Origin: Oligoflexia bacterium
Lineage (GTDB): Bacteria; Bdellovibrionota; Bacteriovoracia; Bacteriovoracales; Bacteriovoracaceae
NCBI GenBank assembly: GCA_015232015.1
Contig: JADGAM010000014.1
Location: 1-46,263 of the forward strand
DNA length: 46,263 bases
Direction: 5' to 3'
Shown: one piece after another, positions 1 through 46,263 of the stretch
How positions within the stretch are numbered: position 1 is the stretch's first letter
Layout: every line of letters begins with the position of its first letter
The notes under the pieces: model-generated
Database searches by the model: none
What the model saw: the letters and a program-made list of their open reading frames with translations, nothing else
What the model was told of the DNA's origin: nothing
Position numbers and translations under genes: made by a program

Positions 1-9
1 CCAGAAGAA

Positions 10-981
10 ATGAAAAAATTTGAGACAAGCTATGCAATTATTGTTGCAGAATTATTTAATCGTCTTTACTTAAATGAAGCGGCAAAATTATCAGAGACAA
101 TTTTTTACAAATTATGCAACAAAGGTGTTAACTCACAAAAAATAAATATCTTTTACAAAAATGCGATCTTAGTTTATTTGGCCGATAATCGTATAGATGA
201 AGCAATGACTTTGTTAAAGAAAAGTGATCAATGTAATATTCCTCCAAGATATGTGCGCGAAACAGGAATGGAATTAGTAAAATCACTTACTAAGTTAAAA
301 AGATACGACAGTTTTGAAGGTCTAATAAAATATTTAGATAATGGAACATATATACCATATTTAATTAAAGCATATGCTGATTTAAAAGATGCATATTTAA
401 AATCAGCTCGTTTTGAAGAGGCCAAAGATATTGAGAATAAGATACTAAAATATTATTTTGATAGCAAGAGACGCTCAGAGAATATGGAGTTAGAAGATCT
501 TGATGAAATAGCTAAAATTTTCATAGTTAAATTAAAGGGAAAATCAAACGAATTTAAAAAGATAAATTTAAGCTATCCAGAAGAACAATATAATAAAATT
601 TTAAAGTTAAAATTGGCAAAGCTAGATGAATTAACAAAGGAAGGAAATATTATTATTGAGACTGGTTCAGGAACGGGAATTTTAAATAACTATAAAATAT
701 TAAGTGAATGTTATTTGAGCTTGGCCAGTGAAATTGAAGGTTTTATTCCTCCAGGAAAATCTACTGAATATCTAGAAAGCTTTAAAAATACTATGAACAA
801 AGTTATTGTTCCTCTTAAGAGTAGATCTAATGATTTTATTAGAGATGGAAAAAAGCTCATGTTAGACAACAATATTCTATTTGAAAATAATTTGTATTTT
901 CAATTTGCAGAAAAGCATAAGGAACTACCACGTAGCTTTTTTGATTCTGGCATCTTAATGGACCGACGAGGTAGTAAATGA
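10..981 (+). CDS. TPR-like helical protein, probably 5'-partial
   Basis: The frame is open to the left edge of the window (three more codons before the ATG at 10), so this may be the C-terminal part of a longer protein. The sequence is helical and lysine-rich, with degenerate tetratricopeptide-like units such as YADLKDAYLKSARFEEAKDI (around residues 120-140). I see no signal peptide at the ATG. Its stop overlaps the next start by 4 nt (ATGA), so it is translationally coupled to the TPR lipoprotein at 978. Given the FHA/AgmX protein downstream, it may be a large TPR component of a glt/agl gliding-type envelope complex; that role is inferred from context. No enzymatic motif is visible. Confidence 0.6.
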   Translation: MKKFETSYAIIVAELFNRLYLNEAAKLSETIFYKLCNKGVNSQKINIFYKNAILVYLADNRIDEAMTLLKKSDQCNIPPRYVRETGMELVKSLTKLKRYDSFEGLIKYLDNGTYIPYLIKAYADLKDAYLKSARFEEAKDIENKILKYYFDSKRRSENMELEDLDEIAKIFIVKLKGKSNEFKKINLSYPEEQYNKILKLKLAKLDELTKEGNIIIETGSGTGILNNYKILSECYLSLASEIEGFIPPGKSTEYLESFKNTMNKVIVPLKSRSNDFIRDGKKLMLDNNILFENNLYFQFAEKHKELPRSFFDSGILMDRRGSK

Positions 982-1853
982 AAAAGCAAATAATGAAAGT
1001 AATATATTTAATTATTCTAGGAATATTTCTTGTTTCATGTGCAAGCGAATCAACAAAAAATGAAAAGAATTACAAAGAAGATATAATTCAACCTCAAACT
1101 CAAAATAAAATCGTTATTGAAGAGAGCGAATATGATTATTTAAAAGATAATTACAACTACAATAATAACAGTAATAATATCAAAGAAAAGGATTCAAATA
1201 TAGCAAATATTTTAGATAGAGAAACTCTTTACAAATATAGTACCGGGTCTTTAGAAGAATTTATAAAAGACCCTAAAAGTGATCCCTTTATTAAGACATT
1301 TTCCCTATGTTATTTAAAAAAATTCATTGATGCTCGAAAAGAAATTACCCAACTATATTGGGAATATAAAAAATATCCTACATATTGGAATTTAATTGGA
1401 AATTGTCTGTTATTAGAGGGAGACCTTGCAAAGGCACGTCTTTATTATAATAAAGCATTAGAACTAGATGCTAATTATACTCCTGCTTTGAATAATTTAG
1501 GAATTTTATATTTAAAAGAAAAAAGAGAACAAAAAGCACTGGCAGCATTTATTAAAGCTTCAAAAAGTAGTTTATTTACAATTACTCCAATGTACAATCT
1601 TGCAAATTTATATACTAAATATGGGTTAATAGAAAAGGCATTGCCTGTATTTGAAACTTTTTATGCCAATGATGTGGCCTCAAATGGAATTTATTTTCCT
1701 GAACTTTCTTTAAATTATTCTTACGTTCTTATGTTAAGCGGCCAAGAACATCGAGCAAAAGAAATTTTTAATACTATAGATTTTAACAAGATTAAAGAAG
1801 ATCCAAAATTAGAAAAAATATATTATGAGATTAGAAATTATATAAGTAATTAA
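978..1853 (+). CDS. TPR-containing outer-membrane lipoprotein
   Basis: A signal peptide ends in a canonical lipobox (LVSC, cysteine near residue 21). An Asn/Lys-rich low-complexity linker runs to about residue 85. TPR units follow between about 130 and 240, for example YWNLIGNCLLLEGDLAKARL and ALNNLGILYLKEKREQKALA. Such lipoproteins scaffold multi-protein envelope machines. The position between a TPR protein and an FHA-AgmX protein resembles the AglT/GltE-type neighbourhood of myxobacterial and Bdellovibrio gliding clusters. It starts inside the stop of the upstream gene (ATGA). The fold is well supported; the machine it serves is an inference. Confidence 0.7.
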   Translation: MKKQIMKVIYLIILGIFLVSCASESTKNEKNYKEDIIQPQTQNKIVIEESEYDYLKDNYNYNNNSNNIKEKDSNIANILDRETLYKYSTGSLEEFIKDPKSDPFIKTFSLCYLKKFIDARKEITQLYWEYKKYPTYWNLIGNCLLLEGDLAKARLYYNKALELDANYTPALNNLGILYLKEKREQKALAAFIKASKSSLFTITPMYNLANLYTKYGLIEKALPVFETFYANDVASNGIYFPELSLNYSYVLMLSGQEHRAKEIFNTIDFNKIKEDPKLEKIYYEIRNYISN

Positions 1854-1877
1854 ATATTATTAAGGATATGAAGATAT

Positions 1878-2357
1878 ATGATAAGCAAGAAAAAAAAATT
1901 AATTATCTCATTAATGTTAATATTGATGTTTGTATTATTTAATTTACAAATATCTTTTGCGGAAAATAATGAAGATGATATTAAAAAAGAAATAATTAAA
2001 AGCAAAAAAACATCTATTAAAAGATCAATAGCTAGTTCTGATGATGATATTGAAAATGCTAATCCAAATGAAATAGAAGAAGTTGTTGCAGATGATGGTA
2101 AAAATGATGTTGCTATTGTGAAAATGAAAAATAGTACAAAAGATGCTAATGCTAATAAAACTAGTAGAGATAAAAATGTTATTAAATATAAAAATTATGA
2201 AAAATTTAATTTTGATGAATTAGATGTTGCGGGAGAGGGTGCCAGTGAAGGAGGAATATCGATAGTTCCAAGGGAAGAAAGAAAATATAAAAATAAACTT
2301 CCAGAAAAAAATAATTTTAATTACGAAATTAAGAAGACTATTAATACTGTTAATTAA
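1878..2357 (+). CDS. small exported protein of unknown function
   Basis: The 159-residue protein has a lysine-rich N terminus and a hydrophobic stretch (LIISLMLILMFVLF) ending at about ISFA/EN, a typical Sec signal peptide. The mature part is acidic then basic, rich in Asp, Lys and Asn, with no recognisable domain and probably little fixed structure. An AAGGA sits upstream of the ATG. It lies between the TPR lipoprotein and the FHA/AgmX gene on the same strand with short gaps (24 and 59 nt), so it is probably in the same operon and may be a periplasmic accessory factor. I do not recognise the family. Confidence 0.65.
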   Translation: MISKKKKLIISLMLILMFVLFNLQISFAENNEDDIKKEIIKSKKTSIKRSIASSDDDIENANPNEIEEVVADDGKNDVAIVKMKNSTKDANANKTSRDKNVIKYKNYEKFNFDELDVAGEGASEGGISIVPREERKYKNKLPEKNNFNYEIKKTINTVN

Positions 2358-2416
2358 ATTAATGTTAACTAAATTAATTTAACTTAAATTCTTTATATCT
2401 GAAGGAGTTTTAAAAA

Positions 2417-4540
2417 GTGAATACTCTTGAAAATTTTGAAACATTTTTCGAATTAATTCCTGTTTCAGCAAAAATAAAGAGTAATAAAAGCGCTCTCCTT
2501 TTAAAGAAAAAGAGAATTATAGTAGGTAGTTCAGAACATTGTGATTTAATAATTAGACATTCTAAAATTCAGGCCATCCATGCAGTAATTGAATTGGGAA
2601 AAGAAAAAGACTGCGGCATTCTATATGATATGAACAGTGTGACTGGCACATTTGTTAACAATGAAAAGATTATTACTTCCAATTTCAAAATAGGGGACAA
2701 AATTTCTTTTGGTGGAATTGAATTCATATTTAAAAATTATGTTAAAGAAGATATTTTACCTCCGATATTAGATATTTTGACTGAACAAAAGATTGGGAAA
2801 AATGCTGAACAAAGAGTTGAACAAAAAATAGAGCAAAAGATTGAACAACAGGCAAAGACACTTCCAGAAACACCAAGTAAATTTTCTTCAACAGCTACTA
2901 TAAAACTAAAAGAAGCACTTACTAATCTATTAACTGATAAAAATGAAAAATATTCTATTGCATATCCACTAACAAGAGATCCTAAGGCCATCTATAGTGA
3001 ATATATTTTTGAAGATAGCGATACAATTTATCCAATATTTAAATACTCTGATGATATAAAAGCTGTAGAAGTTATTATTTTGTTTAAAGAAAGAATTTAT
3101 CTTGTAGATTACTTTTTATTAGAGGGTAATAATAAAACAATTTATTTGCAAGGGATGCTAAAAGAGAAAGATAAATATAATGTACATAATAGAATGTCTG
3201 ACTCTGGTGTTGAATATGTTCACTTAGGTAAAAATGAAAAAATTGAATTTATAGAAATTAACGCTAATGAAGCATATATAAGTCCCATTGAAGGACATGA
3301 ATTATTACGTTTATCAGATAAAAATAACATAAATACAGTTCGTAAAACAGCTATTAAATTTAAATTGCAAAATGATGATATATTACGTTTTAAATTAAAT
3401 GATACTCAAATCTTTGTAAGGAAAACTAATTCTCCTCCCCAACTTGCTAATCCTCCATTTTTAAGGCGAGATAAGGATTTAAGAAAATATTTATATATAA
3501 GTCTTTTAAGTGTTTTACTGCTTTTATTTTTTGTCATGACAGTGAAAATAGATAAAGAAGAATTCGAAGAAAAAGCACCAGAGAGATTGGCCACTGTTTT
3601 ATATAAAATGGAAGATAAAAAAATAATTGAGGAGAGAAAAAAATTTTTAACCAAACCTCCAATTGAACAAAAGATCGAACAAAAGATCTGGCCCAAGAAA
3701 GAAATTCCAAAAAAAGAACCACCGAAAGTAGAAGAAAAAATAGTTGCAAAACCAGCTGAGCTAAGTAAACCAAAGCTTGCACCAAAAGTTGCTGAACCTC
3801 CAAAGGCAGCAAAATCAACGACAGCAAATCCAACACGTCCTAGTGAAATTCCTAAAGTAAATGATGTTAGAGGCGGCGGAGTTCCTTCTATTAGAACAGT
3901 TGATATGAAATTTAAATCTCCGGGGCATGTTGATGCATATAAATCTGAAGATTTTGCAAGTACCATAAATACTATGGTGGCCAGAGGATCTTCTGCTGTA
4001 AAAAGTGTTCATGAAGTATCTTGGGCCGATGGTGGAAGTGGATTTATAAAAACTCAAACCATTGGTTCACCCGATGGAACTTCTCTAAAACATGCTGTAA
4101 TTGAGGCCGGCAGTAAAGATGGAATTAAAGGAGTAAATACTACCGTACTAGATCAAGGGCAAGGTAAATTAGATGAAGTTGGTGAAAAGAAAGGAATATA
4201 TACTGCGGGAACATCCACAAACACTGTTATTATGGGCTCAATAGATCCAGCAATCATTAGAAAAATTTTAATAGATCACTTACCTGAATTTAGATATTGC
4301 TATCAAAAACAACTTGATCGAAGTCCAAAAGAATTTGAAGGAGTGATTCCTATTACATTTGTAATTGGAGCTTCAGGTCGTGTAGTGAAAGCAGGAATTG
4401 ATGGAGATACTAGCTTACCAGTTAATGTTCATGAATGTGTTGTGAATGTATTAAAATCGATTCAATTTCCAGCACCCAAAGGTGGAGGTCAAGTAGAGAC
4501 TCATCAACCAATTCGTTTCTATCCTAAACGAATATACTAG
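2417..4540 (+). CDS. FHA domain / AgmX-PglI C-terminal domain protein
   Basis: The GTG start has a strong GAAGGAG at 2401-2407. An N-terminal FHA domain (about 20-110; GSSEHCDLIIRHSKIQAIHA) binds phosphothreonine peptides in known members. A stretch with EQKIEQKIEQ repeats, a less conserved globular region, one membrane segment (about 357-377) and a Lys/Pro/Glu-rich spanning linker follow. The final hundred residues (about 605-707; PEFRYCYQKQLDRSPKEFEG ... FVIGASGRVVKAGI) match the AgmX/PglI C-terminal domain, a TonB-C-like module. Order: cytoplasmic phospho-sensor, inner-membrane anchor, periplasm-spanning arm. In Myxococcus such proteins (GltJ/AgmX) belong to the gliding machinery. It is last in the operon, and a hairpin lies beyond the stop. 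Confidence 0.85.
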   Translation: MNTLENFETFFELIPVSAKIKSNKSALLLKKKRIIVGSSEHCDLIIRHSKIQAIHAVIELGKEKDCGILYDMNSVTGTFVNNEKIITSNFKIGDKISFGGIEFIFKNYVKEDILPPILDILTEQKIGKNAEQRVEQKIEQKIEQQAKTLPETPSKFSSTATIKLKEALTNLLTDKNEKYSIAYPLTRDPKAIYSEYIFEDSDTIYPIFKYSDDIKAVEVIILFKERIYLVDYFLLEGNNKTIYLQGMLKEKDKYNVHNRMSDSGVEYVHLGKNEKIEFIEINANEAYISPIEGHELLRLSDKNNINTVRKTAIKFKLQNDDILRFKLNDTQIFVRKTNSPPQLANPPFLRRDKDLRKYLYISLLSVLLLLFFVMTVKIDKEEFEEKAPERLATVLYKMEDKKIIEERKKFLTKPPIEQKIEQKIWPKKEIPKKEPPKVEEKIVAKPAELSKPKLAPKVAEPPKAAKSTTANPTRPSEIPKVNDVRGGGVPSIRTVDMKFKSPGHVDAYKSEDFASTINTMVARGSSAVKSVHEVSWADGGSGFIKTQTIGSPDGTSLKHAVIEAGSKDGIKGVNTTVLDQGQGKLDEVGEKKGIYTAGTSTNTVIMGSIDPAIIRKILIDHLPEFRYCYQKQLDRSPKEFEGVIPITFVIGASGRVVKAGIDGDTSLPVNVHECVVNVLKSIQFPAPKGGGQVETHQPIRFYPKRIY

Positions 4541-4547
4541 CGGCCGT

Positions 4548-4567
4548 GACGTGCTATCTTAGCAGTC
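4548..4567. terminator. candidate bidirectional hairpin between convergent genes
   Basis: GAC(G)TGCTA-TCT-TAGCAGTC forms an 8-bp stem with one bulged G and a 3-nt loop. It sits in the 35-nt gap between the TAG of the FHA/AgmX gene and the stop of the convergent glycosidase. A T-rich run follows on the + strand after about 10 nt. Position favours a terminator; the offset T-tract makes it imperfect. Confidence 0.4.
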
Positions 4568-4575
4568 GTTAATTC

Positions 4576-6021
4576 TTATTTTTTTTTCCAAAGTTCATCT
4601 TTATAAAGAAAATAAACTTCTCTTAAATTTCTTTGAAGATCATCATAAACTTGGTTTTTTCCACTATTAAGACCAACTAAACCAAACCACTCTTCATGGC
4701 CTAGTTCATCTGGGAAAGGAGCTCCCCAAGGCATTCTTGAGTTATGAATAAATGATTCATTAACTTTTTGTTGCTTCCACCACTCATCACTCCATTCAAA
4801 AGCACAACCACCAATTGCAGGTCCAGATTCATTTACTTCTACACTATGTTTAACAATATCCATCCAATTTCCACGATGATACTCGCTTTGAGCAGTTTGA
4901 TCTTCTTCTCCTTGAAAATCCAATCTCTGATTTCCCTTAGCTGCAAAAGCATCAGCACCATATTCAGCAACGAAAATTGGTTTATCAATGTATTTAGTAA
5001 TTTCCTTCCAAATATTTCCGAAAGTATTTCCATGATAAACATTAATACCGAAAATATCTATATCTGGAGCAAGTTCACTGTAATACTTAAATAAACGATC
5101 TCGGTTACCATAATCTCCCCAACTACTAATAGCAACTGGATGATTTGGATCAAGTTGATGAATGAGTTTGGCTGCTTCATTTAAAAAGGTAATGTACTGA
5201 CGTAGATAAACACCAGCATTGCTATTTGTTCCTGGAAATTCATTCTCATTACCTAGCAGCCACATTAGTACATAAGGTTCATCTTTATGGTCCATTACTT
5301 GATCTCTTACATATTCTAGCATTTTTTCTCTTTGAATTGGATCGGTGTAATCTGTACCTTGAGACCAAGGAGCATCTGAGCCAATTGTGTATGCTCCAAA
5401 GAAATTTCCCATGATTACTCTTATTCCATAAGAATAATAAAGATCTCGTAAAACATTTTTATTAAATTCTTCTGCTACGTAACTAGCTTTTGAAATGGAA
5501 CTGTACAATCTGATTGCATTCACACCCATTTCTTTCATTAAAGCAAAGTCACCAACGGTTTTTTCTGAAGGATCTTTTATATTGTTGTTGTTCGAATCCA
5601 CCCAAGTATCGTAGGCAGCATCACATTTGCCATTCCCATTATCATCCCTTTTCATCCAATCGGTTTGTGCTCCAGGAAGTGTATCTGGGCTAAGACCAAT
5701 TTTTGTAGGGGAGTAAGATACAGCTTTCACAACAAAGGGTTCTCCATCAACTAGTAAATTCCACCCTCCCTTATAATTTTTTTCTACTGTTACGATAGAA
5801 GTTAACTTGTTATTTGAATTAGGCGAAAAAAGTGAAACTGATTTATTATTAAAAAGTGGGTATGGAAAATTTGTGATAGACCAAATATCATCATTTATGC
5901 TTGCAGGTTCTTTTTTGAAAAGTTGATGTGCATTAGAATTTGCAGAATAAATTAATAAGAAACAAAATAAAATTAAGAGTAGGCCAATGACCTTTTTGAA
6001 TGAGTAACACACAATATACAT
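4576..6021 (-). CDS. exported clan-A (GH2/GH5-like TIM barrel) glycoside hydrolase
   Basis: A signal peptide (VIGLLLILFCFLLIYSANSNA) precedes a beta/alpha barrel typical of retaining clan GH-A glycosidases. LLGNENE (strand 4) holds the Asn-Glu acid/base and FVAEYGAD (strand 7) the nucleophile Glu. MGVNAIRLYSS is the usual barrel entry motif. After the first strand there is an insert with two Asp/Asn-rich loops (DDNGNGKCD and DSNNNNIKD) that look like EF-hand-type calcium sites. It would act on beta-linked polysaccharide outside the cytoplasm, such as prey or environmental glycans; the substrate is unknown. A GH2 TIM-barrel or GH72-like transglycosylase assignment is equally possible. It is a single gene convergent with the FHA/AgmX operon. 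Confidence 0.75.
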   Translation of the reverse strand: MYIVCYSFKKVIGLLLILFCFLLIYSANSNAHQLFKKEPASINDDIWSITNFPYPLFNNKSVSLFSPNSNNKLTSIVTVEKNYKGGWNLLVDGEPFVVKAVSYSPTKIGLSPDTLPGAQTDWMKRDDNGNGKCDAAYDTWVDSNNNNIKDPSEKTVGDFALMKEMGVNAIRLYSSISKASYVAEEFNKNVLRDLYYSYGIRVIMGNFFGAYTIGSDAPWSQGTDYTDPIQREKMLEYVRDQVMDHKDEPYVLMWLLGNENEFPGTNSNAGVYLRQYITFLNEAAKLIHQLDPNHPVAISSWGDYGNRDRLFKYYSELAPDIDIFGINVYHGNTFGNIWKEITKYIDKPIFVAEYGADAFAAKGNQRLDFQGEEDQTAQSEYHRGNWMDIVKHSVEVNESGPAIGGCAFEWSDEWWKQQKVNESFIHNSRMPWGAPFPDELGHEEWFGLVGLNSGKNQVYDDLQRNLREVYFLYKDELWKKK

Positions 6022-6168
6022 AGATTCTCCCTGTTATAAATTATAAAGTAATAATTTTTATTAATAACTCTTATTAATTAAAAAACTTATCTTGAAATGA
6101 AAATAAAAGGAATTAAAAAATATAAACAAAATCTTTCAAAAGAGGAAAAGGCAACTTTAATAGATTAG

Positions 6169-6642
6169 CTAGTTAGTTAGTTCTAATTCACTTTTACAAT
6201 TAATACATAATTCACTGGTAGGATCTATAAGAAGTCTTTTATATGGAATGGGTGAGTCACACTCTATGCAAATTCCATATTGGCCATATTCCATTCGTTT
6301 TAATGCTTTATTTACTCTATTTTCAATATTTCCATCACGATTCATAAACAACCAAAGTCTTTCGGCATCTGCCTCTTGTCCTGCCATATCCGCAGCATCC
6401 TTAGTTGCTTCATGGCTAGAATACCTTATCTGTTCTAATCGTGCCTCTCGAGTTACACGAAGTATCTCTTTTTGTTCTTCAAGAATTTTTTTTATACTTA
6501 ATAAATCCTCTTGCTCGAGAGCATTTGGTTTATTCCTTGTATTCTCTCTGCCTCTGAATTCACTGCTTTCACTGTTTTTTAAATTTAACATTTCCATTGC
6601 TTCTTTCGCTCCATTTACAGTTTTTATTACATTCCCACTCAA
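6169..6642 (-). CDS. DksA/TraR-family C4 zinc-finger protein
   Basis: The C-terminal ICIECDSPIPYKRLLI ... CINCKSEL is the DksA/TraR zinc finger (CxxC-x17-CxxC), preceded by MEYGQYGIC typical of this family. The N-terminal half is a predicted coiled coil (SIKKILEEQKEILRVTREARLEQ). Such proteins insert into the RNA polymerase secondary channel and tune initiation, with ppGpp in the case of DksA. The ORF-track start is a TTG with no visible ribosome site. An ATG at 6597, preceded on the minus strand by GGAG at a somewhat long spacing, is more likely and gives about 142 residues. Single gene; the coding end overlaps a TAGTTAGTTAG stop-rich tract. Confidence 0.85.
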   Translation of the reverse strand: MSGNVIKTVNGAKEAMEMLNLKNSESSEFRGRENTRNKPNALEQEDLLSIKKILEEQKEILRVTREARLEQIRYSSHEATKDAADMAGQEADAERLWLFMNRDGNIENRVNKALKRMEYGQYGICIECDSPIPYKRLLIDPTSELCINCKSELELTN

Positions 6643-6919
6643 TATAATTAATTTGCGTACCCGTAATCATTTATTTAAACTTGTAATTTATAATCTATAT
6701 TTTATGTATTATTCAAGTTAAAGATTTTTGAGAACAAATGTGAAGATATTTATTACAAAAATATTTTCAGTTTTTTAACAGAAAAATTTAATAATGTAAG
6801 AAAAAAATAGAAATAAATTAATTATTTTCTAATGTAATTAGTCAGTTTTTTTTGAAATTACATCAATTACTACATTACTACATTAAATATTTTATTTTTT
6901 TCGCAGAGAGGATTTCAAA

Positions 6920-8002
6920 ATGTTAAAAGTAAAATTGGAAAAAATTACTAAATTGATTTTTATAATAATTACTCTTATGATTTTAGGCATTGCTTCTATT
7001 TCCTGTAATTCAGAAGTAAAATCCAGACCAAATTTTGTTTATAAACCTGCACCCAAAGCAGGTATCGCAGTAAAGATTGCAGGACGTGAAATTAATTACG
7101 AAGAATTTTACTCTGGTATTGAGGGAGATATTTTTGAAGCAGAACAAAAACTCTATGAAATAAAAATTGATAGAATAAAGGCCATGCTCTTAAAAGAATT
7201 AATGGAGAAAGACCCAAGAAAAGTTGGTTTAACAAATGATGAATTTCTTATTAAATACATCAGTAAAAATAAAACTCCTTCCAGTAAAGATATAGATAAA
7301 TTTATCGAAGAAAAAAAGATTCCTAAAGAAAATATTAATGATGAAGTCAAAGATAGAGTAAAAAAATATCTTGAAATTGAACTTAAAAAAAGTGCTGTTG
7401 ATGATTGGTTAACTGAATCAACAAAAATTACACCGGTTGAGATTTATTTTGAAAAACCAAAAAGATCTGTTTTTAATATTACTATTGGTGATTCTCCTGC
7501 ATATGGAGCAGTTGATGCTAAGGTAACGATCATTTTGTTTGCTGATTACCAATGTCCTTTTACCGCCAGAGGATTTCAATTATTAGAAAATATTAGCGAC
7601 AAGTATGGTAAGAAAAAAATCAAAGTAGTATTTAAGCATTATCCACTTTCATATCATGTTATGGCGTATCTATTGGCCTCTGCAAGTATGTGCATTTATG
7701 AAAATGATCAGGATAATTTTTGGAAATTTTCAAAACTTATTTTTCAAGATCAAACCAATCTTTCTAGAGATGCAATTAAGGAAAAGGCAAAGAAATCTGG
7801 CATAAGCTCCAAGGATATGGAAATATTTGAAAAATGTATGGATGGAAAGAAATTTGCTAATAAAATAGACGTAGACTTGGAAATAGGTCGAAAAATTGGA
7901 GTTAAGGCCACACCAACATTTTTTATAAATGGGAAAATGATTAACGGTATTATTGCTCAAGATACTTTTGAGGATATAATTGATGAAGAGTTAGCAAGAT
8001 AA
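6920..8002 (+). CDS. DsbA-fold (thioredoxin_4) lipoprotein with a single active-site Cys
   Basis: AGAGGA lies 7 nt before the ATG. A signal peptide ends at a probable lipobox (ASISC). Residues 45-170 form a helical SurA/chaperone-like N-terminal region (GIAVKIAGREINYEEF). Residues 185-355 are a DsbA-like thioredoxin domain: VTIILFADYQCPFT at the active site, FKHYPLSYH, and the cis-proline loop VKATPTFFING. The active site reads CPFT, so the second cysteine of CxxC is missing. It cannot be a classic dithiol oxidase and could act as a monothiol isomerase/reductase or a binding domain. It is a single gene with its own ~280-nt upstream region, probably periplasmic and membrane-tethered. Confidence 0.8.
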   Translation: MLKVKLEKITKLIFIIITLMILGIASISCNSEVKSRPNFVYKPAPKAGIAVKIAGREINYEEFYSGIEGDIFEAEQKLYEIKIDRIKAMLLKELMEKDPRKVGLTNDEFLIKYISKNKTPSSKDIDKFIEEKKIPKENINDEVKDRVKKYLEIELKKSAVDDWLTESTKITPVEIYFEKPKRSVFNITIGDSPAYGAVDAKVTIILFADYQCPFTARGFQLLENISDKYGKKKIKVVFKHYPLSYHVMAYLLASASMCIYENDQDNFWKFSKLIFQDQTNLSRDAIKEKAKKSGISSKDMEIFEKCMDGKKFANKIDVDLEIGRKIGVKATPTFFINGKMINGIIAQDTFEDIIDEELAR

Positions 8003-8071
8003 TAAATGCGGATGAAAAATTTCATATTTCTGTCATAAAAATTACTCTGACAAAATCCTTTTATTATATTT

Positions 8072-9172
8072 TTACAATGATTTTGGGGGTATAGTTTTAA
8101 CTATACTAACTTTTTCAGGTGTAATGGAAAATGTTCCATCATCTTTAAATGTAAAAATTCTTTGCCTTTCTAAAATTAAATTTCCTTTTATATTTCCTTT
8201 AATATCAAAATCGATAACTTGCTTGCCATCACCATAATATAGAAGAGAATAATTAATTTTCGTAGTAGCAAATAATTGGTTTCCTATAACATGATAATTA
8301 ATATTTCTCTCGCTCGCTCTTAAGGCAATTTTATCTTGATATTCCTTTTTTATTTCTTTTAATATTATTTCCATGGCCATTGGTTCAAAAGTTTGCGTTC
8401 GACTAGCAAAGGCCTGCAGTATGGCCTGATTTATATTATCCATAAATAAAGATTTATTTTTATCATTTATTAATTTATGTAAATTATCCATTAATATAGA
8501 TTTAAGCATATTTAAACTTTTGATAATTGAATTTTTAGTATCTATACTAACAGTAGATGCAGAATTTGATGTGGGTGCTGATAAAGAGGGAGAGTACACA
8601 TGGATTTCAGAAGTATTATCAAAAATTTTATATGGATATCTTTTGAAATCAGTAAGAATTTGTTTATATAACGATAATTTTTGTTTTTCAACTATTCCTT
8701 TTTTGTTGATAAATTCATTCATAATGGTGGTAGTATTTTTTTTAATTTCATTTAATAAATCCGAAACTGATTCTTGAATATCACTAGTTACTTGCTTCAT
8801 GCTAGATAAGACATCTTCAATGCTAGTGGGTATTTGGGAAGTTGATTGAGGATTTGAAAAAAAAATTCCTTCTAATCCACTGAAAAAACTTTTAAACGTA
8901 GATGCTGCTGATGTTAGATTCTCCTCTAGATAAGAAAATTTTGATTTAGTTTGAACGCTTTGGACGCTGTTGCTTTTTGTACACGAAGTTCCTGTAATTG
9001 CACTTAAGCTTGTACTTGAATCTGGAATAGCATCACTACTATATACATTTGTTGAAGTAAAGAAAATTGAAATGAGTAACAAGGTGATCATTAAAAGCAA
9101 TAACGAAAGAATAATATAATAATTTTTTTTGATGTCCATTTTTGTAAAAATATAATTCATAATAAGGCCCAA
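8072..9172 (-). CDS. membrane-anchored protein of unknown function
   Basis: The 366-residue protein has one N-terminal hydrophobic segment (IILSLLLLMITLLLISIFF), either an anchor or an uncleaved signal. A Ser/Thr-rich stretch and long amphipathic helices follow, with probable coiled coil (SSMKQVTSDIQESVSDLLNE). The C-terminal ~100 residues look like a compact beta domain (YHVIGNQLFATTKINYSLLY ... GNLILERQRIFTF). I recognise no family. It is a single gene, convergent with the DsbA-fold gene. An (AAAAAT)n simple repeat lies in its upstream region. Confidence 0.6.
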   Translation of the reverse strand: MGLIMNYIFTKMDIKKNYYIILSLLLLMITLLLISIFFTSTNVYSSDAIPDSSTSLSAITGTSCTKSNSVQSVQTKSKFSYLEENLTSAASTFKSFFSGLEGIFFSNPQSTSQIPTSIEDVLSSMKQVTSDIQESVSDLLNEIKKNTTTIMNEFINKKGIVEKQKLSLYKQILTDFKRYPYKIFDNTSEIHVYSPSLSAPTSNSASTVSIDTKNSIIKSLNMLKSILMDNLHKLINDKNKSLFMDNINQAILQAFASRTQTFEPMAMEIILKEIKKEYQDKIALRASERNINYHVIGNQLFATTKINYSLLYYGDGKQVIDFDIKGNIKGNLILERQRIFTFKDDGTFSITPEKVSIVKTIPPKSL

Positions 9173-9201
9173 TGTTTAGTATAATAAAGTTAATTAAAAC
9201 G

Positions 9202-9232
9202 AATAAAAAATAAAAATAAAAATAAAAATAAT
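9202..9232. repeat. (AAAAAT)n simple repeat upstream of an exported-protein gene
   Basis: About five tandem hexamers of AAAAAT type lie 30-60 nt upstream of the minus-strand gene ending at 8072. Such tracts can slip during replication, but this base composition is also expected in AT-rich intergenic DNA. No functional claim. Confidence 0.5.
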
Positions 9233-9410
9233 TTAAAATTAATCATATGAATTCTACTCTAAATAAATATTGTTTTAATTTTTGTTAATTATTATTTTAG
9301 ACGAACTTTAATACTTTCATCTGTTTAGGATGAAAATAATAAAATAATTATGTTTAGATATTTTTTTGAAGTGTGTATAAAAGTTGGCAATTAATAATTA
9401 CAAACAATTT

Positions 9411-11711
9411 CTAACTTAAAAACAGCATATCGTAATATTTAGGAAGATACCAATGTTCAGCGGCCACCAATTCCTCTAGATCGTTGCAAAGTAAGGAAAT
9501 TTCTTGGGATAATGGAAGTAATGTAGAAGTGATTTCTTTGTTATTGATAGCATTGTTGGTATGAGCACTATGATTATTAGATAGAGATAATTCTTTTATT
9601 AGATTATTTAATTTGTTGGTTTTACTAAATAGAGATTGAGATTTGTTATTTAATTTTTGCAACATGCTTTTTACATATAAATTATCACAATCAGTTTGGT
9701 AACTTTTATCACCATCATATATTTTATCAAGGGAGGTAATAAATTTACTTAATTTCAATTTATAATTTATTACGGAAGGTAATACATGTTGATTGACCAT
9801 GGATATTAGTGTTGCAAATTCAATTTTTAATTGCATATGATAACGTTCCATTAATACGTTATATCTAGTGTTGAGCTCATCTGCTCTATAAATTCCATGT
9901 TTGATTAAAAAATTTGTTTTACATTCATTGCTTAAAACTTCTATTGCTTCCGTTGAATTAATTAAATTAGGAAGACCTCTTCTTGCTGCTTCTAATTTCC
10001 ATTCATCACTGTAACCATCGCCATTAAATACAACTTTTTCTGAGTTTTTAAACCATCTACTAATTAACGCCTCAATAGCATCATCGACACTAAATCCTTT
10101 TGTTAGATGATTTTCAATAAAACAATTTGAATCAACTAATACATCTATTACAGCAGCATTTAAAATACTTAAAGGAAATCCGATAGGGGCCGATGATCCT
10201 ACAGCTCGAAATTCAAAACGATTTCCGGTAAATGCAAAAGGCGAAGTGCGATTTCTGTCGGTATTATCGATTAATAATTGGGTCAATTGTTTTGCTCCCA
10301 AATTTAATATTCTGTTGCCATTACCGTTATGGTTATTGTTAACATTGCCATTTTTAGAGTGAGAAGTTGTCCCATTGGCGATTGATTTAAAAATGTCTGA
10401 CAAGGTATCTCCTAAAAATACGGAGATAATAGAAGGAGGGGCCTCATTTGCTCCTAAGCGATGATCATTTCCAGCTGATGCTACACTCATTCTTAAAACC
10501 TCTGCATGTCTATTTACTGCTTCGACAATTATTGCAATAAGAGCTAAAAAACGTTTGCTGGATTTATCTTCTGAAATTGAATTTGAGTTTGAATAATTTG
10601 CATCGGTATTTAATTCTAATAAATTATTTCCTTGGTCATCACTAAGAGACCAATTAACATGTTTTCCGCTTCCATTAATTTTTGAAAATGGTTTTTCATG
10701 AAGAAGTGCTTTGAAGTCGTGGCGTTCAGCGATTTTTTTTATTATTACCATTACCAGTTGATTTTGGTCAGATGATAAGTTGGCCTCAGAATAGAATGGT
10801 GCCATCTCAAATTGTCCAGGTGCCACCTCATTGTGTCTTGTTTTAGAGGGGATTCCTAAGCGATATAGTTCGTAATCTAATTCTTGCATGAATGCTAGAA
10901 CTCGATCATTTACGTTTCCAAAATAGTGATCTTCTAATTGTTGATTTTTAGCAGTTAAAGAACCAAAAAGGGTTCTACCACACATTACAAGGTCAGGGCG
11001 AAGATTGTAATAAGCTTTATCAACTAAAAAGTATTCTTGTTCTGCGCCTGAATTTACGGTTACATGCTTTACCTCGGGAAAACCGATCAGATTTAAAAAA
11101 CGAGTGGCCTCATCAGATATTTTGGAAATACTTCTTAGAAGAGGAGTCTTAATATCTAAGGCGGCACCATTAGGAGCAGCAAATGCAGTAGGGATACATA
11201 GAACTTTTCCATTTATTCCCTCGGTGATGAACATAGGAGATGACATATCCCAAACAGTATAACCTCTGGCCTCAAAAGTTGAGCGTGCTCCTCCTGAAGG
11301 GAAGGAGGAAGCATCAGGACCACCACAAAGTAATTGAGAAGCAGTTAACTTATCTAGAGGAAGGATTTCGCCATTTTTATAGATGAAATTTAAGAATGAA
11401 TCATGTTTTTCAGCTGAGTTGCCCGTTAGAGGTTGAAACCAATGACAGAAGTGAGTTGCTCCCTTATTTAAGGCCCACTCACTCACAGCATGAGCTATCA
11501 TTTCAGCGTGTTCTTTAAGAAGTAATTTTCCAGTTAGAGAAATCTCTTGCATCTCTTTTTTTACACTTTCTGGAATTCCTAATGCTTTTTTAAAATCAAA
11601 AACATTTTCAGCATAGTACTCACTGATTTTTAAAGTTCGCCCGTTTTCATTTTTGGGGAAATGGATTTTTCTAATTAAACGACTAGTGGCGTTGTCTCGA
11701 TAAGATTTCAT
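9411..11711 (-). CDS. glnN: glutamine synthetase type III
   Basis: This catalyses ATP-dependent formation of glutamine from glutamate and ammonia in the cytoplasm. GSIII hallmarks are clear: the GSIII-specific N-terminal region, RHNEVAPGQFEMAP, the glutamate/ATP site segment KINGSGKHVNWSL, AGNDHRLGANEAPPS and NRFEFRAVGSS. At 766 residues it is slightly longer than the usual ~700-730, explained in part by Asn/Ser-rich inserts (SKNGNVNNNHNGNGN at about 440 and SNNHSAHTNNAINN near the C terminus). The start is supported by AGGAG six nucleotides before the ATG. It is a single gene; no P-II or ammonium transporter gene is adjacent. GSIII enzymes are generally not adenylylated, so control is likely transcriptional or translational. 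Confidence 0.95.
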   Translation of the reverse strand: MKSYRDNATSRLIRKIHFPKNENGRTLKISEYYAENVFDFKKALGIPESVKKEMQEISLTGKLLLKEHAEMIAHAVSEWALNKGATHFCHWFQPLTGNSAEKHDSFLNFIYKNGEILPLDKLTASQLLCGGPDASSFPSGGARSTFEARGYTVWDMSSPMFITEGINGKVLCIPTAFAAPNGAALDIKTPLLRSISKISDEATRFLNLIGFPEVKHVTVNSGAEQEYFLVDKAYYNLRPDLVMCGRTLFGSLTAKNQQLEDHYFGNVNDRVLAFMQELDYELYRLGIPSKTRHNEVAPGQFEMAPFYSEANLSSDQNQLVMVIIKKIAERHDFKALLHEKPFSKINGSGKHVNWSLSDDQGNNLLELNTDANYSNSNSISEDKSSKRFLALIAIIVEAVNRHAEVLRMSVASAGNDHRLGANEAPPSIISVFLGDTLSDIFKSIANGTTSHSKNGNVNNNHNGNGNRILNLGAKQLTQLLIDNTDRNRTSPFAFTGNRFEFRAVGSSAPIGFPLSILNAAVIDVLVDSNCFIENHLTKGFSVDDAIEALISRWFKNSEKVVFNGDGYSDEWKLEAARRGLPNLINSTEAIEVLSNECKTNFLIKHGIYRADELNTRYNVLMERYHMQLKIEFATLISMVNQHVLPSVINYKLKLSKFITSLDKIYDGDKSYQTDCDNLYVKSMLQKLNNKSQSLFSKTNKLNNLIKELSLSNNHSAHTNNAINNKEITSTLLPLSQEISLLCNDLEELVAAEHWYLPKYYDMLFLS

Positions 11712-11717
11712 TTTAAT

Positions 11718-11729
11718 CTCCTAAAGGAG
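11718..11729 (-). promoter_or_regulatory. glnN Shine-Dalgarno inside a small palindrome
   Basis: On the minus strand CTCCT-TT-AGGAG places the AGGAG ribosome site of glnN in a perfect self-complementary dodecamer. Just upstream GGCC-TTCCATCC-GGCC could form a second small hairpin. The geometry would allow the ribosome site to be masked, but the stem is only 4-5 bp, so regulation is speculative. Confidence 0.35.
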
Positions 11730-11891
11730 GCCGGATGGAAGGCCGTGCTAATTTTTAAAAGGAAAATCTATATCATGCTTGGATATAGTTTGAAAACACC
11801 AATATATTTTGAGATCATATTTTATATGATAGCAATAATAATTTTTTTTAAATTAAACTTAAGATAAACTAAAACACTAGAGTATTAAACA

Positions 11892-12326
11892 ATGTCATTA
11901 GCAAAAAAACCTCAGATATCACGCTTTGAAATTAATAAGAAAGTTAGAAGTATTTTGATAAAAAATGGTGTTTGTATGACTGATATTCAATATACTTGTA
12001 CAACAGCTACTGTACATATAAATGGAACTTTAATTAAAGATACTGGAAAGGAATTTGAAAGAGCTGCTGTTGAATATCTTTTAAAAGAGATTACAGATAT
12101 TAAATCGATTAAACATATGGTTGTTAATTTATCTAATTGGGATATAAAAATAGAAGGTGGATCATGCTTGGTAAATAAAAAAGAGGATCCTAATCTTAAA
12201 AAAGATAAAGAAAAAGCTGCACGAAATGAAATTAGAAAAAAAGAAAAAGGGACGGGTGATGGTAATAAGAAAACTCCAGATTCTGCAGCTGGTGGTACTG
12301 GTGGTACTCCAGGAGGAGTTTATTAA
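11892..12326 (+). CDS. BON-like domain protein of unknown function
   Basis: Residues 10-90 have the alternating pattern of a BON/secretin-like alpha-beta domain: INKKVRSILIKNG, then a strand ATVHINGTLI, a helix FERAAVEYLLKEI, and a last strand IKHMVVNLSNWDIKIEG. The remaining 50 residues are a charged Lys/Glu helix and a Gly/Thr/Pro-rich tail. There is no signal peptide, so it is likely cytoplasmic. It has no co-directional partner; the next gene is convergent 20 nt away. The BON assignment rests on pattern only and is moderate. Confidence 0.5.
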   Translation: MSLAKKPQISRFEINKKVRSILIKNGVCMTDIQYTCTTATVHINGTLIKDTGKEFERAAVEYLLKEITDIKSIKHMVVNLSNWDIKIEGGSCLVNKKEDPNLKKDKEKAARNEIRKKEKGTGDGNKKTPDSAAGGTGGTPGGVY

Positions 12327-12346
12327 TTCTAATAACTATGTGTTTG

Positions 12347-13372
12347 CTACCAACTTTTGAACTTAATTTTCTTAGGTCCTTCAATAATCCTTCTAAAAAT
12401 TTCAGCTTCATCATAAATGCCACAAAAATTTTCTGCTCTGGCACCGGTGGCCAGCACTAAACCCATTAAAGAAGATTTATGGTAGAAGTTTGGTTGTCCT
12501 GTCTTTTCAAATTGAATCCAATCTTTTCCACCATCAGGAAATTCGAAACTCCAAGGAGAGGAGGAAGAAAGTAAAAGAAGGACTTTTCCTTTTAAATCAG
12601 TCTTATTTAAAAAATATTTATATGTTTTTTCAATTTCAAGCAAAACTTCTCGGGCCCCTTCCAAATTCTTTTTTTCAAGCGCTTTTAAGTATGAAACATC
12701 TCGGACTAAGAAAAAATAACGATTGTTATTTTTAATGAAGTTTTCAAATAAATATTCAACGTTTCTAGAGAGACCACTATAACATTCATTCTGCTGACAG
12801 GCCTTATCGTAATAAATTTTACTCTTTGAAAAGCTTTTTTCTTCTTGAAGATGAAAACTTTCCATTCCTTTTCTTTCTGCTTTTGCCATTTTCCATAATA
12901 TTAAATCCTGTAAAAAATCTTTTCCTTTTTCTCCACATTTTAGTGCTTTCTCAAAACTATCATTTTCATTTACACCAACTTCAAGCATAGCAGTTTCATA
13001 ACCATTATCTGTTAGATATTTCCAAATAGGTGAATAATTAAAATCGCTGCAATTATCTTTGATATTTTTTTTGCCAATTAATTCCATTGTTTGAGATATA
13101 AAAGCATTAGGTCTTATCTCGTAAAGAGTGTATGTCCAAGTTTTACCCAAGCATTGAGCAGATTCGAAAGATGTTTTTTCAAATACTGTTGGCATGTAAA
13201 ATCTAAGCATCGCTAAATGTTCTTCTTGTAGACCGGCGACCTGAATCCAAATTATCTCTGTTGGAAGTGCTCCATAATTGTGCTCTCTTAAATTTAGTGT
13301 TCCAAAGCGCATGCAACTAAAAATATTTGTAAGGATTAATATAGTAAAAATTAAAGTAATTATTTTATTCAT
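12347..13372 (-). CDS. lipoprotein, possibly a degenerate alkaline-phosphatase-superfamily fold
   Basis: The N-terminal signal (ITLIFTILILTNIFSC) ends in a lipobox-like FSC. The body starts with IIWIQVAGLQEEHLAMLRFYMPTV, reminiscent of the first strand and helix of sulfatase/phosphatase domains. GKVLLLLSSSSPWSFE and SSLMGLVLATGARA resemble the late strands, but no metal ligands (DN..., D..H) are present. Any such fold would be catalytically dead. It ends 5 nt after the upstream gene at 13377 starts its stop, so the two form a lipoprotein/membrane-protein pair in one transcript. Function unknown; the superfamily idea is low confidence. Confidence 0.5.
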   Translation of the reverse strand: MNKIITLIFTILILTNIFSCMRFGTLNLREHNYGALPTEIIWIQVAGLQEEHLAMLRFYMPTVFEKTSFESAQCLGKTWTYTLYEIRPNAFISQTMELIGKKNIKDNCSDFNYSPIWKYLTDNGYETAMLEVGVNENDSFEKALKCGEKGKDFLQDLILWKMAKAERKGMESFHLQEEKSFSKSKIYYDKACQQNECYSGLSRNVEYLFENFIKNNNRYFFLVRDVSYLKALEKKNLEGAREVLLEIEKTYKYFLNKTDLKGKVLLLLSSSSPWSFEFPDGGKDWIQFEKTGQPNFYHKSSLMGLVLATGARAENFCGIYDEAEIFRRIIEGPKKIKFKSW

Positions 13373-13376
13373 ATTA

Positions 13377-14099
13377 TTATTTGATACCCTCCTGATTTTC
13401 TAAATCACTCATGTAATTTGTTATCATGAAAAAATTGATCATTTGAAACAGAAATAGATTTGAAAAAAAGATTGCGATTAGTGCTGGCCAAATGAATGAA
13501 TTGATTTTTTTAATTTCTATTATTTCTCCATTCGCAAGCAAAATAAATATAAATGCAAGAAGAGCTAATGTCCAACTAGTAAAAGCATTTCTATATGCCA
13601 AACGCCATTTTATTCGATTAAAGTAAAGTGCAAAAAGAATAATGGATAAGACTGCAAATTGAATTACAAAAATATAAGCTGGTTTAAAGAAATATAAATT
13701 GTTACCAAAATGGTAGATGCTATAACCTATCAATGCTCCTAAAATAGGTATTCTAATTAATAATCCTTTGTTTTTGAAAGAGCGTCCTTCGTTAATTACT
13801 AATGCAACAATAATAAAACTCAAAAGAGAAAACCAAGCAAGTCCATACATCCCAACCAGGATAGAGCTCCAATTATTGATTGTTATTATTGTTAAGAGAG
13901 AAGAAGGTAGGAAAAATATATATGAACATAAAAGGAATAAAATAATTCCAGCATTCCATATGAATAAATAACGTTTTAGAGGAGGGAGTTTAATAGAGTT
14001 GGTAATTGTGAAAGCACCATATTGTTTAAAATACGATACAAAATAGTATAAAAATGTTAATAGAAATAAGGATATGATAAACATCATAAAAATCACCAT
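13377..14099 (-). CDS. polytopic membrane protein of unknown function
   Basis: The 240 residues hold about seven hydrophobic segments (FIISLFLLTFLYYFV, FIWNAGIILFLLCSYIFFL, MYGLAWFSLLSFIIVALVI, IPILGALIGYSIY, YIFVIQFAVLSIILFALYF, WTLALLAFIFILL, ALIAIFFSNLFLFQMINFF). It is the first gene of a pair with the lipoprotein at 12347. Initiation may be at the internal Met-Met a few codons in. It is divergent from the Fe-S oxidoreductase gene with almost no gap (14 nt), so the two start regions overlap. No family recognised. Confidence 0.6.
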   Translation of the reverse strand: MVIFMMFIISLFLLTFLYYFVSYFKQYGAFTITNSIKLPPLKRYLFIWNAGIILFLLCSYIFFLPSSLLTIITINNWSSILVGMYGLAWFSLLSFIIVALVINEGRSFKNKGLLIRIPILGALIGYSIYHFGNNLYFFKPAYIFVIQFAVLSIILFALYFNRIKWRLAYRNAFTSWTLALLAFIFILLANGEIIEIKKINSFIWPALIAIFFSNLFLFQMINFFMITNYMSDLENQEGIK

Positions 14100-14112
14100 A
14101 TAAATAAAATAA

Positions 14113-16257
14113 ATGAATCATCAAGGAGCAAACAAAGTGAGATCCATTCAAGATCAAATATTTTCTACAGCTACTAGGGAACCTTTATGGAATATCCCAA
14201 CGTATTTTCTAATAATCATGTATACTCTTTTTTTGCTATCATTAATTTTACTTTTTAGGAATCTTTATCGCTACTATATTTTTATTGCAAAAGGGGTTTT
14301 CACAGAGCATCTTATGGCAAATAAGTTTTCTACTCTAAATTTTAAGAATTTTTTTAAAACAATATTTTTACAAGGTAAAGTCACGAATGATTACTATGCC
14401 GGAATATTTCATTCGATGATTTTTTATGGATTCCTTACTCATTTGTTGGCCACCTCTGTTGTGATGATACATCAAGATAGTCCATTTAAAATTTTTAATG
14501 GGCATTTCTATGTGATGGTTTCATTTCTGGCCGATATGGGAGGCGTAAGCATTTTATTAGGAGTTATTTTAGGGATGGTTAGGCGTTATATGTTGAAACC
14601 AAAAAATCTCTTATTTAATTGCTCTGATTCTTCTACTTCAACAATTTCCGACCCAACTCCATTTTTTAAAGAAGTATACATGTATGTGATGTTAATTCTT
14701 TTTGTGTTGATAGGTTTTTCTTTAGAGGGAATTCGTATCATTTTAACTGACTCATTTACTCAGGCACTTACTGTTGAAAAATATTGCTCTCCTGTAGGCT
14801 GGTTTGTAGCACAATTATTTTTAACAATCTTTAATTTTAGCGGCCAAGATAACATAAATAATTTGACCTCATCATTTTTAACTGCTCATAAAATTTTATG
14901 GATGATTCATACTATTTCTACAATGCTTTTTATTGGATTAATCGCTAATAGTAAATTTATTCATTTATTCCTGCTACCTTTATCAGCATTAATTACCAGA
15001 GATCGTCAGGGTGCGGTTATTCTTCCAATGAATTTTCAAGATGAAACAGCAGAAACTTTTGGTTTAGGTGATAGCAAGGATTTAAATTGTAAAGAGCGCT
15101 TTGATGTTTCGGCCTGCATTGAGTGTGGCCGTTGCACTAAAGTGTGTCCTGCGAACAATAGTTCGAAACCTCTCGATCCTAAAAAAATTTTAGTTAAGCT
15201 TAAAGAACTTAAGCAAAAAGATGTATCTCTTTTTTCAGAGGAGAAGGCCTTATTTAGCGCTGATGAATTGGATTCATGTACAACTTGTGGTGCATGCATG
15301 CAAGAGTGTCCCGCAAATATAGAACATGTTAGATTAATAACTAATCTTAAACGTTATAAGGTTTTAACTTTAAGTGATATTAGGCCTAATGCTGCGGCCA
15401 CTGTTAATAAAATTAAAATGTATGGTAATCCTTGGGGAATTCCTACTTCTGAACGTTTTAAGTGGGCGCAGTCGTGCAAAGAAGATATTCCAATTATTAA
15501 AGCAAATAAAAAGGTCGAGTATTTATTTTATGTAGGTTGTGCCGGAGCACTTGATCCTTTAGGGCAAAATATTACTAAAAAAATGATCAAGTTATTAAAA
15601 AAATGCAATATTGATTTTGCACTCATCGAGGGAGAGGAACGTTGTACAGGGGATTCGATTAGACGTTTTGGCGATGAGTATTCATTTGATGAGTGGGCCA
15701 AAGATAATATCAAATTTTTACGACAATTTTCTTTTGATAAAATTTTAACTTTTTGTCCTCATTGTTTGCATACCCTAGGGAAAGAGTATGATAAATTTTC
15801 TGATAAAGATCTTGATGGTAATTTTAAAGTAATTCATCACACAGAACTCTTTTCTTCACTTATTAACTCTGGCAAAATTATTCCAAAGGGGTTAAATGAA
15901 AAAACTAAGGAGTTTACTTTCCACGACCCATGTTATTTAGGAAGACATCATGGGGAATATAAAGCAGCAAGAGATATTTTGGCCAATATTCCAAATTTAA
16001 AATTGAAGGAGCTCGATAATTCAAAGGAGAAATCAGTTTGCTGTGGAATGGGTGGAGGAAATATGTGGTATGAAGTTGCTGAAGGTGAACACCTGGCCAT
16101 TAATCGTTTGAAAGAAATTGCAAGTGTAAATATTAATAATGTGATTACTGCCTGCCCCTTCTGTATGATAAATTTTAATTCCAGCAAGGGACGATATAGT
16201 GTTACTGAAAATATTGAGATTAAAGATATATTTGATATTTTGGACGAATCTTTATAA
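14113..16257 (+). CDS. membrane-bound Fe-S oxidoreductase (NarI-like + 2x[4Fe-4S] + 2x CCG domain)
   Basis: Residues 20-300 hold about five to six membrane helices with spaced histidines (FHSMIFYGFLTHLL, HTISTMLFIGLI...H), like nitrate-reductase-gamma/HdrE haem b subunits. Two ferredoxin motifs follow (CIECGRCTKVCP near 335, CTTCGACMQECP near 395). Then come two CCG heterodisulfide-reductase domains (YVGCAGALDP ... FCPHCLHTLG; FHDPCYLGRHHGEY ... CCGMGGGNMW ... ACPFCMINF). Proteins of this build pass electrons between quinone and soluble carriers, often ETF. An AAGGAG at 14123-14128 sits 8 nt before an in-frame GTG at 14137, so translation more probably starts there than at 14113. It is followed directly by three exported proteins. 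Confidence 0.85.
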   Translation: MNHQGANKVRSIQDQIFSTATREPLWNIPTYFLIIMYTLFLLSLILLFRNLYRYYIFIAKGVFTEHLMANKFSTLNFKNFFKTIFLQGKVTNDYYAGIFHSMIFYGFLTHLLATSVVMIHQDSPFKIFNGHFYVMVSFLADMGGVSILLGVILGMVRRYMLKPKNLLFNCSDSSTSTISDPTPFFKEVYMYVMLILFVLIGFSLEGIRIILTDSFTQALTVEKYCSPVGWFVAQLFLTIFNFSGQDNINNLTSSFLTAHKILWMIHTISTMLFIGLIANSKFIHLFLLPLSALITRDRQGAVILPMNFQDETAETFGLGDSKDLNCKERFDVSACIECGRCTKVCPANNSSKPLDPKKILVKLKELKQKDVSLFSEEKALFSADELDSCTTCGACMQECPANIEHVRLITNLKRYKVLTLSDIRPNAAATVNKIKMYGNPWGIPTSERFKWAQSCKEDIPIIKANKKVEYLFYVGCAGALDPLGQNITKKMIKLLKKCNIDFALIEGEERCTGDSIRRFGDEYSFDEWAKDNIKFLRQFSFDKILTFCPHCLHTLGKEYDKFSDKDLDGNFKVIHHTELFSSLINSGKIIPKGLNEKTKEFTFHDPCYLGRHHGEYKAARDILANIPNLKLKELDNSKEKSVCCGMGGGNMWYEVAEGEHLAINRLKEIASVNINNVITACPFCMINFNSSKGRYSVTENIEIKDIFDILDESL

Positions 16258-18352
16258 GAACTCGTGTAAGGAATTTTATAAAGAATATTATAAGAAATAT
16301 TTTTATCTTTGCCTCATTATCTTTTCTTTAATTATTTTTTATTCTTCTACTAAAGCTCAACAAACTCAAACAATTAATTCTCAAGATGTAAAAGATATTA
16401 ATGGTAATAATTTAGAGACAAGTGCAGGTCTTGTTGATGAGATAACTTTGCCGGGAATGGTTTATAGCTTAAATAAAATTATAAGTAGTGAAAATGCGCT
16501 GTTAAAAAAAATCACCTTAGCCGCTTTTAGAAATATAAAAACTCTTGATCAACTTAAAATTAATAATAATAAAATTAGAGATATTACAATTCATCCAACA
16601 GTAATATCGCAAATGTTACTGCGTTCAGATCAGCGTTTTCTTTTTTTAGCAGGAGAAAATTCTTATGACGAATGTATATTTTTTTCATTATTAGAAAATA
16701 ATTTGCTTAAGATGAGTTTTGATGAAAAAAACAAAAATATGATTATAAATATTGTTTATAAAGATAATAAAAAAGAATTAGCGTTGATTAAAAAAGAAGA
16801 TTTTTTTACATGGATTTATAATAATCATCCGAAATGTGCAAAAAATAAAGAATATTCAGTAGCATTTAATTTAGAAAATTTAGCAAAAACTATAGAGAAA
16901 ATTGATTTTAAAATTCCCAAGAGAGAAGATGAATGTCATGAAATATTTAATGATTGGATCAAAAATCCGCTTACGCCATATATTTGCAAGATTTCTGAAA
17001 TTTTTAGTAATGCCAAAAAGTTAGAGGAGTCTGTAGGTGGGAATATTTTAGATATAACTGCTTTAAGAGACGATGATGAAAAAATATTATTTAGATTTAA
17101 TCAAAAATTGAAAGGTAAATTTAATGATTTACAGTATGTTTATGTAAATAATCTTTGTAAAAACCTTCTTAATAATAAGGATTTTTGTTTGCCTTATCTC
17201 TCTAAAAGTTTTTGGATAAAAGTATTAAATGGGGAAAAACCTGCTGGACATATTAAATATCGCTGTCAAGAATTGTTAAAAAAAGAAGAGATAATTAAAA
17301 ATGATTACCCTGCTTGTGTACAAAAACTTGAAAACAACAATAACAGTTGTCATTATTTAAATGCTACTCGTTTTCCATCTTTAACACCAAAACCTAATTG
17401 TCAGTCAATTTCATTAGCACTAAATAATTCTAGAATTAATAATTATTATCAAGATTGTCCAATGCCTCTTGATAATGATGTAGTAATAAATATTAGTCGT
17501 ATTTATCATCATTTAAATAATACTGTTTTTGAGTCAAATCCTCTTAATTGCTCTGGAATGCCTATGGCAACATTTTATAAAATTGTTAATGATTCAAAAA
17601 ATGAAAAGTATTGGAATTTTTTCATGTGCTATTTTAATCAAAATCAAGGTAAAGAACTATGCATCCCATTTTATCCTGGGACTTTAGATAATTCAAAATT
17701 ATTTGCAGATGAAAATATTGAAAATGCTGAACCTGCAGTTGTGGCCAATATTTTAAGTCAAAGCACGGCAGCACCTGATAATTTAAAATGCACTATTTTA
17801 AATAAAAAATATTATCGGCCAACTTTACTAAAATATAAAAACGGCTGTTTTCTACTTTATGATGAAACAAATTGTACAACAGGTAAATGTCCGAAAGAGA
17901 TTATTTATAATGATCGAAAAATAACTCATATTCAATATAAAATTGGATTTTTAGTTAGATATATCTCTACTGACACTCAAGAATTAAGATATTCAGCAAT
18001 GCTGTTTTTAAATGATCTTTTGCATTTTACTGAAAATAGAGTGAATAATTTACCAGAATTAAAATTTCATTTAAACGCAGGGTCGCAAACCCTAATTCAT
18101 GGAGTAGGTTGTAGAGAAGATTTTTTTCCAAGTTTTTTTAAACAAACAACAATGAATCAATGTAGAGGAATTCCGTTCCTAGTTGATGGTATTATAGAGA
18201 AAAATTCTAAAAGCTATGTAGTAATTAGAACCGCTCTAGATGATATTGGGTCACCAAGAATTATGAGTTGGAATCATTTTTATTCTGCCATAAAAAGTTA
18301 TCAAAATAGTCATCCATTAAAAACTTGGGCATTATATGCAATTAAAAAATGA
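16199..18352 (+). CDS. large cysteine-rich exported protein, unknown family
   Basis: The ORF overlaps the end of the Fe-S gene. No in-frame ATG precedes the signal peptide, so it must use GTG 16199 or a TTG at 16214 or 16232, all inside the upstream gene, implying translational coupling. The signal peptide is YLCLIIFSLIIFYSSTKA/QQ. The mature protein has about 20 cysteines, suggesting disulfides, and a C-terminal region (about 620-715) with HGVGCREDFFPSFF, QCRGIPFLVDGII and SWNHFYSAIKSY that looks like a discrete domain. I do not recognise it. It heads a block of three exported proteins. Confidence 0.6.
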   Translation: MLLKILRLKIYLIFWTNLYKNSCKEFYKEYYKKYFYLCLIIFSLIIFYSSTKAQQTQTINSQDVKDINGNNLETSAGLVDEITLPGMVYSLNKIISSENALLKKITLAAFRNIKTLDQLKINNNKIRDITIHPTVISQMLLRSDQRFLFLAGENSYDECIFFSLLENNLLKMSFDEKNKNMIINIVYKDNKKELALIKKEDFFTWIYNNHPKCAKNKEYSVAFNLENLAKTIEKIDFKIPKREDECHEIFNDWIKNPLTPYICKISEIFSNAKKLEESVGGNILDITALRDDDEKILFRFNQKLKGKFNDLQYVYVNNLCKNLLNNKDFCLPYLSKSFWIKVLNGEKPAGHIKYRCQELLKKEEIIKNDYPACVQKLENNNNSCHYLNATRFPSLTPKPNCQSISLALNNSRINNYYQDCPMPLDNDVVINISRIYHHLNNTVFESNPLNCSGMPMATFYKIVNDSKNEKYWNFFMCYFNQNQGKELCIPFYPGTLDNSKLFADENIENAEPAVVANILSQSTAAPDNLKCTILNKKYYRPTLLKYKNGCFLLYDETNCTTGKCPKEIIYNDRKITHIQYKIGFLVRYISTDTQELRYSAMLFLNDLLHFTENRVNNLPELKFHLNAGSQTLIHGVGCREDFFPSFFKQTTMNQCRGIPFLVDGIIEKNSKSYVVIRTALDDIGSPRIMSWNHFYSAIKSYQNSHPLKTWALYAIKK

Positions 18353-19715
18353 GTTGAAAAATAAATTTAAAAAATTAATTATTGGTTCTTGGCTTTTTTT
18401 AACTGTCTTTGTTGCTGTTGTTGATACTGAAGCTGCATCTAAAATTCCTATTCTCCTGACAAAACAGCCAAGTAATAAAATATGTTTCATTTCTAAAGAT
18501 GGTAAATATACATACTATCAAAAAAGACCTACTACTTTAGTTTTATCTAGTATGTATAAATTGATTGATGTTTTAACTGGGCCACCAGAAGCAACTTTTA
18601 ATTTGTTTGCAACTCCTGCAAGAAAAAAAATTGCTATTGAAATGATGCCTTTCCAATATCATAATATAAGTTCTACTTCATTAAATTATTTGTATGTAAT
18701 GGACTTTGGAGAAAGTGTAGCAACCCCCATTGAAAAAGGCATACATCCGACACTACATTTAGATGACAAATGGATTTCTTATTATCATCCATTAAAAAAG
18801 GCTATTTTTTTTCAAAATATTGAGTCTTTGAATAATAAAAAAAATACTGGAGAGCAGGCATTTAAAATTCAATTAAAGAATCCATTAAATCCATATTTTA
18901 TTCCAGAAGTTGTTATGTACACTGAAGATCTAGTTTTATTTACAGATATTAATTTAGAAGGAGTTTCAGCATTACTTTTACTAAATCGTAGCAAGCAAAA
19001 ATTAATAACACTTATAAAGTCAAAGAAGGCGGGAACAAAAATTGAACTTTGTCTTAACAAAACAAAATTATTTGTTGGCCAATTTCCCTATCCAGACGTT
19101 TTAGGACAATCAGAGATTGCAATGATTGATTTAGATCAAACAAAAGATTTTTCAAAAATGGAGATGCTTTATATATCTGATCATGCTGATGTGGGAAATA
19201 TTGAATGCCAAAGCGAAAAAGATTTATTATTTTTCATTCAAAATCAAAGTGATAAAGAAGATCTTGTATTAACTAAATCTGAACTAGTGGCCATCGATTT
19301 GAAAAAAAAACAGGTAATTACTATTAGTGATTTAATTCATACAACTCAAGTTATAAATATGGATGGAAGATTGTTGATTCCTTATAGAGGTGATTTTTAT
19401 GTTATTAAAGGGGATTCTAATTTAAACACTGATAAATTAATTAATATAAAAATAAAACACAAAAATAAGGAAACAGCAAAAAATTATAAACTGGGAATAA
19501 GTAATATCGATCAAACAGTGGATACGGACATGGCAACAGATCTAGCTGAAGTACAAACAGAAGATGATGGAAATTTAAGTAGTGACACGAATATACTTAA
19601 TAATTCAAATACCACTACTCCTATTGCAACACCTATATCAACATTACCTAAAAATAAATCTTCAGCAGTGATAAATCCATCCCTTCCAGCAACAGAAAAG
19701 GGTAATGGTAAATAA
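18336..19715 (+). CDS. exported protein, probable beta-propeller-like fold
   Basis: It starts 17 nt before the end of the preceding gene. The signal peptide is KLIIGSWLFLTVFVAVVDTEAA. The mature part has repeated strand-rich units resembling TolB/WD-type blades (KICFISKDGKYTYY, HPTLHLDDKWISYYHP, SEIAMIDLDQT, SELVAIDLKKKQVITI), from about residue 40 to 360. A Thr/Asn/Ser-rich low-complexity tail follows. Such propellers usually bind partners in the periplasm. The next gene starts immediately after its stop. The propeller call is pattern-based. Confidence 0.55.
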   Translation: MQLKNELKNKFKKLIIGSWLFLTVFVAVVDTEAASKIPILLTKQPSNKICFISKDGKYTYYQKRPTTLVLSSMYKLIDVLTGPPEATFNLFATPARKKIAIEMMPFQYHNISSTSLNYLYVMDFGESVATPIEKGIHPTLHLDDKWISYYHPLKKAIFFQNIESLNNKKNTGEQAFKIQLKNPLNPYFIPEVVMYTEDLVLFTDINLEGVSALLLLNRSKQKLITLIKSKKAGTKIELCLNKTKLFVGQFPYPDVLGQSEIAMIDLDQTKDFSKMEMLYISDHADVGNIECQSEKDLLFFIQNQSDKEDLVLTKSELVAIDLKKKQVITISDLIHTTQVINMDGRLLIPYRGDFYVIKGDSNLNTDKLINIKIKHKNKETAKNYKLGISNIDQTVDTDMATDLAEVQTEDDGNLSSDTNILNNSNTTTPIATPISTLPKNKSSAVINPSLPATEKGNGK

Positions 19716-20987
19716 ATGAAAACGAAAGTGATAAAGTTTTTAATTTCTTTAACAGCTTCATTATTGCTATTATTGTTATTGTCCTTATTATGGACTTCCT
19801 TGGTATTTGCAGAAGATAATGTATTAAATAAAGAATTAGCAGCATCAACACTTCTGCCATTGGAATTTCAATTTTTAATTGAAAGTTATCAACACTCAAA
19901 TCTTACAGATAAAGAAAAAAATGAATTTATTGATTTAATAAAAAAATTGGATATCAATTTAAAAGTGTTGCCACAAAAATATATTTATTTTGTGATTAAG
20001 AGTGAAATATATAAAGAATTGCTTGAGAACAAAATTATATATAGAAATAATGAACAGCAGAGATCTAGCACTTCACAGTTAATGGAAACAGATGAAGTAT
20101 TAGATAGCTTAAGTATTAAAAAAATAAATAAATTGTTATCTAATAATTATTTGATTTACACTTCATTTGGCAAATGGCTTATTGAATCTTTGCAAGCAGA
20201 TATATGGGAATTAACCTCTTCGAAATTTTTTGATGAAAAATTAAATAAAAATAATAATAGCGCTAGAGATAAAAAATTTCTTCGAGAGTCAGAAAAAATT
20301 GAAAAAAATAAAATTCAAAATAAGAAAAAGTTATTAACTCCTATTTATCAAGAAGTAATTAAAAAAAAGGCAGAGGATTTTAATGAGTTGTTGAAACCAA
20401 TAATGCACTCAATCCTAGTAAAACTTGTTTATCAAACAACAATATTTGTAAATTTTACTATGTATAAATTTGCACCCAAAGCAAAAGCTGCAAGCAATTT
20501 AACTTTTTATCAATTTGATTGGATTGATAACAAATCAACATCACCACAACCAAGACAACAAAAAATAATAGGTAGTATAATAGATGCTAAAGTCGAAGGG
20601 GGACAATCTAACACTTCAGAAAATATTGAAAAATATAAAGAGATGAAAAAAAATGAAGCATATAAAATTTTAGATTCTATAAACAAAGAATCATCTAATG
20701 ACGTTGGTGATGAAAATAATGAAATATCAGTAGAGATAGATAAGATCACTAGTAGTGAAAGTGATGGTAGTAGTAGTAGCAATAGTGTTAGCGATATTAA
20801 AACTGATGATATTGTGGAGGATACTTGGGTCCCAGTTGATGATAGTGACAATTCTGTTGCTTATAAAAAGAAAATTAAAAGAAAGGAAATATTGTCTGCA
20901 ACAGAAGTTTCTAATAAAGATAAGAATAAAGATAAAGACAAGAATAGGAATAAAGACAAAGATAGCGATGATTGGACGCCAAGATAA
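19716..20987 (+). CDS. exported protein of unknown function with charged low-complexity tail
   Basis: The ATG follows the upstream TAA with no gap. The signal peptide is long and leucine-rich (LISLTASLLLLLLLSLLWTSLVFA). Residues 45-270 are helical and Lys/Asn-rich. The C-terminal 150 residues are Ser/Asp/Lys low complexity, ending in repeated DKNKDKDKNRNKDKD. Last of the three exported-protein genes; its TAA abuts the stop of the convergent transglutaminase-like gene with no space between. No family recognised. Confidence 0.55.
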   Translation: MKTKVIKFLISLTASLLLLLLLSLLWTSLVFAEDNVLNKELAASTLLPLEFQFLIESYQHSNLTDKEKNEFIDLIKKLDINLKVLPQKYIYFVIKSEIYKELLENKIIYRNNEQQRSSTSQLMETDEVLDSLSIKKINKLLSNNYLIYTSFGKWLIESLQADIWELTSSKFFDEKLNKNNNSARDKKFLRESEKIEKNKIQNKKKLLTPIYQEVIKKKAEDFNELLKPIMHSILVKLVYQTTIFVNFTMYKFAPKAKAASNLTFYQFDWIDNKSTSPQPRQQKIIGSIIDAKVEGGQSNTSENIEKYKEMKKNEAYKILDSINKESSNDVGDENNEISVEIDKITSSESDGSSSSNSVSDIKTDDIVEDTWVPVDDSDNSVAYKKKIKRKEILSATEVSNKDKNKDKDKNRNKDKDSDDWTPR

Positions 20988-22139
20988 CTATTTTGTGGCC
21001 TCTTGATATATTTTATCAACAGCTTCCCAACGTTTACCATAATCACTCATCTTAGCTTTAGCTTTCATCCAGATAAAGTCAGGATGATCATCAACAGATT
21101 TTCCTATCCATCTACCACCAATAATATTACCAGCGGAATCTAATTCTAGAATAGCACTATAAGAGCTGTTTTTGTGAGCAGTAGCGCTGTTGTTATGTGG
21201 TTCCATGCTTGATTTTAATTCTTGAAGCCAATTTACTTCTAATTTTATTTCAACTTCACGAGCAGTTCCGGTGGCACTTCCAGTACTTGCAGAATTTGAC
21301 TCTTTTACAATTTCATAATTATAGCCAAAAATGGGTTGATTCCAAACAGGGCCATCAGTAGTTCTATCCATTACAAAGCCTTGTTGATTTGGAATTAAAT
21401 TTGTCAATGCTAAGAAGAATGTTCCCGCATTAACATCTTCATAGGCCATAATTTCACTAGCAGGGGCCTGAGGAAGATTTTTTTTATCGATATTACATCT
21501 TCTTCCAGCAAAGCATTCGTCGGATTGAGCAATCTGTCCCGCGAAGTATAATGCTAAACCCTTTAAGTCTGAAGAACCAAATTTAATTTTGATTCCATCA
21601 GCATTTGTAACTGTTACGCATTTTGGTTCAGGACGATTAAGAGATTCTGATGCCCATCCATGACATAATCCCCACCATCCTTTATCAGTAGGATGTTTAC
21701 AAGCATCTTTAGTTCTGTCGATTTCTTCTTTGGTAAAAGTATAATCATAGTCACCAAGATAGATATCAATTTTTTCAGTTGGAGATAATTTAGCTATATC
21801 TTCTTCTTTCATCCTCTTTACTTTCTTTTTACCTTGAAAGTAGAGGTCAAATCTAGTTGGAGTTTTAGCTGTTTGAAATCTATATCGAAGACCACCTTCA
21901 ACTGTTGGCCAATAATTTTCTGACCAAGGCATATTATCTTTACTTAATGATGATGATTTTGGAAGGGAGTCCAATTTATACACAAGTTGAAGCGGACTAT
22001 TTGAAAATTTTCCAGCTAAGGCCATTTTTTCTGGGTCATTTGCATTGTCAAATCCACCGGCGAAGACAACAATAACATTCGAAATTAATAAGATAAAAGT
22101 AATTGTTAAAATACTTAAGATTTTCTTTTGCCAATACAT
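20988..22139 (-). CDS. exported transglutaminase-elicitor-like protein (GP42/M81 type)
   Basis: AGAAGGAG lies 7 nt before the ATG, and a signal peptide ends at VVFA/GG. WWGLCHGWASESLNRPEP (about 152-170) fits the catalytic-Cys region of the TGase_elicitor family first known from Phytophthora GP42. The later GGRWIGKSVDDHPDFIWM (about 337-354) fits the conserved His/Asp-containing C-terminal motif of bacterial relatives. These enzymes make isopeptide crosslinks between Gln and Lys side chains or amines. Here it would act outside the cytoplasm, on the cell's own envelope or on another cell. It is a single gene. Recognition is by memory of the family motifs; confidence is moderate. Confidence 0.65.
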   Translation of the reverse strand: MYWQKKILSILTITFILLISNVIVVFAGGFDNANDPEKMALAGKFSNSPLQLVYKLDSLPKSSSLSKDNMPWSENYWPTVEGGLRYRFQTAKTPTRFDLYFQGKKKVKRMKEEDIAKLSPTEKIDIYLGDYDYTFTKEEIDRTKDACKHPTDKGWWGLCHGWASESLNRPEPKCVTVTNADGIKIKFGSSDLKGLALYFAGQIAQSDECFAGRRCNIDKKNLPQAPASEIMAYEDVNAGTFFLALTNLIPNQQGFVMDRTTDGPVWNQPIFGYNYEIVKESNSASTGSATGTAREVEIKLEVNWLQELKSSMEPHNNSATAHKNSSYSAILELDSAGNIIGGRWIGKSVDDHPDFIWMKAKAKMSDYGKRWEAVDKIYQEATK

Positions 22140-22763
22140 TTTTTTTCTCCTTCTCGTAATAGAGATGTTAAGTAATTCTGTGATTAATAAAAAACAGAAT
22201 GGTTTTGTTAATAAAATTTTTTAATATTTTTAAACTATATAGCTCTTAGATCTCCCTAGAATGAATTAGTAAGGTTTCATTTTTTGAGTTAATAACTTGT
22301 TAATTGGAACGTAATTATAAAGAGAATTTATTTAATAAACTAAAGTTATTTTTTCATTCTAATAATTTCGATTAGATAAAAATTTTTAAAAAAAATGCGC
22401 GAAAAAAAGTGCCTTAAAAAATTGGCATTTTGGGCCTATTTGGATTTATTTACAAATTTCTAATTAAGGGTTGACTAAATTTTGATTTGTTAACTATATT
22501 CGCAGAACATAAGCGACAAATTAATGTATGAAAGAAGTTCTTCTATTGAAAGAAAATCACAAAAAAATTTAAAAAAAATTTTTTATTTTTGACAAACCAA
22601 AAAATTGTTATCAACATAAAAAATAAGAATTTTTTTGTTCATAAACAATGTGATTTATTTTATATATATTATTACTCGTTTAGAAGAGTTTATTAAGTTA
22701 AATAAGATTTAGTACAACGTCTTATTTATTAACAACCACTTTTTCAGACCCCTAGGAGGTTTT
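22140..22763. other. long AT-rich intergenic region upstream of a small exported protein
   Basis: 624 nt divide two divergent genes. I see no ORF with a ribosome site. It contains a sigma70-like promoter at 22471-22500 and many A/T homopolymer runs. The downstream leader would be roughly 260 nt, long enough for RNA-level control, but I see no convincing riboswitch fold. Confidence 0.5.
22471..22500 (+). promoter_or_regulatory. sigma70-like promoter
   Basis: TTGACT (22471-22476), an 18-nt spacer and TATATT (22495-22500) match the -35/-10 consensus at 5/6 and 5/6. It points toward the small Cys-rich protein gene at 22764. Another promoter closer to the gene is possible. Confidence 0.5.
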
Positions 22764-23024
22764 ATGAAAAAATTGATCGCTTTAGTTTTCGCTTTAGCAT
22801 TAGTAAGTGTTAACGTTTATGCAACTACAGAAGCTCCTGCTACAGGTGGCGCTGCTGTTGAGCAACCAGCTGCTGAGCAACCAGCTGCTCCAGCTGCTGA
22901 TGCACCAAAAGTATGTAGCAAGAAAATTGCAAAATCATGCTGTCACGAAAAAGCAAATGCTAAAAAATGTGAAAAGAAAATGAAAGGCTGTACATGCCCA
23001 GAGAAAAAAGAAGAAAAAAAATAA
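22764..23024 (+). CDS. small exported Cys/Lys-rich protein
   Basis: AGGAGG lies 4 nt before the ATG. The 86-residue product has a clean signal peptide (MKKLIALVFALALVSVNVYA). A short Ala/Pro/Glu repeat follows (EQPAAEQPAAPAADAP). The C-terminal ~38 residues contain seven cysteines, one histidine and very many lysines (CSKK, SCCHEK, KKCEKK, GCTCPEKK), which looks like a metal- or polyanion-binding tail. Base composition is higher in GC and codons look more restricted than in neighbours, consistent with high expression. It has its own long leader, a promoter and a strong terminator, so it is monocistronic. Family unknown. Confidence 0.75.
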   Translation: MKKLIALVFALALVSVNVYATTEAPATGGAAVEQPAAEQPAAPAADAPKVCSKKIAKSCCHEKANAKKCEKKMKGCTCPEKKEEKK

Positions 23025-23058
23025 TCTAAATTAAATTTTTTTGTTCTAATTTAACTTG

Positions 23059-23101
23059 AAAAAGGAGCAAATAGTGATTTAAACTGTTTGTTCCTTTTTT
23101 T
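23059..23101. terminator. strong bidirectional intrinsic terminator
   Basis: AAAAAGGAGCAAATAG pairs with CTGTTTGTTCCTTTTT (G-U pairs allowed) around a 9-nt loop and ends in a T run. On the minus strand the same stem also ends in Ts, so it can serve both the small exported gene and the convergent rsmE. Confidence 0.85.
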
Positions 23102-23109
23102 ATTCAATA

Positions 23110-24084
23110 CTATCTAATTTTTCTAAAGAGTAATTCTAGTTGAGCTATAGCATGAAATAAAGCATGTTCCACTCTTAATATTGAGTTAGAGACTTTTACT
23201 GGTAAAAACTCAAGCTCTTCAATAAAGAATAATTCTTCTTCCTTCGTAAATCCACGCTCGGGACCTATGGCCAATATAATATTATCAATGTCGCTATCAA
23301 CATCATCGATATTAAAATTAATATTATTAGACTGCATGGTTATATAATCAGCAAAGCTCTTACTCTTATTTGCAGAAGCAGATAAAATAAATTTATTAAG
23401 AGCTCGTTTTTTCAAAAGGCCATTCGTGGCCCGGCCGTTCGTGGCCCGGCCGTTTTCGGCGTCAAAATCTCGCTCACTTTTGTGGCCTACTTCTAGTAAA
23501 CCTCCGCGTTCGCTCAATTTTTCTTTGAAATTGTAATTTTTAAAACGGCCTCTAAATTGTTCAATGTTTTTATAAACTTCAACATTAGGGATATTATAAT
23601 ATAGACTTGATTGAGATAATCCTAATTCTAAGTAAAGTTCAAATTCTTCTTGATTTAAAACCTTAGAACTTAAATAGGATTTTTCAGTTAAAGTAGTCGA
23701 TAGTAAATGAAATGAGGTCACTCCCATTGTAGTTCCATGTTCAAAAATCTTTTTTAAAGTGGGAGGTCTTGATAAACCAATAATAGCTTGAAAATTTTTT
23801 CCAAAAGCAGATACAGGTAGTGTAGAATTAATGCTTTCTTTTTCGAATTCCAGAGTACAATTGTTACTTTTTTTGTATTCAATTACTTTAGCGGACACTA
23901 CCCTTCCCCTGTTAATGATTGCTAATCTTAATAAATCTCCTATTTGGGGTTTAATGTATTGATCAAGGTGGTTTAAACGTTTGTGATCGGTGATTTCTAA
24001 TCTGTAAACTTTATGTTTGCTATCATTGCTATCATTTTTTTTGAACTCGCAAATTTCTTGTTCACGAATAATTATTTGATTCAT
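23110..24084 (-). CDS. rsmE: 16S rRNA m3U1498 methyltransferase RsmE with an internal insert
   Basis: RsmE methylates N3 of U1498 in 16S rRNA using AdoMet. The N-terminal PUA-like part (VYRLEITDHKRLNHLDQY) and the SPOUT knot motifs (ILAIGPERGFTKEEE at about 268 and SNSILRVEHALFHAIAQLE at about 297) are clear. At 324 residues it is about 75 longer than usual. Most of the extra length is a Lys/Asn/Ser-rich insert before the last knot strand, including GRATNGRATNG encoded by a GC-rich 15-bp tandem repeat. Its ATG overlaps the ung stop by 4 nt, so ung-rsmE is one operon. Confidence 0.9.
   Translation of the reverse strand: MNQIIIREQEICEFKKNDSNDSKHKVYRLEITDHKRLNHLDQYIKPQIGDLLRLAIINRGRVVSAKVIEYKKSNNCTLEFEKESINSTLPVSAFGKNFQAIIGLSRPPTLKKIFEHGTTMGVTSFHLLSTTLTEKSYLSSKVLNQEEFELYLELGLSQSSLYYNIPNVEVYKNIEQFRGRFKNYNFKEKLSERGGLLEVGHKSERDFDAENGRATNGRATNGLLKKRALNKFILSASANKSKSFADYITMQSNNINFNIDDVDSDIDNIILAIGPERGFTKEEELFFIEELEFLPVKVSNSILRVEHALFHAIAQLELLFRKIR
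23423..23452. repeat. 15-bp GC-rich tandem repeat inside rsmE
   Basis: TTCGTGGCCCGGCCG is present twice head to tail (23423-23437, 23438-23452), encoding GRATN twice on the minus strand. It is far richer in GC than its surroundings. Being a multiple of three, copy-number change keeps the frame. Confidence 0.9.
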
Positions 24085-24758
24085 GATGATATTTTCCAGT
24101 TAATTTCTTCGTTTCCAATATTTTTTAAATAATCATTAATCCTTGAAAATGGTTTATGTCCAAAAAATCCTCTGTGTGCTGAAAGCGGTGAGGGATGTGG
24201 TGCTTTTATTACTAGATGATTTTTCTCATCTACTTTAGCACATTTTTTTTGAGCATAACTACCCCATAAAACAAAAATTAATCCATTTTTTTTATCATTA
24301 AGCAATTCCACAACTCTATCTGTAAAAATCTCCCAACCTTTACCATCGTGTGATAGAGGCCTATTTTTTTCCACAGTTAAAACTGCATTTAAAAGTAATA
24401 CTCCTTGTTCGGCCCATTCGATAAGACATCCATGATTAGGAGGAGAAATAGCTAAGTCAGTGTTTAATTCTTTAAAAATATTTACTAGAGAAGGGGGCGG
24501 ATTAACTCCTGGCTTTACGGAGAAGCAAATTCCATGAGCTTGTCCAGGTCCGTGGTAAGGGTCTTGTCCAATAATTACAACTCGAACTTTGTCGAAAGGA
24601 GTGTAATTAAAGGCAGAAAAAATATCTTTGCCATGAGGATATATTATTTTTTTTTGATTTAATTCATTCTTTAAAAATTTTTTAAGATTCAAAATATATT
24701 CTTTTTGAAATTCTCCTGCTAATACCTCTTTCCAGCTATTTTCAATTTTTATATCCAT
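24081..24758 (-). CDS. ung: uracil-DNA glycosylase
   Basis: This removes uracil from DNA in base-excision repair. Family motifs: GQDPYHGPGQAHGICFSV with the catalytic Asp (about 64-81), PPSLVNIFKEL, GVLLLNAVLTVE, and the DNA-reading loop HPSPLSAHRGFFGHKPFS (about 188-205) with the catalytic His. Length (225) is normal for family 1 UDG. It is upstream of and overlaps rsmE by 4 nt. Confidence 0.97.
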   Translation of the reverse strand: MDIKIENSWKEVLAGEFQKEYILNLKKFLKNELNQKKIIYPHGKDIFSAFNYTPFDKVRVVIIGQDPYHGPGQAHGICFSVKPGVNPPPSLVNIFKELNTDLAISPPNHGCLIEWAEQGVLLLNAVLTVEKNRPLSHDGKGWEIFTDRVVELLNDKKNGLIFVLWGSYAQKKCAKVDEKNHLVIKAPHPSPLSAHRGFFGHKPFSRINDYLKNIGNEEINWKISS

Positions 24759-24897
24759 AAATTTTAATCTCTGATATTTTTATATCTAATATTTTAATAT
24801 CGGATAATGATATTGCTAAAATTATTTAGCGAAATTAGAATTAATATTAATAATTTTATTTTAAAATTTTAATACTCTAAAAAAATAGTGATCGTAA

Positions 24898-25215
24898 ATG
24901 AATAAACAGCTTAATAGTAATAAAAGTTATCGTTGTAATAGTGTAAAAAAAATCGAAAAATGGAGAGAAGCAATTGACTCCATCGATCACAGGATAATTA
25001 AATTGATACATCAACGCCTAAAGTTGGTTGAAAAAATTTCTCTGGTTAAAAATGAAAAAAAGATGCCACTATTCCAAAAAAAGCGTTTAACATACATGTT
25101 AAAAGAGCGAGCAATCTTTGGGAAAAAACATAATTTAAGCAAGAAAGTAATCATTGGTTTAGTTCGTTTTTTACATAATACATCCCTAAACCATCAAAAA
25201 AATAAATTAGACTGA
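24898..25215 (+). CDS. chorismate mutase, AroQ class
   Basis: This converts chorismate to prephenate on the phenylalanine/tyrosine branch. The 105 residues match the all-helical AroQ fold: WREAIDSIDHRIIKLIHQRLKLVEKISLVKN on the long first helix (Arg, Asp and Arg positions conserved) and a later helix with FQKKR...MLKER. It is a stand-alone domain, not fused to prephenate dehydratase or DAHP synthase. No other aromatic-pathway gene is nearby. A rather basic N-terminal extension precedes the domain. Confidence 0.8.
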   Translation: MNKQLNSNKSYRCNSVKKIEKWREAIDSIDHRIIKLIHQRLKLVEKISLVKNEKKMPLFQKKRLTYMLKERAIFGKKHNLSKKVIIGLVRFLHNTSLNHQKNKLD

Positions 25216-25329
25216 ATTGCTACATCTTAAAAAAAATTTTTATAATTGACGTTTAAAAAGTAATTGCACAATATAATTTGAGGATAATATTTTTCCAAAA
25301 TAAAAAAATCATCAGAGATAAATCTTACT

Positions 25330-26106
25330 ATGAACATAGAAGAAAAAAATAGTTCTCAGCTTGTTTATGAGTTAAAGACTCTGATTGAGGTTTATTTTAA
25401 AAAACATCCTGATCTATCAATGCATGCATTTAGCAAAAAATGCTATATAGCTACTTCTACCATAAGACGCATTCTAACAATGGAAACGCGTGAAGATCCC
25501 GCACCCTCCACAGTACTAGGAATTGTAAGTGCAATTTCCAAAGAAACTAGTATTCCCAAATTGATAAAAATGTATGATGGTGAAATTGGAAAGATTTTAG
25601 AGAAAAAATATTCAGGAATACAAGTTGAATATTCGGTTGATTTAGTGGATATTTTGCATGATAGAGAGGCATACATTATCTATAAATTGGCCGCAAATAA
25701 TAAAGGAACAAATAGACAAGAGATTATTAACCTTCTTGGTAATATTGCTAATAATAAAATTGATGATCTTCTTGAACAAAAAGTTTTATTTGAGGACAAT
25801 AAGAGACTTTTTGCTAAAAAAGGAATATCTTTACCAGAAGATTTAAGCTTAAGACATCTTCCTGAATTACTACGTTTTGTGAATAAAGGAAGTGTGTTTA
25901 TAAATAAAAGTTTATATTTGAACCTTTCTCAATCTATATCTAAAGATGCCTATATGGAGATTGGTAAGATTCAATCGGATGCAGCAAGGAAGATTTTAAG
26001 TATAGTAAATAACAACGATAATGTTGGAGAGATACCATTCTTTTTTATTTCGATTATTGATACAATGGAAGCTCCAACAGCAAGTGAAACTTGTGATGAT
26101 ATATAG
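25330..26106 (+). CDS. HTH regulator, TIGR02147/DUF4423-like
   Basis: Residues 15-85 form a Cro/C1-type helix-turn-helix (LSMHAFSKKCYIATSTIRRILT). A winged-helix-like middle follows (IYKLAANNKGTNRQEIINLLGN). The end (ISKDAYMEIGKIQSDAARKILSIVNNN...FFFISIIDT) matches the last helix and strand of the TIGR02147 family, common in Fibrobacter and Bdellovibrio. It is therefore likely a DNA-binding regulator, although the C-terminal domain is diverged. It ends in TAG, 25 nt before a small exported-protein gene that may be its co-transcribed partner. Confidence 0.65.
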   Translation: MNIEEKNSSQLVYELKTLIEVYFKKHPDLSMHAFSKKCYIATSTIRRILTMETREDPAPSTVLGIVSAISKETSIPKLIKMYDGEIGKILEKKYSGIQVEYSVDLVDILHDREAYIIYKLAANNKGTNRQEIINLLGNIANNKIDDLLEQKVLFEDNKRLFAKKGISLPEDLSLRHLPELLRFVNKGSVFINKSLYLNLSQSISKDAYMEIGKIQSDAARKILSIVNNNDNVGEIPFFFISIIDTMEAPTASETCDDI

Positions 26107-26131
26107 TAAATAGCAACGGAGAAGATAAAAG

Positions 26132-26614
26132 ATGAATAAGGGTATATCTGGATCGAGTATTTTTTTATCATTGTTAATATTATTTTTTCTTGTGTTTAAT
26201 TTAGGGAATGATTTATTGGCAAAGACACAAGGAAATGAATCCGGTGGAGAACAAACTGGTCATCTATTTAAAGTAGTCAGTATTGTAGATCAACGTACTA
26301 TATGGTTGTGGGCCCCTACCTCTAAAATAATTAAAATAACTGCTAATTTTAGTACAGATCCAGGACCTAGATATGTAAATTTACAATTTAGTGATATTTA
26401 TGCAATTGTTTTAAAAAATGGTAAAGCATTGATTATTTACCAACTGTTCTCTAATAATTCTTCAGCACAATTTTACATTTTCAATAAAGATGCTAACAAA
26501 TATGAACAATATTCTCTTGAAGATAATCCATATTTAAGAGATATAGAGATATTTTTAATTGGTGATAGTTTTTATTTTAATCGAGAAGATATTAAAGATA
26601 TTATTTTGTGGTAA
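26132..26614 (+). CDS. small exported protein of unknown function
   Basis: GGAG precedes the ATG. The signal peptide (IFLSLLILFFLVFNLGNDLLA) is followed by a strand-rich 120-residue domain (LFKVVSIVDQRTIWLWAPTSKIIKI ... YVNLQFSDIYAIVLKNGKALIIYQ). It probably shares a transcript with the HTH regulator just upstream. I do not recognise the family; the small beta domain would be periplasmic. Confidence 0.6.
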   Translation: MNKGISGSSIFLSLLILFFLVFNLGNDLLAKTQGNESGGEQTGHLFKVVSIVDQRTIWLWAPTSKIIKITANFSTDPGPRYVNLQFSDIYAIVLKNGKALIIYQLFSNNSSAQFYIFNKDANKYEQYSLEDNPYLRDIEIFLIGDSFYFNREDIKDIILW

Positions 26615-26661
26615 TGGCAGTCGTACTAGATCGTAAAAGTATATAAAAATACTTAAAAATA

Positions 26662-27567
26662 TTAAAAGTAATAGGTACCTTCAAAAACCTTTTCCACTGC
26701 TCCTCCTAAAAAAACATTTCCTATTTTTTCTTTTGATGTATTGTTAAAAGAAACAATTAATTCTCCTCCTTGGGACAACATTCTTAACTCCGAATGATCA
26801 CGCCATTTAGAAAATAATTTTTTACAACTGAGTGCTACCGCTACTGCTCCAGTACCACAAGAAAGAGTTTCATCTTCTACTCCCCTCTCATAGGTACGTA
26901 CAAAAATTTTTCCATCATCATTAGGTTCAGTAAAAAAATTAACATTAGTACCATTAGGAGAAAAAATATTATGATACCTAAAAAAAGGAGCTATTTTTTT
27001 TAAATCAAGTTCATCCAAATTTTTTTTGCTTTTAACTTTTAAACATAGATGGGGAACACCTGTATTTAAAAAAAACGCATTAGTGAAGTCATTTTTAAGA
27101 TAACTTTTAAAGTCATTATTTGAGTTAAGTAATTTTTCAATTTCAGGTTGTTCTGTGATATTAGTCATTTCAACTTTTATTATGCCTTCACTGGCATCCT
27201 CACTAATGTATGAATTATAAATTCCATTAGCAGTCTTAAAAGTATATTTTAGCTCTTTTTTGAGAGCTAAAATAAAATGGGCAAAATGAGTGATTGATCT
27301 TGCTCCATTTCCACACATCTCCGCCTCTTTGCCATCAGAGTTTAAGTACACCATTTTAAAATCAATATTATTATTGTTATTATTACCTTCAGGTTCTGTT
27401 TCTAAAAGTAAAACACCATCTGCTCCTATTCCCATTTTTCTATTACTTAGCAAACACCATTTATTTTGATCATATTTTGATAAATTATATTTGCGGTTAT
27501 CGATTACTACAAAATCATTACCTACTGCTTGATATTTGTAAAATTTAATGGCCATTTTAGTTTGCAT
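26662..27567 (-). CDS. dapF: diaminopimelate epimerase
   Basis: This interconverts LL- and meso-diaminopimelate for lysine and peptidoglycan synthesis. Both catalytic cysteines are present: MCGNGARSITHFA (about 83) and LSCGTGAVAVA (about 235). FVVIDNR, MGIGADGVLLLE and FVRTYERGVEDETL are also typical. At 301 residues it is a little longer than the usual ~275, partly from an Asn-rich loop. The first 11 nt overlap the end of the ligase gene, so it is translated from the same message. Confidence 0.96.
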   Translation of the reverse strand: MQTKMAIKFYKYQAVGNDFVVIDNRKYNLSKYDQNKWCLLSNRKMGIGADGVLLLETEPEGNNNNNNIDFKMVYLNSDGKEAEMCGNGARSITHFAHFILALKKELKYTFKTANGIYNSYISEDASEGIIKVEMTNITEQPEIEKLLNSNNDFKSYLKNDFTNAFFLNTGVPHLCLKVKSKKNLDELDLKKIAPFFRYHNIFSPNGTNVNFFTEPNDDGKIFVRTYERGVEDETLSCGTGAVAVALSCKKLFSKWRDHSELRMLSQGGELIVSFNNTSKEKIGNVFLGGAVEKVFEGTYYF

Positions 27568-28948
27568 TGTTTACCTTTTTTATTTGAGTCAAGGCCCATA
27601 AATTCATAATGAGAAACATGTTTTCTCCATCGCCCATCGTATATTGAAATTGTCCGGAAATGAACAAAGCAATTATTAGAGGCCAAGTTATATTTCCAAT
27701 GACATCTCTTCGTTTAATTGACTCCCAAAACCAAAAGATATGAAAAAGAAACAAGGCCAAAAAACCAAATAATCCTGTGCTGGCCAAATGTTCAAAAAAA
27801 TTGTTATGAGCGTGTCCGACGAATTCTGGATGCTGAAGTTTTAAACGTTCTTTGATTTCGCCAGAGTAAGGTTCAAAATTCTTGTAACCAATTCCAAAAA
27901 AAGGATGCTCTTTAAAAACCTCTATTGCTGCATAAATTTGAGAAACTCGAGTTTCATTGGATTTAATACGAGCATGCTCGCTGAAAAGATTTTTCACCTT
28001 TTCACTACTTGTATAAGCAATAAGAAATAAAATTATGGGTATTATAATAAGTAATAAAAAAATTTTTTTTGATTTACCAAATACCATAAATGGCAAGGCC
28101 ACAAAAAAACCAAGCAAGGCCCCTCTGGCAAATGAAAGAATGAATGCAATCATATTAATTATTAAAATTGACCATAAAAAAATGTTCTCTTTAATATTTG
28201 CAAAAGAAATATTTAAATTAAAATTGCTGCGAAAAAAAATTGCGATTTGCTCTTTGTAAATTATAAAGCCAATAAGTAGCAGGCAAAAAAACTGCATTCC
28301 ATAACCGTAGGTCATGTACATTCCATAAAGGCCACATGTTCTTGTTGGATGGCAAGCGGCCTTCATTTTAAGTGGATTAAAACCGCTAAAAAGAGCAATT
28401 AAACCACTGATAGAGGCAATAGTAGTTGCAATAAAGAAAAGATAGATTAACCATTTTAGTTTTTTTTCATTAAAAAATTTTTTATTTATTCCATCATTAT
28501 CTTCATTATAATATTCAGAATTCTCCTGTTCATAATTGACTTTATAATTAAATAAAACGCTATATGAGCAGAGGGCCAGAATGGCCAATAAAAAATATTT
28601 AAGTCCTAGAATGTGATTTATTGGTCGAGTGATTAAATCAAGATTTAATAAGACCGAGATAGTGCCTGATAAAATTATAAAACAAAGTGCGATTAAACTC
28701 TTGGATTTATTTTTGATTATTGTTGATTTTATTATCCTGAAAACTTCATTTTCAGGAGGCCTATTTTTACCTTTTAAATATATATATGTTAAAAGCAAAT
28801 AGGAGATAAGAATAAGAATGTGATTTAATGATGAAAAAGTAATTGAAGTAAAAGCACCCAGGGCCAAACTTATAATAGAGATATAAGTAAAAAATAAAAA
28901 TAGTTCAGCGCTCAAAAAATTCTTTTCAGTATTAAAATTAAAATTCAT
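27557..28948 (-). CDS. O-antigen ligase / Wzy-type polymerase family membrane protein
   Basis: The 463 residues hold about 11-12 hydrophobic segments. FFGIGYKNFEPY and GHAHNNFFEHLASTGLFGFLA (about 375-405) are the signature of the Wzy_C/WaaL superfamily, whose periplasmic loop His contacts the polymer. It would ligate or polymerise surface polysaccharide at the periplasmic face of the inner membrane. It is first in a two-gene unit with dapF. Ligase and polymerase cannot be separated from sequence alone. Confidence 0.8.
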   Translation of the reverse strand: MNFNFNTEKNFLSAELFLFFTYISIISLALGAFTSITFSSLNHILILISYLLLTYIYLKGKNRPPENEVFRIIKSTIIKNKSKSLIALCFIILSGTISVLLNLDLITRPINHILGLKYFLLAILALCSYSVLFNYKVNYEQENSEYYNEDNDGINKKFFNEKKLKWLIYLFFIATTIASISGLIALFSGFNPLKMKAACHPTRTCGLYGMYMTYGYGMQFFCLLLIGFIIYKEQIAIFFRSNFNLNISFANIKENIFLWSILIINMIAFILSFARGALLGFFVALPFMVFGKSKKIFLLLIIIPIILFLIAYTSSEKVKNLFSEHARIKSNETRVSQIYAAIEVFKEHPFFGIGYKNFEPYSGEIKERLKLQHPEFVGHAHNNFFEHLASTGLFGFLALFLFHIFWFWESIKRRDVIGNITWPLIIALFISGQFQYTMGDGENMFLIMNLWALTQIKKVNNAN

Positions 28949-29185
28949 AGAGATCTTCCAATAAAAATTTATTGTAGCCTGATTTATTAATCAATTAATT
29001 AATTTCCCATTCCTAATTGAGCAGTATCATATAGTTAGTTTTTAAACTATTAGTTAGTCTATTGATATTATTCTAAAGACTATAGCATCAATGAAAGCAG
29101 ATGATGTAAAATAATATTATTAAAGACAATAAAAAAATAGACTTTCCAATATAAGTTAAATCGGTTAAATTTGAGCATATAAAGT

Positions 29186-29262
29186 GGGACTATAGCTCAG
29201 TTGGTTAGAGCTCCCGGCTCATAACCGGGCGGTCGAAAGTTCGACCCTTTCTAGTCCCACCA
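29186..29262 (+). tRNA. tRNA with CAU anticodon, elongator Met (or Ile-CAU)
   Basis: GGGACTA/TAGTCCC acceptor, D-arm AGCTCAGTTGGTTAGAGCT, anticodon arm CCCGG-CTCATAA-CCGGG, T-arm GAAAG-TTCGACC-CTTTC, discriminator A and encoded CCA at 29260-29262. The G1-C72 pair and absence of three G-C pairs next to the anticodon loop exclude the initiator. Elongator Met is more likely; a lysidine-modified Ile-CAU cannot be ruled out by eye. Confidence 0.93.
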
Positions 29263-29432
29263 TTTTTCTTAAACCACTCTCTTTTCACTTTCTTTTTATT
29301 CTTTTTATTCTCTTGCAGTGATTTGATAATTACCATCTAGAGATGGAATAATTACTTTTTGAGAATTTAAAACCTTAAGGAATGGGAACTTAAATATTAT
29401 GTTGTTTAATTGTAGCAGGGAAAAAATAGAAT

Positions 29433-29645
29433 TTAGAATTCGTCTGAGTCGTATTCACTAATAGTGGCATGCCTAACTTTTGAAGCAGCGATTTCTCGTA
29501 AAGCAGTTACAATTTCTTTGTTTTTAGTTTTAATTAGGGGTTTATCGCCATTTTGATATTGCTTAACTCTCTTTAGAGTAAGGTGAACCAATTCATAACG
29601 ATTTTCAACTTTTTCTAAACAATCTTCAATTGTAATTCTGGCCAT
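29433..29645 (-). CDS. rpoZ: RNA polymerase omega subunit
   Basis: MARITIEDCLEKVENRYELVHL is the diagnostic omega N terminus. LIKTKNKEIVTALREIA contains the conserved helix that wraps the beta' C-terminal region. The ORF track begins at a GTG 19 codons earlier, but a GGAG 9 nt before the ATG at 29645 and the family alignment decide for the shorter 70-residue form. A stretch of tRNA and intergenic DNA separates it from the O-antigen ligase gene; the usual gmk and spoT neighbours are absent. Confidence 0.93.
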   Translation of the reverse strand: MARITIEDCLEKVENRYELVHLTLKRVKQYQNGDKPLIKTKNKEIVTALREIAASKVRHATISEYDSDEF

Positions 29646-29892
29646 TAATTTTTTCTCCCAAGTAAGTGCACGTGGAGGCATCTGATCAATACATTCACCC
29701 ACATATTAGATTATGAATCATTTTAAACCGTAAAGATGCAATTTAGAAATATTTTTATCAAATTGTCTATAATTATATTGAGCATGTTTACAAAATTAAA
29801 TAATTTTATAAAGTAATTTTTGGGCCCATTGCAGAATAAATTAGTATATCAATATCATCAACATTAATATACGACCTTTTTAGTTAACAATT

Positions 29893-30204
29893 ATGAATAA
29901 AAAAGAAAGAATTTTAATAGTAAGTAGATTTTTGGGTGAGATTACTTATAGATCAATAATACCTAGATCAATGCCAATGTCGAAAAATGTAAAGATGAAA
30001 GGATTTAAATTTCATTTCAAGGGATATTATAAAGGAGAAAAAATAAATGAAATTATACTTTTTAATTCATCTAAATATTCAAATAATTTTATTATAGGGG
30101 AAGATTATTTGTTGAATGTTGATGTTTTTAGAATTGATGAAGAAAGAATTTTGTTAGGTATTATTCTTGAATTTAAGAATATTAATTTGATTCATTTGTT
30201 TTAA
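29893..30204 (+). CDS. small hypothetical protein
   Basis: The 103-residue product is basic and strand-rich (FKFHFKGYYKGEKINEIILF, EDYLLNVDVFRIDEERILLGIIL), which suggests a small beta barrel of OB or PilZ size, but no motif is decisive. No signal peptide. It is divergent from rpoZ. A 26-bp perfect palindrome follows 10 nt after its stop. The ribosome site is poor. It is probably real, given length and amino-acid composition. Confidence 0.45.
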   Translation: MNKKERILIVSRFLGEITYRSIIPRSMPMSKNVKMKGFKFHFKGYYKGEKINEIILFNSSKYSNNFIIGEDYLLNVDVFRIDEERILLGIILEFKNINLIHLF

Positions 30205-30214
30205 AAGCACTTTT

Positions 30215-30240
30215 TATCTACTGATATATATCAGTAGATA
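30215..30240. promoter_or_regulatory. 26-bp perfect palindrome (operator-like)
   Basis: TATCTACTGATA followed by TA and its exact complement forms a perfect inverted repeat. It lies between a small hypothetical gene and the DHp-like gene at 30319. There is no T-tract on either exit side, so it is a poor intrinsic terminator. A dimeric regulator site is more likely; a hairpin protecting mRNA ends is also possible. Confidence 0.5.
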
Positions 30241-30318
30241 CTTTGCCAAAAGGTGATAAAATAAAATACGGGGACTTATTTTGTAATATTCACTTATAAT
30301 TACGAGGAATGAAAATCA

Positions 30319-30789
30319 ATGGCAGATAGTAAGATAGAATCCTTGGTGAAGGAAGGAAGAAAATTTTTACATGATATTAGTAATAAAGTTTTAATTAGTT
30401 CTGGTCTTGGATCACATGTTTTAAGTGCGGTTAAAAAAGGAAAACCAATAGATGAAAAAATGGTGGACAAATTAGAGCGTTCTATGAATGCACTTAATTT
30501 AATAGCAGATATGATCAGAGAGTATAGAAGTTATTTAATTGCTTTGGCCGAAGAAAGTACTGGCAGTGGCAGTGGCAGTGGAGGCGAGACAAGTGTTAGT
30601 AATACGGTGGCGGCCACAGTAACAACAACAGCAACAACAATTGCTCCTCCTGCTCCTCCTACTCCTCCTACTACTATTACTGCAACTCCTATGATGGCCC
30701 CAACTCCCCCAAAACCTAAAAGTGACTCTGGAACAGGAACTCCGTCCGGAACTCCTCCTTCGGGAACCCCATCATCTTCTGCTGCCTAA
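30319..30789 (+). CDS. DHp/HisKA-like two-helix protein with Thr/Pro-rich tail
   Basis: Residues 5-80 resemble the dimerisation/phosphotransfer hairpin of histidine kinases. FLHDISNKVLIS fits an H-box with a candidate phospho-His, and a second helix (DKLERSMNALNLIADMIREYRSYLIAL) follows. No ATPase domain is present. The remaining 70 residues are low complexity, rich in Ser/Gly, then Thr/Ala/Pro. It may be a phosphotransfer or response-regulator-docking protein; this is an inference from the H-box pattern. It has its own ribosome site (GAGGA) and no partner on the same strand. Confidence 0.55.
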   Translation: MADSKIESLVKEGRKFLHDISNKVLISSGLGSHVLSAVKKGKPIDEKMVDKLERSMNALNLIADMIREYRSYLIALAEESTGSGSGSGGETSVSNTVAATVTTTATTIAPPAPPTPPTTITATPMMAPTPPKPKSDSGTGTPSGTPPSGTPSSSAA

Positions 30790-30812
30790 TAAACTTTTTC
30801 AATGTGAATTTA

Positions 30813-31280
30813 TTATTCAAGATGTATTTGCACTTGATCACCAATCATGAAATCTTTTATCTCCATAGAAGGAGAGTTATCATCTTTATAAAATATTTTA
30901 CTATTTGCCACACAGGCCTCATCTTCAGAATGGACAACACTTAATTCACCAATTTTCAGACGATAATTACTATATTGGCCATTATTTTGATAAGGATTAT
31001 ATTGAGCAATAGTTCGATATACATCTAAAAGAAGACCCTTTTTGATTCCTTGATTTTCTCCCATATTAACATAAAAATTTTTATAGATTTTTTCATCCTT
31101 AAAACCCATAGGAACATCTTGTGATATGGAATAAATGACATGCTCACTTGCATATAGGTTAAGATTAATGGCCAACAGATTCGCACTCAAAAAGAGAGCA
31201 AAAAGTAAAAAGGAATTAATAATAAAACTAAACGTTTTGAGACAGGAATTTAAATGGATACCATTCATAATTACTCTCAA
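30813..31280 (-). CDS. exported protein with FlgT-C-like domain
   Basis: The N-terminal hydrophobic segment (SFIINSFLLFALFLSANLLA) is a signal peptide. YVNMGENQGIKKGLLLDVYR, followed by LKIGELSVVHSEDEACVANS and FMIGDQVQIHL, fits the small beta-barrel repeat seen at the C terminus of FlgT and in related envelope proteins. It is therefore probably periplasmic and may contact an envelope machine. It is convergent with the DHp-like gene. The FlgT relationship is pattern-based. Confidence 0.55.
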   Translation of the reverse strand: MRVIMNGIHLNSCLKTFSFIINSFLLFALFLSANLLAINLNLYASEHVIYSISQDVPMGFKDEKIYKNFYVNMGENQGIKKGLLLDVYRTIAQYNPYQNNGQYSNYRLKIGELSVVHSEDEACVANSKIFYKDDNSPSMEIKDFMIGDQVQIHLE

Positions 31281-31425
31281 TGGTGAATATAGTTTGTTTT
31301 ATTTTTTATTTTTATTTTTATTTTTTTAACTTTTAAAAACTCTATATTCCTCCAGCAGGTATCAGATCTATCGACGTATTTAAAAAAAACTAAAAAACAA
31401 AATAGAAATTAGATTTGAGATATTA

Positions 31426-33192
31426 TCAATAGGCAATTTTTACATATTTTAAATAGTTATATACTAAATCAGAGTGACGATAATTTTTTAACTGATAATT
31501 ATATAAGACATATTTGCGATCATAAAATGTCATTATCCAGGGCAGATCATTTAGTACAATGTCTTCAATTTCTCTAAGTAAGTTAAATTTCTGTTGTTCA
31601 TTTTCCATTTTTGATACTTGAGCATAAAGCTCTTCAAACTTTTTATTATCATAGTAGTAATTGTTTGGTCCTGGAGGAAAATTTTTAGAGCTTAATAGTT
31701 GTAACACATTTACTGTATCGGGAAAATCTAGAGACCAGCCTCCTTGCCAAAATTGTAGTTTTCCTTTTCGTGCTTTCTCTAGAAATTCAGGAAATGAATT
31801 TAATGTTATTTTAATATCAATACCAACCTTTTTTAATTCGGATTTAATAAATTCAGCTTGTAAAACATTTCTTGTATCATTTCCTCTAGTATCAAATATA
31901 ATTGTTGGAGGAGGTTTAGTCTCACTGAAGCCTGCAAGTTTTAAATATTTTTTAGCGGTATCAATGTTATAAGTAAAATTTAATTGTTTGCGAGGATCGT
32001 AACCTGGAATAGAAGGAGGATAAATTGAGTTCGCTTTTTGTCCAATGTTATGAGTGAACAATTTTATAAATTTATCAAAATCTATAGCATAAGCAATAGC
32101 AAAACGGAGATTTTTATTTTTTCCAACTATACTATCGCGCATATTAAAGGCAAGCCACCAATATATTAGAGAAGGAGAAATTTCAAAATTAATATTTTTT
32201 CTTACCAGTTCCGGATTTAAATCTCCAGAAGGAGTTATGTAATCATTAATTTTATTTTTTGGAATGCTATCAATTAGATCAACTTTTTTTTCTACAAAAT
32301 AATCCCATCTACTTTGAAAATCTTTTAAAAGATAAAATTCTATTCCATCAATAAAAGGAATTTTTTTTCCAGCATCTTTTAAAAGGTCATGGTCATGGGC
32401 CCAACGGTCTCCAGTATTAGGATAAAAATCATCACGATAATTTTTAAAGCGCTCGAGTTTTACACTTTTTTCTTTAATCCATTCTTTCATAGTGAAAGGA
32501 CCAGTGCCTAAATCTTGATCTGAAAAATCATTTTTATAACAGTCAAAGGCCTCTAATGGAATGGGAGCAGCGTGAGACATGGCCAATAGATAAGTAAATT
32601 GAGGAAGTGCAGCTGTTAGTTCTATAACTAAGGTTTGATCATCTGGAGTTTTTATTCCTTCGATATCAAATTTTTTAAAGAGCTTAAAATCATTTTTTGC
32701 CTTATCTCTAAACTCTTTCAAACCTTTAATCACTCCATTAAATGACCACATTCCATTGCTATTGGTTGGAGCGAAAGCAAGTCTTTTAAATTCGGTTGCA
32801 AAATCTTGGGCCTTTACAAAACGCTTTTGACCTTTGAAGCATGGGTTATCATGATACAAAATATTTTTTTTAATTTTTATAGTGTATTTTTTTCCTTGAT
32901 TATCGATTAAAGGGAGTGCTTCTGCTAAAAGTGGTTGAAGTGTATATGGGCGCTTTAGATAATGATATTCATATAGGGTTTCGTAAATTTGATAGATAAC
33001 ATTTCCCGAAACAAGATCGTAAGCATTTGCTGGATCTAGAGAGCTGATATTACTCTCAAGAGGGATATGAGCAATATTAGGGCCATTTTTTTTAAATAGA
33101 TTACACGAAGTCAAAAGAGTTAACAGACTCAGTGAGCAGATAGATATAGAAATTAAAAATAGATTAAGTTTAATTTTTATAAAATTTTTCAT
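31426..33192 (-). CDS. peptide/oligopeptide ABC transporter substrate-binding lipoprotein
   Basis: A lipobox (LLTSC, about residue 30) follows a signal peptide. The body is an SBP_bac_5 protein: ISSLDPANAYDLVSGNVIYQIYETLYEY at the N terminus, GTGPFTMKEWIKEKSVKLERF in the middle, and LRFAIAYAIDFDKFIKL in the second lobe. Its start overlaps the alaS stop by 4 nt (ATGA). No permease or ATPase gene follows in the window, so it either works with a transporter encoded elsewhere or has another ligand role. Length (588) is at the long end for the family. Confidence 0.88.
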   Translation of the reverse strand: MKNFIKIKLNLFLISISICSLSLLTLLTSCNLFKKNGPNIAHIPLESNISSLDPANAYDLVSGNVIYQIYETLYEYHYLKRPYTLQPLLAEALPLIDNQGKKYTIKIKKNILYHDNPCFKGQKRFVKAQDFATEFKRLAFAPTNSNGMWSFNGVIKGLKEFRDKAKNDFKLFKKFDIEGIKTPDDQTLVIELTAALPQFTYLLAMSHAAPIPLEAFDCYKNDFSDQDLGTGPFTMKEWIKEKSVKLERFKNYRDDFYPNTGDRWAHDHDLLKDAGKKIPFIDGIEFYLLKDFQSRWDYFVEKKVDLIDSIPKNKINDYITPSGDLNPELVRKNINFEISPSLIYWWLAFNMRDSIVGKNKNLRFAIAYAIDFDKFIKLFTHNIGQKANSIYPPSIPGYDPRKQLNFTYNIDTAKKYLKLAGFSETKPPPTIIFDTRGNDTRNVLQAEFIKSELKKVGIDIKITLNSFPEFLEKARKGKLQFWQGGWSLDFPDTVNVLQLLSSKNFPPGPNNYYYDNKKFEELYAQVSKMENEQQKFNLLREIEDIVLNDLPWIMTFYDRKYVLYNYQLKNYRHSDLVYNYLKYVKIAY

Positions 33193-35852
33193 ACGGATTC
33201 CAATAATAATTTTTTGATCTCTAGCAGAAATTTATTTATTTTTTCAGTTCCCGTTTGATCATTTGTAATTTCGCCAGAACCTTGAGAAAAATCCTTTCTT
33301 CCACCGCCATTTCCATTTATAAGAGGGAGCAATTTTTTTATTATTGTAGAACAATCTACGGTAGTGACTGTTTTGCTAACTCTCAGTAACACAGAAACTT
33401 TATTAGTAAGTTTATCGCCTGTAGTTTGTTGATACAATATTAAAATCCCATTTGGATATTTATCCATATATTTGTCGGAAAATTTTTTTAGATCTTGACC
33501 GGGATTAATTTTAATTTGTTTGAATGCATATTTGTCTTTTATTATTTCTGGATTGTCAAAAAGAGGACCACTTTCTAGATCTTGAATTTTATCATTAAGA
33601 TTTTTTATCTCTTTATCCATATCTTTAATTTTTACTTTTATGTTTTCGATATAGTGAGGAATATCTTGTGTTTTAACTTGAGTAATGACCTCGATTTGCT
33701 CAAGAAGAGAAGATCTTTCTAATAAACGCTCTATTGCTTTAGTTGAGGTAAGTGCTTCAATTCTTCTTACTCCACTACTGAGGGCCGTTTCTGCAACGAT
33801 TGAAAAAATTCCAATTTCTTGAGTGTTAGTTACATGAGTACCACCACAAAGTTCGGTAGAGTAATTTTTTATATTAACAACTCTAACCTCTTCTGCATAT
33901 TTTTCTCCAAAGAGTGCAACCGCGCCAGTTTTTAGGGCCTTATCTTTTTTCATGTTTTGTATGTCTACCTCAAGACCATCTTTGATTGCTTTATTAACCA
34001 TCTCTTCTACTCTACTAATTTCATTATCTTTCATTGCTGTAAAGTGAGTGAAGTCGAAACGCAGTCGATGAGGAGTTACCGCAGATCCTGCTTGTTTTAT
34101 ATGATCGCCTAAGACAGTGGTTAGCGCTTTTTGTAGTAAATGGGTGGCCGTATGATTTCTCTGAATTAATTTTCTTTCACTTAAATCAACACATAAAGTG
34201 TAGCTGTTTCCGGTTTGTAATTTATTTAGATCTGCTTCAGTTGCAATATGAACAATTAATCCCTCAAGTGGTTTGAGAGTATCTGTTACCTTAGCTATTA
34301 TTGTTCCTACTGTTCCAGAAGTAACTATCGTACCTTTATCTCCAATTTGTCCGCCTGATTCTGCATAGAAAGGAGTATTATCAAAAATAAGTGCAACTTC
34401 CTTAGAAGAAGAAGAAGGAGAAAGTTCGATTATTGCCAAAAGTTTTCCTTGATCAATGGTCTTTTCATAACCACTAAATTTGCTTGCTCCAAATTTATTA
34501 AAAATTTCATTATATTGTTGGTTATTGTTTGAGAGTGCAGCTCCCTTCCAAGACTTTTTAGATAGCTCTTGTTGCTTTTTCATGCAGGAATCGAATTCAG
34601 CAACGTCAACAGTGATTCCTTTTTCTTTGCTGATTACTTCAGTTAAATCTAGAGGGAAACCGAAGGTATCGTGAAGTTGAAAAGCAATAGCACCAGGAAG
34701 AATTTTATTATTTACTTTAGAGTAAGCTTCTTCTAAAAAGCGTAGACCTTGATCTAAAGTTTCTAAAAATTTTGATTCTTCTAATTCTAAAAATTTTATT
34801 GCAAGAGGCTCATTGTTTTTATTTGTGGGGTAAGTACCTCCTAAAATATCAAATACAGTAGGAACTAATTTATGAAAAAGAATCTCTTTTGTTTCTAATT
34901 CTCTTAAGTGGCGAATGGCCCGTCTGATAATTCTTCGAAGAACGTAACCGCGTCCTTCATTAGAGGGAATTACTCCATCAGTAATAAGCATAGTTGCGCC
35001 TCTAATGTGATCTGCAACTACTCTAATATTTGAAGCATATTTTGCATCTTTAGCACTTTTACTTGTTAGAGATTCAATCTTATTTATTAGTGGAGTAAAA
35101 CAATCTGTATCGTAATTCCAATAACAATTTTGCATTACTGCTGATAAACGCTCTAGACCTGCGCCAGTATCGATAGATGGAGCTGGTAATGTTTGTGTTC
35201 CCTTTTGTGTTTTTTCATATTGCATGAAAACTAAATTCCAAATTTCCACGTATCTTAGACCATCGTCTAAAATATCTTCACCTGCTTTAGGAGTAAAATT
35301 TGGAGTTGCATATTTGGATCCATGATCAAAAAATATTTCGCTACATGGACCGCAAGGGCCAAACTCTCCCATTTCCCAAAAATTATCTTTATCTTTCTTA
35401 AAAATTTTTTCTTTGGGAATTCCAATTTTTTCATTCCAAATTTTTAATGCTTCATCATCACTTATATGAACTGTGACATATAATTTATTGGCATCTATTT
35501 TTAAATCTTTTGTTAAGAAGTCCCATCCAAAGCGTATGGCCTCTTCTTTGAAATAATTTCCGAATGAGAAATTACCTAGCATCTCAAAGAAGGTGTGATG
35601 TCTAGCGGTAAGGCCTACATTTTCTAAATCGTTATGTTTTCCTCCAGCGCGAACACATTTTTGTACAGAGACTGCACGTGAGTAGGGGGATTTTAGTTGA
35701 CCAGTAAAGTATTCTTTGAATTGATTCATCCCTGCGTTTGCAAAGAGTAATGTGGGATCATTTTGTGGTATGAGGGATGATGATTGAATATGTTGATGTC
35801 CTTCTTTTTTAAAGAATTGAATAAATCTTTCTCTGATTTCACTTGATTTCAT
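33189..35852 (-). CDS. alaS: alanyl-tRNA synthetase
   Basis: This charges tRNA-Ala with alanine and edits mischarged Ser/Gly. The catalytic class II core begins EIRERFIQFFKKEGHQ and continues NDPTLLFANAGMNQFKEYF and GAGLERL. The editing domain has HTATHLLQKAL and CGGTHV zinc-site motifs. The C-terminal DHHA1-like domain ends with NGNGGGRKDFSQGSG. At 887 residues it is full length. It follows recA on the same strand (158-nt gap) and overlaps the downstream substrate-binding protein by 4 nt. Confidence 0.98.
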   Translation of the reverse strand: MKSSEIRERFIQFFKKEGHQHIQSSSLIPQNDPTLLFANAGMNQFKEYFTGQLKSPYSRAVSVQKCVRAGGKHNDLENVGLTARHHTFFEMLGNFSFGNYFKEEAIRFGWDFLTKDLKIDANKLYVTVHISDDEALKIWNEKIGIPKEKIFKKDKDNFWEMGEFGPCGPCSEIFFDHGSKYATPNFTPKAGEDILDDGLRYVEIWNLVFMQYEKTQKGTQTLPAPSIDTGAGLERLSAVMQNCYWNYDTDCFTPLINKIESLTSKSAKDAKYASNIRVVADHIRGATMLITDGVIPSNEGRGYVLRRIIRRAIRHLRELETKEILFHKLVPTVFDILGGTYPTNKNNEPLAIKFLELEESKFLETLDQGLRFLEEAYSKVNNKILPGAIAFQLHDTFGFPLDLTEVISKEKGITVDVAEFDSCMKKQQELSKKSWKGAALSNNNQQYNEIFNKFGASKFSGYEKTIDQGKLLAIIELSPSSSSKEVALIFDNTPFYAESGGQIGDKGTIVTSGTVGTIIAKVTDTLKPLEGLIVHIATEADLNKLQTGNSYTLCVDLSERKLIQRNHTATHLLQKALTTVLGDHIKQAGSAVTPHRLRFDFTHFTAMKDNEISRVEEMVNKAIKDGLEVDIQNMKKDKALKTGAVALFGEKYAEEVRVVNIKNYSTELCGGTHVTNTQEIGIFSIVAETALSSGVRRIEALTSTKAIERLLERSSLLEQIEVITQVKTQDIPHYIENIKVKIKDMDKEIKNLNDKIQDLESGPLFDNPEIIKDKYAFKQIKINPGQDLKKFSDKYMDKYPNGILILYQQTTGDKLTNKVSVLLRVSKTVTTVDCSTIIKKLLPLINGNGGGRKDFSQGSGEITNDQTGTEKINKFLLEIKKLLLESV

Positions 35853-36010
35853 GGATTACTCTGCCTTTTGCCTTTAGTTTTATGATTTTTTAATGACTAA
35901 TTTTATGAATCATAAATGATTCATTGATACTTTTAAGTAACATAAAATAAATCAAAATCCAATCAAAGAGATTTTTTATGGAGAGACAAGGATAAGTGTT
36001 TGAGAGGGAA

Positions 36011-37234
36011 TTAGTGCTTTTTAACTTGATTTTTATCGGCCGATTTATCTAGAGATTTACTCTCTTTTCCTTCTGTTTTTTTATCAACAGAAGTTAAGAG
36101 TGGTGAATTTTTGTCACTACGTGAACTAGATAAAGTGTTAATATTTTCTGTTCCATTTCCACCTTCTGCTCCAGCATCTCCTGAATTACCTAATCCATAT
36201 TTTTTAAGAATGTTTTTTCTTATTTCCATAAGTGTATTTTGATCTTTGCTTAAAAAATCTTTAGCGTTTTCTCTTCCTTGTCCAATTTTCATATTGTTGT
36301 ATGAATACCATGATCCTGCTTTTTCAATTAATCCTTCTTTCACTCCCAGATCTAAGATGTCACCCTCTCGAGAAACGCCTTCTCCGTGCATAATATCGTA
36401 TTCAGCTTCTTTAAAGGGAGGAGCAACTTTGTTTTTAACAATTTTCACTTTAGTTCTGCTTCCAACTACATCTTCACCATTGGAATCTTTAATTGAACCA
36501 ATTCGTCTGATATCTAGCCTTACAGAGCTATAAAATTTTAGAGCATTTCCGCCTGTTGTAGTCTCGGGATTTCCAAACATAATTCCAATTTTTTGGCGAA
36601 GTTGATTTATGAATATCACTGTACAATTTGAACGCGATATTGAAGCAGTAAGTTTTCTTAATGCTTGAGACATCAAGCGGGCCTGTAATCCCATATGTGA
36701 ATCACCCATGTCTCCCTCTAATTCTGCTTTAGGAACAAGGGCGGCAACAGAGTCAATAATTAAAAGATCGACTGCGCCAGAGCGAACAAGCATGTCAGTT
36801 ATTTCCAGCGCCTGCTCGCCACTATCAGGTTGAGAGATTAATAGACCAGCAATATCTACTCCTAGTTTTTTAGCATAATTTGCATCAAGGGCGTGTTCTG
36901 CATCGATAAAGGCAACAGTGCCTTTATCCTTCTGACATTCGGCCGCTATTTGTAGCGTGAGCGTTGTTTTACCAGATGATTCTGGGCCAAAGATTTCAAC
37001 AATTCTACCTTTGGGTATGCCGCCTACCCCAAGTGCTAGATCCAGACTTAAACATCCAGTAGGTATAGCACCAATTTGCATGGGTGTTACATTTTGACCC
37101 ATCTTCATTATGGCACCTTTGCCAAAAGTTTTTTCTATAGAAGAAAGTGCTAAATCAAGTGCCTTAATTCTGTTAGCATCATTTTCCATTGCATGTTTTT
37201 CACTGGGAATACTTTGATTTGTGAAGATACTCAT
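36011..37234 (-). CDS. recA: recombinase RecA with extended C-terminal tail
   Basis: RecA forms filaments on single-stranded DNA, catalyses strand exchange and promotes LexA cleavage. Walker A GPESSGKT (83-90), [12 protein letters not shown] (Walker B), loop L1 ([21 protein letters not shown]) and L2 ([20 protein letters not shown]) are intact. The N-terminal extension is about 15 residues longer than in E. coli. The last ~60 residues form a Gly/Ser/Lys low-complexity tail rather than the usual short acidic tail. AGGAG lies 9 nt before the ATG. Confidence 0.98.
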
Positions 37235-37434
37235 GTAGTTTAGCTCCTAATTACGATTATTAGTAAAAAATTTTTCTAGATTAATGTGATTTAAAAAAGC
37301 TACCATCAATTATTGAATCTAGACAAATTAAAAAAATGCAAAAATTTTTAAAATTTGTTTATAATTAACTCGTTAAAATTTTAGAAAAATGAAATGGATC
37401 AGCATAAAAAATGAAAGCATAGAGAGAGAAAAAA

Positions 37435-38739
37435 ATGAAAAAAAGACCAGAATATCTTCAAAAATATCATTTTGATTGGGATGTGTTAGATGTAATAATC
37501 AATGGATTCTCCGCTGTAGATGCGCGTTCCTTTCTTGTTGATGTTAGCTCTAAATCTAAAGTAAATAATTTTTTAAAAAATTATGGTTTTGAACAAGAGG
37601 ATGCAGTTTTAAAAGCTGAGCTTTTTGGTAATTTTCAAGAGTCAATGCAATTTATTAGACGCTATTTTTTGAAAGAAAATAATCCAGAAGATGGCCTTGA
37701 TATTACAATACCAGTTATGTTTTCTACTATAACGGAGGCATCTGATTTATTTTTAATGGTGTGGCCTAAAAGTACATTCTTTCGTTCATATGAAGATCGA
37801 CTTTGGGCCATGGTTATTTTAAAGGTAATGCATACACTGGCCCATGTGGATAAAGATTTACGACAAAATTATTTTCCTATCATTCAACAACAAATATTTG
37901 ATCGTTTCTATAAATATTTAGTAAGAGATGATGGGGATAGACTTTACTTAGGAGAAGATTCAAAAACTCGAATTCCATTGCACTCATTTGCAACAAAGGC
38001 AAAAAAGAATCGAGATAGTTTGATAATAAAATTACTTCATAAGGCGGAAAATGTAGCAGAAGAGGTTTTTGATAGAGTAGGCGTTCGTTTTGTTACTTTT
38101 ACAAAATTAGATGCTTTGAAAGTAATTAAGTTTCTTCAAAATATGAATATTGTTATCCCCCATAATATAAAGCCAAGTAGATCTTATAATTCATTAGTAG
38201 ACATGATTAAATTTAAAGAATCCTATCATAATCTGATAAGAAATTCGATTAGAGGGCAATACGCTGAGGAAAAATTTTTAGAAGAACTTCACCTTTTAAT
38301 AAATGAATGTGTTCCCCCAGAGCGTGGGAGTATGAGAAACGAATTTACTTCTAGAAAATATCGAGCGATTCAATTTACTTGCAGACAATTAATCAAATAT
38401 AAAAATCCTTTTATGGCGGAATTCTCTTCTTTGCGTGCGCAAGCAAAAAATACTTTAGAAACTGAAAAAGATAATAGGTTAGCACAAAAAATTTTAGAGT
38501 TAGATGCTTCTTCTATTGCTAAAGATATTCGTTTCTTCTATCCATTTGAAGTTCAGGTAGTAGATGTTTTAAATCATGAGATTAATACTATAGGAGAGGC
38601 CTCTCATCGCGATTACAAAAAGCAACAAATAAGAACAGCGATGATAAGATTGTTTAGGCCATTAATTAAATATAAAAATTTAAAAGTGGATTTTTTAACT
38701 TCAATCACCGCCAACTCTAATACTACACCTACCTTGTGA
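37435..38739 (+). CDS. uncharacterised protein with a divergent RelA/SpoT-like nucleotidyltransferase region
   Basis: Residues 175-400 show the spaced motifs of a (p)ppGpp-synthetase fold. KAKKNRDSLIIKLL resembles the substrate-binding RxKxxxSxxxK region, EEVFDRVGVRFVT the DxxGxR strand, RKYRAIQFTCR the GYRAIH-like strand, and FYPFEVQVVD the PxExQxRT strand. Residues 1-150 are a helical extension of unknown type. No HD hydrolase, TGS or ACT domain is visible. Some uncharacterised families in Myxococcales and Bdellovibrionota have this size. The product could be an alarmone synthetase, a nucleotide-modifying toxin-like enzyme or a catalytically inert relative. It stands alone; its 3' end overlaps the convergent hydrolase gene by 11 nt. 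Confidence 0.6.
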   Translation: MKKRPEYLQKYHFDWDVLDVIINGFSAVDARSFLVDVSSKSKVNNFLKNYGFEQEDAVLKAELFGNFQESMQFIRRYFLKENNPEDGLDITIPVMFSTITEASDLFLMVWPKSTFFRSYEDRLWAMVILKVMHTLAHVDKDLRQNYFPIIQQQIFDRFYKYLVRDDGDRLYLGEDSKTRIPLHSFATKAKKNRDSLIIKLLHKAENVAEEVFDRVGVRFVTFTKLDALKVIKFLQNMNIVIPHNIKPSRSYNSLVDMIKFKESYHNLIRNSIRGQYAEEKFLEELHLLINECVPPERGSMRNEFTSRKYRAIQFTCRQLIKYKNPFMAEFSSLRAQAKNTLETEKDNRLAQKILELDASSIAKDIRFFYPFEVQVVDVLNHEINTIGEASHRDYKKQQIRTAMIRLFRPLIKYKNLKVDFLTSITANSNTTPTL

Positions 38740-39670
38740 TAGGTTGAAATCTTTCTTCGATTTTTTGAATAAAGAGCAATATGCGTTCATTGATCATTTC
38801 GGGAAAATCAACTTGTGGAACGTGACTGCCATCTTTTAAAATATAGAGTTCAGAATTTATTAATTTGCGATGAAGTATTCTTTGAATATAATGGGGTATT
38901 ACTTTATCATTATCTCCACCAATAACTAGTGCTGGGGTATAGATCTTTCCTAGGGAATCTGCAATTTTATGTTTATTCATTTCAGTAAATAATCTAAAAA
39001 AGATATCAGGACCCAGCTCATTGATCTTTGCTAAATATTTTTTTACAAAGGAGAGTGGGACTTTTTGTTTATTAAATCCCTCATGAAGAATTATTTTTTG
39101 AACTAGAGTACTTCTAGTATTAAAATCCCAAATTTTTTTTACTAAATTCGGATATGCATGAGAAAGATGATAAGCAAAAGGAAAAATTACTTCCATGATT
39201 TTTGAATCAAACATAGTTTCCGAAGGAGGAAAAATTGTTCCGGATATTAAAACGACAGCAGTAGCATTTTGTGGAAATAATTTTGCAAATTCTAAACAAA
39301 CATTAACTCCCATGCTGTGGCCGAGTAAAATACAATTTTTAATCTTCATGAAATCAAGAAGATATTTTATATCTTTTGAAAAGTGTGTAAAATCACAACT
39401 GTTAGGAGGATCATTTATTAGTGATGAATTGTAATGACCTCGATAATCATGCAGAAGAACGGGATAACCTTTTTTACTTAAGAAAGGAATTTGTTTGCTC
39501 CAATGATGATTACTACAAACTAAACCATAGTTAAAAATTAACAGAGGTGCGTTTGCTCTAAGTTTAAATTTTTTCATAGAGCGCTCAGGGTGATGAGGAC
39601 AAAAATTGGTAGAAAAATGAATTTTAGTTTGATCTTTTAAAATTATGTAGTGATCAAAAAGTTTTTTCAT
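38729..39670 (-). CDS. alpha/beta hydrolase
   Basis: A typical alpha/beta hydrolase of 313 residues. Oxyanion/first-strand APLLIFNYGLVCSNHHW, nucleophile elbow GHSMGVNVC (Ser about 118), acid GGDNDKVIP (Asp about 253) and the histidine in KDGSHVPQVDFPE (about 282) complete the triad. It probably hydrolyses an ester or lactone in the cytoplasm, since no signal peptide is seen; the substrate cannot be read from sequence. It lies at the downstream end of the run of minus-strand genes from 41854. Confidence 0.88.
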   Translation of the reverse strand: MKKLFDHYIILKDQTKIHFSTNFCPHHPERSMKKFKLRANAPLLIFNYGLVCSNHHWSKQIPFLSKKGYPVLLHDYRGHYNSSLINDPPNSCDFTHFSKDIKYLLDFMKIKNCILLGHSMGVNVCLEFAKLFPQNATAVVLISGTIFPPSETMFDSKIMEVIFPFAYHLSHAYPNLVKKIWDFNTRSTLVQKIILHEGFNKQKVPLSFVKKYLAKINELGPDIFFRLFTEMNKHKIADSLGKIYTPALVIGGDNDKVIPHYIQRILHRKLINSELYILKDGSHVPQVDFPEMINERILLFIQKIEERFQPITR

Positions 39671-39740
39671 GGTTATTTGGCCAATTTATTTTTTCCCAGG
39701 CCCTTATTTCCTTGCTTATTTTTTTCACTTTAGTTGCAAG

Positions 39741-40169
39741 TTATTTAATTTTTATTTTATTTAAATCGTGTTCAACAAACTCAATAATTCGTTGAACTTT
39801 TTCAAACGATTGGTCAGAGGTGATTAATTCTAGATTTTGTTTTATGATTTCTTTCTTTGATGTGGCCTTAGTGAATTCAAAAAACAATATCTGAATAATT
39901 GTCTTCCCTAAAGCTATAGTATCACCAAATTTAATTTTTTTATGCCCGGTAGTTTTTTTATCGTTCACTAAGTAATTTGCAATTTTAGGATTTTTTTTTG
40001 CCATTAACCCCTCTTCAGAAATTTCCAGCAGTAGATGGGAGTTTATTATTTCAGGGTCGGTTATTAGAATATCACCAGAGCTTTTGCCTATTTTTATAAA
40101 ATTTTTGTTGTACTTATATTTTCCGATAGCTTCTTCGTCTGGAGAGGAGATGATATTTATTTCAATCAT
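39741..40169 (-). CDS. small FHA-domain protein
   Basis: The 142 residues are one forkhead-associated domain (FIKIGKSSGDILITDPEIINSHLLLEI ... NYLVND ... IKFGDTIALGKTIIQILFF) plus a short C-terminal helix. The usual Arg of GR is replaced by Lys (IGKSS), while Ser and His of SxxH remain (NSHLLLE). It likely binds phospho-Thr proteins. Its ATG overlaps the TGA of the full greA frame (ATGA), so it appears to be translationally coupled to greA, an unexpected pairing. Confidence 0.8.
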   Translation of the reverse strand: MIEINIISSPDEEAIGKYKYNKNFIKIGKSSGDILITDPEIINSHLLLEISEEGLMAKKNPKIANYLVNDKKTTGHKKIKFGDTIALGKTIIQILFFEFTKATSKKEIIKQNLELITSDQSFEKVQRIIEFVEHDLNKIKIK

Positions 40170-40714
40170 GGATATTCTTTATATTCTACACTTTCGATTT
40201 CATATTCTATTTTTCCCTTTGGGGCATCAACTATAACGGTATCGCCTTCTTGCTTGCCAATCAAAGCTTTGGCCAAAGGAGCAGTAAATGGAATTTTATT
40301 TGGGCCATCATTATGAGCTGCCGAATTTGATGTCGATGATTTCATTAGCGCTTCGTCAGTTCCTACAATTTGCTAAAGAATACTTTTTTCTTTTAATAGG
40401 TCATATAGGGAAACAGTGGCCCCGAATCTTATCTTTGGGCCTTTTAAGGTGGAAACATCAATTACCTGAGCAATACTAATGTTATATTGTAATTCCTTAA
40501 TCTTTCCCTCTGTTAAACTCTGTTTTTCCTTGGCAGCATGATATTCAGCATTTTCTCGCAAATCTCCCATGGCCCTGGCCTCCGCTAGGGTCTCTTTTAT
40601 TTTTTCACGCTCAACTTTAATCAGGAATTCAAGTCTCTCCTCGAGCATTTTTTTACCAGCTAAGGTCATGGGAGTTGAAGTCATTATGGGAGTAGAGTTG
40701 TTAGGTTTATTCAT
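40166..40714 (-). pseudogene. greA: GreA transcript cleavage factor interrupted by an in-frame UAG
   Basis: GreA stimulates transcript cleavage in backtracked RNA polymerase. The N-terminal coiled coil with acidic tip is intact (GDLRENAEYHAAKEKQS). The ORF track ends at residue 113 (FGATVSLYDLLKEKSIL). The same frame reopens after the single TAG (40375-40373) and reads the complete C-terminal FKBP-like domain (QIVGTDEALMKS, APLAKALIGKQEGDTVIVDAP, YEIESVEY) to TGA at 40166. That stop makes an ATGA overlap with the FHA gene. The only lesion is therefore one nonsense codon at the domain linker. It could be a sequencing error, a recent mutation or programmed readthrough. Six nt separate it from the upstream zinc protein gene. 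Confidence 0.85.
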
Positions 40715-40720
40715 GTAAAT

Positions 40721-41011
40721 TTATTTTTTAAATATTGAATCGGCTGCGTTATATATTGCGTTTTTATCTTCGTCTTTATCTGATCTACCTGTGGTCACTC
40801 GAAAACTATTACAAAAATTTGCATTTTCTTTTTCAATAACTCTTTCGGCCATTATTTCTCTGCATTCGTTATAGGTATTGGGATCATAAAAATCACACAT
40901 CTTACAACAGCGAACAGCAGAGCGGCAGTGAGGGCATTCCTCACTTCTGGCCACAGCTCTAGATTCATCTCTTTCAAAATTCTTTTTACAATTATAGCAT
41001 AAAATTTCCAC
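40721..41011 (-). CDS. cysteine-rich zinc-ribbon protein
   Basis: The GTG start is preceded by AGAGG 8 nt away. The 96 residues hold a zinc ribbon (LCYNCKKNF ... CPHCRSAV) and a second cysteine cluster (RCCKMCDFYDPNTYNECRE ... NFCNSF), so two metal sites are likely. The motif CDFYDPxxYNECRE appears in small uncharacterised proteins. It is immediately upstream of greA and probably shares its transcript, which suggests a link to transcription, but the function is not known. Confidence 0.7.
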   Translation of the reverse strand: MEILCYNCKKNFERDESRAVARSEECPHCRSAVRCCKMCDFYDPNTYNECREIMAERVIEKENANFCNSFRVTTGRSDKDEDKNAIYNAADSIFKK

Positions 41012-41089
41012 TTATTATTCCTCTGTTAAAATTAATATAACATTATATAAAAATATTTAAAAATAGCAAATAAGGATTATTGTTATTTT

Positions 41090-41809
41090 TTAAACATCTT
41101 CAGGAATAAACAAATCTTGATCACAGGTCTTCGCAGATGCTGGATTATAATTATCAATTACATAACGTAAAATATCATATTCATGGTATCCTAATTTTCT
41201 TCCAAGAATAATGGCCTCACGGGCATCTTCAATAGATGATTCACGAAATAAATTGGGGTTGGTAAGACGTAATTTTTCTCTTACTTTTAGCGGGCAATTA
41301 TAAGGGCCTGGTCTAAGCATACTGTAGGATTGAACTTTTATGGTACTTTTAGCAAATTTTTCTTGTCTGTCTTTTTCTACGCTTTCTGTACCCCGAACTT
41401 CACCATTAGCAGCTGTAACCGGTCCAATGCAACCTCTGTTATATTCTACTAGAGGAGATTTAAAAAGTTTAATAAATGTATTTATGGCCCGAACCTCTTC
41501 ATTGTAGTCTGAATTAATTGAGGCCGGTTGTGTGCGAGGATGATTATCTGACCAATCAATATTTAGATCTGGTTGTTTGGCATCATCCCACTCTTTTCTT
41601 GTCATGGCCCAAGGGGCCTTCGTAGCAGTTTTTGCTTTTTCAGCTTTTATCTCTTCTGCCTTTGTATCCTTAGGGACAACCTTTTTTAATTCATCACTTG
41701 CATAACCAATATTTATAATAGAAATGGAAAGTGTAATGAAATAAAAAAAGATTAAAACTAAATTAAAACAATTTACCCATTTATTTTTCTTAATATTACA
41801 ATTGTCCAT
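41090..41809 (-). CDS. exported protein of unknown function
   Basis: The ORF track starts at 41854, but AGGAG lies 8 nt before the internal ATG at 41809, giving a 239-residue product with a signal peptide (FNLVLIFFYFITLSISIINIGYA). The mature part begins with a Lys/Glu/Ala stretch. Then comes a compact domain with four cysteines (YNRGCIGPVT, GPYNCPLKVREKL, SAKTCDQDLF) and LTNPNLFRESSIEDAREAI. I recognise no family. It is upstream of the zinc protein-greA genes on the same strand with a 78-nt gap. Confidence 0.65.
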   Translation of the reverse strand: MDNCNIKKNKWVNCFNLVLIFFYFITLSISIINIGYASDELKKVVPKDTKAEEIKAEKAKTATKAPWAMTRKEWDDAKQPDLNIDWSDNHPRTQPASINSDYNEEVRAINTFIKLFKSPLVEYNRGCIGPVTAANGEVRGTESVEKDRQEKFAKSTIKVQSYSMLRPGPYNCPLKVREKLRLTNPNLFRESSIEDAREAIILGRKLGYHEYDILRYVIDNYNPASAKTCDQDLFIPEDV

Positions 41810-42045
41810 ATTAATTTCTCCTAGGTTATTTTTTTGTCTTAATAATAAATTCATTTCACTATTCTATTATAACAAAGGTGTTTTTATATTTTTTTAAATT
41901 TTAAAAAAAAATTTAACAATCATTTGATTTTGGTTAGTTATAGGGATAAAAACAAATTTAATTATAGCAATTAGATGATTACTTTTTTTGGTAGAAAATT
42001 TTTTTATTCATAAATAATTTTTACCTAATATTAAGGATAATATGT

Positions 42046-42096
42046 ATGTCGAATAAAAAAAGAGCAGTAACTGGTCAGGTCCCTGGTAAATTTTGA
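42046..42096 (+). other. 16-codon ORF with ribosome site, possibly the truncated start of trpS
   Basis: AAGGA lies 8 nt before ATG. The peptide MSNKKRAVTGQVPGKF resembles the N terminus of tryptophanyl-tRNA synthetase (K-R-x-x-TG-x-x-P-x-G-K...), but lacks the Thr before Gly and stops inside the left arm of the inverted repeat. Alternatives are a leader peptide or coincidence. Confidence 0.25.
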
Positions 42097-42190
42097 TCCA
42101 TTTTCCTCGTCATTCGTGCGGCTTGCAGGAAGCAAGCCTCCTCTTTCCTCTGAAACTGAATCAAAATTTCCTCAGGGCCTTGACCAGTTA
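42068..42190. repeat. 123-bp imperfect inverted-repeat element with internal hairpin
   Basis: The left arm (42068-42097) begins TAACTGGTCA and ends AAATTTTGAT. The right arm (42160-42190) is its near-complement, with a few mismatches and a 1-nt length difference. Within the ~62-nt centre a perfect 7-bp hairpin GGCTTGC-AGGAA-GCAAGCC sits at 42120-42138. GC content is well above the flanks. No coding potential or clear target duplication is seen. It could be a MITE-like element or a structured RNA. Confidence 0.8.
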
Positions 42191-42250
42191 TCAAAACTAG
42201 CTGACTAGCTGACTAGTTACGAATTTATTTAAATTGAGATTAATTTATTT

Positions 42251-42460
42251 ATGAATGATGCAATTGTTTAAAAAAAAGAATCTTTTTTAAAAGGAAAAAG
42301 TAAAGAAGATTTTGTTGCAGATTTGATTTCATTATTAGATGGCAAAGCAATTGAGGTTTACATATTTGGAAGTTTTATCTCTAATGATTTTCATTCAGAT
42401 AGTGATTTAGATTTAATAATTATCACTGAAACAAAAACAGAATTTTTTAAAATTCTTTGA
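42251..42460 (+). pseudogene. MNT-type nucleotidyltransferase remnant
   Basis: Frame from ATG 42251 reads MNDAIV, a TAA at codon 7, then KKESFLKGKSKEDFVADLIS and VYIFGSFISNDFHSDSDLDL, ending in TGA at 42458-42460. GSF plus SDSDLDL is the catalytic signature of the pol-beta/MNT superfamily used by MNT-HEPN antitoxins and aminoglycoside nucleotidyltransferases. The downstream half with the third Asp is missing, and the 3' end runs into the convergent gene at 42447. Nonsense codon plus truncation mark it as a dead fragment. Confidence 0.65.
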
Positions 42461-43028
42461 TAATACCAGTTGAGATTCCATAAGAGGTATCACCACTTCT
42501 TCCACTCTTATTGTCTGAGCTATTTTGGTAAGGAGAGAAGTAGATTTGAGGAAGGTTTCTTTTATTGTATTCTTCAACAGAACGGATAAGCAGGCGCTCA
42601 TTGCTATACTCTAAAGTTTTTACCAATAGAAAATTTAAAATTAGAAGAGATAATCCACTATATAACCAGGTTTTTTTAGTTGTATCATTGACATCTTCGA
42701 AGGGACCAAGCTTACCTAAACTTAAAAGAACAACAGAGGTTCCCACAGTTCCAACGGCAGCATTATACCATTTAGGGAGGTTTTTTTGTTGGTATTCATC
42801 TAGGTATTGTTTAGCGACTGAATCTTTTTCTAGGTAATAACGTAATCCATCACCACGCTTAGTTGTACTTGTGTCAATTAATACTTCTTGGTAATTAATT
42901 ACTGCAGTCCTACCGCAAATATTAATGGCAAAAGCGCAGTTATTCGTAGTTGCAGAAATGATAGACAAGAATAGTATGTTTATTAAGCAAACTATTTTCC
43001 AAAATATTTTAAAAATTTTCACTGGCAA
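42447..43028 (-). CDS. exported/membrane protein of unknown function
   Basis: The 193 residues have a signal peptide (FWKIVCLINILFLSIISATTNNCAFA) and two further hydrophobic segments (AVGTVGTSVVLLSLGKLG, LYSGLSLLILNFLLVKTL). Each hydrophobic segment is bordered by related phrases, YLDEYQQKNLPKWY and VEEYNKRNLPQIYF, suggesting an internal duplication. The 43028 start is TTG without a ribosome site; a GTG two codons later is equally possible. The C terminus overlaps the nucleotidyltransferase remnant by 14 nt, so it may have been altered by the same rearrangement. Confidence 0.55.
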   Translation of the reverse strand: MPVKIFKIFWKIVCLINILFLSIISATTNNCAFAINICGRTAVINYQEVLIDTSTTKRGDGLRYYLEKDSVAKQYLDEYQQKNLPKWYNAAVGTVGTSVVLLSLGKLGPFEDVNDTTKKTWLYSGLSLLILNFLLVKTLEYSNERLLIRSVEEYNKRNLPQIYFSPYQNSSDNKSGRSGDTSYGISTGIIKEF

Positions 43029-43145
43029 AAACCGTGGGGTATAATATCGTAAAGTTTATTAATAATTATTTATCTATCAGAGATATATCAAAATATAAAT
43101 AAAAGTTTTTCAATGATCTTTTTAAGAATTTTTTAAGGAAAGAAT

Positions 43146-44903
43146 ATGGATATTATTAAAACTGGCATCGATTTGACTAAAACCATAAAGAATGTCTCTA
43201 GATTGAAAGAGATTGTTTCCGTGCTCGCCAGAAATGGTTTTTATGAATTTATTATTAAGACCGGCATTCATGAAAAAATTCCAGGTTTTGTTTTACCTTC
43301 TTCAACTTTGAAAGATATTGAAAGTGAGATTGCTGAATTAGATTTAGAAAATAGTGGAACTGGAAGGGATTGGAAAAAAAATAGTTGGGGTAAAATTGTA
43401 GGTAATAGATTAAAAAAAGCATTTGAGGAACTGGGTCCTACCTTCATCAAGTTAGGACAGATATTATCCTCTCGAGAAGACATGTTTAATAGTGCTTTCA
43501 TTGAGGAAATGAAAAAATTATTAGATCAAGTTAAAGGGATTCCTTTTCAAGAGGCAAAAACTGAAATTGAAAAATCAATTGGAAAAAAAATAGAAGAGGT
43601 TTTTAAAAATATTGATCAAGTACCTATAGGGAATGCCTCTATCGGAATAGTTTATAAAGCAGAATTACTAAACGGCGAAAAAGTTGTTATAAAAATAAGA
43701 AGACCTAACATTGAAAAAATTATTAAGATAGATATTTCAATATTATTATTTTTAGCAGAAAAACTAGAATCGGCAAGTGGAGAGATTAAACATTTAGGAT
43801 TATCAAGAATTATTGATGATTTTGCAAACACCATACATAATGAACTTGATTTTAATCTTGAATGTTTGAACTGTGAAAAACTTACTGCAAATATTACAAG
43901 GCTTGACCCGGAATCAATTTTTCATTTACCAAAAATGTATAAAGAGTATGTAAAGGAAAATTTGATTGTGATGGAATATTTAGATGGGATATTTTTTAGT
44001 CGTACCCAGGAGATAAAACCATATATAAAAATTATCGAACCAAAATTACTAAAAGGAGTGAAAATATTTGTTAGTTGTTTATTAGATGATGGTTTTTTTC
44101 ATGCAGATTTACATGGAGGAAATTTTTTATTTTTAAAAAATCAACAAATAGGAATTATAGATTTTGGTCTTGTAGGAAGCATGCAAAAAAGAGGGAGAAT
44201 AAATTTAATTTCCATTCTATATGCTCTTGTTACTTATGATTATGAAAACTTGGCATACGAGTTTTTAGAGGTTGCGGAATATGGAAAAATTCCAGATATT
44301 GATGTGCTTTCAATAGATATAAAAAGATGTGTTGAACCATTTGTTGGATTAACTGTTAGACAAATGAATTTCACAAAGATTATTGGAAGTGTGATAAAAA
44401 CTTTAGCAAAGCACGAGATATACTTGCCAAAAGATTGGTTTATAGTATTTAGGGCCTTAATGGTTTTAGATGGCGTAGGTCGTTCACTTAATATTGATTA
44501 CGAAATATTTGCCTTGTTAGACGAGAATGTAAGAGAAAAAATAAAAAAGGTTTTATCCTTCGATGAATTATCAAAAGATGGAATTTGGGGGCTTAAAGAT
44601 TTAAGTTCATCTTTAAGAATGATACCCAGACAATTAAAATGGTTTGTAAAAGAATTTGCTAAAAGAAATTATGCAATAGATATTAGACTTAAAGGACATG
44701 AAAAAGATTTGGCAAAGCTTTCAAATGCTATTATTTTTGCTGCCTATGCTTTTTTAGTAGGAATTTTTATTTTTGCTGGAATTTATGTTTTAGAAAAAGA
44801 GGTTACTAATGGTAGGGTCCATATTACAACATTAACAATTATTTTATGGTTAGCGGCATTGGCAATCTTTCTTCGAGGAAGAAGCTACATCAAAAAAAAG
44901 TAG
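43146..44903 (+). CDS. ABC1/UbiB-family atypical kinase
   Basis: The start has AAGGA 7 nt upstream. Family features in order: KLGQ-type motif FIKLGQILSSREDMF (about 98), the loop IGNASIGIVYKAEL (about 164) in place of the usual A-rich loop, catalytic Lys VVIKIRRP (about 184), FFHADLHGGNFLFL (about 320) and the metal Asp in GIIDFGLVG (about 338). Two C-terminal membrane helices end the protein. UbiB/COQ8 proteins support ubiquinone or other lipid biosynthesis. AarF is the bacterial name, but I give no symbol because many paralogues exist. Single gene, ending in TAG directly before a strong hairpin. Confidence 0.9.
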   Translation: MDIIKTGIDLTKTIKNVSRLKEIVSVLARNGFYEFIIKTGIHEKIPGFVLPSSTLKDIESEIAELDLENSGTGRDWKKNSWGKIVGNRLKKAFEELGPTFIKLGQILSSREDMFNSAFIEEMKKLLDQVKGIPFQEAKTEIEKSIGKKIEEVFKNIDQVPIGNASIGIVYKAELLNGEKVVIKIRRPNIEKIIKIDISILLFLAEKLESASGEIKHLGLSRIIDDFANTIHNELDFNLECLNCEKLTANITRLDPESIFHLPKMYKEYVKENLIVMEYLDGIFFSRTQEIKPYIKIIEPKLLKGVKIFVSCLLDDGFFHADLHGGNFLFLKNQQIGIIDFGLVGSMQKRGRINLISILYALVTYDYENLAYEFLEVAEYGKIPDIDVLSIDIKRCVEPFVGLTVRQMNFTKIIGSVIKTLAKHEIYLPKDWFIVFRALMVLDGVGRSLNIDYEIFALLDENVREKIKKVLSFDELSKDGIWGLKDLSSSLRMIPRQLKWFVKEFAKRNYAIDIRLKGHEKDLAKLSNAIIFAAYAFLVGIFIFAGIYVLEKEVTNGRVHITTLTIILWLAALAIFLRGRSYIKKK

Positions 44904-44941
44904 TTAGTTAGTCGCTGGCGCAAGCGCCGGCGACTAACTAA
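44904..44941. terminator. 18-bp GC-rich hairpin filling a convergent intergenic gap
   Basis: TTAGTTAGTCGCTGGCGC pairs with GCGCCGGCGACTAACTAA (one G-U) around AA. It occupies the whole 34-nt gap between the TAG of the UbiB gene and the TAG of the convergent GNAT gene, and includes the latter. No T-tract on the + side. A convergent-gene terminator or mRNA 3'-end stabiliser is likely. Confidence 0.65.
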
Positions 44942-45855
44942 ATGCTATCGAGACCTGAAATAAAGATGGGTTTACCATAATGTTTCCATTCAGAAAGAGG
45001 ATTTGGTCCAAAAATAAATGTTAAGAATTTTTCAATCGTTTCAAAGTAAATTTGTTTGTTGTAGGTGAAAGTAATATTATTGTTATTTATTGATTTAATT
45101 TTAATTTCTTCATTGGACCATTGGTGGATAAAGTTTAAAAATATTTTTTTATCTCCAATTTTAATTAATCCCATATATTTTTTCTCAAATTTAGCGTCAA
45201 AGAAATTAGTGCTACCACTTTCTGGCAACCAAATTTTTGCATGTGGATTTTGTTCAAAAATAATAGGTAATATGGAGCTTTGATGTTCATTTAATATAGC
45301 AAATTCGTGGACAACGTTTTTTAAATCTTGACCTTTGTTAGCAAAATAATAAGCAACAATTTGTGAATCTGTACTTTGTTTTTGATTTTGAATATTCGTG
45401 ATAATGAACAGATCTGCTGAAGTAATTTTTTCTATTAATTCCCAATCTGTTTTCTCTCTGTGAAAGGTAGTGTATTGCTGTTCAATTATATTTCTATATA
45501 ATTCATGAATCTGCTTTTTTTCTGAATGAGAGATACTTTTGTAAAGTGTTTTAGTTATTAAATAGTGATTATTGTGATTTTTTTTTGAATCTGATTGAGA
45601 GCAAGAATATTCTATTTGTCCGATAGACAAATGGAAATCAAATTTATTGTAGAGATCAATTAAATCACTCCAGAGTAAAAACATAGCAATATTTTTAGTA
45701 TACTTATCAAAGATATGATTTAATAATATTTTAGAGAGACCGATATTCCTAAATTCTTTTGAAACAACAATTCCTCTGAGCATTGATTGAGGCGATATTA
45801 GTATTAATACGAAGTCCCATGATATCCTCCTTGATACGCGGGCGGGCCAGACCAT
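44938..45855 (-). CDS. GNAT-family protein truncated at its N terminus by fusion to flagellin DNA
   Basis: LRGIVVSKEFRNIGLSKILLNHIF is GNAT motif A (acetyl-CoA loop R-N-x-G-L), followed by LWSDLIDLYNKFDFHLSIGQIEY, motif B. A long C-terminal region of about 220 residues follows. Everything upstream of LRGIVV (about 45780) is not GNAT: MVWPARVSRRISWDFVLILIS is a frame-shifted reading of flagellin leader and codons. The first ~100 residues of the GNAT domain are thus missing, and acetyl-transfer activity is doubtful. A divergent apparent paralogue starts at 46142 with the missing kind of N terminus. Confidence 0.7.
   Translation of the reverse strand: MVWPARVSRRISWDFVLILISPQSMLRGIVVSKEFRNIGLSKILLNHIFDKYTKNIAMFLLWSDLIDLYNKFDFHLSIGQIEYSCSQSDSKKNHNNHYLITKTLYKSISHSEKKQIHELYRNIIEQQYTTFHREKTDWELIEKITSADLFIITNIQNQKQSTDSQIVAYYFANKGQDLKNVVHEFAILNEHQSSILPIIFEQNPHAKIWLPESGSTNFFDAKFEKKYMGLIKIGDKKIFLNFIHQWSNEEIKIKSINNNNITFTYNKQIYFETIEKFLTFIFGPNPLSEWKHYGKPIFISGLDSI
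45749..45820 (-). pseudogene. flagellin 5' fragment (ribosome site and first 16 codons)
   Basis: On the minus strand AAGGAGG-ATATC-ATG starts MGLRINTNIASINAQR, the canonical flagellin N terminus. The reading then becomes NCCFKRI and stops at TAG. The break coincides with entry into the GNAT gene; the shared string around CAGAGGAATT is a candidate microhomology. The remaining ~250 flagellin residues are absent from the window. Confidence 0.85.
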
Positions 45856-46141
45856 CCTAGTCTTAGCAAAAGATTAAGTTTACATATACATTAAAAGTTT
45901 TTTGCTTTCATTGAGTGTAACTTATCTTCACACAAATCATTTCGTATAAACAAAAAAAAACTTGAAGAAAAAAATAAAAATTTTTGATTTTTTAACAAAA
46001 AAATATTGTATTTCTTGTAAATTTAACAAGTTATATGCGTAAAAATATTGTAAAATATTTTTATAATAAAAAATAAATTTTATTGTATTTTGTAAAACAA
46101 TATAACAGTAACTTAAATTCCTCTCCCTAAAAGCTTTGATA

Positions 46142-46263
46142 ATGGAAAATATAAAAATTTCTACTTTAGATACTGTTCCTCATTTAGCAAAGGCGGTTAT
46201 TAATCTTATAGAAGATTCTTTTCACTATGATTCCAATAATAATTTTGAAATAGATTTTGCTCC
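46142..46263 (+). CDS. GNAT-like protein, N-terminal part (runs off the window)
   Basis: Forty codons from the ATG are open to the edge. The sequence (ISTLDTVPHLAKAVINLIED, then SFHYDSNNNFEIDFA) resembles the first helices of the same GNAT subfamily as the neighbouring truncated gene, as I remember it from Bdellovibrionota proteins. It is divergent from the flagellin-GNAT chimera across about 290 nt of very AT-rich DNA. Ribosome site is unclear. Confidence 0.5.
   Translation, partial: MENIKISTLDTVPHLAKAVINLIEDSFHYDSNNNFEIDFA

Follow-up and report, generated by a model that had tools for sequence, protein, structure and literature searches.

The window, by which we mean the whole stretch of DNA analysed here (46,263 bp), is the complete contig C55 of a draft assembly, G000, that consists of 413 contigs totalling 4.9 Mb. 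A flagellin start at 45820, read from the minus strand, is preceded by a Shine-Dalgarno sequence; there, AAGGAGGATATC-ATG (ATG at 45820–45818) opens the reading frame of MGLRINTNIASINAQRN, corresponding to codons 1–17 of flagellin 1 (45770–45820). Below approximately 45774, the same strand carries the DNA GGAATTGTTGTTTCAAAAGAATTT, which encodes motif A of a GNAT-family acetyltransferase (..GIVVSKEFRNIGLSKILLNHIF..) in a frame different from that of the flagellin. The crossover from flagellin to GNAT motif A lies near 45771–45776 and is out of frame, and the flagellin frame reaches a stop codon shortly past the joint. The original prediction, which described a ribosome site and flagellin codons that pass into the motif-A sequence of a GNAT gene in a different frame, was correct as an observation on the assembly. 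The 305-aa open reading frame at 44938–45855 is artificial, arising where the GNAT frame reads through into the leader of the flagellin.

The features on either side of the joint were delimited by comparison with G001, a same-genus genome (record JADFZW010000021.1, isolate nKLKbin12). The C-terminal part of the GNAT gene, which starts at motif A and includes the stop codon, occupies 44938–45774 on the minus strand in its native orientation and shows 57% identity to the G001 GNAT. The joint itself (45769–45776, minus strand) falls at the breakpoint of the G001 alignment, 493 bp from the contig end. The bases common to both of its sides amount to at least GGAA (45774–45771) and at most GAGGAATT (45776–45769). 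The codon that reads Arg at the joint in the window is Gly in 77 of 77 aligned relatives, so that the Arg codon derives from flagellin DNA, and the overlap is known only as 4–8 nt because the native GNAT bases of G000 are missing there; the microhomology noticed in the original prediction is present, albeit shorter than it had appeared. From 45771 to 46263 extends an inverted segment composed of the flagellin start, the intergenic region, and the GNAT N-terminus, running in reverse to G001 C13:22571-23100 with 70% DNA identity. According to the DNA alignment to G001, the intergenic region of the divergent genes, with the flagellin leader and the presumed promoters, is located in inverted form at 45821–46141. 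It is followed on the plus strand by GNAT codons 1–40 (46142–46263, 60% identity to residues 1–40 of the G001 GNAT), which are truncated by the contig end.

When the gene order was compared across relatives, matches to the GNAT protein were found in 26 of the 39 genomes searched, and all 12 family genomes examined (G001 and eleven others) had an intact GNAT gene that was located upstream of flagellin 1 and encoded on the other strand. A second full-length flagellin gene came next in 10 of these 12, while in L038 and L039 the second flagellin was cut or partly matched. Likewise, among 80 named loci retrieved with the flagellin query, most of them labelled Bacteriovoracaceae, Halobacteriovorax, Bacteriovorax or Bdellovibrionales, the GNAT gene lay upstream on the opposite strand in 76, at a distance of no more than about 0.5 kb in 75 of these and of about 2.8 kb in L211. 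Of the remaining four, L218 carries the GNAT gene elsewhere; no GNAT gene is seen in the other three, and in two of these the upstream sequence amounts to at most 313 bp. A search of named genomes using the GNAT C-terminus as the query yielded no match. Judged from gene order, the native arrangement can be regarded as settled, with GNAT and flagellin 1 as divergent neighbours across the Bacteriovoracaceae, and the two "GNAT genes" of the original prediction are halves of one.

Some further properties of the GNAT gene were observed. The G001 protein belongs to Acetyltransf_9 (Pfam) and has a long C-terminal part. It diverges fast, with 57% identity within the genus compared to 99% for the portion of flagellin 1 on contig C86. 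In L218, the gene (9016–10050) lies on the flagellin's other flank and on the reverse of its usual strand, and it forms an uninterrupted match to residues 3–371. Since the linkage between GNAT and flagellin 1 persists in 76 of 80 loci (L178–L257), the conserved gene order suggests that the GNAT protein may have a role related to the flagellum.

Against this native order, the window is collinear with G001 from approximately 38.7 kb up to 45771, and the segment 45771–46263 aligns to the same G001 locus in the opposite orientation. The points joined in the window are about 670 bp apart in G001, on opposite strands. The alignment shows an in-place inversion whose limits are GNAT codon ~86 and flagellin codon 17, and the gene start at 46142 is, on the same comparison, the missing N-terminus of the one GNAT gene, reversed. 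The replacement of the N-terminal half of the acetyltransferase by a flagellin leader, as originally proposed, is accordingly better described as a local inversion or fold-back of normally divergent neighbours, and a second GNAT gene at 46142 was ruled out, as the sequence there aligns with residues 1–40 of the single GNAT. The continuation of flagellin 1 was located on contig C86 (1–717), which opens at codon 45 of this gene and goes on to flagellin 2 and one further gene in the same order as in G001; its flagellin 1 part and the G001 copy share 99% identity across 238 aa. Flagellin loci occur in G000 on C86, C299, C358, and C91. These are separate genes, and the duplicated flagellin copy that had been envisaged was discarded. 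GNAT codons ~41–85 and flagellin codons 18–44 were not found in the G000 assembly, and the native joints are absent from it. Elsewhere in the window, the syntenic partner in G001 switches from C3 (window 1–22 kb) to C13 (window 38.7–46.3 kb), which indicates either a rearrangement between G000 and G001 or a contig end at ~22–38.7 kb.

The leader of flagellin 1 (window 45821–45875, minus strand; at the equivalent place in L178–L257) was also considered. The motif CAAGGAGGA occupies the Shine-Dalgarno position before the ATG in 78 of 81 flagellin 1 leaders. Upstream, a hairpin of variable sequence whose loop contains or adjoins GGA was detected in 50 of 80 relatives, compared to 12 of 400 shuffled leaders (per-sequence test). 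The genes csrA and fliW were each present in 15 of the 16 family genomes searched, and G000 has both; a search against Rfam gave no match at the leader. Control of flagellin by CsrA and FliW is known, as in the case of Bacillus subtilis hag. The flagellin 1 leader looks like one of the CsrA-FliW-controlled type and would match the control of hag.

The joint was searched for in other genomes, given that its presence in the genome of a relative had been named as the sign that would confirm a real event. No such junction was encountered: with up to 3 mismatches allowed, it was absent from all 128 other family genomes, no exact match was present in the viral contigs searched, and the flipped arrangement occurred in none of the 80 named loci. 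The reciprocal joint expected at the other end of an inversion, between GNAT codon ~85 and flagellin codon 18, was not found in the G000 assembly.

Further inverted joints were identified within the same assembly. Perfect inverted repeats with long spacers were scanned in 1.19 Mb of G000 and 1.3 Mb of G001, giving six hits in G000, three of which were counted as additional inverted joints. On contig C54 (L078, 9144–10282), the contig end is inverted. This splits two genes, one of them surface-protein-like and the other truA at its start (truA being assigned by visual inspection of the sequence). A 109-bp inverted copy there reaches the last base of the contig, the alignment to G001 confirms the inversion, and the geometry is the same as in C55. 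On contig C413 (L113), a 94-bp inverted piece of rsmG at 8005–8098, whose source lies 2 kb off at 5941–6034, interrupts parB and replaces a core part of it (both genes named by eye from gene order and sequence). The parB gene of G001 has an uninterrupted reading frame and is collinear to the left and right of the insertion point, and the inserted piece is probably an artefact of the same kind as the C55 joint. The third case, on contig C358 (L084), is an inverted tail of 42 bp that borders an N-gap (20062–20103 and 22266–22307), with its source 2.2 kb away. An imperfect pair on C77 and a 22-bp pair on C333 were not counted as chimeras, since no broken gene is tied to either; the former (L146, 4249–4360 and 8100–8216) has arms of ~0.1 kb that match imperfectly in inverted orientation across a spacer of 3.7 kb, and it may be a native repeat or a chimera. 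The scan of G001 revealed no inverted joints of this kind, only a multi-copy family, a simple repeat, and one pair of 28 bp whose copies are separated by 73 bp. Among 222 G000–G001 gene pairs (212 kb), the GNAT gene of the window was the only split gene, which implies that such joints are sparse in the G000 assembly, and no further small inversion appeared among the syntenic blocks listed.

We do not regard the flagellin–GNAT joint as a real feature, and it almost certainly does not represent a true fusion gene. It is very probably a fold-back (inverted) template-switch chimera produced during whole-genome or library amplification and captured at a contig end, an interpretation favoured because the segment is inverted with respect to all relatives, both missing halves were located, the overlap is short, the joint is missing from every other genome searched, and further inverted joints exist in the assembly. 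In the proposed mechanism, the stretch that separates the divergent GNAT and flagellin genes would be copied by a growing strand that begins in the GNAT N-terminus, reaches flagellin codon 17, and releases there. The released strand would then re-anneal through the 4–8 common bases to GNAT motif A on the nearby opposite strand and extend into the GNAT C-terminus. The resulting product, GNAT-C followed by the flagellin start, the intergenic region, and GNAT-N in inverted form, would have been assembled as the end of C55, and the true continuation of the flagellin gene would have gone to contig C86; the organism itself would make no fusion protein. We infer that the event took place in vitro and, from the pattern of the joints, that the amplification would have been multiple displacement amplification (MDA). 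The sparseness of such joints in G000 counts against this account.

Several features of the data set correspond to MDA. In the native order, the parts that were joined are near neighbours (~670 bp apart in G001) on opposite strands, they share a short overlap (4–8 nt), and unrelated joints of a similar type occur on C54, C413, and C358. Among published MDA chimeras, 85% were inverted (Lasken and Stockwell 2007, PMC1855051), and overlaps were mostly 5–8 nt, with a mode of 6, at distances of 0–5000 nt (PMC4595205); overlaps of up to 21 nt have been reported for inverted chimeras. The C55 joint resembles the inverted chimeras of phi29 MDA in that a few common bases connect segments less than 1 kb apart, one inverted relative to the other, and part of the intervening sequence is lost, and the inverted joining of nearby segments is the commonest class of MDA chimera (PMC1855051). 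Unlike those chimeras, which were described from read data, the C55 joint is known from the assembly alone.

An alternative is a real inversion of ~0.65 kb in the sampled cell or population, arising by microhomology-mediated template switching or recombination and breaking both GNAT and flagellin 1. The geometry is equally that of a clean inversion, into which the end of C55, a gap of ~0.2 kb, and C86 would fit, and the presence of other flagellin genes means that the loss of one might be tolerated. However, such an inversion is absent from every other genome searched, its reciprocal joint is not in the assembly, and it would break a flagellin gene whose 99% identity to the G001 copy (238 aa) suggests strong constraint, while similar damage affects parB and truA with its neighbour in the same assembly. 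We consider it unlikely. If the inversion were nonetheless present in part of the population, silencing flagellin 1 and GNAT, it would constitute an undescribed flagellar on/off switch of the Bacteriovoracaceae, a scenario that appears highly improbable.

A programmed invertible element, a phase switch under which flagellin 1 and GNAT would be turned on and off jointly, is extremely improbable. Invertible flagellin phase switches are known, such as the Hin/hix system of Salmonella, and the C55 block resembles them in being a small reversed piece that includes the beginning of a flagellin gene and the sequence upstream of it; it covers the starts of both genes plus the intergenic region, and a flip would turn both genes off. 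In contrast to Hin/hix-type switches, the block has no end repeats resembling recombination sites, is not conserved, and destroys both flanking genes when flipped. At most 8 nt are common at the joint, and conserved inverted repeats at both ends were not found in the 74 loci compared. In these loci, the longest match between GNAT and the flagellin start averaged 7.41 nt within a locus compared to 7.44 nt between unrelated loci; the within-locus match is thus no longer than the between-locus match, which argues against a switch. Furthermore, both orientations were not seen in related genomes, the flipped form being confined to G000 (0 of 80 named loci). Finally, a pure assembler misjoin involving no chimeric molecule might be suspected from a contig end only 493 bp away but is barely credible, given that 4–8 common bases are far below usual k-mer sizes and too few to confuse an assembler, so that a chimeric molecule is needed. 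Of the two options left open by the original prediction, a true rearrangement through microhomology and a chimera of the assembly, the evidence therefore favours the chimera, in a form other than a simple misjoin.

The C55 joint should thus be taken as a caution against interpreting such an arrangement as a gene fusion. In the G000 draft, local inverted joints break the GNAT, flagellin, parB, and truA genes as well as a surface-protein-like neighbour, and the annotation of these genes in this member of the Bacteriovoracaceae would be misled.
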